Source: Psychrobacter sp. 28M-43 (lineage in GTDB: Bacteria; Pseudomonadota; Gammaproteobacteria; Pseudomonadales; Moraxellaceae). From it: 64,000 bases of DNA. The stretch covers positions 186,001-250,000 of the forward strand of contig NZ_CP061739.1 in assembly GCF_014770435.1 (NCBI RefSeq), given 5' to 3'. Positions 1 through 64,000 of the stretch are shown here, piece after piece. The notes beneath the pieces were generated by a model. That model did no database searches. It saw only the letters and a program-made list of their open reading frames with translations, and was not told the DNA's origin. A program made the position numbers and the translations under genes. Numbering within the stretch: the first letter of the stretch is position 1; each line of letters opens with the position of its first letter.

Positions 1-88
1 TATTCCTTCTTAATCCTCTTAAAAAACTTATCGTTTATTGAGCGCTACAAAGTAGAGGTAGCGCTCATCAATGACATAAGGTCATATC

Positions 89-820
89 ATGTCAGTATCT
101 ATGCACACCAGCGCAACACCGTCACATACCAACACCCCATCATCGAATCTACCTGAATCAAGTGCTTCAAATACGGAGACGGCACCTACGTTAGGCCGCT
201 TTATTAGTTTTGAAGGGACTGAGGGCGTGGGCAAAACTACCGCGATTGAACAGTTATGCTTGCGCTTAGAAGCTAATGGCATCCCTTATCTACGTACTCG
301 TGAGCCGGGTGGTAGCCCATTTGCCGAGCAATTGCGTGACATACTATTAGATCCAGCGACGGATATCGAAGACGATACCGAGTTGCTACTATTGTTTGCG
401 GCGCGCTGTGATCACATGCAGCAGGTCATCTTACCAGCGCTTCAAAATGGTACTTGGGTAATATGTGACAGGTTTACCGACTCTACTATTGCGTATCAGG
501 GGTTTGGGCGTGCGTATGGCGACGAGTTGGTACGCGGCAAAATCGATATGCTCATTAAACAATTTGTGACGCAGCTTCCTGAGCTAACATTGTGGCTAGA
601 TTTGCCAGTAGCAGAGGGTATGAAACGTGCCAATAAACGCAGTGCGGCAGATCGTTTTGAGCAGCAGGCTACCGAGTTTTTTACTTGGGTGCATACTGGT
701 TTTAGCCAGCTTGCGAGCGAATATCCTGAGCGTATACAACGTATTGATGCATCGGGCAGTACGGATGATGTGAGTGCGCGTATATGGCAGACGGTTATGG
801 ACAGATTCGATATCAAATAA
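89..820 (+). CDS. tmk: Thymidylate kinase
   Basis: Phosphorylates dTMP to dTDP with ATP in the cytoplasm, feeding dTTP synthesis. The P-loop GTEGVGKT lies at residues 43-50, followed by the TREPGGS motif near residue 70 and the CDRFTDSTIAYQG segment that contacts the nucleotide. At 243 aa it is about 35 residues longer than typical Tmk; the excess is a Ser/Thr-rich N-terminus before GRFISFEG. No ATG lies closer to the core, and AAGG sits 6 nt upstream of this ATG, so the extension is probably translated. A strong terminator follows. Identification is secure; only the exact start is uncertain. Confidence 0.95.
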   Translation: MSVSMHTSATPSHTNTPSSNLPESSASNTETAPTLGRFISFEGTEGVGKTTAIEQLCLRLEANGIPYLRTREPGGSPFAEQLRDILLDPATDIEDDTELLLLFAARCDHMQQVILPALQNGTWVICDRFTDSTIAYQGFGRAYGDELVRGKIDMLIKQFVTQLPELTLWLDLPVAEGMKRANKRSAADRFEQQATEFFTWVHTGFSQLASEYPERIQRIDASGSTDDVSARIWQTVMDRFDIK

Positions 821-897
821 CTAAATTTTGCCAAGTAGATTTATAGGGCAGTTAGAAGTATCGATAGCCAGTTATTAGCCAGTTAGTTAGCACCAAT

Positions 898-929
898 AAA
901 AAGCCCCAGCACATTGCTGGGGCTTTTTA
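898..929. terminator. Bidirectional Rho-independent terminator
   Basis: A 13-bp perfect stem (AAAAAGCCCCAGC / GCTGGGGCTTTTT) with a 5-nt loop and T/A runs on both sides. It sits between the convergent tmk and antiporter genes and can serve both. Confidence 0.9.
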
Positions 930-979
930 TTACGGTAAATATTTTATCTTTAAGTCAGTAAAGCAGATAACTATGCACG

Positions 980-3253
980 TTATTTGTCATCTATTTTATC
1001 TACTTTTACACCATCAGTAGTAGCGATAGAGGCGTCGCTATCCTGAGCAGAGTCAGGTAGACGATTTGGGTCAAGCGCCCCTTTTTTGTTTTTAGGCGCA
1101 CTACCATTGCCATTACTGTTCGTAGAGGTTTTGGTCTTCGAAGTCGCTGTTGAGTTTGCAGACATGACACCTTTATTATCCACATTAGTAGCAGACGTTT
1201 TTGGCTCTTCTACTGGCTCACTTTTCTCTACGGTATTGCTAGAAGGTGACTTAGTCTCGGTACTACTGCTTTGAGTGGTTGATAACTGATTAGCAGTGTT
1301 TTGCTCATCATTTTTGTCACTATCTACCGAAGACTCTGGCGCTGCTGTCTGATTGTCATCAGGGCTAGGCTCCTGCTCTTTGCGCTTTTCAGGGGCTTTT
1401 GAATTGGATTCAAAGTTAGCATCCGCTGCCATGCGAGCCTGCTCTTGCTTAGGCGTTACATCGACCGGCTTTGGCTGTACTTCATCGTCTACCACTAGCG
1501 ATATAAGCTTACGGTCACGAGGGACAGTACCGTCAAACTTATCGGTGATAACGTGCAGTTTGCCTTCTTTGTCGACAGTATATAACGGTACGAATTGCTT
1601 ATTATCCGCTTTATATTGCTCAAAGCTATAGCTATCCGTGATGTTGGTAATCTTAATTCGAGCTTTTTTGGACAGCATACTGGCAAGCTTGGTATAGGTC
1701 ACGTCTTTGCCAAACAACCACTGTGAATGGAAGTTCGATTGCTTGTCATCACGCTCGCTTTTGACTTTCTCATCACTGAATTTAAGACGGTATAGCTTAC
1801 GCTCACCAAATTCATGACGATAATGAATCTCGGACAATGTGTTCATTTCTTTGTCCATACTCATCGCAAACAAACGACCAATACCGATCAGATCCAAATG
1901 ATGATCTGCGTGATCAGAGATGGGATTGCCAAAGTAAGTACGCAGACCGCTCATGCGTGCGCGTGCAATATTGGTGTAGTTATTGTGCGCAACGATGACG
2001 TCAAAGCCTTGGTCTTTGAGAGAGGTAGCAATCAATAGCGCAATTGGGTTTGAGCCAACGATAAGGATACCGTTAGTCTCAGGCTCACGTACGCCAAGTA
2101 AATTACCGACGACTTTTGCACCCAGACCCTGAATCATGACCGTACCGATGATAACCATAAATACGAGAGGTACAAGTAGCTCTACGCCCTGAATATCATA
2201 CTCTTGCAAACGAATCGCAAACAGAGATGAGATGGCAGCGGCAACGATACCACGTGGCCCAATCCAGCTAATCATCAGCTTTTCATTGGTCTTAAGGTTA
2301 GAGCCGATAGCTGATGCCCAGACTGATAGTGGACGTGCGACAAACATCACGATAGCGAGCAGCACTAGCCCTGCAAAACCCACACTAAGCAAGCTTGCTA
2401 GCTCTACACGCGCCGCCAGAATGATGAATAGCACTGAAATCAGCAGAATAGTTAACGATTCATTGAACTCTAAAATCGTCTCACGGGGGAATTTTGGCCA
2501 GTTTGCCAACGCCACACCCAATACTGTAACGGTCAATAGACCAGATTCATGCTCTAGATGATTTGATATTGAAAATAACACCAGTACAAATGCTAGAGTA
2601 AAAACATTACGCAAAAACTCAGGAATCATATGACGACGCATAAGGAACGCAAGTAGCCAAGCGCCCGCCATACCCATTGCAGTAGCCAATACGACAATCT
2701 TAGCAAACAGTAGAATACTACTGGCTTCGCCGCCTGAGATAATGTACTCATAGACCAATACCACAGCGATAGCGCCGATTGGGTCAATGATAATACCTTC
2801 CCACTTTAGGATGTTGGAAATGGTTTTGTTGGGGCGTACACTACGCAGCAGCGGCATAATGACCGTCGGACCAGTCACACAGACTAGCGCACCGAATAGT
2901 AGAGCAATCAATGGATCGACATCGAATAGTAAATAAGTCGATAGGGCCACGATAGCAATGGTAATCAGTACACCGACCGATACCAGCATCTGTACCACGG
3001 TACCATGTTGCTTAATCTCATCGAACTCTAGCGTTAACGATCCTTCAAATAGAATAATCGCTACGCCCAAAGAGATGAAAGGAAACATCAGCTCGCCTAA
3101 TACCAAATCTGGGTCAAATACACCCAGCACTGGGCCGACGATAATACCAATCAGTAATAAAAATAAAATGGATGGTTGCTTTAAATACCAAGCCAACCAT
3201 TGGGCGGCAATGCCAATCCCAACCACGCCGGATAGCAAAAGGGCGGTATCCAT
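980..3253 (-). CDS. CPA-family Na+/H+ (cation:proton) antiporter with TrkA-N domain and long hydrophilic tail
   Basis: Inner-membrane monovalent cation/proton exchanger. Residues 1-390 are a run of hydrophobic helices typical of the Na_H_Exchanger fold, with the conserved WIGPRGIVAAA segment. A Rossmann-like TrkA-N/RCK segment begins around residue 396 (NGILIVGSNPIALLIATSL), suggesting nucleotide-gated regulation. From about residue 600 to 757 the protein becomes a Pro/Ser/Thr/Asn/Lys-rich low-complexity tail of the cytoplasmic type. The first ATG precedes a membrane helix directly. It is a single-gene unit convergent with tmk. Ion specificity (Na+, K+ or Li+) cannot be read from sequence. 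Confidence 0.88.
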   Translation of the reverse strand: MDTALLLSGVVGIGIAAQWLAWYLKQPSILFLLLIGIIVGPVLGVFDPDLVLGELMFPFISLGVAIILFEGSLTLEFDEIKQHGTVVQMLVSVGVLITIAIVALSTYLLFDVDPLIALLFGALVCVTGPTVIMPLLRSVRPNKTISNILKWEGIIIDPIGAIAVVLVYEYIISGGEASSILLFAKIVVLATAMGMAGAWLLAFLMRRHMIPEFLRNVFTLAFVLVLFSISNHLEHESGLLTVTVLGVALANWPKFPRETILEFNESLTILLISVLFIILAARVELASLLSVGFAGLVLLAIVMFVARPLSVWASAIGSNLKTNEKLMISWIGPRGIVAAAISSLFAIRLQEYDIQGVELLVPLVFMVIIGTVMIQGLGAKVVGNLLGVREPETNGILIVGSNPIALLIATSLKDQGFDVIVAHNNYTNIARARMSGLRTYFGNPISDHADHHLDLIGIGRLFAMSMDKEMNTLSEIHYRHEFGERKLYRLKFSDEKVKSERDDKQSNFHSQWLFGKDVTYTKLASMLSKKARIKITNITDSYSFEQYKADNKQFVPLYTVDKEGKLHVITDKFDGTVPRDRKLISLVVDDEVQPKPVDVTPKQEQARMAADANFESNSKAPEKRKEQEPSPDDNQTAAPESSVDSDKNDEQNTANQLSTTQSSSTETKSPSSNTVEKSEPVEEPKTSATNVDNKGVMSANSTATSKTKTSTNSNGNGSAPKNKKGALDPNRLPDSAQDSDASIATTDGVKVDKIDDK

Positions 3254-4130
3254 AAATTAATCCTTTTATAATCTTGTCATATTTTATATCTATCGATAGC
3301 TGTTATAAGATAGTCGCTACCGTTTATTTAACAATAAGTTGTTATCCGTTTTTGTTGTAGTTAGGCCATCGCACTGATAGCCCTTATGAATCACAACATA
3401 AGCTAGATATGATATAACTACTATAAAGTAGCAAAGACAAAAGCGCTTCTAGATAAATCACAATACGCTAGAAATGCAAAAGATGGAAAACAAGAGTGAT
3501 GATAGCCAGTTCATAAGCCTGCAATAAACAGCCTCATATACAAGCTAACTTTTGTTTGTTTAGTAAAATATTTGGTTTGACATCATACCATGATTTTATT
3601 TCAAGCTGATGTAAGCCGTACCTGCTAAAAAGCTATCTCAAGGCCACAAAAGTATACGAAGCCCATATGAAATAACGCTGCCTTGGGTTATCCTGCACTA
3701 TGCAAAAGGCATCAGCACAATACTTTAAGTTTTTATTTATCATACAGTAGCTGCGTGGGGCATGCACGTCGCGCACAGGATAATAGTGTTAGCACCATGA
3801 AATGTCATATACTGATCGCTGAGAGTATTTATTTTTATAAGACACTATTAACCATGTTCTACACTATTAACCATCTTCTAAAGACAGGCACTCTATAAAT
3901 ATTCAAGTAATGAGTAGTGATAAAAATAAGCGTAAAGTAACGGCTAAAGAGCTATAACAAGAAGTTCGAATAAAAGTGCTGCGCCGCATAAATAGACAAG
4001 ATAAATAGATAAAAGAATATAATTTCACCAAATAGTAACGAATAGGGGCATGCCGCTTGGTGTAGTCGCTATCGCTGACAATCATAACGTGGCTGTTAAT
4101 AACAGCGATTACTCATATGGAGGACACAAA
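3254..4130. other. 877-bp divergent intergenic region
   Basis: AT-rich region between the divergent antiporter and Deg protease genes; it should hold both promoters. Short open frames are present but none looks protein-like. The only structure I see is a 19-bp tandem repeat at 3842-3879. No RNA gene recognised. Confidence 0.5.
3842..3879. repeat. Two-copy 19-bp tandem direct repeat
   Basis: Units ACACTATTAACCATGTTCT (3842-3860) and ACACTATTAACCATCTTCT (3861-3879) abut and differ at one base. Possibly a duplicated binding site or slippage product upstream of the Deg protease. Confidence 0.8.
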
Positions 4131-5585
4131 ATGCCTATCAATATGTTCAAAGGACAGACCACTGCCAATATGCAGCACTGGTTACAACGTAGTGCTCTAG
4201 CACTCGCTGTTAGTACCACTATGTTCGCTAGTATTACTGTTACGACGATAAACAGTGCCCAGGCTGCAGTCACTACGGCTGATTTCTCTGGTTTGGTGCA
4301 ACAAGTCACGCCAGCAGTGGCACGTGTCAATGTCACCAAAACGATTAGTGAAGCCGAGCTTGCTAAGGCTCAGACTGCTGAGGTGTTGCGTCAGTTCTTT
4401 GGTGATCGTCTACGCATCCCTGATCGAGTTGCTACGCCAGCGATTGAACATGCTTATGGTACGGCCTTTTTTATTACCTCCAATGGATATATGCTAACCA
4501 ATCATCATGTCATCGCAGGTGCGGACAAAATCACTGTGACGCTCAATGATAGAACTGAGCTTGATGCAACTTTGGTTGGTAGTGACGAGCGCTCAGATGT
4601 GGCCGTGCTAAAAGTTGAGGGCAGTCAATTTCCAGCCCTGCCTATCGGCGACTCAAGTGGTCTAAAAGTAGGGGAGCCAGTGTTAGCAATTGGTTCGCCA
4701 TTTGGTTTTGACTATTCAGCCTCTGCTGGTATTGTCAGTGCCAAGTCGCGTAGTTTTTCGCGTGAGACGAGCGTACCATTTATCCAAACGGATGTGGCAT
4801 TAAACCCGGGTAACTCTGGCGGGCCACTATTTAACCAGCGCGGCGAAGTAATTGGTATTAACTCGCGCATTTTTAGTGGTACGGGCGGTTATATGGGACT
4901 GTCATTTTCTATCCCTATTGACGCTGCCATGGATATTTATGAGCAGCTAAAAAATGACGGTGAAGTGGCGCGTGCTTATCTAGGAATCTATCCACAAGAT
5001 ATCGATCGCAATCTGGCCGAGGCTTATAATTTAGAGCGCCCTCAAGGTGCCTTACTGACTCGTGTATCACCAGATTCACCAGCACAAAAATCAGGCCTAA
5101 AACCTGGTGACATCATTTTGCAATACAATGACGTACAAATCATGGAGGCATCAGATTTGCTGAACTTGCTCAATCGAGCGCGTCCAAGCGACCCCTTCCG
5201 TGCACGGATTCAGCGTAATGGTAAGCAGATGGTGATTAACGGCAAGCTCGCTTATGCACCCAATGATGTAAGAGCACAGAGCGGTAATGAGCAAAATGAT
5301 GATGTACAGTTGGGCCTACGTTTACGCGATTTGACGGCAGATGAACAAGCAGAAATCGCTGTCGATAATAAAACAGGCATATTGGTTACCACGGTGGATC
5401 CTACTGGATTGGCCGCGCGCTCAGGTATTCTGGCAGGTGATGTTATTACCAACTTTCATCAAAAGCCGATCGAAACAGTGGCAGACTTTTCAGGTGCTAT
5501 CTCATCTCTTCCTAAAAAAGGCGTGGTCACTATAGAAGTTATACGCCAAGGCATTCCTGCTATTATTGGTCTACGTATTGAGTAG
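4131..5585 (+). CDS. Periplasmic Deg/HtrA-type serine endoprotease
   Basis: Degrades or refolds damaged envelope proteins. The ATG at 4131 is chosen because GGAGG lies 7 nt upstream and an Sec signal peptide ending in SAQA follows; an in-frame ATG at 4050 lacks both. The trypsin-like domain shows the triad: His in MLTNHHVIAG, Asp in DERSDVAVL, Ser in NPGNSGGPLF. Two PDZ domains follow, around residues 270-370 and 395-484. The stretch before the catalytic core lacks the long LA loop of DegP, so it resembles DegQ/MucD more. Length is 484 aa, usual for the family. Confidence 0.93.
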   Translation: MPINMFKGQTTANMQHWLQRSALALAVSTTMFASITVTTINSAQAAVTTADFSGLVQQVTPAVARVNVTKTISEAELAKAQTAEVLRQFFGDRLRIPDRVATPAIEHAYGTAFFITSNGYMLTNHHVIAGADKITVTLNDRTELDATLVGSDERSDVAVLKVEGSQFPALPIGDSSGLKVGEPVLAIGSPFGFDYSASAGIVSAKSRSFSRETSVPFIQTDVALNPGNSGGPLFNQRGEVIGINSRIFSGTGGYMGLSFSIPIDAAMDIYEQLKNDGEVARAYLGIYPQDIDRNLAEAYNLERPQGALLTRVSPDSPAQKSGLKPGDIILQYNDVQIMEASDLLNLLNRARPSDPFRARIQRNGKQMVINGKLAYAPNDVRAQSGNEQNDDVQLGLRLRDLTADEQAEIAVDNKTGILVTTVDPTGLAARSGILAGDVITNFHQKPIETVADFSGAISSLPKKGVVTIEVIRQGIPAIIGLRIE

Positions 5586-6238
5586 GTGTCATAATTAAAG
5601 TGTGGCTGTTAATGTGACTAATAACGTAACTCAGATTACGGTGCAGAGTATAAAGGCAGCGCGCACGTCAATAATTGTGCTTTCTATTTAGCTTATTAAT
5701 AGAATATTGTATATTTATGAGCATCGGTACGAGAGGGTTGCCTTTTCGATTCTATCGACCTACTATCGATGTGTTGACGATTCGTTAATATTACATAAGA
5801 GACTTATCAGCGTACATTGATTGAGCTAAACTGCTCCTTTAACGATGTAACTATTTATCTATAAGGTTTTAGTTCAAATTCTATAAGTCTAAGCGAAAAA
5901 TAATGCCCATTTTTTGGTACTAAATTTATGGGCTGACTGCCAATTGATTGATAGCGGTCAAATCAAAATATGCTACACTAACGAGCACTCTTATTATTAT
6001 ATTTCTGTCGGTCAGTAGGTACGCCTATTATTCTTGGTGAATTGCCATCACGATACTGATATCGTAGATATAATAATCTATGATACAAACGCTATTATAG
6101 TAAATAGAGACGCAGCATTAACATCAAGTAAGTTACGCCATCAGCGTTTATCAACGCACACAAAGTAATGGACACTTGCAAACGACCTATCATGTGACAG
6201 CTTTAATAAAAGCTAGGATAATACAGTAAGGCACGGTT
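5586..6238. other. 653-bp intergenic region, no gene recognised
   Basis: AT-rich stretch between the Deg protease and dapA. It lacks a coding-looking frame or a clear terminator hairpin. It probably contains the dapA promoter and leader, but no consensus pair is convincing. Confidence 0.4.
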
Positions 6239-7144
6239 ATGAGCACAGCATACGACGAGATCAAAACCCGACTACAAGGCTCAATGGTAGCCTTGGTAAC
6301 GCCCATGCACCCTGACGGTAAGGTCGATTATAAACGTCTCGCAGATCTCATAGATTGGCAGATCGAGCAGGGCACGCATTGCCTTGTGGCTGTTGGTACT
6401 ACTGGCGAATCAGCGACCCTATCTATGCAAGAGCATAGCGATGTCATTCGCTATTTCGTTCAGCATGTCAAAGGTCGTGTACCAGTCATCGCGGGTACTG
6501 GTGCCAACAACACGATGGAAGCCATCAAGCTGACTCAGGATGCTGCCGATGCAGGCGCAGACTGTGCGTTGCTAGTCGCTCCTTACTACAATAAGCCACC
6601 ACAAGAAGGCTTGTTTCAGCATTATCAAGCCATTGCCAAAGCCGTAAATATACCGCAAATGCTGTATAACGTGCCTGGACGTACAGTGGTTGATATCGCT
6701 CAAGAAACGGTCGAGCGTTTGTGTGATATCGATAATATCGTTGCTATTAAAGATGCGACAGGATCTGTCGGTCGCGGTGAGCAATTGATCAAAGCTGTTG
6801 GTGACAGAATGGTTGTACTATCTGGTGATGACGGCACTGCACTTGATCTAATGAAAGTAGGCGGCAAAGGCAATATCTCAGTCACTGCTAACGTGGCGCC
6901 AAAAGCCATGAGTGAGACTTTTTCTGCAGGTTTACGTGGTGATTTTGAAGCGGCTGGTAAAATCCATGACGTGGTCAAGCATCTGCACCGTGACCTATTT
7001 ATCGAATCAAGCCCTATTCCAGCGAAGTACGCCTTGCATAAAATGGGCATTATCGATAAAGGTATCCGTCTGCCATTGGTTTGGCTCGCGGAGCAGCATC
7101 ATGCGACTATTGATGAAGCATTGGTTCGAGCAAATCTACGATAA
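6239..7144 (+). CDS. dapA: 4-hydroxy-tetrahydrodipicolinate synthase
   Basis: Condenses pyruvate with aspartate semialdehyde, the first committed step of the lysine/diaminopimelate pathway, in the cytoplasm. The TIM barrel shows the GTTGES motif (residues 53-58), the catalytic Tyr143 in LYNVPGRT and the Schiff-base Lys171 in VAIKDATG. Length (301 aa) is normal for the family. AAGG lies upstream of the ATG. It is followed by a BamC-like lipoprotein and purC in the E. coli order. Confidence 0.97.
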   Translation: MSTAYDEIKTRLQGSMVALVTPMHPDGKVDYKRLADLIDWQIEQGTHCLVAVGTTGESATLSMQEHSDVIRYFVQHVKGRVPVIAGTGANNTMEAIKLTQDAADAGADCALLVAPYYNKPPQEGLFQHYQAIAKAVNIPQMLYNVPGRTVVDIAQETVERLCDIDNIVAIKDATGSVGRGEQLIKAVGDRMVVLSGDDGTALDLMKVGGKGNISVTANVAPKAMSETFSAGLRGDFEAAGKIHDVVKHLHRDLFIESSPIPAKYALHKMGIIDKGIRLPLVWLAEQHHATIDEALVRANLR

Positions 7145-7187
7145 ATTGATATTTAGCCAATTGATATTCGGCGATTTTAGATTTGTT

Positions 7188-7217
7188 GCTAGCTCGATGA
7201 TTGATATTCGAGCTAGC
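7188..7217. repeat. 10-bp perfect inverted repeat after dapA
   Basis: GCTAGCTCGA and TCGAGCTAGC flank a 10-nt spacer. There is no T-run, so a classical terminator is unlikely; an mRNA-processing or stability hairpin between dapA and the next gene is possible. Confidence 0.6.
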
Positions 7218-7226
7218 AGCAAGTCA

Positions 7227-7242
7227 ACTTATCATGATAAGT
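7227..7242. repeat. 16-bp perfect palindrome upstream of the BamC-like gene
   Basis: ACTTATCATGATAAGT reads the same on both strands and lies 44 bp before the lipoprotein start. It could be a dimeric regulator site. Function unknown. Confidence 0.55.
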
Positions 7243-7285
7243 CAATCGCCTACATGAGCAATAACTGCTAACTCAGAGAGACAAC

Positions 7286-7630
7286 ATGATGACAGTATCA
7301 TCAAAAACAGTATCATCAAAAACAGTATCATCAAAGACGACAAAACTACTTCCAGCAATGCTGACCTTGGTTTTGGGTAGCACTTTGGTATTAAGCGGCT
7401 GTCAAGCGACCAAAAACCTGCTTGGTAAACGTGACAACGGCAGCTTAGATTATCAACAAAGCAAAAAGCTTGCACCGATAGAGCTACCTGCCGCCCAAGA
7501 AACGGCACCTTTTGTACCTTTGTATTCAACACCTAATGCTGGGGCAAACACGCTCCAACTACAAAATGAGTCAGGCAATCAGTATCAGCTGCCAAAACCT
7601 CAGCGTGCTGTTAGCAACACTTCGAACTAA
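7286..7630 (+). CDS. Short BamC-like outer-membrane lipoprotein (N-terminal part only)
   Basis: A 114-aa lipoprotein with lipobox LVLSGC (Cys near residue 39) after a hydrophobic stretch. The segment after it (LDYQQSKKLAPIELPAA) resembles the unstructured N-terminal region of BamC, which binds BamD in the outer-membrane assembly machine. The two helix-grip domains of full BamC (about 340 aa) are absent. Position between dapA and purC supports the BamC assignment. The N-terminus is extended by a threefold TVSSK repeat encoded by a 15-bp tandem repeat. The true start is one of the two adjacent ATGs at 7286 and 7289. Confidence 0.7.
   Translation: MMTVSSKTVSSKTVSSKTTKLLPAMLTLVLGSTLVLSGCQATKNLLGKRDNGSLDYQQSKKLAPIELPAAQETAPFVPLYSTPNAGANTLQLQNESGNQYQLPKPQRAVSNTSN
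7292..7336 (+). repeat. Three-copy 15-bp in-frame tandem repeat
   Basis: ACAGTATCATCAAAA occurs at 7292-7306 and 7307-7321, and as ACAGTATCATCAAAG at 7322-7336. Being a multiple of three it lengthens the n-region of the lipoprotein signal peptide without shifting frame. Confidence 0.9.
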
Positions 7631-7758
7631 ACTTACTCCCTTATCTATATCGCTGACAGTTGCGTTTTTTATCATAGCCGCAAGCCATGTATCTTACATC
7701 AGTCAGCGGTAGCTGCGCGTTTTTACCACATAAGCTTGAACGAACAGGAACCCCCATA

Positions 7759-8472
7759 ATGCAAAAGCAACAACTGCTGTATAAAGGTAAAGCCAAATCT
7801 GTCTATGAAACAGAAGACAATGATCTTCTGATTTTGCACTTCCGTGATGATACCTCAGCGCTTGATGGTAAGCGTATCGAACAATTAGCACGTAAAGGTG
7901 TGGTTAATAACCGCTTTAATGCTTTTATCATGCAAAAATTGTCTGATGCTGGTATCGAAACACATTTCGAGAAGCAATTGTCTGATGACGAAGTGTTGGT
8001 TAAACGCTTGGACATGATTCCTGTAGAGTGCGTGGTTCGTAACTTTGCAGCTGGTAGTTTGGTACGTCGTTTAGGTTTAGAAGAAGGTCAGGCACTAACG
8101 CCGCCAACGTATGAGCTGTTTTATAAAGATGATGCGCTAGGTGATCCGATGGTTAACGAATCACTTTCTGTATCTCTTGGTTGGGCGACCAAAGAGCAAC
8201 TGGCTAAAATGGAAGAGCTGACCTATCAAGTCAACGATGTACTGAAGGCATTGTTTGATGCGGGTGATTTGATTCTAGTTGATTTTAAACTAGAGTTTGG
8301 CGTATTCCATGACCGTATCGTGTTAGGTGATGAGTTCTCACCAGATGGCTGCCGTATCTGGGATAAGAACACTAAGAAGAAACTTGATAAAGACCGTTTC
8401 CGTCAATCATTAGGTGATGTGATCGAAGCTTATGAAGAAGTCGCTGACCGTATTGGTGTACCATTAAAATAA
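7759..8472 (+). CDS. purC: Phosphoribosylaminoimidazole-succinocarboxamide synthase (SAICAR synthetase)
   Basis: Joins CAIR and aspartate with ATP in purine biosynthesis. The family begins with [15 protein letters not shown], so the start is set at the ATG at 7759 (237 aa, the normal length) rather than an in-frame ATG 72 bp upstream. The motifs [16 protein letters not shown] and LVDFKLEFG are intact. It follows the BamC-like gene as in E. coli and is closed by a terminator. Confidence 0.96.
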
Positions 8473-8497
8473 GTATCTGATACTTAGCATAAAATAA

Positions 8498-8525
8498 AAA
8501 ACTGAGCCTTGTGCTCAGTTTTTTT
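8498..8525 (+). terminator. Rho-independent terminator of purC
   Basis: A 9-bp stem AAACTGAGC / GCTCAGTTT with a 4-5 nt loop and a seven-T run. Confidence 0.9.
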
Positions 8526-8543
8526 ATGGCCTTATATTAATGT

Positions 8544-8573
8544 TGGTACCCTAGTGAGGACTTGAACCTTCGG
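8544..8573 (-). pseudogene. tRNA 3'-end-like fragment
   Basis: Read on the minus strand this ends GGTTCAAGTCC..ACTAGGGTACCA: a T-loop (TTCAAGT) flanked by GG/CC, an acceptor-like 3' strand and CCA. No matching 5' acceptor strand or anticodon arm is present upstream, and the outer T-stem pairs are broken. It may be a tRNA remnant or an attachment-site scar at the edge of the AT-rich barstar patch, or chance similarity. Confidence 0.3.
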
Positions 8574-8696
8574 CTGTAAGCTATATATGCCAATAGGTTA
8601 AATTGTTAAGATAATGACGGTGTACTTAGCATACATACTCTATCGTATTTGAATTGCTGGCTACCTAGTGTTTTTACCTATTAAAAAGTTCATATG

Positions 8697-9137
8697 TTAA
8701 TTCAAGACCAAAAAAAATTTTGGTCTTGCGTCGGTCAATGCTTCTAAAAGGTACAAATCTTGAAAATTTCTTTCTCCCCATTCAACTAGTTGCAATTCCC
8801 CTGAAAGACTTTTAATGTAGGAATTCACAAAAGAAGACAACATATATTGCGAAAAAATAGGATGTTTATCAGTAAAGTATTTCCATCCAATAATGTAAAC
8901 TTCTTTCCATTTTAACCAGTTTTCAATCAGATAATCTGATACTACATCTGTAAGCGCATCTAGGCTTTTACCTGTAACTAGCTTAGGGCTGTAAGATCCG
9001 TACAATACCTTCCCTATTGTCAAAGTGAAATCTTCTTTACTCTCACAGCCCATTAAGTCTATAACAACTATGTTAGGGTCATCCAATCTTTGCTGACCAA
9101 ATTGAACCCAAGACTCGTTATCTCGAAAATAAATCAT
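8697..9137 (-). CDS. Barstar-family (RNase inhibitor/immunity) protein
   Basis: 146 aa. The segment GSYSPKLVTGKSLDALTDVV matches the barstar signature (YYGENLDALWD in barstar itself), preceded by FTLTIGKVLYG in the helix-1 position and ending in a FFLVLN strand like ITIILS in barstar. The N-terminal 30 residues and an inserted segment make it longer than the 90-residue barstar. By family it would bind and block a barnase-type or related toxin RNase. SD GGGGAG precedes the ATG. It is visibly more AT-rich than its neighbours, with no intact toxin gene beside it, suggesting an orphan immunity gene acquired horizontally. Confidence 0.6.
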   Translation of the reverse strand: MIYFRDNESWVQFGQQRLDDPNIVVIDLMGCESKEDFTLTIGKVLYGSYSPKLVTGKSLDALTDVVSDYLIENWLKWKEVYIIGWKYFTDKHPIFSQYMLSSFVNSYIKSLSGELQLVEWGERNFQDLYLLEALTDARPKFFLVLN

Positions 9138-9259
9138 TTAATTCTCCCCAAAGCTTTACTGCCATGAATGCTAGGTTCAAACTCAGCTGCTGGACTAAAT
9201 ATGCAAACCTTATCCAGATCAGTACATACAAAGGGTATACCCCAACGAAACCAGTTATT
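9134..9259 (-). pseudogene. Possible 3' remnant of a gene coupled to the barstar gene
   Basis: A 41-codon open stretch with no start codon of its own (begins after an in-frame TGA) ends in a TGA that overlaps the barstar ATG as ATGA, the usual translational coupling arrangement. The peptide (VCTDLDKVCIFSPAAEFE, then ending ALGRIK) has protein-like composition. It could be the tail of a lost cognate toxin gene, but no family is recognisable and chance is not excluded. Confidence 0.3.
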
Positions 9260-9505
9260 TCACCCCAAGAACCTATTAACAGACTACTTAAAATAGACTG
9301 CCATAATGAACCACTTATAACAGACTGCAACTCCTATCTATTTATCAACCAGTATCATTCTTTAGGCACAGGCTAGTAGTTTAGCTCGTATAAAAAATCA
9401 AACATAGCGCCAACACTGTCCGCAATACCTTATCTTACTTTTATGCTAATTTGTTAGTACTTACTCATATCAATTAGACCATAAAAATAAGGAAAGGTTT
9501 CGCTG
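9260..9505. other. AT-rich intergenic stretch
   Basis: Together with the remnant above this fills the 368 bp between the barstar and glycosylase genes. Two ORFs of 70 codons overlap on opposite strands; neither resembles a known protein. The glycosylase promoter should lie here. Confidence 0.3.
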
Positions 9506-10138
9506 ATGTCTACTGCCTCATCAACCGTTTTGGAGCCTGACTGGTTCACTCGTCCGACCTGTGTGGTCGCTGCTGATCTGATTGGTAAAGTCTTATGTCG
9601 AAAGCTAACCGATAGTGATGGACAACAAAAAACGCTACGTATGCGTATCTCAGAGACCGAAGCCTATATTGGTCAAGATGATCCCGCTTGCCATTCACAT
9701 GCAGGCACTCGAACGGCGCGCACAGAAATTATGTATGAGCAAGGTGGCGTGTTCTATGTCTATCTGACCTATGGCGTGCATCATATGCTAAATTTGATTA
9801 GCGGCTCTGTAGAGTCACCTGAATCGGTATTGATTCGCGCTGGGTTTTTGACGGATGATAGCGACCGTCTGATTGAAGAGCAACAACTCAGTCCAGATAA
9901 GCAGTTTACACATCCTAAGCAGTTCGCAGGCCCTGGCAAATTAACTAAACGTTTGCAAATTAAGCGCGATTTATATGGCAAACCTGTTTCGCCGACATCA
10001 GACGTTTGGATAGAAGATGATGGCTGCCAGCCACCTGTATCACTACGCCCACGTATTGGTATTGATTATGCAGGTGACGCCAAAGACTGGCTGCTACGTT
10101 ATATATGGACCGATCATCCTTCTTTATCTAAGAACTAG
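9506..10138 (+). CDS. mpg: 3-methyladenine DNA glycosylase, AAG/MPG family
   Basis: Base-excision repair enzyme removing alkylated purines (3-methyladenine, hypoxanthine). The catalytic Glu lies in RISETEAYIGQDDPA, followed by SHAGTRTARTEIMYEQGG and the intercalating-loop region VYLTYGVHHMLN; PGKLTKRLQI completes the fold. 210 aa, standard for bacterial AAG. A strong AAGGAAAGG lies upstream of the ATG. Confidence 0.93.
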   Translation: MSTASSTVLEPDWFTRPTCVVAADLIGKVLCRKLTDSDGQQKTLRMRISETEAYIGQDDPACHSHAGTRTARTEIMYEQGGVFYVYLTYGVHHMLNLISGSVESPESVLIRAGFLTDDSDRLIEEQQLSPDKQFTHPKQFAGPGKLTKRLQIKRDLYGKPVSPTSDVWIEDDGCQPPVSLRPRIGIDYAGDAKDWLLRYIWTDHPSLSKN

Positions 10139-10175
10139 CAGATTGAGATTCAAAACCATTCTATGAGGTAAGCAT

Positions 10176-10487
10176 ATGTATAAGTTGACTGTTTTTATTC
10201 CTGATGCAGCGTTAGAACAAGTGAAATCTGCTCTGTTTACTGCTGGCGCTGGGAAGATTGGAAACTATGAGCAATGCTGTTGGCAGGTACAAGGAGCCGG
10301 TCAGTTTATGCCATTGGCAGGTAGTACGCCGCACATCGGTGAGCATGATAGCTTAAAAATGGTCGATGAATGGCGAGTGGAAATGGTGGTAGATGAAGCT
10401 TTTATCGATGCTACCATTGCAGCATTAAAAAAGGCACATCCCTATGAAACGCCAGCTTATGATGTGATAAAAGTTTTGGATTTTTAG
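10176..10487 (+). CDS. NIF3 C-terminal-domain-like (CutA-like fold) small protein
   Basis: 103 aa. Starts MYKLTVFIPDAALEQVKSAL and ends with HPYETPAYDVIKV, the hallmarks of the stand-alone NIF3/YqfO C-terminal domain, with GAGKIGNYEQCCW and GEHDSLKMVDEWRVEM between. Members form CutA-like trimers; their function is unknown. GAGG lies 8 nt before the ATG. It lies 37 bp after mpg and may be cotranscribed. Confidence 0.85.
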   Translation: MYKLTVFIPDAALEQVKSALFTAGAGKIGNYEQCCWQVQGAGQFMPLAGSTPHIGEHDSLKMVDEWRVEMVVDEAFIDATIAALKKAHPYETPAYDVIKVLDF

Positions 10488-10537
10488 TTTTATATAGGAA
10501 AATATCAGCTTATGGAGTGTAAGGTTTTTCATAAAAA

Positions 10538-10570
10538 AACCAAATAAATCATTTGATGACTTATTTGGTT
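10538..10570 (-). terminator. Terminator of the lipoprotein gene(s)
   Basis: A 15-bp stem with one wobble (AACCAAATAA..TTATTTGGTT) and a 3-nt loop. On the minus strand it is followed by TTTTTTTA, so it mainly serves the minus-strand lipoprotein; on the plus strand the T-run is poor. Confidence 0.75.
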
Positions 10571-10629
10571 ATAAAGTTTTTATTGTTTCAACTGAGTATT
10601 AATAGTGAATATCAGACCCTAATGAACGA

Positions 10630-11004
10630 TTAATCTTTTTTAAGCTTAATTACGTTGTAGCTTGGATAGCCTAGCTCGATTTTATAATTGTCGCGTCCAC
10701 GTTCAGCCTTTATCTTAATCTTACGATCACCATTTTTATATTTGACGTCTTTGACACGGTATCCCATGCTACGGACTTTACTAGCAGCTCGTTGCTCGAC
10801 AACGGAGACATAGCTGTCTTTGTCGTTCTTTTTGTCTTTGTGTTTTTTATGGCCTTTATTGTCCTTATGAGAGTGCTCGTAAAGGTCGTCATAGCCATTG
10901 TAGCCATTCGGCGCAGTCACACAGCCTGTGGTCACTGCTAATAAAGCTGCGACTGTGCTGCCAGTCGCTACCGTTTTTAATGTTGAAAATGATAGGGTTT
11001 TCAT
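10630..11004 (-). CDS. Small secreted lipoprotein with one PepSY-like repeat domain
   Basis: 124 aa. N-terminal signal with lipobox LAVTTGC, a Lys/Asp/His-rich linker, then a roughly 55-residue unit (RAASKVRSMGYRVKDVKY ... YPSYNVIKLKKD) that recurs in the neighbouring upstream lipoprotein. The unit has the helix-plus-strands look of PepSY-like domains. Function unknown. SD AGGAGA precedes the ATG. Confidence 0.75.
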   Translation of the reverse strand: MKTLSFSTLKTVATGSTVAALLAVTTGCVTAPNGYNGYDDLYEHSHKDNKGHKKHKDKKNDKDSYVSVVEQRAASKVRSMGYRVKDVKYKNGDRKIKIKAERGRDNYKIELGYPSYNVIKLKKD

Positions 11005-11088
11005 AATGATCTCCTAATAATATATCGTTGCTCAATATGGGTAAAAGTTAAACGTACCGAGCTCATTAGCTAAAAATGCTGAAAGTAA

Positions 11089-11751
11089 TCAATCTTTTTT
11101 GACTTTGAGCACATCTAAATTTGGATAACTTAATAGTATCTCGTACTTCTGTGCACCTCGTTTGGCCTCAACCTCAAAAACGCCGCGCTTGTTTTTTTCT
11201 TCAAGATCGATATCTTCGACACGGTAGCCCATAGCCCTTACTTTATTGATAGCACGACGTTTGATAACTGGGTAACGTGATTCTCTTTTAATAGTGTCTT
11301 CGACATCGCCTTTTTTATAGCGCTGACCATTTTGATAATTATCTTGATGCTTGTTTTCTTTATAGCGGCCATTATTATTTTGCGATTTATTATTATCCCA
11401 ATTATCTGGCCACGCTTTTTTGCTTGAGCTGATAAGTCTTAGTGCAGGGTAAGTATATTTTAGCTCGTAGGCTTGGTTGTTCTTTTTAGCATAAGCCGTA
11501 AGAGCTCGATCACCACGGTAACTATCAGCTCTGATATCTATAACTTGATAGCCTTTGCGGCGCAAGTCTTGTCGAAGCTGTTGACTGACGCGATTAAAAT
11601 TATTATTTTGACTATTATTGTCACCACGATAGACAGGCTGATTGTCATATCCTGAGCCTACAACTGTACAACCCACTGTCGTACCCAATAATGCAACGAC
11701 AAGGCCAGTAGACAAAGTGGCCTTAATAGAGAAGGGTTTTATTATTTTCAT
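11089..11751 (-). CDS. Secreted lipoprotein with two PepSY-like repeat domains, paralogue of the next gene
   Basis: 220 aa with lipobox LLGTTVGC and two diverged copies of the same unit: residues about 50-115 (LRRKGYQVIDIRADSY ... TYPALRLIS) and about 165-220 (VRAMGYRVEDIDLEEK ... SYPNLDVLKVKKD), separated by an Asn/Gln/Lys-rich linker. The second copy closely matches the single copy in the 124-aa lipoprotein 84 bp downstream, indicating tandem gene and domain duplication. Probably outer-membrane or periplasmic; function unknown. Confidence 0.75.
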   Translation of the reverse strand: MKIIKPFSIKATLSTGLVVALLGTTVGCTVVGSGYDNQPVYRGDNNSQNNNFNRVSQQLRQDLRRKGYQVIDIRADSYRGDRALTAYAKKNNQAYELKYTYPALRLISSSKKAWPDNWDNNKSQNNNGRYKENKHQDNYQNGQRYKKGDVEDTIKRESRYPVIKRRAINKVRAMGYRVEDIDLEEKNKRGVFEVEAKRGAQKYEILLSYPNLDVLKVKKD

Positions 11752-11991
11752 GGGGAGTATCCTATGATGGTATTAAGTAGGCGATATATGTTAGAAATAT
11801 CTATAACTGCTATAACTATAAGATTTTTAAGGTATTTTGGTGCATTAAATTAGTTCGTAGTTAATAAGTATTTCTAGTGATTTATTTTTCGAAATATTTC
11901 CTTACATTATCTATAATAGAGTACAAAACTTTGCGCTAGGTGTCATTTGCGTTAATAAGTTGTAATAATTGTGGCAAGTAAAATAGATTGT

Positions 11992-12009
11992 TGTAAGCAT
12001 ATGCTTACA
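11992..12009 (+). promoter_or_regulatory. GacA upstream activating sequence (UAS)
   Basis: TGTAAGCATATGCTTACA is a perfect 18-bp palindrome and an exact match to TGTAAG-N6-CTTACA, the GacA-binding consensus known from pseudomonad rsmX/rsmY/rsmZ promoters. It is centred about 64 bp before the predicted start of the GGA-rich RNA. Confidence 0.85.
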
Positions 12010-12029
12010 CGCAATGACGTTTACGCGAC

Positions 12030-12058
12030 TTAACATAAGAGTGAGAGTTAGGCATTAT
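12030..12058 (+). promoter_or_regulatory. Predicted sigma-70 promoter of the Rsm-like sRNA
   Basis: -35 TTAACA (12030-12035), 17-bp spacer, -10 CATTAT (12053-12058); transcription would begin near 12065. The spacing is ideal and the boxes moderate, which suits an activator-dependent promoter. Confidence 0.6.
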
Positions 12059-12064
12059 AGTCAC

Positions 12065-12345
12065 ACGGCATTAGGGAATGTGACTCAAGGATTGAGTTGA
12101 CCGCATTAAGGATAATGATTCGATAACTAGCGTCAGGATGACAATAGCGATTGAAGTAAGGACACATACCCTTTGCTGATAGCAGCAAGTAATACTGAAG
12201 CTGTAGTGTAGTAAAAAGGGCAGGATGCCCAGTATCACAATATACTGAATATTTGTGCAAGGATGCATGAAAAGCAGTCGTGATAGGTAACATGGATAGT
12301 TAACAATAAAACCGCATAACAATTAATTGCTATGCGGTTTTATCG
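12065..12345 (+). ncRNA. CsrA/RsmA-sequestering regulatory sRNA (CsrB/RsmX/Y/Z type)
   Basis: About 280 nt with no credible ORF. GGA motifs: AGGGA 12073, AAGGA 12087, AAGGA 12108, CAGGA 12134, AAGGA 12158, CAGGA 12221, AAGGA 12259, ATGGA 12292. Most sit in hairpin loops with perfect short stems: CATT-AGGG-AATG (12069-12080), ACTCAA-GGA-TTGAGT (12083-12097), CATTA-AGGA-TAATG (12104-12117), GTC-AGGAT-GAC (12132-12142), GGGC-AGGAT-GCCC (12218-12230), TGCA-AGGA-TGCA (12256-12267). The last is in a bulged stem at 12287-12304. A structural hairpin TTGCTG/CAGCAA (12173-12188) lacks GGA. Repeated loop GGAs are how CsrB/RsmZ RNAs titrate the translational repressor CsrA/RsmA. A GacA site and promoter precede it and a terminator ends it. 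The partners gacA, gacS and csrA are not in the window. Confidence 0.88.
12308..12345 (+). terminator. Terminator of the Rsm-like sRNA
   Basis: Stem AAACCGCATA (12309-12318) / TATGCGGTTT (12331-12340) with an extra inner CAAT/ATTG pairing, then TTTTA. Positioned directly after the last GGA hairpin. Confidence 0.85.
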
Positions 12346-12407
12346 TGTCTGGAGGATGGTAATTTATTTCTCCAACAGCTTATCTGTACAGTATAAATCT
12401 GCCATAA

Positions 12408-12437
12408 AAAAACCGCATATATTTCTATGCGGTTTTT
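12408..12437 (-). terminator. Terminator of the CsbD gene
   Basis: Stem AAAAACCGCATA / TATGCGGTTTTT with a 6-nt loop; on the minus strand it lies about 50 bp after the CsbD stop. Its stem repeats that of the sRNA terminator 70 bp away. Confidence 0.8.
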
Positions 12438-12488
12438 CAGTTTATTCAGTACAGTAACTATGCAGCGAATAAACATGCAACGAGTATA

Positions 12489-12692
12489 TTAATATTTGTT
12501 TTCTACACGCCAATTATCTACTTCACGCTCTGCATCTTCTTTGGCATGACCGTAACGCTCTTGCACGCGACCTACTAGCTTGTCACGGCTACCTTCGATA
12601 TGGGTAAGGTCATCATCTGTTAGCTCAGCCCATTTTTGTTTAACTGAGCCTTTCATTTGGTTCCATTCGCCTTTTAGAGTATGTTCATTCAT
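12489..12692 (-). CDS. CsbD-family stress protein (YjbJ-like)
   Basis: 67 aa. MNEHTLKGEWNQMKGSVKQ followed by AELTDDDLTHIEGSRDKLVG and GRVQERYGHAKEDAEREV is the complete CsbD signature. Members are small, soluble, abundant in stationary phase or under general stress; their biochemical role is unknown. AGGA lies upstream of the ATG. Confidence 0.92.
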   Translation of the reverse strand: MNEHTLKGEWNQMKGSVKQKWAELTDDDLTHIEGSRDKLVGRVQERYGHAKEDAEREVDNWRVENKY

Positions 12693-13065
12693 TGTATTAT
12701 TCCTTTTATTGAACTTATGGTGTTTGATTTATTTTTTGATCACTGTTTTGATTCTTATTTCACGATATTGATTACTGATACTACTATTTAATTTTTATTC
12801 TAATTGTATTGCACAAGGATAAATGATTGGTTCCAAATATCTTGTGAGATCAAATATAGGACTTTTCAATTCAGCTGTCTGTATATGCTATGTTTATAGT
12901 GTTACTTGATTATAGTGAGCGTTTACTAAGTGTTATCTACAGGGCCGCTCTAGTAGTGCCACGTAAATTGCGTCTACTATGCGTGAGAATACTTTCTTCT
13001 ATGAACTTGTTTTTTATATGAATATTAAGAAAATATATTATTTATTCAAAAATACTTATGCAAAT
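12693..13065. other. Intergenic region upstream of the CsbD gene
   Basis: AT-rich and without a coding-looking frame. It should contain the minus-strand CsbD promoter. No repeat or RNA structure was recognised. Confidence 0.35.
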
Positions 13066-13106
13066 AAAAAAGCAGAGACTCAAAAATAGAGTAGCTGCTT
13101 TTTTTA
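13066..13106. terminator. Bidirectional terminator
   Basis: AAAAAAGCAG...CTGCTTTTTTT stem continued by GACTC/GAGT(A) with a short mismatch. It lies just beyond the stop of the minus-strand oxidoreductase. Confidence 0.7.
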
Positions 13107-13129
13107 TTGTCTTTGAAATTAATTAAAAG

Positions 13130-14371
13130 TTATTTCGTCGAATATTTATTCAAATACTGATGATAGCGTTTGGTGAGTTTCTTTATTCGTATACGATCAG
13201 AAATCAATGAGAAAATTGGCGAGGCATTGGGTTTGGGTGACTTTCCTTGCCCCATGCGCTGTAATTGTCGCTTGATGACGGCCATTGTAGTAACTGCACT
13301 TAAGGTCTTATCTTTCCAGCGTACCACAGGATTGTGAGCACTGAGCGTACTGTCATTTTTCCAGTTATTCGGTAGAGCAGGGTTCATGGCTAATGCGGTT
13401 CCCATACCAACCACATCAATCCCTTGCGCCAGTACATCTTCTGCGACAGCCAATCGCCTAACGCCACCTGTCGTCATGATAGGCATGGTAGCAACTTGGG
13501 CAATCTCCTTTGCGAAATCTAAAAAGTAAGCTTCTCGTTGCAACGTACGACCATCTGCTGTGCTGCCTTGCATGGCGGGACTTTCATAGCTGCCACCTGA
13601 TAGTTCAACCAAATCTACGGCCAATTCATTCATCGCTGAAATAACCACTTTGGCATCATCTGCATCAAATCCTCCGCGCTGGAAATCGGCCGAGTTTATC
13701 TTCACAGCGACTGCAAAGGTAGGCGCAACTTGAGCACGAACGGCTTTGATTACTTCGATCAATAATCGCATACGATTCTCAATCGAACCACCATATTTAT
13801 CTTTACGTTTATTAGTAAGCGGTGATAAGAATTGAGAAATTAGATAGCCGTGGGCGGCATGAATTTGTACACCATCGAAGCCAGCTTGCTCTGCTTTTAG
13901 TGCACTATCGGCAAACCGCTGGACCAATTGTTCAATATCTTGCTGCGTCATCGCACGCGGTTTGCTAAATAGATGGGAGTGCTTGCCCAAGTCAATTGCC
14001 ACGTCAGAAGGTGATAGCACATCGCCGCCCATGGCAGCATATACTTGACGGCCAGGATGGTTGAGCTGCATCCAAACCTGCGTATTGTTGTGCTTGGCAG
14101 CATTTGCCCACGCTCTAAAAGGCGCTATCTCACTGTGTTTGTCTAATACGACACCGCCAGGACCAGTCATAGCGCGGCCATCGACCATCACGTTTCCCGT
14201 GATTAACAGACCTGTCCCGCCTTCTGCCCAGTTCTTATATAGACGGAGCAGAGTAGGGCCAGGGACTTGACCGATATCAGCCATGTTTTCTTCCATGGCA
14301 GCTTTCGCTAAGCGGTTGGGTAAGGTAGCGCCACAAGGCAGCACTAAAGGGGTGAATACAGGTGATGTCAT
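13130..14371 (-). CDS. NADH:flavin oxidoreductase, old yellow enzyme family
   Basis: 413 aa FMN-binding TIM barrel. PLVLPCGATLPNRLAKAAMEE at the N-terminus, LNHPGRQ (FMN contact), the substrate His pair in FDGVQIHAAHGYLISQFLSP, NKRKDKYGGSIENRMR and GVDVVGMGTALAMNP-type phosphate loop are all present. It lacks the Fe-S and FAD/NAD domains of FadH, so it is a single-domain ene-reductase; the substrate is unknown. It is divergent from a TetR regulator 168 bp away, a common arrangement for inducible reductases. Confidence 0.88.
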   Translation of the reverse strand: MTSPVFTPLVLPCGATLPNRLAKAAMEENMADIGQVPGPTLLRLYKNWAEGGTGLLITGNVMVDGRAMTGPGGVVLDKHSEIAPFRAWANAAKHNNTQVWMQLNHPGRQVYAAMGGDVLSPSDVAIDLGKHSHLFSKPRAMTQQDIEQLVQRFADSALKAEQAGFDGVQIHAAHGYLISQFLSPLTNKRKDKYGGSIENRMRLLIEVIKAVRAQVAPTFAVAVKINSADFQRGGFDADDAKVVISAMNELAVDLVELSGGSYESPAMQGSTADGRTLQREAYFLDFAKEIAQVATMPIMTTGGVRRLAVAEDVLAQGIDVVGMGTALAMNPALPNNWKNDSTLSAHNPVVRWKDKTLSAVTTMAVIKRQLQRMGQGKSPKPNASPIFSLISDRIRIKKLTKRYHQYLNKYSTK

Positions 14372-14539
14372 GATAGTGGCCTAGAAATGGTTGTTTTGTG
14401 AAGCATGAGTTCTACTATGGGTTTGGCTATAGACATATGGTTTAAATGACTATAACCTTATAGTTAAGATATTCGCTGTTGGCAATTGACCATTATCATC
14501 ACATTTTTTTGGCACAATAGCACCTAAGGTAAATTACTG

Positions 14540-15280
14540 GTGTGTCGATATAATTATCTATTGAATAGGAATATCTCTGCATTGAATGTATTAGCGCAAG
14601 ATTTGACAGTCCCAGTAGAATCTAAACGTGAGCTGGCAAAAGCCAAGACTCGGCGTGCGTTATTAAAAAGTGCCTTGCGGTTGTATAGTTTGGAAGGTGC
14701 TCAGGGCATGAGCATGAATAAAATTGCCAAAGGTGCAGGTATTGCACAACCCAGTTTTTACAATCATTTTGAGAGTCTAGAGGCGCTACAAAACGAGCTG
14801 AGCGCCCAACTAAAAGACAATTATCTATCACCGATGCGACTGGCATGGGTCAATATGCTCAAAGATTATGACCTGTTGAGTAAAGATCAGTTTAATCAGC
14901 AATGTCGACAATGTCTGATTATGATCTTTGATTCTGCATTTGAGAATATCGCGCTGTTTCAGCATTTGTTAGAGGATCGCCCACGGTTTAGTGACAGTAT
15001 AGAAAACCAATCTTCATTAAATAATGGACTGGGCAATCTGATTACCGAAATACAAGAAGAATGGACAGAGATATTTATTCAAGGATTGCAGTTATCCAAT
15101 CGTTCTTGCGAGCGCAGTGCTGTCAATCTATGCGTCGATATGGCGGCGGCACAAGTACATGAGTTGATATTGGGCTGTCATCAGCAGCGTTACTCAAGAC
15201 AACAAGCGATTGCCACATTGAGTATCAGCTTTGACGCACTGTTCGCCAATTTTTTGCACGGAAGCAATACTAGTCAGTAG
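14540..15280 (+). CDS. TetR/AcrR-family transcriptional regulator
   Basis: 246 aa. The N-terminal helix-turn-helix is AKTRRALLKSALRLYSLEG followed by MSMNKIAKGAGIAQPSFYNHF, the canonical TetR DNA-binding signature. The C-terminal ligand domain (residues about 90-246) is not diagnostic. The GTG start is 10 nt after AAGG; a start further in is possible because the first 35 residues precede the HTH. It sits between the divergent flavin oxidoreductase and the molybdopterin oxidoreductase, and probably regulates one or both. Confidence 0.88.
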   Translation: MCRYNYLLNRNISALNVLAQDLTVPVESKRELAKAKTRRALLKSALRLYSLEGAQGMSMNKIAKGAGIAQPSFYNHFESLEALQNELSAQLKDNYLSPMRLAWVNMLKDYDLLSKDQFNQQCRQCLIMIFDSAFENIALFQHLLEDRPRFSDSIENQSSLNNGLGNLITEIQEEWTEIFIQGLQLSNRSCERSAVNLCVDMAAAQVHELILGCHQQRYSRQQAIATLSISFDALFANFLHGSNTSQ

Positions 15281-15345
15281 TGATAATAAGCAAAAATTAT
15301 TGTCATGAAATCTAGAACAAAAAAAACACAACAGGGAGAGTGACT

Positions 15346-17544
15346 ATGGCCACCACCACGGCTGCACCAACGTTAGGCGAAGCGCAAACGCATTTTAGAA
15401 CTTGTACATTGTGCGAAGCAATGTGCGGCGTCGAAATAAAGCACGATGGCGAAAAAGTCTTGTCGATTAAAGGGGATAAAAACGATCCTTTTTCACAAGG
15501 CTATATTTGTCCGAAAGCCACTGCTTTGCAAGATTTGCATGAAGATCCTGACCGTTTGCGTCAGCCAGTAGAGAGAACGGCTGACGGTTGGAAATCTATT
15601 AGTTGGCCAGAAGCGTTGGATAAAGTCGCCGCAGGTATTCAATCCATACAGCAAAAGTATGGTCAAAATGCGTTGGGTGTTTATCTAGGTAATCCTAACG
15701 TACATAACATGGGTGGTATGTTGACCATCAAACAACTACTTACCAGTTTAAAGACGCGCAGTCGTTTTTCTGCCACTTCTATCGACCAGCTGCCACATCA
15801 TATTATTAGCATGCATCTGTTTGGTCACATGCTGCGTATTCCAGTTCCTGATGTCAATAACACACAATACATGCTGATCATCGGTGGCAATCCGTTGGCT
15901 TCTAACGGCAGTATCATGACTGCGCCCAACATGCGTCAAAAGCTAAAAGATATCAAAGCGCGCGATGGCAAAGTAGTGGTGGTTGATCCAAGACGTACCG
16001 AAACCGCAGACATCGCTAGCGAACACCACTTTATTCGTCCAGCGACGGACGTATTGCTGCTATTAGCCATGCTCAATGAAATCTATACGCAGGGTTATGC
16101 CAAGCTCGATACTAGAGTGGCTGCCTTGGCACCTGAGATCGATCGACTTGCTTTGTTTGCTGAACAATATACGCCTGAGTCAGTGGCAGATATCACGGGT
16201 ATTACCGCAGCCGAAATCAAACGTATCGTCAAAGAATTTTGTGAAGCGGAAAGCTCAGTTTGTTATGGCCGTATGGGCATCTCAGTGCAAGAGTTTGGTT
16301 TGCTGAGCCAATATCTATCTATGGTCATCAATATCGTCACGGGTCGTTTAGATGAGGTGGGCGGACTCATGTTCCCGAATCCTGCCGTCGATGTTGTGAA
16401 TAGCTCTGGCCCAGGCTATCTGGGTAAACGTCATAGCCGCGTCAGCAACTTGCCAGATTTTAATGGTGAGTATCCAGTGGTTGCGATGGCGGATGAAATG
16501 TTAGTCGAAGGGGAAGGCCAGTTAAAGGGATTCGTCACAGTCGCTGGTAACCCAGTTCTGAGTACCCCAAATGGTGAAAAATTGGACGAAGCATTATCTC
16601 AGTTAGAGTTTATGGTTTCGCTTGATTATTTTGTGACTGAGACCAGTCGCCATGCCAATATTATTTTGCCGCCTGTATCGCCGTTAGAGCGCGACCATTA
16701 TGACATTACTTTTAATGGTTTTGCCGTGCACAATGTCGCCAAATATTCGCCTGCTTTGTTTGAGAAAACTGACGATACCAAGCATGACTGGGAGATTTAT
16801 TTAGGATTGGCTGACCGCTTAGACAAAGATGCGCCAGAAGCAACGCAAAAAGAACGTGCCGCGACAAAAGCCTTTGGTCCTAAGTTCTTGTTAGAGCAAG
16901 GTCTTAAGTATGGACCTCATAAAGAGGTAACGTTTGAAGCACTGATCGAAAATCCACATGGTATCGATTTGGGTCCACTACATCGTATGTTGCCAGAGGC
17001 TATTAAACACGCCGACAAACAAATTCATCTTCATGTTGATTTTTATCAGTCAGATTTGGCCCGTGTTAAAGAAATGGTGCAACAGTACAACAGTAATGAG
17101 ATTTTGCTAATCGGTCGTCGTCATGTACGTAGCAACAATTCATGGTTGCACAATAGCCATCGATTGGTAAAAGGTAAATCTCGCTGTACATTGATGTTGC
17201 ATCCGCAAACGGCAGCGCAACATGACATTGCAGAAGGTCAAGATGTCAGAGTGACTTCGCGGGTAGGTAGCGTGGTCATTGCAGCAGAAGTGACTGATGA
17301 GCTGATGCCAGGAGTGGTCAGCATCCCTCACGGCTTTGGTCACGGACGCAAAGGGGTGAAGCAGAAAATTGCGCAAGCACATGCAGGTGTCAGCGTTAAT
17401 GATTTGACCGATGAAACCTTGATTGATCAGTTGAGTGGTAATGCCGCCGTTAATGGTGTGCCTGTGCAATTAGAAGCATTGGATATGGGTGTAGATAGTT
17501 TATCTGCTGCTACAGAGACTGTAGCAGCAGGCGCATTAGCATAA
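15346..17544 (+). CDS. Molybdopterin-dependent oxidoreductase with N-terminal [4Fe-4S] domain
   Basis: 732 aa. Cys20, Cys23, Cys27 and Cys55 (CTLCEAMC ... YICPKA) form the [4Fe-4S] site, with the Lys two residues after the last Cys found in formate dehydrogenase/Nap-type enzymes. The molybdopterin core (GGNPLASNGS, VVVDPRRTETA) and C-terminal cofactor domain (RRHVRSNNSWLHNS, PHGFGH) follow. In the active-site region SATSIDQLPHH no Cys or Sec is seen where FdhF has Sec, so the Mo ligand may be Asp or Ser. No Tat signal: cytoplasmic. ATG at 15346 is preferred over the GTG at 15340, being 7 nt after AGGGAG. Substrate unknown. Confidence 0.87.
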   Translation: MATTTAAPTLGEAQTHFRTCTLCEAMCGVEIKHDGEKVLSIKGDKNDPFSQGYICPKATALQDLHEDPDRLRQPVERTADGWKSISWPEALDKVAAGIQSIQQKYGQNALGVYLGNPNVHNMGGMLTIKQLLTSLKTRSRFSATSIDQLPHHIISMHLFGHMLRIPVPDVNNTQYMLIIGGNPLASNGSIMTAPNMRQKLKDIKARDGKVVVVDPRRTETADIASEHHFIRPATDVLLLLAMLNEIYTQGYAKLDTRVAALAPEIDRLALFAEQYTPESVADITGITAAEIKRIVKEFCEAESSVCYGRMGISVQEFGLLSQYLSMVINIVTGRLDEVGGLMFPNPAVDVVNSSGPGYLGKRHSRVSNLPDFNGEYPVVAMADEMLVEGEGQLKGFVTVAGNPVLSTPNGEKLDEALSQLEFMVSLDYFVTETSRHANIILPPVSPLERDHYDITFNGFAVHNVAKYSPALFEKTDDTKHDWEIYLGLADRLDKDAPEATQKERAATKAFGPKFLLEQGLKYGPHKEVTFEALIENPHGIDLGPLHRMLPEAIKHADKQIHLHVDFYQSDLARVKEMVQQYNSNEILLIGRRHVRSNNSWLHNSHRLVKGKSRCTLMLHPQTAAQHDIAEGQDVRVTSRVGSVVIAAEVTDELMPGVVSIPHGFGHGRKGVKQKIAQAHAGVSVNDLTDETLIDQLSGNAAVNGVPVQLEALDMGVDSLSAATETVAAGALA

Positions 17545-17570
17545 AGTTAATCATATATTTGTAGAAATAT

Positions 17571-17608
17571 AAAAAAGGCGTTCACGTAAAGTGAGCGCCT
17601 TTTTTTTG
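17571..17608. terminator. Bidirectional terminator
   Basis: Stem AAAAAAGGCGTTCAC / GTGAGCGCCTTTTTT with loop GTAAA and one wobble, between convergent genes. Confidence 0.92.
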
Positions 17609-17633
17609 CAATCTGAATACATCGCTGAGCCGA

Positions 17634-18959
17634 TCAAACGCTCATGCCGATAAAATCAAAATCGACATTAGGGGTTTCGCCTTGGATTAGCAAACTAAGG
17701 GCCTTTGCAGAGCCGCAAGAGTGTGTCCATCCCAATGTACCATGTCCAGTGTTCAGCCATAAATTGTCAAAAGTCGCTGAAGTATTATGACTACCATGTT
17801 TGACTTGACCACAGTGTGCGCGACCAATTAGGGGCACGTTCGATGGGGTCATCGGGCGCAGTCCTGTCCAATATTGCACAGAGTTTGCGATAATACCTTT
17901 TGGAAATAACTGCTGCACACGGCGAGTGATGGCCTCACAGCGCGTGGCATTTAAATCTAGGTTATAGCCATTAAATTCAGCTGTACCAGCGACTCGCAAC
18001 TTGTCACCCAATCGTGAGGTGACCAGCTTGAATTCATCATCAATTAGACTGACAAAAGGCGCTAAATGCGGCGCGCGTGGATTCACCGTATACGTAGCCG
18101 AATAACCTTTTGCTGGAAATATTGGCGCGTGTATCCCCAATGGTTTTAGTAGAGGTACGCTATAGCTGCCAAGCGCGACCACATGACTATCAGCCGTAAA
18201 GGTCTGCGCATTTTCGCCTTTTGGATGGATAGTAATACTGTGTACATGCGGACGCGCAGAGTCGGTATCGGTATTGAGTGCCAAAATCTCGGTATCATAT
18301 AAAAACTGTACACCAGCATCGATACAACGCTGCGCTAACCGTTGGGTAAACAGGTGCGCATTGCCAGACTCGTCACGACTGGTATAGGTCGCTCCTGTGA
18401 GCTTATGCGCAATTGGGTAGAGCGCTGGTTCTAAGTTGACGGCATTACTAATATCAATCACATGGCGCTCACAACCAAGCGCTTGCATGCGTTCAGTTGG
18501 TTCAATAGCCGCATCAAACTCTGCCTGATTGGTATAAAAATGCATGATACCGCGTGTTTGCTGTTCATAGTCGATACCAATATCCGCGCGTAGCTGTTGT
18601 AAAGTATCTCTTGAATATAGACCTAAGCGCACCATTTGCACTAGGTTGGCATCGGCTCTATCGGCGCGGCACTCTTGTAGAAACTGCATCGCCCATTTGA
18701 GCTGCGCTTTATCCGCACGCAAGCGATACAATAGTGGAGCGTCTTCTTTAAATAACCACTTGAGCGCTTTCATCGGGGTCGTAGGGTTGGCCCAAGGCGT
18801 GGCATGTGAGACAGAGATTTGGCCGCCATTGGCAAATGACGTTTGCATACCTGCCGCTGACTCGCGCTCAATCACGGTCACATCATAGCCTGCCTGACGT
18901 AGATACCATGCGGTGGTCACGCCCACCACGCCTGCTCCGAGTACCGCGATATGTGTCAT
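17634..18959 (-). CDS. dadA: D-amino acid dehydrogenase small subunit-type flavoprotein
   Basis: FAD-dependent oxidative deamination of D-amino acids (chiefly D-alanine), passing electrons to the respiratory chain at the inner membrane. The dinucleotide motif VLGAGVVGVTTAWYL begins at residue 5, followed by ERESAAGMQTSFANGGQIS and the C-terminal YWTGLRPMTPSNVPLIG and TGHGTLGWTHSCGSAK. An in-frame ATG 27 bp upstream (18986) is possible; I chose the start adjacent to the Rossmann motif, as in homologues. About 441 aa, usual for DadA. No racemase gene neighbours it. Confidence 0.9.
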   Translation of the reverse strand: MTHIAVLGAGVVGVTTAWYLRQAGYDVTVIERESAAGMQTSFANGGQISVSHATPWANPTTPMKALKWLFKEDAPLLYRLRADKAQLKWAMQFLQECRADRADANLVQMVRLGLYSRDTLQQLRADIGIDYEQQTRGIMHFYTNQAEFDAAIEPTERMQALGCERHVIDISNAVNLEPALYPIAHKLTGATYTSRDESGNAHLFTQRLAQRCIDAGVQFLYDTEILALNTDTDSARPHVHSITIHPKGENAQTFTADSHVVALGSYSVPLLKPLGIHAPIFPAKGYSATYTVNPRAPHLAPFVSLIDDEFKLVTSRLGDKLRVAGTAEFNGYNLDLNATRCEAITRRVQQLFPKGIIANSVQYWTGLRPMTPSNVPLIGRAHCGQVKHGSHNTSATFDNLWLNTGHGTLGWTHSCGSAKALSLLIQGETPNVDFDFIGMSV

Positions 18960-19050
18960 AGGATTCTCTATGCTCATGTTAGTCATGACGGTCGCGCTGT
19001 ATTAAACGACCATCACCTTAGCTGCGTCGCTTGCCTGATTCGATGTGCTT

Positions 19051-19803
19051 TTATTTCGGGCGCGCAACATCTACTTGTAGTGCAGCTGGCAAGTCCAATA
19101 TGCTCAAATCGCTTTCTGCCAATTGTTCAGGGCGTGCCACGACCAAAGCGGTAAAGCCATCGTCATTTTTCATCGCATTGACTACTTGGATTTTATCGAG
19201 TTTGTCACCTGCGCTTGGTGCTGCACCGGTGCCTTGTACATAGTGTAAAAATGCTTTGGGTGCAGATTTAAAGTAGATACGAGCGATGACTTCTTGACCT
19301 AAGTAGCAGCCTTTATCATAGTCCATACCGCCGCGTTGATGTAGACGCAACTCTTGCGGTTGGAACTCACCTTGAGTCGCGGCCACAATCCAATAATTAC
19401 CAGTGGCAATACTGCATACCATCCAAGCCTGTGTATCGTCAGCAGTATTATGGTCGTCTTTATGGCTAAAAGTTGGCTCATCTGCTAGCACGCAAGGATA
19501 GATCGCTGCTGGTGCACTGGTCTCAAACTTAGAAAAAGCCCCGTACTTATTAAGATGCGCCTGCAAAGACTTAGCACAATCGCTACTTATGACCACATCA
19601 TAATGTTTTTCTGCTTGTTTTTTGATCCAGATACCAAATTCAATACGACCTTTTAGGTTACCGATAGCGGCAGCCTGATAGCTAAGCCCGAGCTTGGTAA
19701 CGTCACAAGTTAATTGCCCTTGCAAGAATTTTTCGGCGTCTTCGCCTTGGATAGTTAATTGCGAAAACTGCGGTACGGCTGATAAATTTGAAGACTGAGT
19801 CAT
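19051..19803 (-). CDS. ygfZ: YgfZ/GcvT-family folate-binding protein
   Basis: Folate-dependent protein that supports maintenance of some Fe-S enzymes (such as MiaB) in E. coli. The diagnostic motif K-G-C-Y-x-G-Q-E is present as DKGCYLGQEVIARIYFK, with LTIQGEDAEKFLQGQLTCD near the N-terminus and IGNLKGRIEFG following. 250 aa, somewhat shorter than the E. coli protein (326). Confidence 0.9.
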   Translation of the reverse strand: MTQSSNLSAVPQFSQLTIQGEDAEKFLQGQLTCDVTKLGLSYQAAAIGNLKGRIEFGIWIKKQAEKHYDVVISSDCAKSLQAHLNKYGAFSKFETSAPAAIYPCVLADEPTFSHKDDHNTADDTQAWMVCSIATGNYWIVAATQGEFQPQELRLHQRGGMDYDKGCYLGQEVIARIYFKSAPKAFLHYVQGTGAAPSAGDKLDKIQVVNAMKNDDGFTALVVARPEQLAESDLSILDLPAALQVDVARPK

Positions 19804-19834
19804 TGTTATTATCCTTCTGATGAGAGCTTACTTA

Positions 19835-20010
19835 TTAGGGCATGTTCCTAATTCAAATGTTTATGACTAAATGGGCTAAAAATGGATATATCTTTAGCAA
19901 ACGGCGTCAAATAGCTGGCCAATAGCTCGATATTACCTGCGCTATTTTCCTTGTTTGCCTGCGATTTATCTCATTTTTATCGCCATTTTTAAAATAGGGA
20001 CACGCCCTAA
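19835..20010. mobile_element. MITE-like non-autonomous element, 176 bp
   Basis: TTAGGGCATGTTCCTA (19835-19850) and TAGGGACACGCCCTAA (19995-20010) are inverted repeats matching at 14 of 16 positions. TA flanks both outer ends, consistent with a TA target duplication. There is no ORF inside. Shape and size fit a miniature inverted-repeat element mobilised by an IS elsewhere in the genome. Confidence 0.6.
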
Positions 20011-20271
20011 TATAGAGGGTAAATCAAAGTGATAAAAAATTATATGGGTGCTTTTATCATTGACAGCATCTGTGCACATAAATCTAAATGAGGCTAAGAA
20101 GAGTACCACAAAAAACCCTATCATAAAAAACGTCATCAGTAAGCGATGAGTTAAGTGTTAAATTGGGCATAGCGTTTGATTTTCAAGCGTACAAATTGGT
20201 TAAAGATGGTGAGTTACGGTACAATATCAGCTCTACAATTAACCTAATGTACGATGGCTGTCGAGGAAATA

Positions 20272-20625
20272 ATGAGCTTACCAAATTGCCCTAAATGTGA
20301 TGCTGAATATACGTACGAAGATGGTGCGTTACTGGTATGTCCTATGTGTGCTCATGAATGGACGGCGGCTGAGACTGATGCAGCGCAAGCTGAAGACCAA
20401 GACGCAGTTATTCGTGATGCTGTTGGCAATGAGCTACAGGACGGCGATGCGGTGACGGTCATTAAAGACCTAAAAGTCAAAGGCTCTTCAATTGTGATTA
20501 AAGTAGGAACGAAAGCGAAAAGTATTCGCCTGTTACCAGATGCTACTGATGGTCATGATATCGACTGCAAACTTGATGGCTACGGACCAATGAAGCTTAA
20601 ATCTTCTGTGGTCAAAAAAGCTTAA
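20272..20625 (+). CDS. yjdM: YjdM (PhnA-like) zinc-ribbon protein
   Basis: 117 aa. The N-terminal zinc ribbon C-x2-C ... C-x2-C ([15 protein letters not shown] ... [11 protein letters not shown]) is followed by the PhnA domain ([20 protein letters not shown], then [21 protein letters not shown]). Despite the old name it is not phosphonoacetate hydrolase; its role is unclear. The start at 20272 follows GAGGA; an in-frame ATG 18 bp upstream lacks an SD. Confidence 0.93.
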
Positions 20626-20728
20626 ATTGTAAAAACTTCTTGAAAGATTCGATAATAAACAAATATAAAGCAGACGTTTAATCACAAAACATTGTCGTTA
20701 TAAATGTCGCTATAAGTAGAGAATAATT

Positions 20729-22030
20729 ATGGGTACTAAAAACGAACAGCTCTTTGCACAAGCACGTAAACATATTCCAGGTGGTGTTAACTCGCCAGTT
20801 CGCGCCTTTGCAGGGGTTGGTGGTACGCCAATCTTTATGCACCGTGCCAATGGTAGCAAAATTTACGATACCGAAGACAACGCCTATATCGATTATGTTG
20901 GCTCGTGGGGCCCAATGATTTTGGGTCATGCGCACCCAAAAGTCATCGATGCGGTGAAAAAAGCCGCTGATGATGGTCTAAGCTTTGGTACACCAACACC
21001 GTTTGAAACCACCGTTGCTGACAAGATTTGTGACATCGTACCGAGTGTTGAAATGATTCGTATGACCAGCTCTGGTACCGAAGCGACCATGAGTGCGATT
21101 CGCTTGGCACGTGGTTATACTCAGCGTGACAAAATCGTTAAGTTCGAAGGTTGTTACCATGGGCATTCAGACAGTCTGCTAGTAAAAGCAGGTTCGGGCA
21201 TGCTTGATATTGGTGAGCCAACGTCAAAAGGTGTGCCTGCTGATTTTGCTAAGCATACGATTACGATTCCTTATAATGATCCGCAAGCGATTAAGGACTG
21301 CTTTGAAAAATGGGGTGAAGAGATTGCCTGCGTTATCTTAGAGCCTATCGCTGGCAACATGAACATGGTCATTCCTACACAAGAATTCCATGATACGTTG
21401 CGCGCAGAATGTACGGCTAATGGCGCGGTATTAATCTTTGATGAAGTGATGACGGGCTTCCGCGTTGGTCTTGGCGGTGCGCAAGCTCATTTCGGTATTG
21501 ACCCAGACTTGACTTGCTTCGGTAAAATCATCGGTGCTGGCTTACCTGTTGGTGCTTTCGGTGGTAAAAAAGAAGTCATGTCTTGCATAGCACCACTTGG
21601 CGGTGTCTATCAAGCTGGTACGTTATCAGGTAACCCGCTAGCAATGCGCGCTGGTATTGCGATGTTTGAAGACTTAACGGCAGAAAATTTCTACGACGAG
21701 TTAGCAGCGAAAGTTGATCGTTTAGTAGACGGTTTCCAAGCAGCAGCTGACAAACATGGTATTCACCTACGTACCAATAAGCTTGGCGGTATGTTTGGCA
21801 TGTTCTTTGTCAAAGACAGCACAACCGAAACACCAAAGAACTTCGATGACGTGACAGAGTGCGATATGGACGTATTCAATACTTTCTTCCACGGTATGCT
21901 AGATCGCAGTATTTACTTGGCACCGTCAGCTTATGAAGCAGGATTTATGTCTATCAAACATAGCGATGAAGACATTGATGCGTCAATCAAAGCGGCTGAT
22001 GAGATATTTGCAGAAATGGCAAAAGCATAG
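20729..22030 (+). CDS. hemL: Glutamate-1-semialdehyde 2,1-aminomutase
   Basis: PLP enzyme converting glutamate-1-semialdehyde to 5-aminolevulinate, the C5 route to haem. Motifs: [11 protein letters not shown] at the N-terminus, [47 protein letters not shown], and the PLP Lys in [17 protein letters not shown]. 433 aa, standard. Its pathway partner hemA (glutamyl-tRNA reductase) lies at 41709 in this window. It ends at a terminator. Confidence 0.97.
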
Positions 22031-22073
22031 TTTAGCCATGTAAGTTATTAGCTAACTAAAAAGTTAAAGCTTA

Positions 22074-22116
22074 AAAAACCAGTAAGGTCATCCCGTGATC
22101 TTTGCTGGTTTTTTTG
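22074..22116 (+). terminator. Terminator of hemL
   Basis: AAAAAACCAGTAAGGTCA / TGATCTTTGCTGGTTTTTTT stem with two imperfect positions and a seven-T run. Confidence 0.85.
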
Positions 22117-22191
22117 TTTATCGATATTTTATTTATAATCGTATTGGGAGGAATATAAAGTGTGTCATTTCATTTATATGACGACTAAACC

Positions 22192-22596
22192 TCATCGTGC
22201 TTTATCAAACTTACGATTTCTCAAGCTTAGATTGCCTCGTAGTACATCGCTATACATACGAAAATCACTGACAAAGCTTTTCAATGGAAACTTAAAAGAA
22301 GCGGGTTTGTTCTTTTCAAAGAAAAAGTGTCCAACCCATGCACAGGCATATCCAGCAGCAATGCCCTTTACCAAAGGCTTAGCTGAGCCAGTTTTGACAG
22401 ACTTTGCCAGTCCTAATAAGCCAAAGCTACTGCCTGCGAAATGTAGGCGGCGACAGGCTATGTTTTGATGCTCATCTAAGTAAAAATCATAAAATGCCTG
22501 TTTGGGCGAATTTTCAGTTTTTACCATGTCTTTTTTAGCACTACTGATAGGGGTCTCAGTATTTTGGGTAGCGTCTTTTGTGGTGGTCTGTTTCAT
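22192..22596 (-). CDS. DUF962 / Mpo1-like protein
   Basis: 134 aa. After a 30-residue polar N-terminus come FYDFYLDEHQNIACRRLHF, the hydrophobic AGYACAWVGHFFFEKNKPASF and PLKSFVSDFRMYSDVLRG, the full DUF962 signature. The conserved HxxP-like and GHxxxEKNKPA residues match the yeast Mpo1 dioxygenase family, which degrades 2-hydroxy fatty acids; whether this short bacterial form is an enzyme is not known. Probably inner-membrane associated. Confidence 0.85.
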   Translation of the reverse strand: MKQTTTKDATQNTETPISSAKKDMVKTENSPKQAFYDFYLDEHQNIACRRLHFAGSSFGLLGLAKSVKTGSAKPLVKGIAAGYACAWVGHFFFEKNKPASFKFPLKSFVSDFRMYSDVLRGNLSLRNRKFDKAR

Positions 22597-22972
22597 GTGA
22601 CTAGCTTCCTTGCTGGTGGGGTTGATAACTACTAATTGCGGATGATTTTTAACCGATTAGCTGGTGACTTTTGAAGTAAATTATACGGATAAAAATTCTG
22701 TAAATAACGGTTTTTTATTATGATATTGATAGCTTTCAATGTAGCAAACCGATATGCGTAACACAAGCGCTAGATGCTGAGTCGCTACCTGTCAGCTTAT
22801 AGGGTGGTCGTCGATATCCCTGCTACAGTTTTGCATCGCTTGCGAGTGTTTGGCATAAATGCTTTAATGACAAAATTGCCCTGATTTTTGTGGTTACTAC
22901 TTTTTTCTATACATGTGATTTTATAACTATATAGCACGTGATTTTGGTAAACTATCCACTCTCTCTAACACG
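22597..22972. other. 376-bp divergent intergenic region
   Basis: Lies between the divergent DUF962 and ppx genes; both promoters must be here. AT-rich, with no repeat, RNA gene or coding frame that I can support. Confidence 0.35.
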
Positions 22973-24553
22973 GTGACGACTTGTCCTATGCCTATTGACT
23001 ACCTTACGAATCCGCCAATTGGCGATGATGAAATGATGGCAGCCATCGATATTGGTTCCAACAGTTTCCATTTGGCCATTGCTCGTCTTGACCATGGGGA
23101 AGTGCGAAAAGTAGTCTCGATGTCTGAAAAGGTACAGCTCGCCGCCGGTTTGGACGAAAATAATATTCTAAGCGCAGCTGCTGAACAGCGCGGTCTTGAT
23201 TGTTTAAGCCGCTTTGTGGCGCGCTTGGATTCAGTACCGCCAGAGCGTATTCGTGTGGTCGCGACCAATGCGTTGCGTCAAGCCAAAAACGCCAACGACT
23301 TTATTTCCCGTGCCAATAAAATCCTGCCAAAACCTATTGAGATTATCGCGGGCCGCGAAGAAGCGCGATTGATTTATTTGGGCGTCTCGCATACCAATGA
23401 GAGTAGTGATAAACGCTTGGTTATGGATATTGGCGGCGGTTCGACAGAGTTTATTATTGGTCAAAATTTTGATCCATTGTTGACTGAAAGTTTACAAATA
23501 GGCTGTGTTTCTTTTACCCAAAAATTCTTCGCTGACGGCCTGATTACTAAAGAAGCTTTTAATAGTGCGATTTCAGGTGCACGTAAAGAAGTCTTAGCGA
23601 TTAACGGTCGTTATCAAAAGACGGGCTGGAGTAGCGTAGTCGGCTCAAGCGGTACAATCAAAGCGGTGCGCAATGTTTTAGTGTCAAAAGGTTGGGCCGA
23701 TGAGCAAGAACGCATTACCTATAAAGGTGTCAAAAAATTAGAGAAATTGCTGATCAAGATTGGCAATATTGATGATATCGAGTTAGAAGGCGTCAAAGAA
23801 CATCGTAAAGCCGTATTTCCTGCTGGCGTGGCAGTATTGCGCGCGGTAATGAAAGTATTGGGTGTTGAGACCATTACCTACTCAGATGGTGCGTTACGTG
23901 AAGGCGTTATGTACGATATGCTTGGTCGTTTTGCTAGTGAAGATGTGCGTGACCGCAGTGTATTGGCATTAATTAAGCGTTATTCAGGGGACAAAAAGCA
24001 AGCCAAACAAGTGGTAAAAACCAGCCGTCATTTATTTGAGCAAGTAAAAGACAAGCTTGCGCTGTCCAATGATGATTGCGACTTGCTCAGACGTGCTGCT
24101 TTCTTGCATGAGATAGGACTGGCAATCAGTCACAGTAGCTATCACAAGCACAGTGCGTATTTGCTTGAATACTCTGATATTCCAGGGTTTTCGCAAGTCG
24201 ATCAGAAGCGCATGGCGCAGCTGATGCTCAATCATCGCCGCAAGCTCAAAGCCGATATGCTAGAGCAGACTTGTCAGATCGGTGGTGATCAGCTGGTTTA
24301 TCTCTGCTTATTGTTGCGCCTTGCCGTACTGGCGCATCATAGCCGCAGTGATTATGCGCTACCAGAGTTAGAATTAAAGGTAGTCGCTGAAAACAGCTGG
24401 CAAATCACCTTGGCGGATAGCAGTGAGCATTATGCTTTCTTGCTGGCAGATTTGCGTACTGAAATTGACCAGTTTGCTAAGTGGGGCGTACAGCTTAGTG
24501 TGATTGAAGTCCAAGAGGTCGAGACTCCAGAGGTTGAGCAGTTACCGTTGTAA
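22973..24553 (+). CDS. ppx: Exopolyphosphatase, Ppx/GppA family
   Basis: Hydrolyses terminal phosphate from polyphosphate, or pppGpp in GppA-type members. The ASKHA fold shows the phosphate-1 motif AAIDIGSNSFHLAIA, the phosphate-2 loop VMDIGGGSTEFIIG and VVGSSGTIKAVRNV. The C-terminal HD-type domain (LRRAAFLHEIGLAISHSSYHKHSAY) makes it the long form. 526 aa with the GTG at 22973; an ATG at 22988 is a possible start and neither has a clear SD. Confidence 0.92.
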   Translation: MTTCPMPIDYLTNPPIGDDEMMAAIDIGSNSFHLAIARLDHGEVRKVVSMSEKVQLAAGLDENNILSAAAEQRGLDCLSRFVARLDSVPPERIRVVATNALRQAKNANDFISRANKILPKPIEIIAGREEARLIYLGVSHTNESSDKRLVMDIGGGSTEFIIGQNFDPLLTESLQIGCVSFTQKFFADGLITKEAFNSAISGARKEVLAINGRYQKTGWSSVVGSSGTIKAVRNVLVSKGWADEQERITYKGVKKLEKLLIKIGNIDDIELEGVKEHRKAVFPAGVAVLRAVMKVLGVETITYSDGALREGVMYDMLGRFASEDVRDRSVLALIKRYSGDKKQAKQVVKTSRHLFEQVKDKLALSNDDCDLLRRAAFLHEIGLAISHSSYHKHSAYLLEYSDIPGFSQVDQKRMAQLMLNHRRKLKADMLEQTCQIGGDQLVYLCLLLRLAVLAHHSRSDYALPELELKVVAENSWQITLADSSEHYAFLLADLRTEIDQFAKWGVQLSVIEVQEVETPEVEQLPL

Positions 24554-24730
24554 GTATTGAGTTAAAGATTAACGTAACAAAAGCGGCGTTGTCGATAATG
24601 TCATGCTATTTAAGATGTGCTACTATAGCTCCTATTGAGTTTACAACTGTACTTTCATTATCTGAACACGGATAACGATATTATTCTTAAACATAAATAC
24701 ATTAAGTATAATTATTAAAGGGAAGCGTCT

Positions 24731-25534
24731 ATGAGCACTGTCTGGGATAGTGTGCAGCTTGCACGACACGCCAAGCGTCCATTATTTATGGACTATGTTA
24801 ATCAGCTTTTTACCGAATTTGACGAGTTGCACGGCGATCGTGCTTTTGCCGATGACAAAGCCATTTTGGGTGGTCTTGCACGTTTTAATAGTCAGCCTGT
24901 AATGGTGATCGGTCAGCATCGTGGCCGCAGCACCCGTGAGCGTATTGCTCATAACTTTGGTATGGCCAATCCTGAAGGCTATCGTAAAGTGATTCGTTTG
25001 GTCAAAATGGCTGAGCGTTTTAATATTCCGGTGATGACCTTTGTGGATACCCAAGGTGCTTACCCTGGTATTGGTGCAGAAGAGCGCGGACAGGCGCAAG
25101 CGATTGCAGAAAGCATTGCTGTGTTCTCTAGTCTGAAAGTGCCTGTGATTGTGACTATCATTGGTGAAGGCGGCTCAGGCGGCGCACTGGCAATTGGTGT
25201 CGGTGATAAAGTAAATATGCTACAAAACAGCATTTACTCAGTGATCTCGCCAGAAGGCTGCGCTTCTATCCTCTGGAAAACCGCTGAAAAAGCACAAGAC
25301 GCTAGTGAAGCACTAAAATTGAACGCCATTAACCTTTATCAAATGGGTTTGATTGACGCTGTCATCGAAGAAGGCGAGGGCGCACATGTGCAGCCACAAC
25401 CTGTAATGAATGCACTAAAAGCACTGATTACTGAGCAGCTTGATGAGATTAAAGATTTAGATCCTCAAGAGCGCTGTGAGCTACGTTATGAAAAACTAAA
25501 GTCTTTCAACTCAGAAGTGATGTTGCCTGCTTAA
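24731..25534 (+). CDS. accA: Acetyl-CoA carboxylase carboxyltransferase subunit alpha
   Basis: Half of the carboxyltransferase making malonyl-CoA for fatty acid synthesis, paired with AccD. Motifs [56 protein letters not shown] and [13 protein letters not shown] are intact. At 267 aa it lacks the roughly 50 N-terminal residues of E. coli AccA (319 aa), as I recall for other Moraxellaceae. GGGAAG lies 6 nt before the ATG, so the short start looks real. Confidence 0.95.
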
Positions 25535-25620
25535 TTGGTTGCTATGGCACCTTTATTGTTAAGTCGCTATTATTCAATAATAGGTTTTTCATATTAGAGT
25601 CTGAGTCTTAATGCTAAAAT

Positions 25621-25653
25621 AAAAACGTGTCATTTAATGGCGCGTTTTTTTTT
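25621..25653 (+). terminator. Terminator of accA
   Basis: AACGTGTCAT / ATGGCGCGTT stem with two G-U pairs, short loop and a nine-T run. Confidence 0.85.
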
Positions 25654-25701
25654 GGCTGTTATTATATGAAGCATCTAAAATAACGAAAAATAAGGCTGAC
25701 T

Positions 25702-27276
25702 ATGACCAGCAGCGCAATCATCTCACACCCTATTAAATCAATTGGCGATTTGCCAGTTGATGAGACTCTGGCGACAGCTTTCTTGAGCAGTATGTCTGAG
25801 TATAGTGATCAGTTGCATGGTCGCCGTCTTTGGTTAGCATGTAGTGGTGGGCGTGATTCATTGGCACTTGCGGCGCTGTGTGTACAGCTCTATCGACAAG
25901 GTAGATTGCCATGTCTGCCGCAGCTATTACATGTCGATCATGGGTTACAATCGGATAGTCAGTATTGGGCTAAGCATGTCGCCAATTGGGCGCAAGCACA
26001 GCAGATACCTTGTCGCATTTTACAGGCACAAGTGAACGGACATGATGAGCAGGCCGCTCGGCAAGCACGCTATAACATCATGCGTGCTCATATTAACCAA
26101 GGCGATGTATTGCTATTAGCGCATCACGCTGATGACCAAGCTGAAACGGTGTTGATGCGATTGATTCAAGGAGCTGGGGTTAACGGCCTGTCTGGTATGC
26201 AGCCATGGCGAGTGCAAATGAAGGGCGTACAGCGCAATGTCCTGTGGCGACCTTGGCTCACGATACGACGAGCTACTATTAGCACCTACGCCAAGCGCTT
26301 AGAGTTGCCTTATATAGATGATCCTACGAATGACAGCGGCGACAACGTACGTAGTGGGCTACGCCGCGATATCATGCCAATATTGGCTAAATACAATCCT
26401 AATGCCATTGATAATATTGCTCGAAGTGCGCAGCTGTTAAATGATGCACAGGAAACAGTCAATGCTCAAGCTATGCAGGATATGCAGCAGACAGAAAATA
26501 CAGACTTGCAACTTTTACCTGCACAGCGCGTGTTAAATATCGATACGTTGCAAAAGCTACCCATGTATCGGCAGCGGCAACTATTGCACTATTGGTTGGG
26601 TCAAGATGAGCCGCTACCGCCTGCTAAGCAACTCGTCGATGATGTGTTAACTCTAAGCCAACGTGATGACCAAGATCATCAGACAGAACTGTTTTGGCAA
26701 GGTCGTAAAGCATCTTATACCATTCGCCGCTATCGTCAGCAGCTCTATCGTATGAGCAGTGAGTGGCTATCTTGGCTGAAGCTACCGCTGACCGAGCAGG
26801 TACTACCATTATCTAGACCGACTTTATCTAGTAACTCATCTAGTCATTCAGCTAATAATCTAACATCACTAATCGTACGTAGCAGTGATCGTTATATTTG
26901 GCAGTTGCAAGTGAAAGTAGATGCCCTGTTACGATTGTTAGAAAATAGTGCGGACGGCATAGCAAAACAGGCAGTGTTAAAAATAGCACCGTTAGACCGT
27001 AAGCAACGGCTAAAGACCGAGATGGCTGCGCGCCCACAAGCAGGCAAAAAATTATATCAGACGCTAGGGGTTCCATTATGGCTACGAGAAAGCTTAATGG
27101 TAGTTAGCATTACCTTTATAAAAAAATCTGAAGATGGAGATGATATACAAACTGATATTCCTCTGTTACTAGTATCGCCATTTGAGGATTGGCTTTTGAG
27201 TTCTGAGCAGATCGATAGCGATGCTAAAAGCAATCAATTAGCCGAGCACATCAAAAGTGAGCTTAGTCTAAAATAG
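25702..27276 (+). CDS. tilS: tRNA(Ile)-lysidine synthetase
   Basis: Adds lysine to C34 of tRNA-Ile(CAU) using ATP, switching it from Met to Ile decoding. The PP-loop motif SGGRDS is at residues 48-53, followed by HVDHGLQ, RQARYNIMRAH, LLAHHADDQAETVLMRL and RPWLTIRRATISTYA. The C-terminal TilS substrate-binding domains account for the 524-aa length, slightly above E. coli (432). A start with no overlap to accA, behind AAGG. Confidence 0.94.
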   Translation: MTSSAIISHPIKSIGDLPVDETLATAFLSSMSEYSDQLHGRRLWLACSGGRDSLALAALCVQLYRQGRLPCLPQLLHVDHGLQSDSQYWAKHVANWAQAQQIPCRILQAQVNGHDEQAARQARYNIMRAHINQGDVLLLAHHADDQAETVLMRLIQGAGVNGLSGMQPWRVQMKGVQRNVLWRPWLTIRRATISTYAKRLELPYIDDPTNDSGDNVRSGLRRDIMPILAKYNPNAIDNIARSAQLLNDAQETVNAQAMQDMQQTENTDLQLLPAQRVLNIDTLQKLPMYRQRQLLHYWLGQDEPLPPAKQLVDDVLTLSQRDDQDHQTELFWQGRKASYTIRRYRQQLYRMSSEWLSWLKLPLTEQVLPLSRPTLSSNSSSHSANNLTSLIVRSSDRYIWQLQVKVDALLRLLENSADGIAKQAVLKIAPLDRKQRLKTEMAARPQAGKKLYQTLGVPLWLRESLMVVSITFIKKSEDGDDIQTDIPLLLVSPFEDWLLSSEQIDSDAKSNQLAEHIKSELSLK

Positions 27277-27453
27277 AAAGCGTCAAAAGTTTAATATCCG
27301 TTGGCTGACTCATTGATTTTTATCAGGTTGATGGCAGGCGTGACATTTTGAATTTATCAAACGGTAATAGTGGCAGTATGATAAACTGAGTGTCGTTTTA
27401 CATATCAGTATGTTAAGTTGAATACCTTTGAATTTTGTGACTAGGAGACAAGT

Positions 27454-28287
27454 ATGTCGGTATTAGATAATAAAAAAATCAGTTTTATTGGTGGCGGAAA
27501 CATGGCACAAGCACTCATTAGCGGGCTTGTGGGTTGCGGCATCAAACCAAATCTAATCACGGTCGCCGATCCTAGCAGCGATGCACGTGAGCAATTAGCC
27601 GCCAAAGGTCTAAATACTGTTGATCCACTGGCTGATCCTAAATCTGCTGTAATCGGTGCGGATATCGTGGTACTCGCAGTCAAACCACAAATGATGAAAG
27701 TGGTGGTAAGTGCTTTTGCAGATGTGCTAGATAATCAGTTGGTTATTTCAGTAGCAGCAGGTTTATCGACTGATCTTTTATCAAACATGTTGGGCGGCTA
27801 TAGCAATATCGTCCGTGCAATGCCAAACACGCCTTCTATGATTCAAATGGGTGCGACTGGCCTCTACGGTACAGACAATATCTCAGCGGAACAGAAGCAG
27901 CTAGCAACGGCTGTTATGGAAGCATCAGGTTTGGTTATGTGGGTCGATGACGAAGAGCATATGCATGCCGTTACAGCCGTATCAGGTTCAGCGCCAGCGT
28001 ATATGTTTTACTTCATCGAATCGATGGTCGATGGAGCAGTTGCATTAGGGTTAGATAAAGGACAAGCCTCAGCGCTTGCTATGCAGACCATGTTAGGTGC
28101 TGCAAAAATGGCGATGAACAGTGATGATGCACCAGCTGAGTTACGCCGTAAAGTCACTTCGCCGAACGGTACTACTCAGGCAGCGGTCGAGTCAATGCAA
28201 GCCAATGAGATTGGTCGTCAAATCAGCGAGGCCATGCAAGCTTGCTATGCTCGTAGCCAAGCGTTAAGTGAAGAGATGAGTAAGTAA
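27454..28287 (+). CDS. proC: Pyrroline-5-carboxylate reductase
   Basis: Last step of proline biosynthesis, reducing P5C with NAD(P)H. The Rossmann motif ISFIGGGNMAQALISGL starts at residue 9, and the ProC signature lies in DEEHMHAVTAVSGSAPAY with KVTSPNGTTQAAV near the C-terminus. 277 aa, standard. AGGAG precedes the ATG by 6 nt. Followed by yggT, an order seen in many gammaproteobacteria. Confidence 0.97.
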   Translation: MSVLDNKKISFIGGGNMAQALISGLVGCGIKPNLITVADPSSDAREQLAAKGLNTVDPLADPKSAVIGADIVVLAVKPQMMKVVVSAFADVLDNQLVISVAAGLSTDLLSNMLGGYSNIVRAMPNTPSMIQMGATGLYGTDNISAEQKQLATAVMEASGLVMWVDDEEHMHAVTAVSGSAPAYMFYFIESMVDGAVALGLDKGQASALAMQTMLGAAKMAMNSDDAPAELRRKVTSPNGTTQAAVESMQANEIGRQISEAMQACYARSQALSEEMSK

Positions 28288-28406
28288 ACACTGACAAGGT
28301 GTGCTGTGAGTCACAACTTACGACACACCTTATGTAATCATCAGCGTCTGATAATGACATTTGTCATCCTAGAATCTGTTAATAATGTCACATTGAGTAG
28401 CACTTC

Positions 28407-28976
28407 ATGAACAACATGTTATTTCAAATTTTTGATTTGGTCACCACATTCGCTATGATGCTGGTGTTTATTCGTTTTATGTTGCAGTTTGCAGGAATGG
28501 ATGCGAGCAATCCGATGATTGCACCTGCTTACAAAGCAACGCATATTGTCGATGTGTTTGGGCGTATTTTCCCGACTGTTGCACAGGGTCGTATTAGCAT
28601 TGCTGCTATCGTACTAATGTTTTTGATTCGTCTAATCGACATTTCTGGAAAAGCCGCATTGACGCATAAAGGTATTGCCCCTGTACCGCTATTCTTTACG
28701 GGTACGACTAGCTTATTATTAGACTTTTTACGCATGTGTCGCTACTTGGTGATTGGTTCTATCATCGTTAGCTGGATTGTGGTGTTTACCAGATCTGAGC
28801 ATCCGATTATTGGCATTATCATTAATTTGGCTGAGCCTATTTTGGCCCCTTTTCGTCGTATCACGCCGAATTTAGGTATGCTCGATTTATCGCCAATGGT
28901 GGCCTTCTTAGCATTTTATTTGCTGGAGATATTCATTGGTGGCTTGGCTGCGAGTGTGTTGCCAACCTTGGGTTAA
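28407..28976 (+). CDS. yggT: YggT-family inner-membrane protein
   Basis: 189 aa with two YGGT units, each a pair of hydrophobic helices; the second has the signature IVVFTRSEHPIIGIIINLAEPILAPFRRI-type segment leading to a PIxPFRR turn. Neighbouring proC supports the call. Function is not firmly known; members have been linked to osmotic tolerance and cell-division or membrane organisation. Ends at a terminator. Confidence 0.9.
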   Translation: MNNMLFQIFDLVTTFAMMLVFIRFMLQFAGMDASNPMIAPAYKATHIVDVFGRIFPTVAQGRISIAAIVLMFLIRLIDISGKAALTHKGIAPVPLFFTGTTSLLLDFLRMCRYLVIGSIIVSWIVVFTRSEHPIIGIIINLAEPILAPFRRITPNLGMLDLSPMVAFLAFYLLEIFIGGLAASVLPTLG

Positions 28977-29007
28977 TCCTAATAGAGTTAAATCTGAAAA
29001 CTGTCAT

Positions 29008-29045
29008 AAAAAAGGCGTTCTATAAAAATATAGAGCGCCTTTTTT
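29008..29045. terminator. Bidirectional terminator
   Basis: AAAAAAGGCGTTCTATA / TATAGAGCGCCTTTTTT with loop AAAA and one wobble, between convergent yggT and thiD. Confidence 0.92.
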
Positions 29046-29084
29046 GCGTCTGCTACTTGGGTAAGCTATAGCTTGTTAGATATG

Positions 29085-30125
<1,041 letters not shown>

Positions 30126-30153
30126 TTGCAATTCGTTTCGGCTTTGTTATAAT
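30126..30153 (+). promoter_or_regulatory. Predicted promoter of the tRNA-Ser gene
   Basis: TTGCAA (30126-30131), 16-bp spacer, TATAAT (30148-30153), about 78 bp before the tRNA. Confidence 0.65.
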
Positions 30154-30230
30154 ACTCGCCCACGACATGAGACGTATTGTTAGCATCAATACTATGTTTA
30201 TAGAAATTTTATAAATGTCTTGAATCGTTA

Positions 30231-30320
30231 GGTGAAGTGGGTGAGTGGCTGAAACCAGTTCCCTGCTAAGGAACCATACGTGTAAGCGTATCGAGGGTTC
30301 GAATCCCTCCTTCACCGCCA
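30231..30320 (+). tRNA. tRNA-Ser (anticodon GCT)
   Basis: 90 nt with encoded CCA. Acceptor stem GGTGAAG / CTTCACC, anticodon loop CTGCTAA (GCT, reading AGC/AGU), a long class II variable arm (TACGTG..GCGTA) and T-arm GAGGGTTCGAATCCCTC. All fits tRNA-Ser. Confidence 0.96.
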
Positions 30321-30415
30321 TTTATTCAGTTGTTATTAGAGTAATAACGCAATATACTGCGTTAAACATTTTAATAATTAATTCAAAAAATAATTTGTTT
30401 TAATTAAAAAAGATG

Positions 30416-30443
30416 TTGACACAAGCGATATTATCTATATAAT
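30416..30443 (+). promoter_or_regulatory. Strong promoter of the tRNA-Arg gene
   Basis: TTGACA (30416-30421), 16-bp spacer, TATAAT (30438-30443): both boxes match the sigma-70 consensus exactly. The tRNA begins 59 bp later. Confidence 0.85.
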
Positions 30444-30501
30444 GACCAACCTAATTTACTGCAAAAGATATTATCTTCGCAGTGGATAAAGTGCAAAATA
30501 C

Positions 30502-30578
30502 GCGCCTGTAGCTCAGTTGGATAGAGCACTTGGCTACGAACTAAGGGGTCGGGAGTTCGAATCTCTCCAGGCGCACCA
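30502..30578 (+). tRNA. tRNA-Arg (anticodon ACG)
   Basis: 77 nt with encoded CCA. Acceptor GCGCCTG / CAGGCGC, D-arm GCTC..GAGC, anticodon loop CTACGAA (ACG, A34 edited to inosine by TadA in bacteria), T-arm GGGAGTTCGAATCTCTC. Confidence 0.96.
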
Positions 30579-30620
30579 TTTGCATAATAGCTTAATTTAA
30601 GCTAAAAAATATTAAAATAA

Positions 30621-30652
30621 TCGCCTGTCTTATGACAATTGGCGGTTTTTTT
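30621..30652 (+). terminator. Probable terminator after tRNA-Arg
   Basis: CGCCTGTC TTAT GACA ATT GGCG with a following seven-T run; the stem has a small internal bulge. Confidence 0.65.
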
Positions 30653-30718
30653 ATGTCTGTAACTTTTACCCTTCTACTTATTTATTCTACGACCATCTCT
30701 TATATGTAGCATGATTGG

Positions 30719-30836
30719 ATATTGGATAACCAACTAACAATATTAAAGAGCAATCTAAGATATTGGAGAGCCATCTATTATACTGGACAGTCATCTACGG
30801 TGTTAGGCCATCTATGATGTTAGACAGTCATCTAGG
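30719..30836. repeat. Degenerate tandem repeat, about six 17-21-bp units
   Basis: Successive units share the pattern ATxTTGGAxAGyCATCTAxx: 30719, 30739, 30760, 30780, 30800 (short, 17 bp) and 30817. Best conserved are ATATTGGAGAGCCATCTATT, ATACTGGACAGTCATCTACG and ATGTTAGACAGTCATCTAGG. No spacer/repeat regularity of a CRISPR. It lies directly upstream of the RDD gene. Confidence 0.7.
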
Positions 30837-30907
30837 ATAATGTACGATAGCCCCACCATTTACGGTACAATAGCGTTACTATTCACTGCTTGCTATGAGC
30901 TTGTACC

Positions 30908-31570
30908 ATGTCAAAAAGTCCATCTAAACGTCCGTCAAAAACGACTCGCAAATCAAAGCCTCAATCGAGTGCGCCTGTACAGCGAGATCCTAACGAAGAG
31001 CCAACCATCGCTAAGCCTATGATTCGTGTCGTGGCGATTCTCTATGATGGTATGCTGATTTTAGCGTTATTGTTTTTGGTTGGTACTATATTGACTGTGG
31101 TCGGCACGCTATTGACTATGGAGACGGGTACTGAATCCTCACAAGCTCAGTCACTGCCGCTTTGGTATCAGAACGCCATTATGACGCCATCATTTGTACT
31201 GACACTCGTAGCATTCTATGGAATATTTTGGCGCCGTGGTGGTCAGACATTGGGTATGCAGACGTGGCGATTAAAAACGATCAATGATGCAGGTCAATGG
31301 CTAACGTGGGGTCAGTCGTTTAAGCGTATTTTGGCCGCTTGTTTGATGCCGCTGATTTTTGGCATCATTGGCAGTCTTATTGATGGATCACGCGCCGCCT
31401 TATTGGCCAGCGCGTTTCTTGGTTTGGTATTCAATTATGTGTTCTGTCTGTTCAACCCTTGCGGTTTGGCAGTACAAGATATGCTGTCCAACACCATCAC
31501 CCTAAAGATGCCAAAAGTGGCACATGAAGGGTTATGGCGCGGTTTTAAAAATCGTAAGAAAAAACTGTAG
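30908..31570 (+). CDS. RDD-family inner-membrane protein
   Basis: 220 aa. A 40-residue Ser/Lys/Arg/Pro-rich cytoplasmic N-terminus precedes KPMIRVVAILYDGMLILALLF, where R and D are the RDD residues, and GGQTLGMQTWRLKTIND, the second RDD motif; three or four membrane helices are visible. Function unknown; some members act in Na+/H+ exchange or osmoadaptation. The ATG at 30908 gives the full domain, with only a weak upstream SD. Confidence 0.88.
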   Translation: MSKSPSKRPSKTTRKSKPQSSAPVQRDPNEEPTIAKPMIRVVAILYDGMLILALLFLVGTILTVVGTLLTMETGTESSQAQSLPLWYQNAIMTPSFVLTLVAFYGIFWRRGGQTLGMQTWRLKTINDAGQWLTWGQSFKRILAACLMPLIFGIIGSLIDGSRAALLASAFLGLVFNYVFCLFNPCGLAVQDMLSNTITLKMPKVAHEGLWRGFKNRKKKL

Positions 31571-31649
31571 TCTGATTTTATTGACCTAGTAACTCTTATC
31601 GACGTAATAATTTAGTCTTATTACTGCTCAGTTGGTTTAGCCTAAAAAG

Positions 31650-32675
31650 TTACATACTAACGCTTTGGATCAGCCATGCGGTGTAGCCCATAAAGAACAG
31701 TACCAATGTGGCACCTGACGTACGACCAAACTGGCGCTTTGTTTTAAAGGCGAACACGCATAGTGTAACTAGCAATATCGTCAAGATTCCCATCGCCATC
31801 ACATCACGCGATAGAATCACTGGGTCGGCGGCGATAGGAGCAATGACTGTTGCTAAGCCAACAACTGCCAAAGTATTGAAAATATTAGAGCCGATGATAT
31901 TGCCAAGTGCCATATCATGTTCGCCTTTACGGGCAGCTGACAAGCTCGATACCAGCTCAGGCAATGATGTCCCAACTGCGACAATCGTTAGACCAATGAT
32001 GAGCTCACTAAGCCCCCATAGCGTTGCTAACTCGACAGCACCCCAAACGATAGCGCGTGAGCTAGCTACGAGCATCAGCATACCGATAATTAAACTCACA
32101 AGACCACGCGTTACGCTTGGTTCTAGCTTTTCTAAGCTCTCTGAGTTATCTAAGTGCTCTAAGTTATTTGAGTGCGCTGAGTTAGCATTAGCCACGACTA
32201 CATCGTCTTCGTGCTCATGATAGCCTTCGCGTATACTCATTATGATCTGTAGGCCTAAGACGGCGACCAATAGTATTAATAGTACGATACCATCAACTTG
32301 GCTCAATGTCCTATCACGTAGCTGCCAAGCGGCGATGACTGTAATCAGTAGCAGCAAGGGCAAGTCGCGTTTTACGATGCCTCTACGGATGATAATAGGG
32401 CTAATCAATACGGTTGCACCGAGTACCAATGCGATGTTGATGATATTTGAGCCATAAGCGTTACCTAGAGCCAGCTCAGGACTGCCTTCTATTGCTGCTA
32501 GTACTGATACCACCATCTCAGGCGCTGACGTGCCTATACCCAATATTAAGACACCAATTAAGAAGCTAGGCACACTAAACTTCTTTGCTAGTGCTGTCGC
32601 CCCATCAATAAAGACATCGGCACTCCAAACTAAAATTGCTAACCCAATCAGTATTGCAAGCGCGGCCAACCACAT
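31650..32675 (-). CDS. Calcium/sodium antiporter, CaCA family (YrbG-like)
   Basis: 341-aa inner-membrane exchanger with the two inverted alpha repeats typical of CaCA proteins: GIGTSAPEMVVSVLAA / GNAYGSNIINIALVLG in the first half and AVGTSLPELVSSLSAA / GNIIGSNIFNTLAVVG in the second. A hydrophilic loop between them (residues about 155-185) is rich in Asn, Ser, Glu and Leu repeats (SNNLEHLDNSESLEKLE), likely cytoplasmic. Confidence 0.92.
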   Translation of the reverse strand: MWLAALAILIGLAILVWSADVFIDGATALAKKFSVPSFLIGVLILGIGTSAPEMVVSVLAAIEGSPELALGNAYGSNIINIALVLGATVLISPIIIRRGIVKRDLPLLLLITVIAAWQLRDRTLSQVDGIVLLILLVAVLGLQIIMSIREGYHEHEDDVVVANANSAHSNNLEHLDNSESLEKLEPSVTRGLVSLIIGMLMLVASSRAIVWGAVELATLWGLSELIIGLTIVAVGTSLPELVSSLSAARKGEHDMALGNIIGSNIFNTLAVVGLATVIAPIAADPVILSRDVMAMGILTILLVTLCVFAFKTKRQFGRTSGATLVLFFMGYTAWLIQSVSM

Positions 32676-32736
32676 CAGTATGTTTCCTTGTATATGATAA
32701 AAAATGTGAATTTGATAAATAAAAGTGGCATAAAAA

Positions 32737-32765
32737 AAGCCGAATCTTGATTTAGATTCAGCTTT
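32737..32765 (-). terminator. Terminator after panD
   Basis: AAAGCCGAATCT / AGATTCAGCTTT stem with one G-U pair; on the minus strand a run of seven T follows. Confidence 0.8.
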
Positions 32766-32863
32766 CCCTTTAGCATCGAGATTTTTAGTAATAATAGCAG
32801 CTAATTCAAAGATGTAACTTTGTGGTTATCTTAAATTTACCAAAACCTCACCATCCTGTCATA

Positions 32864-33244
32864 TTAAGCAACTTGTACAGGAATGATATTTGCTGTGTCT
32901 TTAACGGTGTTGTCTTCGTTGCAATAGACAAGTTTTGGCTGATACGTTGACGCTTCAACTTCATCAAAATGCGCGTAAGCACAAATGATAACGATATCGC
33001 CCAAATCTGCCATATGAGCCGCAGCACCATTTAATGAGATAATACCAGAGCCCGCCTCAGCACGGATAGCATAGGTGCGAAAGCGCTTACCGTTGGTCAC
33101 GTTATAGATATCAATAGATTCATTTTCGCGTAGACCAGCAAGATCTAATAGATCGCCGTCGATACCGCAAGAGCCTTCGTAATGAAGCTCGGCATGGGTA
33201 ACACGGGCACGGTGTAATTTGCATTTAAGCATATTAAGTAGCAT
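32864..33244 (-). CDS. panD: Aspartate 1-decarboxylase
   Basis: Makes beta-alanine for pantothenate/CoA. The precursor self-cleaves at Gly-Ser in [17 protein letters not shown] to form the pyruvoyl group; this site, the R54-type [10 protein letters not shown] segment ([12 protein letters not shown]) and [14 protein letters not shown] are present. 126 aa, standard. It sits alone between the CaCA antiporter and pth, away from panBC. Confidence 0.96.
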
Positions 33245-33344
33245 AGGTTGGTTCCTTGGCGTAACTGATATTAATTAACTAAATCAAAAGGTTAATGGGG
33301 ATAAAATTGCCAAAATAAAAGGTCATTATCATTGAACGACTATA

Positions 33345-33926
33345 TTATTCTGGTAATTTAAAGCCATTGATTTGTGAACGTGCTTTTTCGACATCACCAT
33401 CTAACAACAATGGGAGCGCTTCAAAAGCAGCTGTCAGCGCGCTATCAATCGCAATCTGCTCATCAGGAGATGCTTTAGAGAGAACGTGTCCACTAACTTT
33501 AGACTTGTGACCAGGATGGCCGATACCCACACGCAGGCGATGGAAATCATTGCCGATATGCGGTGTGATATCACGTAGGCCGTTGTGACCACCATGTCCA
33601 CCGTCTGTTTTGAGTTTGATACTACCAGCTGGAATATCGAGCTCATCATGAGCAATCAACAATTCATCATTTTTGATGCCATAGAAATTTACCATAGGCA
33701 CCACTGACTGACCAGATTTATTCATAAACGTCAGCGGCATAAGTAAGCGCACATCAGACCCATGAATCTGCCCACGCCCTGTCACTCCATGAAATTTCTT
33801 ATCAGGGGAGAGCGTGATATTAAACTGCTGAGCCAAATGATGGACAAACCAAAATCCTGCATTATGACGCGTAAACATATACTGCTGACCAGGATTACCA
33901 AGACCGACAATAAGCTTTATGGCCAT
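33345..33926 (-). CDS. pth: Peptidyl-tRNA hydrolase
   Basis: Releases tRNA from prematurely dropped peptidyl-tRNA. MAIKLIVGLGNPGQQYMFTR then His21 in RHNAGFW, MNKSGQSV, the catalytic HDELDIPAG and GHNGLRDI are all present. Start at 33926 gives 193 aa, the normal size, behind AGGGTG; an in-frame ATG 69 bp upstream would add a non-homologous leader. Downstream of rplY, as in pseudomonads. Confidence 0.95.
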   Translation of the reverse strand: MAIKLIVGLGNPGQQYMFTRHNAGFWFVHHLAQQFNITLSPDKKFHGVTGRGQIHGSDVRLLMPLTFMNKSGQSVVPMVNFYGIKNDELLIAHDELDIPAGSIKLKTDGGHGGHNGLRDITPHIGNDFHRLRVGIGHPGHKSKVSGHVLSKASPDEQIAIDSALTAAFEALPLLLDGDVEKARSQINGFKLPE

Positions 33927-34006
33927 AAAAACACCCTGCTTGAATTTGATAAATAGGGGTAAGGTGTGAAGTACTGATAGACAGTTTATTTTCAAACCTT
34001 ACTTAC

Positions 34007-34040
34007 AAAAACAGCAGGAGATTTTAATCACCTGCTGTCT
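34007..34040 (-). terminator. Terminator between rplY and pth
   Basis: ACAGCAGG / CCTGCTGT stem around a 12-nt A/T-rich loop; on the minus strand TTTTTG follows. It may only partly separate rplY from pth. Confidence 0.65.
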
Positions 34041-34101
34041 TATTGACTAAACGAATGTATCACTAACCAGCACAAAATAATGCACTAGTTAGAAATAGTA
34101 A

Positions 34102-34782
34102 TTACTCGCTGTCTTTGTTTTCTTCAGTACCGTCGTTTTGCTCAGTTGCTGGTACTTCATCAGCATCAACGTCAGCATCAGCATCAACTTCTTCTACTGT
34201 TGGTGGCTGCATGTTAACGATAGTACGGTCATGGCCGTCTTCTAGCTCAAGCTCATGAATAACAACGCCTTCAGGAAGTTTGATGTCTGATAGACGGAAC
34301 AAATCACCAATTTCCATGCCAGACACATCTACTTCTAGGTATTCAGGAAGCTGTGATGGTAAGCAGATAACTTCGATATCAGATACTAGAGTAGATAGTA
34401 CACCAGCAGCAGCAGTACCAGGCGCATCTTCACGACCAGTGAAATGAACAGGAACGTTCATGTGGATTTTCTGACCTTTTACAATGCGCTGGAAATCAGC
34501 ATGCATTGGGAAGCCTTTAGCTGGATGGCGCTGCAAGTCTTTGATAACTGCTTGATGCTCTTCACCGTCAACGTTGATAGTCAAGATGTGTGAGAAAAAC
34601 GCTTCGAATTCTAGTGATTTTACTAGTTCGTTAAGCTTGATAGAGATAGCTGTTGGCTCTTCGTTACCACCATAGATGATAGCAGGAACTAGGTTCTGCT
34701 TACGTAGGCGGCGGCTCGCACCTTTACCTTGTAGTTCAGCAGCACGATCAACGGCGTTTAGTTCAAAATGATTAATGCTCAT
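34102..34782 (-). CDS. rplY: 50S ribosomal protein L25 / general stress protein Ctc
   Basis: 226 aa, the long Ctc/TL5 form: an L25 domain binding 5S rRNA (residues 1-95, AELQGKGASRRLRKQNLVPAIIYG, FEAFFSHILTI) plus the TL5 C-terminal beta domain (VPVHFTGREDAPGTAAAGVL, LPEYLEVDVSGMEIG). The last 35 residues are very acidic (Asp/Glu/Val-rich). The ATG at 34782 is the family start; an in-frame ATG 63 bp upstream gives an unlikely leader. Confidence 0.96.
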   Translation of the reverse strand: MSINHFELNAVDRAAELQGKGASRRLRKQNLVPAIIYGGNEEPTAISIKLNELVKSLEFEAFFSHILTINVDGEEHQAVIKDLQRHPAKGFPMHADFQRIVKGQKIHMNVPVHFTGREDAPGTAAAGVLSTLVSDIEVICLPSQLPEYLEVDVSGMEIGDLFRLSDIKLPEGVVIHELELEDGHDRTIVNMQPPTVEEVDADADVDADEVPATEQNDGTEENKDSE

Positions 34783-35083
34783 GGATATAATCCTATAAAA
34801 AAAATGATGAAGTGTCTGGTCATAAAAAAGTGGATTTGCGACCAATCCACTAATACGTGATGATAGCTAATATTATGGTTACGAATAAAACTCGTAATGT
34901 CTAAGCTTAGCCATTTGCTTATAGCAGCGCTCGCTATGATAATTACCATAACGATGGTTGCTGTTAAGCATGATCAGCACTTTTGATAGTGCTAGCCTAA
35001 TAAAAACAATGAAAAGGTCAGCACAGGCGCGCATTATACGTGATTCTGTAGCAATAATAAAGACCTACGCAAAACGCCAACCC

Positions 35084-35125
35084 AAAACAAAGCGCCAAGT
35101 AAGGATACTTGACGCTCTGTTTTTT
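35084..35125. terminator. Terminator downstream of prs
   Basis: AACAAAGCGCCAAGTA / TACTTGACGCTCTGTT stem with few mismatches, loop AGGA, T-runs on both strands. It separates prs from rplY. Confidence 0.8.
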
Positions 35126-35203
35126 AACTATTCAAGATATATTTCAGTAGCCATTGCTACTAAAAATTACCGCAATAGCTGTTTTAAAAATAACTGTATC
35201 AGA

Positions 35204-36151
35204 TTAAGCGTCAAACATCGCGCTAATAGATTCTTCGTTATTAATACGGCGTAAGCTTTCAGCCAGCATCGGTGCAATACTTACCTGACGAATTTTGCTA
35301 CAAGCTTTGGCTTCAGCGGATAGTGGAATTGTATCGGTCACAACCACTTCATCCAATGCAGATTCGCTGATGTTTTTCAGTGCGTTGCCTGATAGGACAG
35401 GGTGCGTGATGTAAGCTAAGACGCGACGGGCACCATTTTCTTTCAATGCTTCGGCAGCTTTACACAATGTACCTGCAGTATCGACCATATCATCAACGAT
35501 AACGCAATCACGGTCACGAACATCACCGATGATATGCATTACTTGTGACTCATTGGCACGAGCACGGCGCTTGTCAATAATTGCCATATCGGTATCGCCT
35601 AACTGCTTAGCCATCGCACGTGCACGAACCACGCCGCCTACATCAGGTGAAACAACCATGATATTGTCATAGTCTTGCTTTTGTAGGTCGTTTAGCAATA
35701 CAGGTGTGCCGTAGATGTTGTCTACAGGAATATCAAAGAAACCCTGAATCTGATCTGAGTGCAAATCAACAGTCATTACGCGATCGATACTGACGATGTT
35801 CAGCATGTCAGCGACCACTTTAGCCGAGATAGGTACACGAGCTGAGCGTGGACGACGATCCTGACGAGCATAACCAAAATACGGCATGACAGCTGTGATA
35901 CGGCCAGCACTAGAGCGACGCAAAGCGTCAGCCATCATCATGATTTCCATCAAGTTGTCGTTGGTCGGTGCACAAGTAGGCTGCATGATAAACACATCTT
36001 TACCACGTACGTGTTCTTTGATTTCCACGGCAATTTCGCCATCAGAAAAACGCGTGATGTCAGCTTTACCAAGAGGTATGTGAAGATGATCGGCTACGGT
36101 TTTTGCTAATTCTGGGTGGGCATTACCCGTAAAAATCGCCAAATAAGGCAT
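35204..36151 (-). CDS. prs: Ribose-phosphate pyrophosphokinase
   Basis: Makes PRPP from ribose-5-phosphate and ATP for nucleotides, His, Trp and [42 protein letters not shown], the [18 protein letters not shown] loop, [10 protein letters not shown] and the PRPP site [16 protein letters not shown] are all present. 315 aa, exactly family size. Two tRNA-Gln genes and ispE lie upstream on the same strand. Confidence 0.97.
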
Positions 36152-36260
36152 GACAGAAGTCCTATTGATTGACTCAAGCAGCGACCGCTAAGCAGTGTCA
36201 AACTGCTCAAATTAAGAAAAGAGTGGTGAAGGTGTTGAAGTATACTATTACAGTAAAAAA

Positions 36261-36336
36261 TGGCAGGGGTAGCTGGACTCGAACCAACGGATGTCAGGAT
36301 CAAAACCTGATGCCTTACCAACTTGGCTATACCCCT
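36261..36336 (-). tRNA. tRNA-Gln (anticodon TTG), copy 1
   Basis: 76 nt with encoded CCA. Acceptor AGGGGTA / TACCCCT, anticodon loop TTTTGAT (TTG, reading CAA/CAG), T-arm TTGGTTCGAGTCCAG. Identical to the copy at 36576. Lies just upstream of prs, the order known from pseudomonads. Confidence 0.96.
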
Positions 36337-36575
36337 GTAATGTCTAGGCTATGAACAACCGATATATAATAGCGACTAAGTAGTCGTTCTTAATATGGTG
36401 TCATGACCTGTCAGTTATCTAAAAACGAATAAACCGTTTAAAACATAACTTTTCCCTAGCGGTGTCCATTGCGAACTATACCGAAACTGGGATAACGTTG
36501 TCAATGACAATAAGATAAGTGGCTGTCTATAAACCGCTTATACTCGATGTATCTCTAACGCTTCGTACTAAAAAA

Positions 36576-36651
36576 TGGCAGGGGTAGCTGGACTCGAACC
36601 AACGGATGTCAGGATCAAAACCTGATGCCTTACCAACTTGGCTATACCCCT
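36576..36651 (-). tRNA. tRNA-Gln (anticodon TTG), copy 2
   Basis: Identical over all 76 nt to the copy at 36261, 239 bp apart, same strand. Flanking sequence differs, so only the tRNA is duplicated. Confidence 0.96.
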
Positions 36652-36871
36652 ATTGTGGCGACCTATTATAAGTAAATTTTCAGATTTTGCAAGTCATTTG
36701 CGGCTTTTTCTGGTATTTATTCATATTAATTCAATGCTGAAAGAATTTTGGTAGGTTAATCCTAAGAAGCGTCGTTATATTTGACCTTAATGGTTTATTA
36801 TAGTTTTAGATATTGATATAGATTATAAAGTGGTATGGCTATATTTTGAAATCAATTAGAGGCTGATGGTA

Positions 36872-37285
36872 ATGATTGATATAAAATTTGAAGGATATTA
36901 CGTAGACAGCGGTGTCAGTAAAAAAATATGTATAGTAGACAAGCCTAGCGAAGAGTATGTTTTGACAAACTTGAATGAGCTGAATGATAAATGCAGTGGC
37001 ACAGTCGTCATGGAAAATATGCTTGCTAAAGAAGATGTTGAGCCACTAAATTTGACTCTATATCTAGAGAACGGAAGGTATTTGTTAATGCTATTGGACT
37101 ATGATGAAGAGAGATATGTAGACGTAAGAACGGCTTATAATCCTGATGCTCCTAAAGGAGAATGGACGTATATCAAGGGAGAGTTGCATTGCGCTACAAC
37201 GGTTATCAATGATTTAGAAATAGCGAAAGCATGCTTTTTAGAGTTTAATGCAACAGGTAATGTTTCCCAGAGTCTTTTAGATTGA
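36872..37285 (+). CDS. Hypothetical protein, possibly Imm1-like immunity protein
   Basis: 137 aa, acidic, no signal peptide or membrane helix. The C-terminal pattern AYNPDAPKGEWTYIKGE then LEIAKACFLEFNATGNVSQSLL loosely recalls Imm1-type immunity proteins of polymorphic toxin systems, but the similarity is from memory and weak. Start: ATG at 36872 is 9 nt after GAGG, while the ATG at 36866 is only 3 nt from it. More AT-rich than its neighbours, lone on the plus strand between tRNA-Gln and ispE, so probably an acquired gene. Confidence 0.55.
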   Translation: MIDIKFEGYYVDSGVSKKICIVDKPSEEYVLTNLNELNDKCSGTVVMENMLAKEDVEPLNLTLYLENGRYLLMLLDYDEERYVDVRTAYNPDAPKGEWTYIKGELHCATTVINDLEIAKACFLEFNATGNVSQSLLD

Positions 37286-37324
37286 AGTTCATACTTCAAA
37301 AGACATAGAAGTAATAATAGAAAA

Positions 37325-38287
37325 TCACAAACTCCCCACCACATACCCTGCACAAGGTGCCTCTGTAACCCATTTTGCCAATAGCTTTTTATCAGAGGCA
37401 GCGCTCCTATCTAGAGGCAAAAACACTGCGCTACCAGACCCAGTCATGCGTGCTGTAGCCAGTGCTTGCTGCTCTAACCCTTGCAAGTAACATAAAGCCT
37501 CTTCAACAGCAGGAGCAAGGCTTGTGACCACTGGGGTAAAGACATTATGATAAGGCGTAGTGAGCGTTTGTACATAATCAGCGTATTGGCTTTGAATGGT
37601 TTCAATCGATAGGGGCGTGATGTCTCGCTCTAGTTTTGGATGAGCGAAAAGTGTGGCAGTGTTGACGTGTGCATCAGGTGTGAGGAGCAAATATTGCTGG
37701 TCAGGTAGGTCAATGGTAGTTAACTCTTCACCAATACCCATCGCAATAGCGTCTTGACCAAATATAAATATTGGTACATCCGCACCCACAGTTGCGCCAA
37801 TCTTTATGAGCTCATCACAGGTAAAATTAAGCTGCCAAATCTCATTGAGCACTAGCATAGTCGTTGCTGCATTAGATGAGCCACCGCCTAGACCCGCGCC
37901 CATTGGCAAATGCTTATCTAAAGTGATATGCACTTTTGCTAATTGCTCAGGTAAAGTGTTTGACTGTATGGCAGATGCTAGCAGTGCGCGCGCTGCTTTG
38001 AAAATTAAATTGTCTTCTATACTAATAGTGATAGCCTCTGCACCAGCCAATATCAGTAGCTGATGACAGAATTGATCGGTGCTTAATTCACTATCTATAG
38101 TAGAAATCACGGCATTATCGCTGACCGAAAAATGCAAATAATCGCCCCAGTCGAGCAGGCGAAATACCGTTTGCAAATTATGATAGCCGTCGGCACGTTT
38201 ACCCGTGATGTGTAAAAACAGATTGAGTTTTGCAGGTGATAAACGGGTAATCATAGAAACAGATGATGCGGCTATATTTTCAGTCAT
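37325..38287 (-). CDS. ispE: 4-diphosphocytidyl-2-C-methyl-D-erythritol kinase
   Basis: Fourth step of the MEP isoprenoid pathway (GHMP kinase). SPAKLNLFLHITGKRADGYH at the N-terminus, the ATP loop LPMGAGLGGGSSNAA and the C-terminal MTGSGSAVFLPL are intact. 320 aa, slightly longer than E. coli (283) from two small insertions and an 11-residue N-terminal extension (an ATG at 38254 is an alternative start). Part of the TPR-lolB-ispE-tRNA-Gln-prs block. Confidence 0.95.
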   Translation of the reverse strand: MTENIAASSVSMITRLSPAKLNLFLHITGKRADGYHNLQTVFRLLDWGDYLHFSVSDNAVISTIDSELSTDQFCHQLLILAGAEAITISIEDNLIFKAARALLASAIQSNTLPEQLAKVHITLDKHLPMGAGLGGGSSNAATTMLVLNEIWQLNFTCDELIKIGATVGADVPIFIFGQDAIAMGIGEELTTIDLPDQQYLLLTPDAHVNTATLFAHPKLERDITPLSIETIQSQYADYVQTLTTPYHNVFTPVVTSLAPAVEEALCYLQGLEQQALATARMTGSGSAVFLPLDRSAASDKKLLAKWVTEAPCAGYVVGSL

Positions 38288-38377
38288 ATTTTTTTATCAT
38301 AAGGTGCAGTTATAAATAGCTATCTTAATTAGCAATGATGGTTTTTAGCAAGCTTTCTGTTGTTAATGAAGGATAGA

Positions 38378-39010
38378 TTAATGGTTAATCGTCATTACAA
38401 CTTTGTTGCCTTGTGGTTGTACGGCACTAATTTTACTAGGTAACTTATCGGTACCTTTATAAGTAAAGCTAGCTGTCCACTCACCATTGACTGAGCTAAC
38501 TAAGCGGCTCTGATCATCCATTTGTGGTGCACTATCTGAAGGTGCTGGGCGACCAGAAATCCAATAAGGCATTTGTGAAATTGGTGCTTGCCAACCAGTG
38601 GCTTTCTTTAGCAAGGTTTCAGGATCGTCAGCGGTCAATGTACCTGTCTTTTCGCTGACTAGAGTAGCGGTCTGGCCATTGTATTCAATGTTGGTTTTAC
38701 CAATACCGAGTGCGCCAATCAGCTCAATGGCAAATCGGTCATTTTGCTGACCCCATGCATAAAATGCACTACCACCTTGAGTACCTGTCGAATCATTCGC
38801 AGGCGTCGTTACCCCAATCTTACCGGTGATATTGAAGCTCTCTAGCTTTTTGGGTTGTTCAGCGTTTTGACCTTGTACAGTCGTCATTGGCTGGTTAGTC
38901 GCGTTGGCCGTTTTTAATGACTGACAACCAGAGGTAATGACCATTGCTGCAGTTATAGCAGTAAACAGAGCCAATTTATTTGGTTTAAAAGAAGTGATTG
39001 AAGCTGACAT
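38378..39010 (-). CDS. lolB: Outer-membrane lipoprotein receptor LolB
   Basis: Receives lipoproteins from LolA and inserts them in the outer membrane. Signal peptide with lipobox MVITSGC, then SFNITGKIGVTTPAND, FYAWGQQNDRFAIELIGALGIGKTNIEYNG and GWQAPISQMPYWISGRPAP, the typical LolB sequence with its W/P-rich segment. 210 aa, normal. Directly upstream of ispE, as in most gammaproteobacteria. Confidence 0.93.
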   Translation of the reverse strand: MSASITSFKPNKLALFTAITAAMVITSGCQSLKTANATNQPMTTVQGQNAEQPKKLESFNITGKIGVTTPANDSTGTQGGSAFYAWGQQNDRFAIELIGALGIGKTNIEYNGQTATLVSEKTGTLTADDPETLLKKATGWQAPISQMPYWISGRPAPSDSAPQMDDQSRLVSSVNGEWTASFTYKGTDKLPSKISAVQPQGNKVVMTINH

Positions 39011-39201
39011 AATAGTTTCTCAAAATGGAAAGATGAACAAAGATATTAGCTTAAGCGTTATTTGTTGCTCGGTTATGCACGGCTGTTAGCTTCTTATAAC
39101 GACCTTGTAATTTATAAATGCTTCGTTATTTATAAAAACCTTATCAACTATCATATCTCTGTGACTACAAAGCTCGAATAATATATCCAAAATCAGCGCT
39201 A

Positions 39202-41157
39202 TTAATACAGCTGTATGCGGTCATTGATATTATGCTGTCCAAATGAGAAGCGCTGCTGCAAATCTGCGAGTAGTGCTTCAACTTTGTCATTGTTACCTAA
39301 GCCTTGATAGGCGCGCAATAACAGCGTGCCTGAGCGCAAAGTTGGTAGCACATCATAAGGTGTCTGTAGATAGTCGATAACCTGCTGATAGTTCTCTTTG
39401 GCCAATGCATTGCCCGCCAATACATTTAAGGCTTGCAGATGTAGGTCGTTATCATAACGTGGGTCATCATAGCGAATCTGGATAATTGCGGTAGCTAGTG
39501 CCAAACCTTGCTCTGAGCTGCGCTCATTTGCCAGTAGCAACTGTGCATAGCTCAACTGATAGGATAAATTGCTAGGATCTAATGCCTGCAAATGATTGAG
39601 CAAGGTGCGCTTAACGACATAGTCTTCTTTATCATCTAACAGCTGAGCCCGCGCGAAAAGTAGCATTTCATTATCAGGATATTTACGAGCGGCACGGGTT
39701 AGTAAACGCAGTGCTTCATCAGATTCGTTTTGTTGCCACAAGATATCGGCTTGCATAACAAAAGTGTCAGGCGCGAATACTGTGAAGTCTTTGCGCAGCT
39801 TCTCTAACGTCGCGATTGCCCCCTCGACATCGTTATCGAGTAATTCAAACGCCACTACCTTTCTACGCGCTTCTAATACCAAATCCTCTTGCATGACGCC
39901 ATTGAGATAGTATTTGGCTTGATCGAACAACTGCTGACGCTCAGCACTTATACCCAGATAATAGTAGGCTTGATCAAGATAAGCTGGACTTTTGGCAAGC
40001 ATATTGAGTAGCTCATCAGCACTAGCGTACTCTTCAATATCCAAGCTCACTAAGGCTGCGAGCAGAGTAATCTCAGAATCATCACTGAAACGGCTATGCG
40101 CCTCAAGTAGTAACTTCCACGCTTGTTCGCTTTGCTTTAAATCTAATAGATAGCGAATCTCATATAGATATAAGCTTTTGCTATCGGGGTTACGTAGACG
40201 AGCTTGACTGACATAATTGATGACAGTCTCTGCGGTCACGATTTTGCGTAATATATCCGCTTTTAAGGTAATAAAAGGCACGTAGTCTGGCTGACGCTCT
40301 AGCGCTCGATTGATATGAACGATAGCGACTTCAGGTTCGTTAAACTGATAGAGTAAACCCGCTTTTAATACTGACAATGAGGCATTTTGCTCGCTATCCA
40401 GTGGTTGCAACGCAGCAAGAAGTTCACGTTTGTCTTCATCATTGTTTGGATAAATACCTATGAGGATTTCGCTTAAGTCTGCGCGTGGATCATAGCGCAA
40501 GATGCGGTTTAAAGTTTCACCCGCTAATATGTAGTCGTGGGCACGTAAGGCCAAATGCGCGACATAAAACCAAGCAGGTACGTGGTCAGGGTTTTGGTCT
40601 TGCCATGTCTTGGCAAACTGTAATGAGTCTTCAACCCTTTCGTTACGCAAAGACAGGCTAAGCGCTCTCTCAAACACCGCTGTCGCATCTTCTTTAAAAG
40701 ACTGTTGCTTATAAATAGAGACCGCACGTCGTTTGTCATCGCGATCAGCGGCAAACTCGGCATCTAGTAGAGCGTACAAGCTTGGTTCACTAAGCTCAGG
40801 CTGCCATAGACTGGCTGGCGCTAGACCATTAATATTTTTTACATTCTCTATGGTTAGTGTATCTTTATTATAAGGTGTATCAATCGCGGCATTACTATCA
40901 TTTACTTTATTGCCATTTGGCTTATTGGCAGCTGCCGTGTTATCGGTAGTAACAGATACTTTAGGGATTTTTGCTTCTAGCAATACATCGGGATGGCTAG
41001 CATGAACAGGGGCTGACAAACACAGGCATACAGCTAGAGACAACGCTAGCTTATATCGTTGACACAGGAGCTCAATAGCAACATGCAATAAAGCACGGAA
41101 GCTAGAGTATTCGCTATAGGGATGTGGTGACCGAAGTAATGACCCAAAAAAAATCAT
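39202..41157 (-). CDS. Periplasmic tetratricopeptide-repeat protein
   Basis: 651 aa. A hydrophobic signal segment (LALSLAVCLCLSAPVHA) at residues about 37-53 ends at an Ala-x-Ala site; the 36 residues before it suggest the true start may be nearer, but no better start codon is evident. From residue 120 on it is a chain of helix pairs of TPR type (VFERALSLSLRNERVEDSL, AIVHINRALERQPDYVPF, ALRLLTRAARKYPDNEMLL). Same position as the TPR protein next to lolB in Pseudomonas; function unknown, presumably envelope-related scaffolding. Confidence 0.85.
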   Translation of the reverse strand: MIFFGSLLRSPHPYSEYSSFRALLHVAIELLCQRYKLALSLAVCLCLSAPVHASHPDVLLEAKIPKVSVTTDNTAAANKPNGNKVNDSNAAIDTPYNKDTLTIENVKNINGLAPASLWQPELSEPSLYALLDAEFAADRDDKRRAVSIYKQQSFKEDATAVFERALSLSLRNERVEDSLQFAKTWQDQNPDHVPAWFYVAHLALRAHDYILAGETLNRILRYDPRADLSEILIGIYPNNDEDKRELLAALQPLDSEQNASLSVLKAGLLYQFNEPEVAIVHINRALERQPDYVPFITLKADILRKIVTAETVINYVSQARLRNPDSKSLYLYEIRYLLDLKQSEQAWKLLLEAHSRFSDDSEITLLAALVSLDIEEYASADELLNMLAKSPAYLDQAYYYLGISAERQQLFDQAKYYLNGVMQEDLVLEARRKVVAFELLDNDVEGAIATLEKLRKDFTVFAPDTFVMQADILWQQNESDEALRLLTRAARKYPDNEMLLFARAQLLDDKEDYVVKRTLLNHLQALDPSNLSYQLSYAQLLLANERSSEQGLALATAIIQIRYDDPRYDNDLHLQALNVLAGNALAKENYQQVIDYLQTPYDVLPTLRSGTLLLRAYQGLGNNDKVEALLADLQQRFSFGQHNINDRIQLY

Positions 41158-41570
41158 AGATAGCCGTATTCGCCCATGGTTTACCTACACAGATAAGGCA
41201 AGTTTGTTTTAATCATTTTAAGTTATATATTGGCAATATGTACCCATGACAAACATTATAAGAGTAGACCGATGAGATAAACAATAGCATCCGTGTTACT
41301 CAAATATCGGCATGTCTAACTGTATGAATGTGCTACTAGCAGCGAGTACGTTGCCAAAGAACGATACTGAAGATGATTAAATATAGATAGGTCTGTCGAA
41401 CTGAATATTATAGAAATATAGCAAGTTAAGATAGAGTAAGCGAATGATTTAACATTATATTATTGACCATAAGTCAAAACCCAGCTATTGATTTTATAAA
41501 TCGTATGAGTAGTTGATTTGTTACATTTGCGACCAGATACAGAGATATGGTTATCATAGATGGGTGAGTG
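41158..41570. other. Divergent intergenic region between the TPR gene and hemA
   Basis: AT-rich; part of a 551-bp gap with no coding frame. It must contain the TPR-gene promoter on the minus strand. Nothing else recognised. Confidence 0.35.
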
Positions 41571-41599
41571 TTAATTAAAGCCCGCAATAATGATATAAT
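41571..41599 (+). promoter_or_regulatory. Possible hemA promoter
   Basis: TTAATT (41571-41576), 17-bp spacer, perfect TATAAT (41594-41599), about 110 bp before hemA. The -35 box is poor. Confidence 0.35.
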
Positions 41600-41708
41600 A
41601 GGCGGTTTTTAGGGTCTTCCTTTTTAGCGCTGTCGTCAAAAACTGTCTTTTAAAAATAATAAGATAGCGTAAGGGGCAACTGAGCGTCATGTTTATGGTC
41701 TATCGATA

Positions 41709-43121
41709 ATGAGATTAGTGGTCATTGGGGTCAATCACAAAACTGCACCAGTCGCTCTGCGAGAGCGCTTGGCGCTTGTGGGTGACGATGTAAATGTCGC
41801 GCTCAAACAAATAGAAGCCTTTACTGATGGTAGCGTAATCGTCTCTACTTGTAACCGCACTGAAATCTATGCGCTAGTGCCGCAAACTTCAACGTCGCAG
41901 CCCGCTAACGGCCAACTATCTGATTCACAATTATCTAATGTGCAGGATGTCAAAGCTGCTGGCCAATCATCATCCAATAATGCTTTTAGTAGTAGCATGA
42001 ATATCTCGTCTGCTGCGATTAGTGCGCATATTACCAAAATCAAAACGTGGCTGGCTGACTTCAAGCAATTACCACTCATTGATATTGATCCTTATCTCTA
42101 TGTACATCGTGATACTCATGCATTGACTCATTGGTTAAGAGTAGCTGCTGGTCTGGACTCTATGATACTGGGCGAGCCGCAGATTCTCGGGCAGATCAAA
42201 AACTCTGTGCACCTGGCTCAAGACCAAAAAGTACTCAGTAATCAGCTCGGCTGGATTATCGATCAAGTGTTCGCTGCCGCCAAACGAGTGCGTAACGAGA
42301 CGCAGGTTGGCGCACAGGCTGTATCGCTTAGCTTTGCCGCAGCTAAACTGGTCACACAAATATTTGATGATTTACCCAGTCGTACTCTACTGGTCGTTGC
42401 AGCAGGCGAGATGAATCGCTTAGTGGCTACCCATATCGCAGGGCTAGGGGTTGGACGAGTCATTATCTGTAACCGTAATCCCGAACGTGCCGAAGCCTTG
42501 GCCGCTGAGCTACGTGGCCCTAATCGCCGCGTAGACGTTAGACCTTTACAAGAGTTGCCGCAAGTATTGGCAGAAGCCGATATCGTTAGCAGTTGTAGTG
42601 GTAGTATGGATTTATTGATTGATAAGACAATGACTATACAAGCGCTTAAGCGTCGCCGTTATCAGCCAATGCTTATGATAGATCTGGCCGTACCGCGCGA
42701 TATTGATTCGACCATTAGCCGTATTGATGATGTTTATCTGTACTCTGTCGATGATTTGCAGCATGTCATTGCAGGTAATATCGAACAGCGTCGCCAAGCC
42801 GCAGTGGATGCTGAACTGTTAGTGAGTCAATTGGTGGTTGAAATAGATCGCCGCTTTCAGGTTCGCCAAGTCGGTAAAGATATTCAGCAGTACCGCGCGT
42901 GTACTCAAGGTCAAGTCGATAAGCTGCTGCATGAATCTATTGCTAAGCTGCAACAAGACGATGTCAGTCCAGAAGACATCATCACTGAGCTATCACGACG
43001 TCTGACTCAAACACTGACTCATGCGCCATCGAAACTGATGCGCAAAGCCGCACGCGAAGGCGACAGTGAGTTGCTAGACTTCGTGGTGTCAGGACTACAA
43101 GATGCTCATCGAGGACATTGA
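41709..43121 (+). CDS. hemA: Glutamyl-tRNA reductase
   Basis: First step of the C5 haem pathway: reduces glutamyl-tRNA to glutamate-1-semialdehyde, used by HemL (20729). GVNHKTAPVALRERLAL, catalytic Cys48 in VSTCNRTEIYAL, AAGLDSMILGEPQILGQIK, the NADP domain (LLVVAAGEMNRLVATHIA) and the C-terminal dimerisation helix are present. 470 aa versus 418 in E. coli: the excess is a Ser/Gln/Asn-rich insertion at residues about 58-102, just after the catalytic Cys strand. Same haem pathway, separate locus. Confidence 0.96.
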   Translation: MRLVVIGVNHKTAPVALRERLALVGDDVNVALKQIEAFTDGSVIVSTCNRTEIYALVPQTSTSQPANGQLSDSQLSNVQDVKAAGQSSSNNAFSSSMNISSAAISAHITKIKTWLADFKQLPLIDIDPYLYVHRDTHALTHWLRVAAGLDSMILGEPQILGQIKNSVHLAQDQKVLSNQLGWIIDQVFAAAKRVRNETQVGAQAVSLSFAAAKLVTQIFDDLPSRTLLVVAAGEMNRLVATHIAGLGVGRVIICNRNPERAEALAAELRGPNRRVDVRPLQELPQVLAEADIVSSCSGSMDLLIDKTMTIQALKRRRYQPMLMIDLAVPRDIDSTISRIDDVYLYSVDDLQHVIAGNIEQRRQAAVDAELLVSQLVVEIDRRFQVRQVGKDIQQYRACTQGQVDKLLHESIAKLQQDDVSPEDIITELSRRLTQTLTHAPSKLMRKAAREGDSELLDFVVSGLQDAHRGH

Positions 43122-43476
43122 TGTTTTATCGTGGCTGTATAAGTCAAAACTTATCAACCAATACCTATCAATAAATGCTCGATAGCGCAAGTCATATCGT
43201 TGCCTGAGCGTATCGTTGTCAACCTTCAGTATCAGTGCTAATATCAAGCTCTCATGGATGGCTCAGGTCAAGATATGTGCTGGTGTTTGCTCGTAATATG
43301 ACTACACATATATTAACTTAATGTTAGTAGACCTCATCAGTGTTCGTTGTTTTTTGTTCGTTTAAAGACAACGCATCTCTAGACAGTGCAAGACCTCACC
43401 ATCAAATAATAGTACTTGATTATAGTGCTATCTAATCCATGTCGCATATTATCTAACCATACACTAGGAGTGTTCA
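43122..43476. other. 355-bp intergenic region, no gene recognised
   Basis: Between hemA and the aminotransferase gene. No clear terminator or coding frame; the GAG-type SD TAGGAG lies just before 43477. Confidence 0.35.
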
Positions 43477-44613
43477 ATGCCTGCATTACGTCAAGATATC
43501 GATCCAAACGGCTTATTAGAGTATTCAGTGGTTTACACCGATCGTGCGCTGAACCATATGTCAAAAGCCTTTCAGCAAGTGATGAACGACCTATCTAGTG
43601 ACCTAAAATCTGTGTATAACGCGGACGCCGTGGTGATCGTTCCTGGTTCTGGTACTTATGGTATGGAAGCAGTCGCTCGCCAGTTGGCAAATGATGAAGA
43701 CTGTCTAATCATTCGTAATGGCTGGTTCAGCTATCGTTGGACGCAAATCTTAGAAAAAGGCAAAATCGCCAAGTCATCTACAGTGCTCACCGCCAATCGT
43801 GCCGATGACAGTGAGTCGCCAAAGCCGTTTGCTCCAGTCGATATCGATGCTGCCGTAGCCAAAATCAAAGAAGAAAAGCCAGCAGTGGTATTTGCGCCGC
43901 ATGTTGAAACCTCATCGGGCATCATCTTATCAGATGACTATATCAAAGCGTTGAGCGAAGCTGTGCATAGCGTCGGCGGATTGTTAGTCATTGATTGCAT
44001 CGCTTCAGGCTGTGTATGGCTAGATATGAAAGCATTGGGCATCGATGTGCTGATTAGCGCACCGCAAAAAGGTTGGAGCAGTACGCCGGGCGCTGGCTTG
44101 GTCATGTTAAGCGACGCTGCTGTCAAAAAAGTGGACAGTACTGAGTCTGATAGCTTTAGTATCGACCTAAAGCAATGGCTAAACATCATGCGTGCTTACG
44201 AAAATGGCGGTCATGCGTACCATGCGACTATGCCGACAGACAGCTTACGTCAGTTCCGTGATGCTGTGAATGAAGCAAAAGCAATTGGTTTTGATAAATT
44301 GTGTGACGCGCAGTGGACACTTGGCAAACGTATCCGTGAAGTATTAGAAGCCAAGGGCGTTGAGAGCGTCGCTGCCGAAGGTTTTAAAGCGCCTGGCGTT
44401 GTCGTCTCTTATACTGATCGTGAGGACATACATAAAGGTAGCGCGTTCGCTGAAATCGGGGTGCAAATCGCGGCTGGCGTACCATTAAAAGTGGGCGAGC
44501 CTGATAACTTTAAAACTTTCCGATTGGGTCTGTTTGGCTTGGACAAATTGACTGATATCGATGGCACAGTAGCGCGTTTTGAAACGGCACTTGATAAAGT
44601 GCTAGGCCAGTAA
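43477..44613 (+). CDS. Class V aminotransferase (alanine-glyoxylate/serine-pyruvate type)
   Basis: 378-aa PLP enzyme. VIVPGSGTYGMEAVARQL binds cofactor phosphate, Asp173 in LLVIDCIASG pairs with the pyridine N, and Lys198 in LISAPQKGWSSTPGAGLVML is the Schiff-base residue. The fold is that of alanine-glyoxylate aminotransferase and related enzymes; amino donor and acceptor cannot be read. TAGGAG lies upstream of the ATG. Ends at a strong terminator. Confidence 0.87.
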   Translation: MPALRQDIDPNGLLEYSVVYTDRALNHMSKAFQQVMNDLSSDLKSVYNADAVVIVPGSGTYGMEAVARQLANDEDCLIIRNGWFSYRWTQILEKGKIAKSSTVLTANRADDSESPKPFAPVDIDAAVAKIKEEKPAVVFAPHVETSSGIILSDDYIKALSEAVHSVGGLLVIDCIASGCVWLDMKALGIDVLISAPQKGWSSTPGAGLVMLSDAAVKKVDSTESDSFSIDLKQWLNIMRAYENGGHAYHATMPTDSLRQFRDAVNEAKAIGFDKLCDAQWTLGKRIREVLEAKGVESVAAEGFKAPGVVVSYTDREDIHKGSAFAEIGVQIAAGVPLKVGEPDNFKTFRLGLFGLDKLTDIDGTVARFETALDKVLGQ

Positions 44614-44716
44614 AGATACCAACTAAGAGGGCTGATAAAGATATTAATGTGATAGCTTATTAAGTCTTTTTCACTGCCCTTTTTAAAGCCTTTACAGTAC
44701 AGTCTTTACAGTTATA

Positions 44717-44761
44717 AAAAATACTGAACCATTAGTGTCATGCTAGGTTCAGTATTTTTTT
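44717..44761 (+). terminator. Terminator of the aminotransferase gene
   Basis: AAAAAATACTGAACC / GGTTCAGTATTTTTT: 15 perfect pairs with a 15-nt loop. Confidence 0.9.
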
Positions 44762-44848
44762 ACCTTTTTATTATATTTTATAATATAATGTATTTTTATA
44801 AATTAATACTTAAGCACGTATTTAATAAACTTAATTAGGTAGTCCGTT

Positions 44849-45286
44849 ATGAGCATACAAATAGACTGGCAAGCATTTACGCCGATCTCCTTGGTAGGGG
44901 GTCTGATGCTAGGCGTAGCGACGGTTATCTTACTGCTAGGTATTGGCCGTATAGCAGGTATCAGTGGCATCTTTTCAAGCCTACTAAAACCCAAGCGTGT
45001 AGAGATGTGGCAGGTGCTATTTATACTGGGTCTGGTCATCTCACCACTGCTATATCAGTTAGCAAGACCGCTACCTGAGGTAGCTATCAGTACTTCTTTG
45101 CCATTATTGATTGGTGCAGGGTTACTGGTCGGCTTTGGCACGCGCTTAGGTTCTGGATGCACGAGTGGACATGGTATCTGTGGTAATGCACGGCTGTCTC
45201 CACGGTCATTGGCAGCGACTGTCACCTTTATGCTGTTTGGGATTGTGACCGTTTATATCGGTCGTCACGTACTAGGCCTACTATAG
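44849..45286 (+). CDS. YeeE/YedE-family (DUF395) membrane protein, first of a pair
   Basis: 145 aa, four hydrophobic helices. GFGTRLGSGCTSGHGICGNARLSPRS is the diagnostic DUF395 signature with two conserved Cys. Larger relatives (YeeE) import thiosulfate; split pairs like this occur near sulfide- or persulfide-handling genes in other bacteria. The partner gene follows 98 bp later. Confidence 0.88.
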   Translation: MSIQIDWQAFTPISLVGGLMLGVATVILLLGIGRIAGISGIFSSLLKPKRVEMWQVLFILGLVISPLLYQLARPLPEVAISTSLPLLIGAGLLVGFGTRLGSGCTSGHGICGNARLSPRSLAATVTFMLFGIVTVYIGRHVLGLL

Positions 45287-45384
45287 CGAACTCATGGCAG
45301 ATTGCCAGATGAAGACTGATGGCCAGGTTCATACGCGAACGACATATGATGGTTAATAAAAGATAATAATAGCGAGATACGACG

Positions 45385-45804
45385 ATGCTAAAAAATATAA
45401 TCGGATTGCTGGCAGGACTGCTGTTTGGACTGGGACTACTGGTGTCAGGTATGACCGATCCTATAAAGGTACAAGGGTTTTTGGACGTATTTGGTGCATG
45501 GGATATCTCCCTTGCTCTTGTGATGGGCGGTGGTCTGATCGTTGCTTTCTTCGGTGTGCGATTTGCAAAGCGTCAACAAAGCAGCTGGATTGGTACACCG
45601 ATTGATATGCCAAGCAAAACTGTCATTAATAAAAAATTGCTTATCGGTGCGATGTTGTTCGGTATCGGCTGGGGGTTGGTTGGTATCTGCCCAGGACCAG
45701 GAATTGTATTGCTTGGTACTGGCCAATGGCAAGCCTATGTCTTTATCCCTGCGATGATTATAGGAATGCTAGTTTATCAGTGGCTTGAGCCTAAGCTTGG
45801 CTAA
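45385..45804 (+). CDS. YeeE/YedE-family (DUF6691-type) membrane protein, second of the pair
   Basis: 139 aa, four hydrophobic helices. GLGLLVSGMTDPIKVQGFLDVFG at the N-terminus and GWGLVGICPGPGIVLLGTG near the end are the usual signatures of the second half of split YeeE/YedE transporters. Inferred role: sulfur-species (thiosulfate or related) transport together with the preceding gene. No sulfur-oxidation gene is adjacent. Followed by a terminator. Confidence 0.87.
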   Translation: MLKNIIGLLAGLLFGLGLLVSGMTDPIKVQGFLDVFGAWDISLALVMGGGLIVAFFGVRFAKRQQSSWIGTPIDMPSKTVINKKLLIGAMLFGIGWGLVGICPGPGIVLLGTGQWQAYVFIPAMIIGMLVYQWLEPKLG

Positions 45805-45837
45805 TATAGTCAATTTTATATAAATAGGCGAGCGCTC

Positions 45838-45871
45838 AAAAAAGGTCAGCTACATATAGCTGACCTTTTTA
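45838..45871. terminator. Bidirectional terminator
   Basis: AAAAAAGGTCAGCTA / TAGCTGACCTTTTT with a short loop, between the YedE pair and the convergent ligase gene. Confidence 0.9.
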
Positions 45872-45911
45872 ATGAGTGTTAATTAATAATATGACTTAAT
45901 AAGTCGCCGTT

Positions 45912-47576
45912 TTATTTAGCACTAGCGGTTACTTTTGGCGTTTCGTGTGCCAATGACTTTGCCGCTTGGCGTAGCTCAAACTTTTGAACTTTACCGGTAC
46001 TGGTCTTTGGTATTTCTGCAAAAACAATATATTTCGGCACTTTAAAGCCTGCTAGATGCTGACTACAATGCTCCATCACCGTATCGCGTTGCAAGGTGCT
46101 GCCAGCGTGAATCTCGATAAAGGCGACAGGCACTTCACCCCATTTATCATGTGGCGCGGCGACCACAGCGCAGCTTTCAATCGCAGGTAGTTTATACAAG
46201 ACGTTTTCTACCTCGATACTAGAGATATTCTCACCGCCTGAGATGATAATATCTTTTAACCTGTCCATGATTTTGATATAGCCATCAGGGTACTTAACAC
46301 CCAAATCGCCTGTGCGGAACCAGCCATCAGCGAATGCTTCTTCGGTAGCCTTGCGGCTTTTTAGATAGCCTTTCATTATCATATTGCCACGTAGCGCCAG
46401 CTCACCCATCTCTTCTCCATCAGCGGCGACTGGTTCAGTCGTACCTTGCTTAAACACCTCAAACCCTGCCATCAAGTGAGAAGTCATACCTTGACGTGAT
46501 TTCTTTTGGGCACGGGTAGCCACATCAAGCTCATTCCATTCTTCCTGCTCAGCGCAGACCGTCACTGGCCCATATACTTCAGTGAGACCGTAGACATGCG
46601 AGATATGAAAGCCCATTGCTTCCATTGCAGCCAGCATGGTTTCAGACGGCGGTGCACCAGCGACCCAACCTTTGACCGTATGGGTAATAGCATCTTTATA
46701 CTCTGGTTTGCCGCCTGCAATCATATTGTGCACGACTGGCGCAGAGCAGTAGTGGTTAACTTGATGCTTGGCAATCAGCTGCAATATCAAATCAGCATCA
46801 ATTTTTCTCAAGCATACATTGACCCCAGCACGCTCGGCGATGGTCCACGGAAAGCACCAACCGTTACAATGAAACAGCGGCAGCGTCCATAGGTACATCG
46901 GGTGTTTGGGCATGTCCCAATCTAAAATATTAGAGATAGCATTGAGAGTTGCGCCGCGATGGTGATAGACCACGCCTTTGGGCTTGCCTGTTGTCCCAGA
47001 GGTATAGTTCAGCGCAATAGCGTCCCACTCATCTGTCGGCATCTCCCAATTATCCAAGCTGTCTGAACTGGCTACCAATGTTTCATAACTCATGTGCCCA
47101 AAGCGCTCGACATCGACAGCCTTGTCCGTTGAGTGAATGACGATTAAGTCTGGAAAAGTCTCATCGATAATCTCAGCATGTTCAGCAAATTCGCTATCTA
47201 AAATTAAAACCTTTGCTTCGGAATGCTGCAAACAAAAGGTAAGTGCATTGATGTCGAGACGAGTGTTCAAAGTACAGAGGACGCCGCCTGACATCGGCAC
47301 ACCAAAGGCACATTCGACCATCGCAGGCGTGTTCGGCAGCATCACGGCTACGGTGTCATTTTTATCGATACCCAATTTGCGCAGGCCATCAGCCAGTTGA
47401 CGACAGCGATTATAAGTCTGTTGCCATGTCTGAGTCAGGTTGTTGTGTTCTAGGTCGTCATAAATGATGGCAGTCTTATTGGGATAAACTTGCGCGCTGC
47501 GAATGATAAAGTCAATAGGGGTAAGTGGTTGATGGTTGGCGGCGTTTTTGCCGAGACCTGTATGGAAATCTGTCAT
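45912..47576 (-). CDS. Acyl-CoA synthetase (AMP-dependent, DmdB/fatty-acyl type)
   Basis: 554-aa adenylate-forming enzyme. The P-loop LNYTSGTTGKPKGVVYHHRG, the A8-like GWFRTGDLGVKYPDGY, the hinge DRLKDIIISGGENIS and the catalytic Lys in KTSTGKVQKFELR are intact. The segment LPLFHCNGWCFPWTIAERAG is of the kind seen in DmdB-type ligases for short- and medium-chain or methylthio-acids; exact substrate unknown. It is divergent from fadH, so probably part of fatty-acid use. Confidence 0.9.
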   Translation of the reverse strand: MTDFHTGLGKNAANHQPLTPIDFIIRSAQVYPNKTAIIYDDLEHNNLTQTWQQTYNRCRQLADGLRKLGIDKNDTVAVMLPNTPAMVECAFGVPMSGGVLCTLNTRLDINALTFCLQHSEAKVLILDSEFAEHAEIIDETFPDLIVIHSTDKAVDVERFGHMSYETLVASSDSLDNWEMPTDEWDAIALNYTSGTTGKPKGVVYHHRGATLNAISNILDWDMPKHPMYLWTLPLFHCNGWCFPWTIAERAGVNVCLRKIDADLILQLIAKHQVNHYCSAPVVHNMIAGGKPEYKDAITHTVKGWVAGAPPSETMLAAMEAMGFHISHVYGLTEVYGPVTVCAEQEEWNELDVATRAQKKSRQGMTSHLMAGFEVFKQGTTEPVAADGEEMGELALRGNMIMKGYLKSRKATEEAFADGWFRTGDLGVKYPDGYIKIMDRLKDIIISGGENISSIEVENVLYKLPAIESCAVVAAPHDKWGEVPVAFIEIHAGSTLQRDTVMEHCSQHLAGFKVPKYIVFAEIPKTSTGKVQKFELRQAAKSLAHETPKVTASAK

Positions 47577-50100
<2,524 letters not shown>

Positions 50101-50126
50101 ACTCTTTAGCATTAATGTTAAATAAT

Positions 50127-50161
50127 GGACGGCGAGGGGGTATCTCTTGCCGTCCTTTTTT
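50127..50161 (+). terminator. Terminator of fadH
   Basis: GGACGGC / GCCGTCC stem around a G-rich loop, then six T. Confidence 0.85.
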
Positions 50162-50245
50162 ATTCAGAATGAAAGTTTGACTTATTAAATTGGATATTCA
50201 GTTCAGCTTATGTTTATTTTGAGAGAATAGAGTGATTTTGTTCAC

Positions 50246-51013
50246 TTACTCACGCTCTAATACAATCCCGTCAAAATACCCTCGCATACCACAATGCAGT
50301 CTTCTATATTGATCATCCATATCTCTTAATAATAATTGAGTTTTACCCTTATGAAGTGCTGGATATAAGCGTAGCTCAACGTTTTTATCTGATTGATCAT
50401 CGTTGATGACCCAATGGTTTTCTGACCATATGGCTTTACTCTCTCCCAAATCACAGGTATGAGCATTGGTAAAAATCAAAACGCCCTCGATAATAGAAAG
50501 ATAAGGTTTATTAGCGACACTATGAATCGATACCGTGTTTTTTGCCTCTCCCGTATCTTCCCAGCGCTGAGTACCTGAATTATATATTGAGATTTGAGAT
50601 GTTTGAGAAAACTTACCAAAGGCACTTTTTCTCGGTAAATCAGAAGGACTTAACTCATCTGAAAAATTCCAAGCCACACCGTAACTGCTTTGCGCTTCGA
50701 TATACTCTTTATACTCGCGTATCAGACATTCTTCACTTTTACAGGTATCCCGTTGAAAATTCAGCCATAATTTTTGATCTATAATCACATTGTTTTTATA
50801 GCTTTTGCTGTCTTCTTCGTTAGCTGCATTATTGAGATTAGTCCTATACTTCTTTGCCATTACGTTATCAAGCTTAGAAAGCTCAGGACTGTCGCAAACT
50901 GTTTTTTCTACCCAGCTAGCAGCTTTGTTGCAATCAAAACTTGCTGAATTTGCATAAGTGGAAAGTAGGCAGGTGCCTAAAATACCGATTGTAGTGATGC
51001 ATAACTTTTTCAT
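50246..51013 (-). CDS. Secreted LprI-like (DUF1311) protein
   Basis: 255 aa. Signal peptide (LGTCLLSTYANS) then FDCNKAASWVEKTVCDSPEL and LDNVMAKKYRTNL ... FQRDTCKSEECLIREY, which is the lysozyme-inhibitor LprI N-terminal domain with its four conserved Cys. The remaining 150 residues are an unassigned C-terminal region with two further Cys. Periplasmic; the LprI name comes from lysozyme inhibition in mycobacteria and need not apply. GAGGG lies upstream of the ATG. Confidence 0.83.
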   Translation of the reverse strand: MKKLCITTIGILGTCLLSTYANSASFDCNKAASWVEKTVCDSPELSKLDNVMAKKYRTNLNNAANEEDSKSYKNNVIIDQKLWLNFQRDTCKSEECLIREYKEYIEAQSSYGVAWNFSDELSPSDLPRKSAFGKFSQTSQISIYNSGTQRWEDTGEAKNTVSIHSVANKPYLSIIEGVLIFTNAHTCDLGESKAIWSENHWVINDDQSDKNVELRLYPALHKGKTQLLLRDMDDQYRRLHCGMRGYFDGIVLERE

Positions 51014-51142
51014 ATTACCCTCATTTTTTAGAGCTTGATTGTATTTTAAGAAAGCTACAACCGTGATATATGTGTCATCATCACTTTCTGTAAAAAACGA
51101 ATCAGTCCATCCATCCTAGCCCAACTAACCAGCCTCATTCAT

Positions 51143-51559
51143 CTACCAACTGCCAATATTTTCCATCGAAATCCAAGGCTCAATAGGTTCTAAGTCTTCG
51201 CCATTTTGTAGCAGCTCAATTGAGATGTTATTAGGGTCTTTAACAAAAGCCATATGGCCATCTCTAGGCGGTCTTAATATCTCGATCCCTGCCTGTATAA
51301 AGGTGTCGCACTGTGCGTATATGTTATCGACTCTAAAGGCAAAGTGCCCAAAATTATCGCCATTGGTATATTCTCTTTCATCCCAGTTGTGTGTCACCTC
51401 AATCTCTGGCGCACCCTCATGCGTTGCTAAAAAATATAAGCTGAATCTGCCTGATTCAGAGTCTTTCTTTCTTAGCAGTTGTAAGCCCATAAGGTCACAA
51501 TAGAAAAATAACGTTTCTTCTAGTTTGTTGGTTCTAATCATTGCATGTAAGTACTTCAT
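51143..51559 (-). CDS. gloA: Lactoylglutathione lyase (glyoxalase I)
   Basis: Converts the methylglyoxal-glutathione hemithioacetal to lactoylglutathione. All four metal ligands align with E. coli GlxI: His5 (MKYLHAMIRT), Glu54 (EIEVTHNWD), His72 (GHFAFRVDNIY) and Glu115 (NISIELLQNG). RVDNIY and FVKDPNN are also typical. 138 aa, equal to E. coli GlxI (135) in size. Ni2+ or Zn2+ dependence cannot be decided. Confidence 0.9.
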   Translation of the reverse strand: MKYLHAMIRTNKLEETLFFYCDLMGLQLLRKKDSESGRFSLYFLATHEGAPEIEVTHNWDEREYTNGDNFGHFAFRVDNIYAQCDTFIQAGIEILRPPRDGHMAFVKDPNNISIELLQNGEDLEPIEPWISMENIGSW

Positions 51560-51769
51560 GAAAATACCTTAATATTGATTATTCATAAAAAATGGAGTAA
51601 TGGTAGGGTGCTTGTTATGCATCATTAATATACAAAATCTCAGATGGCGTATGTATGGTATCAATACCGTTAATTACATAAAGCGCATTTGTGTCAGTAA
51701 ATTTTTATCAACCAGTGCAAGCAGCACACTCTATAATACTTGCTAGATTAAATCTGATGTCGCAAAATC

Positions 51770-52774
51770 TTAACCTTCCATCTCTCCAACTAACCATTTT
51801 TCAAAATCACTAACTTGCGCTGCCAATTCAGGTTGCGAATTTGCTAGGTCATCGAGCTTGTTTTTAATCTCAAGCTTATTATATTTAACGCCAGTCAATG
51901 TATTCTTAAGCAGGTCGATAAGCTCAACATTTAGCGCATCAGAGAAGATGACAACTTCGGTAATCATTGCCTGCTTCACATCCATATGCACATCCATCAT
52001 GCCCCAATCAAAGCGCGTCTCGATATGATGAGTAAACTCAGGTGTTTTACCAAAGCGCCAATCCCAATCTGCCATTTGCTGATAGTAAGCGTTTAGCGTC
52101 GGCTGCTTGGCAAGGCTGGCTTCATCTAACTGCTCAACCTGTGCAGTCTCTCCATGATATTCACAGAACGCTTCGATAATCGCATCAGACAGTATCTCGT
52201 GATTGATAGTCTCATTAAAATCTACCAAGTTTGCCACGCGAGCACGCACAGATTTGATGCCTTTCGCTTTAAGCTTTAATGGATGCGGGTTTAGATAGTC
52301 GCCAAGCTTTTGCATGTTGGCATTGACCAGCAATGTGCCATGATGAAAGCTGCGATCGGCTGCATGTCTAAATGCGCTGCCCGATATTTTGCGGTCGCCG
52401 ACCTGCATATCGTTACGACCAGACAGCGTGGCGTCTATGCCGAGTTTTTTAAGCGCATTGATGATGACGATGAAGTTTGCTTCTTGGTCGTAAGCATCAC
52501 TGGGCGATAAAAAGGTAAAGTTGGTATTACCTAAATCGTGAAACACAGCGCCGCCGCCGCTCTGACGCCGTGCTAAAAATACATCGTCTGCTTCCATCTT
52601 ATCGGTTTTGCACTCTACCCATGGATTTTGCGAGCGTCCAATAACCACGGTCTCAGAGTTACGCCATAAAAATAGGGTATGAGAGTCGGGATTGAGCGTA
52701 TTAAATATCCAATCTTCGGTGGCAAGATTAAACCAAGGATTGGTCACAGCAGACTTTAGGATGCGCAGTTTCAT
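51770..52774 (-). CDS. lplA: Lipoate-protein ligase A
   Basis: Attaches free lipoate to the lipoyl domains of 2-oxoacid dehydrogenases and GcvH. NLATEDWIFN, the RRQSGGGAVFHDLGNTNFTFL loop, GRNDMQVGDRKISGSAFR with the catalytic Lys, and FHHGTLLVNANMQKL are present, and the C-terminal accessory domain makes it full length (334 aa, E. coli 337). Monocistronic on the minus strand. Confidence 0.93.
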   Translation of the reverse strand: MKLRILKSAVTNPWFNLATEDWIFNTLNPDSHTLFLWRNSETVVIGRSQNPWVECKTDKMEADDVFLARRQSGGGAVFHDLGNTNFTFLSPSDAYDQEANFIVIINALKKLGIDATLSGRNDMQVGDRKISGSAFRHAADRSFHHGTLLVNANMQKLGDYLNPHPLKLKAKGIKSVRARVANLVDFNETINHEILSDAIIEAFCEYHGETAQVEQLDEASLAKQPTLNAYYQQMADWDWRFGKTPEFTHHIETRFDWGMMDVHMDVKQAMITEVVIFSDALNVELIDLLKNTLTGVKYNKLEIKNKLDDLANSQPELAAQVSDFEKWLVGEMEG

Positions 52775-53061
52775 GTATTTGACTCTTTAGTAAACTGGGT
52801 TGGTGAGTAGGTTTTATGAATAAGTAACACCATTCTTACCGATGCAGGGTTGTAATTCAATGGCTGTCCAACAGGGAGGTTGATTTTATCAGTGGTTTTG
52901 TCAGTGGTGAAGACGTTGAGTATATAGAGAAAACGGTGAGAAAATTTCACAGAAGAGGGCGATAAGGTTGATGCTTTAGTTTTAGCGGACGGCAATAAAA
53001 GCCAAGCAAAACGCTCAGCTTAATTACAGTTTAAGACAATAAATCTTGAGAGTACTTTGCT

Positions 53062-53475
53062 CTATTTAGCACAAATCTCCCACTGCGATTTTGTACTAAG
53101 ATAACATTGCATAACCGCTTTACCAGACTGCGCATAGGCATCACTGACAATACGCTGATTGGTTGGCAGACGATATCTGATGATCGCGGGCTCGTCATTG
53201 ACGGTGGTCGTCCATCCAGTCACTTCATTACGGTCATTATAGTTTGCGCTGGTAGAGGTTGCCATTTTGCCAAATCCTGGCAGGTTATAGGAGACCTGTC
53301 TAAAACTATAACTCATCGCTGCACCCTCAGCGCCCTCATACTGACAGTTTAGCTTTTTTTGCAGTTTATCTTGCTTATAGACATAGCAAGTGGTCTCATC
53401 TGAGAACTGACCAACCCCGCAAAAACCGGCCGTTGCAACTGATATCATACCGATAAATAACGCTATCCTTTTCAT
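53062..53475 (-). CDS. Small secreted Cys-containing protein
   Basis: 137 aa, no recognised family. MKRIALFIGMISVATAGFC begins with a signal peptide; after cleavage the protein keeps several Cys (GFCGVGQF, TTCYVYK, KLNCQYEG, VMQCYLS, WEICAK) compatible with periplasmic disulfides. The ATG at 53475 is 6 nt after GAGGA; the ATG at 53481 directly abuts that SD and is unlikely. Confidence 0.7.
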   Translation of the reverse strand: MKRIALFIGMISVATAGFCGVGQFSDETTCYVYKQDKLQKKLNCQYEGAEGAAMSYSFRQVSYNLPGFGKMATSTSANYNDRNEVTGWTTTVNDEPAIIRYRLPTNQRIVSDAYAQSGKAVMQCYLSTKSQWEICAK

Positions 53476-54078
53476 AACCATTCCTCAATAATTTATAAAT
53501 CCTACTAATGATGTTTGCCATCTATTTTTTGTATTGCCAAATACTAACCAATACCTTGTAGATAGTAGAAAATTAGTAAACAAATATCAACTAATATATT
53601 TTAAGAAAATCTTGAACTGATGTATTAAAGCTACTTTTAACATCAGTATTATTAAGAGTAGCTGTTATAAGGTAGTGATATAAGCAGGGTTTACTATGAC
53701 CGTGAATCTATTTTTGTAGATATTGAGCTGATTGTTTACTTAAGGATGACTTTGGAGTTCTTTAGTATGTGAATAGAAAGGCGTTGGAATAAGCTAAAGT
53801 ATAAGAAATATAGGATCAGCGCTGCTTGCTGTATGGTGCTTACTAAAAGGGATTTGACCAAATTTATAAATTATCAAAAGGTGAAAACCTTGAAACTGTA
53901 CTAAAAAATTAATAAATGGATAAAAACTCACTATAAATTTTATAAAAAATTACCCATCAAACAATTAAAAAGTTATCATCATGAGTTTTTAATTACATGA
54001 TAATTTTTACAACGCATCAGACGCTTATGACCGACACGAGTTGGCAAACGCAGTCTAAGCGCTTAATAGGATTAACCA
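53476..54078. other. 603-bp AT-rich intergenic region
   Basis: No coding frame recognised. A small AAGGTGAAAACCTT hairpin occurs near 53880, without a T-run. Should contain the promoters of the secreted-protein gene and of the DMT transporter. Confidence 0.35.
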
Positions 54079-55002
54079 ATGACCAACCGTGACCTCATCA
54101 TCTTTGTGACGCTCTCTTTTATGTGGTCACTCTCTTTCGTTTTTTATCGTATTGGTGTCCCTGAGTTTGGCTCATTGGCATTCGCCAGTTTGCGTGTGAT
54201 ATTCGCCGGATTGGTCATGTTGGTATTTGTATTATTAAATAAGAAAAACAGAGTAGGCATCAAGGAGCATTGGAAAATGCTAGCGCTCGTTGGCTTGTTT
54301 TCAGCAGCACTGCCTTTTGTGTTGTTCTCGTTTTCCGCGCAGTCAGTGAACGCAGGCGTGCTAGCCGTACTAAATGCCTCTGTGCCGATGATGAGTGGTT
54401 TTATCGCTAGAGTCTTCTTTAAAGATAGGCTATCAAAAAAACAAGCACTCGGTTTGGTCATCGGAGTGATTGGGGTAATCATACTGATGAGCGAAAGCTT
54501 ATTTGGTGGCGGTGAGCCAGGCAAAGGGTTGGTCGAAGGTCTATTACCAATGGGCTACGCGCTATTAGCTTGTGTAGGTTATGCGCTTGGGGCCAACATC
54601 ACCAAAAACTATCTGTACGAAGTATCGCCAGTCGCTATCACCGCAGGCTCACTCATTATCGGTAGTATCATTATGCTGCCTGTGGCTTTTAATGAGTTCC
54701 CTTATGGTAAAGATATCAGCATAAAGGCGTGGGTATCAGTGATCTGTATCGGTGTATTTTCGACAGCCATTGCGCTTATCTTTATGAATCAGCTGATTAA
54801 AAACATTGGCCCGACGCGTGCCACTAGTATTACTTTGGTTATTCCAATTTTCGCTATTATTTTAGGGTATCTACTGCTTGGTGAAGCCTTAAATATCCAA
54901 GCCATCATCGGTTCAATGGTGATATTGTTTGGTACATATTTGTCATTAGAGCTGTCTGTGAAAAAGATGCTACAACCAAAGAATCCCACGCGGGCGACGT
55001 GA
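54079..55002 (+). CDS. EamA-family drug/metabolite transporter (DMT superfamily)
   Basis: 307 aa with about ten hydrophobic helices forming two EamA repeats: LIIFVTLSFMWSLSFVFYRIG ... VIGVIILMSE and LLACVGYALGANITKNYL ... LGEALNIQAIIGSMVILFGTYLSL. Inner-membrane exporter of metabolites or drugs; substrate unknown. Short positively charged C-terminal tail. Confidence 0.88.
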   Translation: MTNRDLIIFVTLSFMWSLSFVFYRIGVPEFGSLAFASLRVIFAGLVMLVFVLLNKKNRVGIKEHWKMLALVGLFSAALPFVLFSFSAQSVNAGVLAVLNASVPMMSGFIARVFFKDRLSKKQALGLVIGVIGVIILMSESLFGGGEPGKGLVEGLLPMGYALLACVGYALGANITKNYLYEVSPVAITAGSLIIGSIIMLPVAFNEFPYGKDISIKAWVSVICIGVFSTAIALIFMNQLIKNIGPTRATSITLVIPIFAIILGYLLLGEALNIQAIIGSMVILFGTYLSLELSVKKMLQPKNPTRAT

Positions 55003-55252
55003 GTTTAAGCTACGGTAAACTGTCTTTGTAGCCTGTAATTACAAAGATTCGAATATCTAAATGTTGGTGTTTCTGTTTGTAAATATTGCTTGGAATAATC
55101 GCATTTGCCCCCTATAAAGAACTCGGCTTATGAGTAGCGTACTTCGCAAATTATAGAACGATAGCTAAGTGCTACCTACTAATATAAGTGCTATTTATTA
55201 CCAATAATAGTAAACCCGATAGTAAGGTTTAAAACAATAAACAGGGCTTTTT

Positions 55253-56356
55253 ATGGCACACGATAATTTATTTGAAACCGTCGAAATGGGTACCCAAACC
55301 CTAAAAAACCGCATCATTATGGCACCGTTGACGCGTCTGCGTTCGGTTGAGCCAAGTGATGTACCAACAGCACTTGCAAGCGAATATTATTCACAGCGTG
55401 CAGGTTCTGGCTTGGTAATCACTGAGGCAACGCAAGTATCTTTCCAAGCGAAAGGCTATGCTGGCGCGCCAGGCGTTCATACCACGGACCAAATCACTGC
55501 GTGGAAAACCATCGTGGACAATGTCCATGCTAAAGGTGGCAAAATCGTAGTACAGCTATGGCACACGGGCCTAGTCTCTCATGAGAGCGTACAGCCAGAC
55601 GGCAAAGCGCCTATCTCTGCTTCTAACGTTGATGTTGGTGTACGTACCTCGCTACGTGACAGCGATAACCAAGCCATTCGTGTAGATGCAACGCCGCCTC
55701 GTCCAGCCACACTTGAAGAAATCAAGCAAGTTATCGCTGACTTTGGTCAAGCAACTAAGAACGCTAAAGAAGCGGGTTTTGATGGTGTAGAGATTCATGG
55801 TGCTCACGGTTACCTATTGCATCAGTTCTGGGTTGAGCAAACCAACCAACGTGATGATGAATACGGCGGTAGCCGCGAAAACCGTGCACGCTTGACGCTT
55901 GATGTTATCGATGCGTGCGTAGACGCTTGGGATGCAGATCATGTTGGTATTCGTATTTCACCACTTGGTACGTTCAACAACGTAGAAGCTGGATATAACG
56001 AAGACGAAAATATCTGGATGATTGAGCAGATTAACAAACGCGGAATCATGTATCTGCATCTGTCAGAGCCAGATTGGGCAGGTGGTACGCCGTATAGCGA
56101 AGACTTCCGTAAGCGTGTGCGTGCGGCTTTTGATCAAATGATTATCGCAGCTGGTGGCTACACTGCCGAAAAAGCAGAGCAAAATGTAAAAGCGGGCTAT
56201 ATTGATGCTGTTGCCTTTGGCCGTGACTATATCGCCAACCCTGACTTGGCTGAGCGTATCCAAAAAGGCGCGCCACTCAATGAGCAGCATCCAGAGTCTT
56301 TCTATGGTGGCGGTGCTGAAGGTTATACCGACTATCCATTTTTAGACCAAGCGTAA
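55253..56356 (+). CDS. nemA: Alkene reductase, old yellow enzyme family (NemA-like)
   Basis: FMN-dependent NAD(P)H ene-reductase of N-ethylmaleimide, nitroesters and other electrophiles. [32 protein letters not shown], the His pair in [30 protein letters not shown] and [16 protein letters not shown] are intact. 367 aa, as E. coli NemA. No adjacent regulator of the NemR type. Third OYE-fold enzyme of this window. Confidence 0.92.
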
Positions 56357-56388
56357 TAGTTGGATTTTTGGCTAAATAACGCAACATA

Positions 56389-56428
56389 AAAAAGCCGCTT
56401 AACTATCGATAGTTGAGCGGCTTTTTTT
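56389..56428. terminator. Bidirectional terminator
   Basis: AAAAAAGCCGCTTAACTAT / ATAGTTGAGCGGCTTTTTTT: 17 or more pairs with one wobble and a CG loop. Confidence 0.93.
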
Positions 56429-56443
56429 ATGCGTAGATTTTCA

Positions 56444-57409
56444 TTATTTACCGAAAATGCCTATTTGATAATCACGAAAGGTTTGACGTAGTTCTTCTTG
56501 AGTATTCATGACAAAGGGGCCATGACCTGCGACTGGCTCACCGATTGGCTCGCCGCTTAGCAGTAGCAATTTGATAGGAGTGTCGTCATCGCTAGTTGTA
56601 GGGTAGGTCAATTCGATAGTATCAGTAGCAGGTGATGATGGATGTTCAGATTGAGTGCCTACATGATTTCGAATAGGCGCTGAAAATTCTATCAAACTCC
56701 CTGCGCTGACGGCTGTACCGTTGACCAATACTTGACCTTCTTGTACCAGCAGTAGGGTGTTGTGCGTTTTCGGCGCTTGTAGCGTGGTTGTACCTGCTGT
56801 ATGTAGCTCAATATCCCACATATTGACTGGCGTAAAGGTCGTTGCTGCTCCCGTTATCCCATGCCAGTCACCGGCAATAATGGCAGCTTGGCCGATGACA
56901 GTTTGCTCGTCGCTATCGTCTATCAGATCAACGATAGGCATGTCAGCACGTTTGATAGATTGATATTTGGGGTCGGTCAGTTTGTAGGCGCTTGGCAAGT
57001 TGACCCATAACTGCACCATGCTAAAGACGCCGCCACGTTGACCAAAGGCTTCAGAGTGGAACTCTTCGTGCAGAATACCGCGACCCGCAGTCATCCACTG
57101 TACATCACCTTCTAAAATATCGCCGCGCCCACCTGTCGAGTCTGCATGACTAATCTCACCTGAATAAGCGATGGTTACGGTTTCAAAACCTTTGTGTGGA
57201 TGCAGTCCAACACCATGCGGTTGCAGCTTATAATCAGGATTGGGTGAAAAGGTCGTAGGCTTACCGTAGTCAAATAGTAAAAAAGGATCGGTATGGCTAT
57301 AGTTGAAATCAGGATTGTCATCGAGATGATTGATTAGGGTTTTTACAAAAAAACCGTCACCTACCCAATGCGGCTTTTTATCACCATGAATATGCTTGAT
57401 TGGACGCAT
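56444..57409 (-). CDS. Pirin-family bicupin protein
   Basis: 321 aa. The N-terminal cupin carries the pirin metal ligands in VGLHPHKGFETVTIAYSGE and TAGRGILHEEFHS (three His and one Glu), with SVVQLWVNLP-like sequence (FSMVQLWVNLPSAYK). The C-terminal pirin domain follows. Some pirins are quercetinases, others redox-sensitive regulators; the role here is unknown. GAGGTAA precedes the ATG. Confidence 0.9.
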   Translation of the reverse strand: MRPIKHIHGDKKPHWVGDGFFVKTLINHLDDNPDFNYSHTDPFLLFDYGKPTTFSPNPDYKLQPHGVGLHPHKGFETVTIAYSGEISHADSTGGRGDILEGDVQWMTAGRGILHEEFHSEAFGQRGGVFSMVQLWVNLPSAYKLTDPKYQSIKRADMPIVDLIDDSDEQTVIGQAAIIAGDWHGITGAATTFTPVNMWDIELHTAGTTTLQAPKTHNTLLLVQEGQVLVNGTAVSAGSLIEFSAPIRNHVGTQSEHPSSPATDTIELTYPTTSDDDTPIKLLLLSGEPIGEPVAGHGPFVMNTQEELRQTFRDYQIGIFGK

Positions 57410-57650
57410 GGATTACCTCATAAGTCTAAGTGGCATTACTATCAATAGGATGAATGCCTTAGGTTAATTCTACTATAAAAATAGACTTATGTTGTGTTTA
57501 TTCTCATTGCTCTTTAAGATTACTGTCTAAAACCATTCAACTATCATCAAACATACTGTCAGCCATTATCTGAGTAGTAGTCAATTATTCAAATGCTAAC
57601 AGACACTAAAGCCACTATTATCGCTATAAATAGGGAGGCCATGGATGTTA

Positions 57651-58991
57651 TTAAACGACTTCACCACTGACAAAACCACTGGCCCAAGCCCATTGAAAAT
57701 TATAGCCGCCAAGCCAGCCAGTCACGTCGAGCACCTCACCGATAAAGTACAAGCCATCTTGCAAGTTGCTTTGCATTGTTTTGGAAGATACCTCGTCAGT
57801 AGTGACGCCGCCGCGTGTGACCTCAGCGGTACGGTAGCCTTCTGTACCAGAGGGCTTGAGCTGCCAGCCATTGAGCGTAGCCCCAAGTTCTGTAAGGCGC
57901 TCGTCTTTAATGTTGGCAAGTTCTGTATCTTTGATGTCTTCCCACAGATGCGTCTGTAGCGCTGCTAATAGCTTCTTGGGTAGCGCATTGTCTGTGTTTT
58001 CTGCCAATACGGTACGAATTAGTTGGCGTGGATGCGATTTTTTGCGAGCAAGTAAAAGTTCAGTGACGTCTATTTCAGGCAACAGATTGATACTGATGGT
58101 TTCGCCAGTCTGCCAATAGTTGGATAGCTGTAGCATGGCAGGGCCAGAGAGACCGCGATGGGTAAATAAGACGGGCAATTTAAAAGAGATACGCTCGTTA
58201 CTGGCAATAACTGGCAGACTGATACCAGCCAAGGCATGAATAAGCTCGCCTGTTTTATCAGTGAAAGTAAACGGCACGAGACTGGCGTCAGTAGGCACGA
58301 GCGTATGTCCGAACTGCTGTGCCAACTCATAGCCGATACCACTTGCTCCCATGGTCGGGATAGACAGGCCACCAGTAGCGACCACCAAAGACTCACAGCT
58401 ATAGCGTTTTTGCGCGGACTGAGTGCCGCTCGCGATGTCTTTTTTACCAAGCTTTTTGCTCGTCGTTAGATAAAAGCGTTCGCCGTTATCATGAGCAGCA
58501 GTTTTAACATGATCAATTTGAGCATTAAGCTTTACTTGTACGCCTACGGCCGCGCATTCATCTAGCAGCATAGATAAGATATCTTGTGCCGAGTCGTCAC
58601 AGAATAGCTGACCATGTTCGCGCTCATGGTAGGCAATCTTATGCGACTCTACCATGCCGATAAACTCCCAACTCGGGTAACGACTCAGCGCCGATTTGCA
58701 GAAGTGGGGATTGGCACCGATAAAATGCTCAGGCTCCACAAAGTAATTGGTGAAATTACAGCGACCACCACCCGACATCAAAATCTTTTTGCCAGCTTTA
58801 TTGGCATGATCCAACACCAATACGCGGCGACCGCGGCGACCAGCAGTCAGTGCGCAATACAATCCTGAAGCACCAGCACCGATGATGACGACGTCATAGT
58901 GATTATCAATGGATTTCTTAACTGACGATGGATTACCCGCTGATGAATTGCTTGGCTTAACTGGCTTTGCTTGTTTTGGCATTTGACTCAT
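57651..58991 (-). CDS. NAD(P)/FAD-dependent oxidoreductase, BaiN/YhiN (HI0933-like) family
   Basis: 446 aa. After a polar 25-residue N-terminus comes the FAD motif DVVIIGAGASGLYCALTAGRRG, then the family signature AGKKILMSGGGRCNFTN, ATGGLSIPTMGASGIGYELAQ and the C-terminal FIGEVLDVTGWLGGYNFQWAWASG. Substrate unknown in most species; BaiN itself acts on bile-acid intermediates, which is not implied here. Confidence 0.92.
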   Translation of the reverse strand: MSQMPKQAKPVKPSNSSAGNPSSVKKSIDNHYDVVIIGAGASGLYCALTAGRRGRRVLVLDHANKAGKKILMSGGGRCNFTNYFVEPEHFIGANPHFCKSALSRYPSWEFIGMVESHKIAYHEREHGQLFCDDSAQDILSMLLDECAAVGVQVKLNAQIDHVKTAAHDNGERFYLTTSKKLGKKDIASGTQSAQKRYSCESLVVATGGLSIPTMGASGIGYELAQQFGHTLVPTDASLVPFTFTDKTGELIHALAGISLPVIASNERISFKLPVLFTHRGLSGPAMLQLSNYWQTGETISINLLPEIDVTELLLARKKSHPRQLIRTVLAENTDNALPKKLLAALQTHLWEDIKDTELANIKDERLTELGATLNGWQLKPSGTEGYRTAEVTRGGVTTDEVSSKTMQSNLQDGLYFIGEVLDVTGWLGGYNFQWAWASGFVSGEVV

Positions 58992-59338
58992 GATGATGAC
59001 TTATAGAGTAGGTTTGGATAGACGATATAAAGTAGCTAATTATACCATGGCAATAATGGCGGTGTTTTTAGGTGAGTAATATAAATAGCTTTTGCCGCTT
59101 GCTATAAATCATTGAATAACTTTGATTTTTCTATAGACAATAATTCATGGTTGGTATAATGTGAATATATGAATATTATTCGCTACTACTGCTGCCATAT
59201 TGATTGCTTACTAAAACGCTAGTCGTTTTGATACAAAGAAAATGAATTTCTTTACAAGTAGTTGATGAAAAAGTCAGTCGATTGAACCGCTTATTCAAAC
59301 ATTGTCACGGATGATAATGTTAAGACAAAAGGGACTTT
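58992..59338. other. 347-bp divergent intergenic region
   Basis: Between the BaiN-like gene and the ABC-transporter operon; contains both promoters presumably. AT-rich, no repeat or coding frame recognised. Confidence 0.35.
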
Positions 59339-60217
59339 ATGGATATCCTACAACTGCTCATTAGCGGGATTGCTAATGGTTGTATCTATGGGCTGTTAGC
59401 GCTGGGTTTTGTACTCATTTACAAAGCTTCAGAAGCGGTCAATTTCGCCCAAGGCGACATGCTTATGCTCGGTGCCTTTTTGGGCATATCTTTCATCAAT
59501 GCCGATCAGGCAAACCTTCCCTTCTTATTAGGCATCACCTTTGCTGCTGTGATCATGGGTGCATTTGGCTACTTACTAGATCGCTTTATCCTACGTGGTA
59601 TTTTTGGTCAACCGCAATTTGCGATGGTCATCCTGACCATCTCGCTTGGTTTCCTAATGCGCTTTGTCGCTGGTGTCATCTGGGGACATAGCCCAGTCTC
59701 ATTACAGACACCATTTTCAGGCAAGATGTTGGCATTAGGCTCGCTGAGTATCGCTTATGTTGACATCATTATCATCATATCTACTATCGCATTAACCTCC
59801 ATTTTGTACTTCTTTTTTGCCCACACGCGACTTGGTATTGCGATGCAAGCCAGCAGTCAAAACCAAATGGCAGCCTACTATATGGGTATTCCCGTCAAGC
59901 GGGTCAATGGTATCGTTTGGGCTTTGTCAGGAGTGGTTGCCGCACTTGCCGGCATACTATTTGCGGCCAAAGGTGCCATTGAACCTTCTGTCGGATTACT
60001 GTTCGGTATCAAGGCCTTTGCCGCTGCGGTAATCGGTGGCTTAGGCTCCTTGCCTGGTGCGCTGGCAGGCGGATTGCTAGTAGGGGTGATAGAGCCCTTT
60101 GCTGGTCGTTATCTACCGCTAGGTCTTAGTCAAATTGCGCCTTATGTGGTTATGTTGATCGTACTAATCGTACGTCCGGGCGGTATTTTTTCTCAGGTCA
60201 AACAGAAAAAAGTATAG
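59339..60217 (+). CDS. LivH-type ABC transporter permease
   Basis: 292 aa, about eight membrane helices. LISGIANGCIYGLLALGFVLIYKASEAVNFAQGDMLMLGAFL is the LivH N-terminal signature and VIGGLGSLPGALAGGLLVGVIE the conserved EAA-like loop. Together with the next three genes it forms a branched-chain amino acid/amide-type importer. A start behind GGGAC, 77 bp from the next gene. Confidence 0.9.
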   Translation: MDILQLLISGIANGCIYGLLALGFVLIYKASEAVNFAQGDMLMLGAFLGISFINADQANLPFLLGITFAAVIMGAFGYLLDRFILRGIFGQPQFAMVILTISLGFLMRFVAGVIWGHSPVSLQTPFSGKMLALGSLSIAYVDIIIIISTIALTSILYFFFAHTRLGIAMQASSQNQMAAYYMGIPVKRVNGIVWALSGVVAALAGILFAAKGAIEPSVGLLFGIKAFAAAVIGGLGSLPGALAGGLLVGVIEPFAGRYLPLGLSQIAPYVVMLIVLIVRPGGIFSQVKQKKV

Positions 60218-60248
60218 AAGCTTTGATCCAAGGAAGCTTTGATTCAAG
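60217..60248 (+). repeat. 16-bp tandem duplication in the livH-livM spacer
   Basis: GAAGCTTTGATCCAAG (60217-60232) and GAAGCTTTGATTCAAG (60233-60248), one mismatch; starts at the last base of the livH-type stop codon. Confidence 0.85.
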
Positions 60249-60293
60249 GATGACAAAGCGGCCTCCAAATCTTTTCAAGGATGAGTACTGCCC

Positions 60294-61391
60294 ATGAAAG
60301 CTCAGTTTAAACACAGCTATGATCAAGATATCAATATCTTCGATGACAAAAGCCAACTCATAAAGTATGGCGTGCTTCTCTTGCTACTACTAATGGCGCC
60401 TTGGTTGTTGAGCAACTATTACATCAGTGAGCTTAGCGCCATATTGATTTGGTCTATCTCTGGATTGGGTCTGATGCTCTTGACCGGGCACACCGGACAG
60501 GTCAGCTTAGGTCATGCCGCCTTTATGGCGATAGGGGCATTTAGCCATATGGCACTGATGGCTCGAGGGTGGAATTTTTTCCCTGCTTTGATTGCCTGCG
60601 CACTCATCACTGGGGTTATCGGCGCTATCATTGCCAGACCTATCCTACGAACTAGCGGTATCTATTTAGCCATCGCAACCTTAGCGCTTAGTATTATCGT
60701 CGAGGACATCGCTATCGTGGCTGAGCCTATTACTGGCGGCATCTCTGGTACCTTTGCTTCTCCCATTAACCTCTTTGGCTACACCATCGATCGTTATATC
60801 ACGCCAAAAGCATTTTATTACTTATGCCTCGCGCTCGTGGTGCTAGTTACCTTAGGGTATATCAACTTACTCAGAAGTGGCACAGGACGATCGTTCTTAG
60901 CCATCAGAGACAGCGAAGTATCCGCCCGCGCGCTTGGCGTCAATGTACCGCAAGCCAAAACGCTAGCTTTTAGCATATCTTGCGCGATTACCGCTATTGG
61001 CGGCGCTATGTACGGGCATTTTGTGCAAGCGGTCAATTATGAGAGCTTCACCGTTATCATCTCTATCACCATCCTACTGCAAATTGTCATTGGCGGTTTG
61101 GGCTCCATACATGGTGCGTTTTTTGGTGCTGTCGTCGTTGTCTTATTGCCACAAGTGATTGCTATCTTGGGCGATATGGTTGGTCAAGGTGCGGGCTCTA
61201 GTATCACCAGTATTCCTGGTATTGATACGGCGCTGTTTGCCTTAGTTATTGTCATCATGATCATCTATGAGCCACGCGGTATATACGGTATTTGGATCAA
61301 GATACGGACTTGGTTTCAGATGTTTCCGTTATATCGAAAAGGACTGTTTCGCCGTTCTAAAACTTATCTTAAAACGGAGCGTATGCGATGA
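60294..61391 (+). CDS. LivM-type ABC transporter permease
   Basis: 365 aa, about nine membrane helices after a 25-residue polar start. GLGLMLLTGHTGQVSLGHAAFMAIGAF and the loop SGTGRSFLAIRDSEVSARALGVN are LivM hallmarks, as is QIVIGGLGSIHGAFFGA. Its stop overlaps the start of the following ATPase gene (ATGA), indicating coupled translation. Confidence 0.9.
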   Translation: MKAQFKHSYDQDINIFDDKSQLIKYGVLLLLLLMAPWLLSNYYISELSAILIWSISGLGLMLLTGHTGQVSLGHAAFMAIGAFSHMALMARGWNFFPALIACALITGVIGAIIARPILRTSGIYLAIATLALSIIVEDIAIVAEPITGGISGTFASPINLFGYTIDRYITPKAFYYLCLALVVLVTLGYINLLRSGTGRSFLAIRDSEVSARALGVNVPQAKTLAFSISCAITAIGGAMYGHFVQAVNYESFTVIISITILLQIVIGGLGSIHGAFFGAVVVVLLPQVIAILGDMVGQGAGSSITSIPGIDTALFALVIVIMIIYEPRGIYGIWIKIRTWFQMFPLYRKGLFRRSKTYLKTERMR

Positions 61392-62155
61392 GCTTATTAA
61401 AAGTTGACTCCTTATCTATCGCGTTCGGTGGTGTGAAAGCCGTTGATGACATTAGCTTTGAGGTAAACGAGGGCGAGGTATTCACTATCGTAGGACCTAA
61501 TGGCGCTGGTAAATCTACGATTTTTAACTTAATCAGTCGCTTGTACGAGCCGCTTAGTGGTCGTATTACCTTTGATGACACTAATATTACCAAGCTACCT
61601 GCTCACGATATCGCAAAACTGGGTATCGCCCGTACTTTTCAAAACATTGAGTTATTTGATCACTCAAGCGTGCTTCAAAACCTACTTATCGGCCGCCATT
61701 CACAACGCAATACGTCATGGATACAGGACTTATTGTTTTTGCCAAAGGTGCGCCGTAGCGAGCGCGAGCATCGTTTGCAAGTTGAAAAAATCATAGATTT
61801 TTTAGAGTTAGCGCCTTATCGAGATAAGTTGATTGCAGGTTTGCCTTACGGTATTAGAAAGGTGGTTGAGATTGCGCGCGCACTAGCCGCTAACCCCAAG
61901 CTTATTTTGCTCGATGAGCCAGCCTCTGGTCTTAGCGTAGAGGAGACGTCCGAGATGGCATGGTGGATTGAGGATATGCAGAAAGATCTTGGCTTGACTA
62001 TCTTGATGGTAGAGCATGACATGAGTCTTGTGAATCGCGTATCAGATCGCGTATTGGCCGTCGCTGAAGGGAAATTTTTGGCTCAGGGCACGGCAGCTGA
62101 GGTACAAGCCAATCCACAGGTTATTGAAGCCTATCTTGGACAGGAGAGTGTGTAA
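61388..62155 (+). CDS. LivG-type ABC transporter ATP-binding protein
   Basis: 255 aa. Walker A GPNGAGKST at residues 37-45, Q-loop in ARTFQNIELFDHSS, an LivG-type RxR signature region (LPYGIRKVVEIARALA replacing LSGGQQ), Walker B LILLDEPASGL and H-loop MVEHDMSLV. Energises the LivHM-type pore with the next gene's product. Overlaps livM and livF by a few bases. Confidence 0.93.
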   Translation: MSLLKVDSLSIAFGGVKAVDDISFEVNEGEVFTIVGPNGAGKSTIFNLISRLYEPLSGRITFDDTNITKLPAHDIAKLGIARTFQNIELFDHSSVLQNLLIGRHSQRNTSWIQDLLFLPKVRRSEREHRLQVEKIIDFLELAPYRDKLIAGLPYGIRKVVEIARALAANPKLILLDEPASGLSVEETSEMAWWIEDMQKDLGLTILMVEHDMSLVNRVSDRVLAVAEGKFLAQGTAAEVQANPQVIEAYLGQESV

Positions 62156-62997
62156 TGTCAGCTATTAAAAAGCCGCTATCCTCTGCCGCGCCAGCCACTG
62201 AAATGAACTTGGTCGACTCCGAAGTAAAAAACAACGTGCTTGAGGTGCGAAATCTAGAATCCGCTTATGGTCCAGTGATGGCATTGAGAGGCGTGAGTCT
62301 AGAGGTGCCGGAAGGCAAAGTGGTCACGATTTTGGGTGCGAATGGGGCGGGCAAGACGACGCTAATGAAAACCATCTCGGGGGTTATCAATCCTCGCAAG
62401 GGCGCAGTATGGTTCCACGGAGAGCGTATCGATGGTACTGAACCTGATCGCTTGGTCAAAAAAGGACTGTCGCACGTACCCGAAGGGCGCGAGGTATTTC
62501 CTTTTTTGAATGTCGCCGAAAATTTAGCGATGGGCGCTTATACTCGGCGTGACAAGTCTGAGATACAGCGTGATGTCGAGATGATATATGAGTATTTTCC
62601 TATTCTAAAAGATCGCCGTACACAAGCAGCGGGCACGATGTCTGGTGGTCAGCAGCAGATGCTCGCTATCGGTCGAGGGTTAATGTCACGACCATCTCTT
62701 ATGCTACTCGATGAGCCATCTCTTGGACTGTCTCCATTATTGGTACAGGAGATATTTGCCATTATTCGACGATTAAATAAAGAACAAGGCGTCACTATTC
62801 TACTGGTTGAACAAAACGCCAGAGTTGCCTTGGCAGCAGCGGATTACGGTTACGTGTTAGAAACAGGGCGTATTGTCATGGCAGGCTCAGCGGACAAATT
62901 AATGCACTCTGATGATATTAAAGAGTTCTATTTGGGACAAACCAAAGATAACACTGCGGAAGCCACTCGGTGGAAACGCAAAAAGACTTGGCGATAA
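62155..62997 (+). CDS. LivF-type ABC transporter ATP-binding protein
   Basis: 280 aa. A 25-residue leader precedes LEVRNLESAYGPVMALRGVSL; Walker A GANGAGKTT, signature MSGGQQQMLAIGRGLMS, Walker B LMLLDEPSLGLSP and H-loop LVEQNARVAL are intact. LivF-specific segments HVPEGREVFPFLNVAENL support the call. A TAATG junction joins it to the LivG gene; the next gene starts 5 bp after its stop. Confidence 0.93.
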   Translation: MSAIKKPLSSAAPATEMNLVDSEVKNNVLEVRNLESAYGPVMALRGVSLEVPEGKVVTILGANGAGKTTLMKTISGVINPRKGAVWFHGERIDGTEPDRLVKKGLSHVPEGREVFPFLNVAENLAMGAYTRRDKSEIQRDVEMIYEYFPILKDRRTQAAGTMSGGQQQMLAIGRGLMSRPSLMLLDEPSLGLSPLLVQEIFAIIRRLNKEQGVTILLVEQNARVALAAADYGYVLETGRIVMAGSADKLMHSDDIKEFYLGQTKDNTAEATRWKRKKTWR

Positions 62998-63002
62998 TAA
63001 TC

Positions 63003-64000
63003 ATGACGACCTCTATTGATATTGATGTTAATACTGAAAATAATACTTCACTTTCTCCTACGGATGCGGCAGACATGAAAGAAACATCTGCCGCGCCAGT
63101 ATCGTCTCACGATAATTCTAAAAATTATGATTACGATACGGGTCGAAAGATACACAACGCGCCTTTCGATCATCCGCCTCAAATCCTAGAAGGGTGTGAT
63201 ACGTTGAGCAAACTTTGGCGACAAGTTTGCTTGAGCCGAGGCGACAGGATTGCTCATCGCGAAAAGAGCTTTGGTATTTGGCAGAGTTATAGTTGGCTAG
63301 ACTATTACCATCATAGCTGCGATATCGGCATGGCACTCGTCGAGCTTGGCCTGAGTAAAGGCGATACTGTCTCTATCTTGAGCGAAGACAATAAAGAATG
63401 GCTTTATTTTGATATGGGTGTCTGCGGCGTAGGCGGAATACCCAACGGTGTCTATACGACAGACAGTCCCGAGCAGCTTGCTTATATCCTAAATGATAGC
63501 CACTCAAAGTTTTTGATTGTAGAAAATGATGAGCAATTACATAAGTTTTTAGAGATTCGTGAACAGACGCCTAACGTTAAAAAAGTCATTGTCCTTGACC
63601 GTAAAGGTTTGCGTAGCCTAGAGGATGATCAGGTTGTTTTCCTCGATGAGCTATACACGATTGGTCGAAGTATTGATAACGCAAGAGAGCGTTTTAGCGA
63701 TTATATCGATCAAGGCACATCTAATGACATACGTACTTTAATCTATACTTCTGGCACAACAGGCAATCCAAAAGGTGCGATTTTAACGCACGCCAATGTC
63801 CTCTTTGAGCTCAAAACAAGCATAGATATCCTCCCTATATTGCCCACTGATGAGCAGCTGTGTTTTCTGCCTTTATGCCATGTACTCGAACGTTTAACGT
63901 CAGTAGATCTGCCTATCCATCGAGGCTGTATTGTTAACTTTGCTGAGAGTACAGAGACGGTATTTGAGAATATGAAAGAAGTCTCACCTGATACCTTTAC
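63003..64000 (+). CDS. Long-chain acyl-CoA synthetase-type AMP-dependent ligase, 5' part
   Basis: 332 codons before the window ends; open throughout. After a polar 50-residue N-terminus: DTLSKLWRQVCLSRGDRIA, a strand of the ANL fold (GLSKGDTVSILSEDNKEWLYFDMG), and the adenylate P-loop LIYTSGTTGNPKGAILTHANV followed by CFLPLCHVLERLTS, typical of FadD15-type long-chain ligases. The ATG lies 5 bp beyond the LivF-type gene, so it is in the transporter operon, suggesting uptake coupled to CoA activation of a carboxylic acid. Confidence 0.9.
   Translation, partial: MTTSIDIDVNTENNTSLSPTDAADMKETSAAPVSSHDNSKNYDYDTGRKIHNAPFDHPPQILEGCDTLSKLWRQVCLSRGDRIAHREKSFGIWQSYSWLDYYHHSCDIGMALVELGLSKGDTVSILSEDNKEWLYFDMGVCGVGGIPNGVYTTDSPEQLAYILNDSHSKFLIVENDEQLHKFLEIREQTPNVKKVIVLDRKGLRSLEDDQVVFLDELYTIGRSIDNARERFSDYIDQGTSNDIRTLIYTSGTTGNPKGAILTHANVLFELKTSIDILPILPTDEQLCFLPLCHVLERLTSVDLPIHRGCIVNFAESTETVFENMKEVSPDTF

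Follow-up and report, generated by a model that had tools for sequence, protein, structure and literature searches.

A putative GacA-controlled, CsrA-sequestering small RNA gene in Psychrobacter, with candidate relatives on plasmids and in Acinetobacter

This study was concerned with a GGA-rich stretch of about 280 nt in Psychrobacter sp. 28M-43 and with the question of whether it specifies an RNA that would act on the regulator CsrA. The window refers to the whole stretch of DNA analyzed, 64,000 nucleotides of contig NZ_CP061739.1 (positions 186,001 to 250,000), and coordinates are those of the window unless a chromosome position is given. The CsrB and CsrC RNAs carry GGA repeats in hairpin loops (PMC7652899, in excerpt), and the enterobacterial CsrB and CsrC genes have an upstream 18-bp UvrY palindrome (PMC4682653, in excerpt). 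In Pseudomonas fluorescens CHA0, GacA controls three RNAs, in which multiple GGAs are unpaired and which have a palindromic upstream activating sequence (PMC2375449, in excerpt). Positions 12065-12345 very probably represent the gene for a small RNA, termed P1 in this manuscript, which would titrate CsrA under the control of GacA. The box, the promoter region, the hairpins, their covariation, the conservation of the GGAs, the distribution of the gene and the presence of csrA, gacA-like and barA-like genes were all established by computation. The features of the locus are given below, where percentages refer to an alignment of 41 Psychrobacter homologues and both-side changes are pairs in which both partners differ among the homologues.

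11992..12009, plus strand: GacA/UvrY box TGTAAGCATATGCTTACA, a perfect match to TGTAAGN6CTTACA and an 18-bp palindrome.
12030..12058, plus strand: promoter-like TTAACA-17-CATTAT (-35/-10), from a pattern scan (9/12) and alignment conservation.
12065..12345, plus strand: P1, putative CsrA-sequestering sRNA of about 280 nt with eight GGAs, from fold, excess of loop GGAs, covariation and GGA conservation.
12078..12167, plus strand: long-range helix closing the 5' domain (12078-12082 with 12163-12167); 94.1% of cells paired, both-side changes in 3 of 5 pairs.
12083..12097, plus strand: hairpin ACTCA-AGGAT-TGAGT; 99.0% of cells paired, GGA kept in 98%.
12104..12117, plus strand: hairpin CATTA-AGGA-TAATG; 96.6% of cells paired, both-side changes in 3 of 5 pairs, GGA kept in 95%.
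12119..12155, plus strand: long hairpin with apical GTC-AGGAT-GAC; 92.9% of cells paired, both-side changes in 9 of 12 pairs, GGA kept in 100%.
12218..12230, plus strand: hairpin GGGC-AGGAT-GCCC; 99.4% of cells paired, GGA kept in 98%.
12233..12285, plus strand: long-range helix TATCAC/GTGATA around the hairpin TGCA-AGGA-TGCA (12256-12267); both-side changes in 6 of 6 outer pairs, GGA kept in 100%.
12288..12302, plus strand: hairpin TAAC-ATGGATA-GTTA; 97.0% of cells paired, GGA kept in 100%.
12308..12341, plus strand: terminator-type hairpin with A-tract and TTTTAT; 100% of cells paired over 10 pairs.

The initial annotation had claimed eight GGAs, at least six of them in the loops of paired hairpins, and this count was confirmed. 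Eight GGAs were located on the plus strand, two at 12075 and 12160 and six at 12089, 12110, 12136, 12223, 12261 and 12294, and the latter six passed a strict loop test in which the loop may have at most 7 nt and the closing stem must have at least four Watson-Crick pairs. Dinucleotide shuffling of the 281 nt (5000 shuffles) gave 0.20 loop GGAs on average and at most 4, so that none (0/5000) reached six. When 281-nt frames were taken over the whole plus strand of the window in steps of 10, only seven frames contained six loop GGAs, all with starts at 12021-12081, and on the minus strand of the window no such frame contained more than two. The plain GGA count is mildly unusual (8, when the shuffles average 4.3 and 119 of the 5000 have at least 8). 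Folding of 12065-12345, which had been proposed as a check on the annotation, also favored it, with an energy of -77.5 kcal/mol (z = -3.6). Seven of the eight GGAs were mainly unpaired in the ensemble prediction, and the first (12075) was mainly paired. Several P1 sites have ARGGAU, which is near the CsrA SELEX consensus RUACARGGAUGU (PMC7652899, in excerpt).

The palindrome at 11992-12009 and the conserved promoter region that follows it were not part of the initial annotation. This box is the only perfect one in the window and one of two in the 3.1-Mb genome, and it is near invariant in the 41 homologues. The UvrY consensus is given as TGTAAGNNNNNNCTTACA in an excerpt of PMC4682653. The P1 box is centered about 64 bp upstream of the predicted start, whereas the palindrome of E. 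coli csrB is centered near -183 (PMC4682653, in excerpt). The -35/-10 pattern taken alone occurs at chance level (4 in the region versus a shuffled mean of 3.8); in the alignment of 41 sequences, CTTAACA and most of the -10 element show little or no variation. The predicted start of P1 at about 12065 is consistent with the -10-like CATTAT at 12053-12058 and with an invariant ACGG at 12065. A perfect box is present in 102 of 105 congeneric genomes, versus 3 of 105 for a reversed control pattern. Two of the three genomes lacking a perfect box have a P1 with a one-mismatch box, and the third is 89% complete.

P1 is widespread in the genus. A 401-base P1 query was matched in 103 of 105 genomes, including all 97 with completeness of at least 90% and contamination of no more than 5%, and the two genomes without a match are 83% and 89% complete. 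Near-full-length homologues were found in 89 of the 105 (counted manually from the listed rows that span 330 bases or more), and in 14 the match covered short parts only. For the alignment, 82 of the 89 loci were taken, of which 80 were distinct and 41 were left at less than 92% identity. At least one of the two genes that flank P1 in the window is kept at 80 of the 82 loci by tblastn, and the CsbD-like flanking gene is kept at 73 of 82. The promoter pattern was found in at least 120 stretches of the GTDB contigs, and all 80 loci listed were from Psychrobacter.

The alignment shows selection on both the GGAs and the stems. Among the 41 homologues, each of the eight GGAs is retained in 93-100% (mean 97%), compared with an average of 58% for other triplets; none of 20000 random triplet draws was as high. 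A structure of 55 pairs made by hand is paired in 97.1% of cells. Both-side changes were found in 31 of the 55 stem pairs versus 13.2 under a shuffle control that does not keep relatedness, and the covariation score was 0.245 versus 0.148 for shuffles, with 0 of 500 shuffles as high. Sliding the partners by 1-3 columns reduced the pairing to 30-45%, although this control flatters the 55-pair structure, which was itself derived from the sequence of the window. RNAalifold, to which this structure was not supplied, returned 76 pairs with both-side changes in 34; its total includes 7 pairs in the promoter palindrome, which are DNA and not RNA and are excluded from the count of 55. The check on compensatory conservation in relatives thus gave a favorable result, since the stems covary and the GGA loops and terminator hairpin are kept.

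The claim that the RNA ends in a Rho-independent terminator was supported. The terminator-type hairpin is present in all 41 homologues, and conservation drops off within a few bases of 12350. The T-tract is short and interrupted (TTTTATC), and the P1 terminator was not listed by a simple terminator scan, for which this tract is too weak. Another terminator-like hairpin at 12408-12437 of the window shares its core (ACCGCAT/ATGCGGT) with that of P1 and perhaps serves the opposite-strand gene at 12489-12692.

The genome contains further genes behind the same kind of box. Four sites in the 3.1-Mb genome match the box with at most one mismatch, three of them with N6 = CATATG, at chromosome positions 197992 (P1), 392060 (P2) and 896398 (P3, one mismatch). 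Each of the three CATATG boxes precedes a GGA-rich stretch with a terminator hairpin. The fourth site (1417572, one mismatch, N6 TTGTGT) is inside a longer inverted repeat with few GGAs nearby by eye and was set aside. The two additional loci are as follows.

Chromosome 392060 (stretch L039 1501-1790): P2, putative GGA-rich RNA behind a TGTAAGCATATGCTTACA box, found by box search.
Chromosome 896398 (stretch L040 1501-1760): P3, putative GGA-rich RNA behind a one-mismatch (G) box, found by box search.

In promoter spacing and in the 3' end, with the ATGGAT hairpin and the terminator, P2 is like P1, so the two look like old duplicates. P3 is shorter than P1, with about 190 nt and four GGAs. With the P2 query, 100 of 105 genomes gave a match, which in 84 extended past the promoter region (a manual count of rows of at least 180 bases), and the P3 query matches 101 of 105, several in part only. 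Six P2 GGAs are kept in 88-100% of 33 non-redundant P2s (from 63 loci), one GGA split by an alignment gap being counted as present in 33 of 33, and the four P3 GGAs are kept in 88-100% of 34 non-redundant P3s (from 64 loci). RNAalifold found both-side changes in 26 of 62 pairs for P2 and 19 of 39 for P3, with the box pairs included. The GGA permutation test gave a weak result, with 609 (P2) and 1169 (P3) of 20000 draws as high, over ranges that included a GGA past the terminator and the gap-split P2 GGA. Among the 14 genomes with short P1 matches, the main stretches of eight were examined, and in six of the eight, two or three boxes are clustered within 0.3-7 kb. The tandem RNAs predicted behind these boxes have 6-11 GGAs in the part counted, and a ninth genome has two tandem copies. 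A subgroup of Psychrobacter carries two or three diverged sponge-like RNAs close together, each with its own box.

The expected protein partners are encoded as well. Exactly one CsrA was found in each of the 105 genomes. The CsrA of this genome scores above the curated cut-offs and is identical at 52 of 60 residues, counted by hand, to PDB chain 1y00, which we take to be E. coli CsrA. Between the GacA-like regulator and E. coli UvrY the identity is 43%. The best NCBIfam model for the regulator is UvrY/SirA/GacA, where the score of 241.8 falls short of the curated cut-off of 280. Each of the 17 family genomes tested has a homologue (E up to 1e-20). The BarA-like kinase is a 1236-residue open frame that is 39% identical to BarA over BarA residues 160-518.

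We infer from the Csr/Rsm literature that P1 is transcribed, that GacA binds its box and that the RNA binds and titrates CsrA. The BarA/GacS-type kinase would phosphorylate the GacA-like regulator, which would bind the palindrome at 11992-12009 and activate transcription of P1. The transcript, ended by its terminator, would offer GGA in six hairpin loops, together with one or two more GGAs, and CsrA dimers would bind these loops in pairs and so be drawn off their mRNA targets. P1 would be one of three genes (P1, P2 and P3) under the same kind of box in this genome. The P1-type RNAs are a candidate link from GacA to CsrA in Psychrobacter.

Other explanations for 12065-12345 were considered together. 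The locus could encode an Hfq-type base-pairing sRNA or some other structured RNA in which the GGA hairpins are incidental. P1 is intergenic, structured and terminated, as such an RNA would be, some of its conserved stretches lie outside the GGA loops, and pairing and CsrA functions are not mutually exclusive. Nevertheless, GGA triplets are kept so much better than other triplets (97% versus 58% on average), the GGA loops are fixed while the stems covary, the least conserved part of P1 (about 12178-12215) is a part without a GGA, and the GacA box also precedes two other RNAs of the same GGA anatomy, which makes incidental hairpins improbable. An mRNA leader or cis-regulatory element, as opposed to an independent RNA, has in its favor that GGA-containing mRNA sequences are also bound by CsrA (PMC7652899, in excerpt). 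Such a leader is very improbable here, since the gene that follows (12489-12692) has the opposite orientation, the terminator-type hairpin is found in all 41 homologues and conservation fades just beyond it.

A small protein gene or a chance sequence is the least probable reading, very slightly behind the leader. Two minus-strand open reading frames of 81 and 83 codons (12048-12293 and 12071-12322) could suggest a protein, but the longest stop-free stretch varies from 31 to 80 codons, with shifts of frame and strand, in every fifth value for the 41 homologues, and the base pairs covary as in an RNA. Coding in the forward or reverse frames was rejected, as no steady reading frame exists across the homologues. 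A CsrA-titrating RNA thus remains the preferred reading of P1, which has loop GGAs, an upstream palindrome, csrA and Gac homologues in the genome and a non-coding sequence with a terminator hairpin.

The relationship of P1 to the described Csr/Rsm RNAs was examined with Rfam, whose relevant families we take to be CsrB, CsrC, RsmX, RsmY and PrrB/RsmZ. The covariance search for CsrB, RsmX, RsmY and RsmZ had been proposed as a check on the annotation, and it gave no match: no Csr/Rsm family reached gathering in the window, and none was found at E up to 10 in 11900-12500. Sub-threshold matches to other families (e.g. trpB, rimP) were discarded because they were far under their gathering scores, three of the alignments being on the terminator hairpin or the opposite strand. 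For ten loci, including P2, P3 and the plasmid, tandem and Acinetobacter relatives, only tRNAs were found at gathering. As judged from sequence, P1 is Csr/Rsm-like in anatomy and wiring, without detectable sequence homology to the Rfam families. Since it would act like CsrB and RsmZ and has no Rfam match, it is placed in the Csr/Rsm functional kind but outside those families. The initial annotation had called it the Csr/Rsm regulatory RNA of this organism; anatomy, box, partners and conservation support the Csr/Rsm part, and the definite article is too restrictive, given two further genes with this kind of box and GGA anatomy.

Compared with known systems, P1 resembles CsrB and CsrC in its GGA hairpin loops and upstream 18-bp UvrY palindrome, is close to CsrC in size and differs from both in having no Rfam match. 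Psychrobacter resembles P. fluorescens CHA0, with its RsmX, RsmY and RsmZ, in having three box-linked, multi-GGA RNAs with an upstream palindrome. The pseudomonad RNAs are about 110-130 nt long, whereas P1 has about 280 nt, eight GGAs and no Rfam match. The Pf1-Pf3 RNAs of Pseudoalteromonas fuliginea, a polar gammaproteobacterium of another order, are also Csr sRNAs according to an excerpt. In the literature excerpts searched, no Csr/Rsm RNA of Psychrobacter or Acinetobacter was described, although these RNAs may have been listed earlier. CsrA-regulating RNAs were reportedly predicted by a program in a 2006 paper. A study of gacA and csrA mutants in the sister genus Acinetobacter includes such RNAs in its model and, in the excerpt seen, names none (PMC12455638).

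The P1 type was also found outside the chromosome. The 14.9-kb mobilizable plasmid pP60P2, from Psychrobacter sp. DAB_AL60, has a P1-like RNA with a perfect box at 10765-11097, and six of the seven GGAs of this RNA were predicted to be mainly unpaired. The RNA is 68.6% identical to P1 over 87% of the query and is the only P1-like record in the plasmid collection. In a tree the pP60P2 copy is placed among the P1 sequences on a long branch, with poor support (0.29) for its nearest neighbor and support of 0.95 for the group of 22 members that contains it. No viral contig contained the exact promoter pattern, and the P1 query had no phage match.

Across the family, a perfect box is present in 288 of 348 genomes, and not every box leads to an RNA. 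In a second genus (175 genomes), GGAs were counted beside 30 boxes, and nine of 12 boxes examined, which were picked mostly for many GGAs, fell into three GGA-rich RNA classes (five in class A, two in B and two in C). In the plasmid collection the class A query matched 4 records and the class B query 123, and because all of these are from Acinetobacter, the second genus is inferred to be Acinetobacter. This genus thus appears to have its own candidate sponge RNA classes, at least three in number. The class A query matches 153 of the 175 genomes, some in part only, and all 28 non-redundant sequences (of 30 fetched) retain six of nine class A GGAs within two columns, the terminator-loop GGA among them.

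The 123 class B matches each cover less than 80% of the query, and at least three are in chromosome-sized records. Seventeen class B loci were examined, 16 on plasmids and one on a chromosome-sized record, and the best box match in about 260 nt upstream was within 2 mismatches in 15, within 3 in one and absent in one. The palindromes are 61-129 nt upstream of the matched part. These copies are not independent cases, because they are related. As cut, the class B RNAs have 2-8 GGAs, of which 0-3 pass the strict hairpin test, with the RNA start being guessed. Of 14 non-redundant sequences (from 18, three of which are from chromosomes or chromosome-sized records), 13 or 14 retain each of four GGAs, including a GGA in the terminator loop. 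Compensated pairs number 7 of 28 in class B and 5 of 34 in class A. Toxin-antitoxin genes are near the class B relative in seven of the 16 plasmids.

These results slightly favor the proposal that CsrA-sponge RNAs are mobile cargo in Moraxellaceae, with a diverged P1 type on a Psychrobacter plasmid and a compact second type on Acinetobacter plasmids. Our estimate was lowered a little, from fairly likely to just above even, because by the strict test the number of loop GGAs per Acinetobacter copy is just 0-3. RsmQ is a plasmid-encoded CsrA-family protein, and its plasmid interferes with the Csr/Rsm system of the host (PMC9928087, in excerpt). What pP60P2 and the Acinetobacter plasmids carry is a sponge-like RNA and not such a protein; if the proposal is true, these plasmids would use RNA to tune the host CsrA regulon, where RsmQ plasmids use a protein. 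Since box and anatomy together picked out the Acinetobacter candidates and the plasmid relatives, a plasmid effect on the host CsrA regulon is directly testable.

Elsewhere in the window, two tRNA-Gln(TTG) genes with identical family scores are located 0.3 kb apart, at 36261-36336 and 36576-36651.
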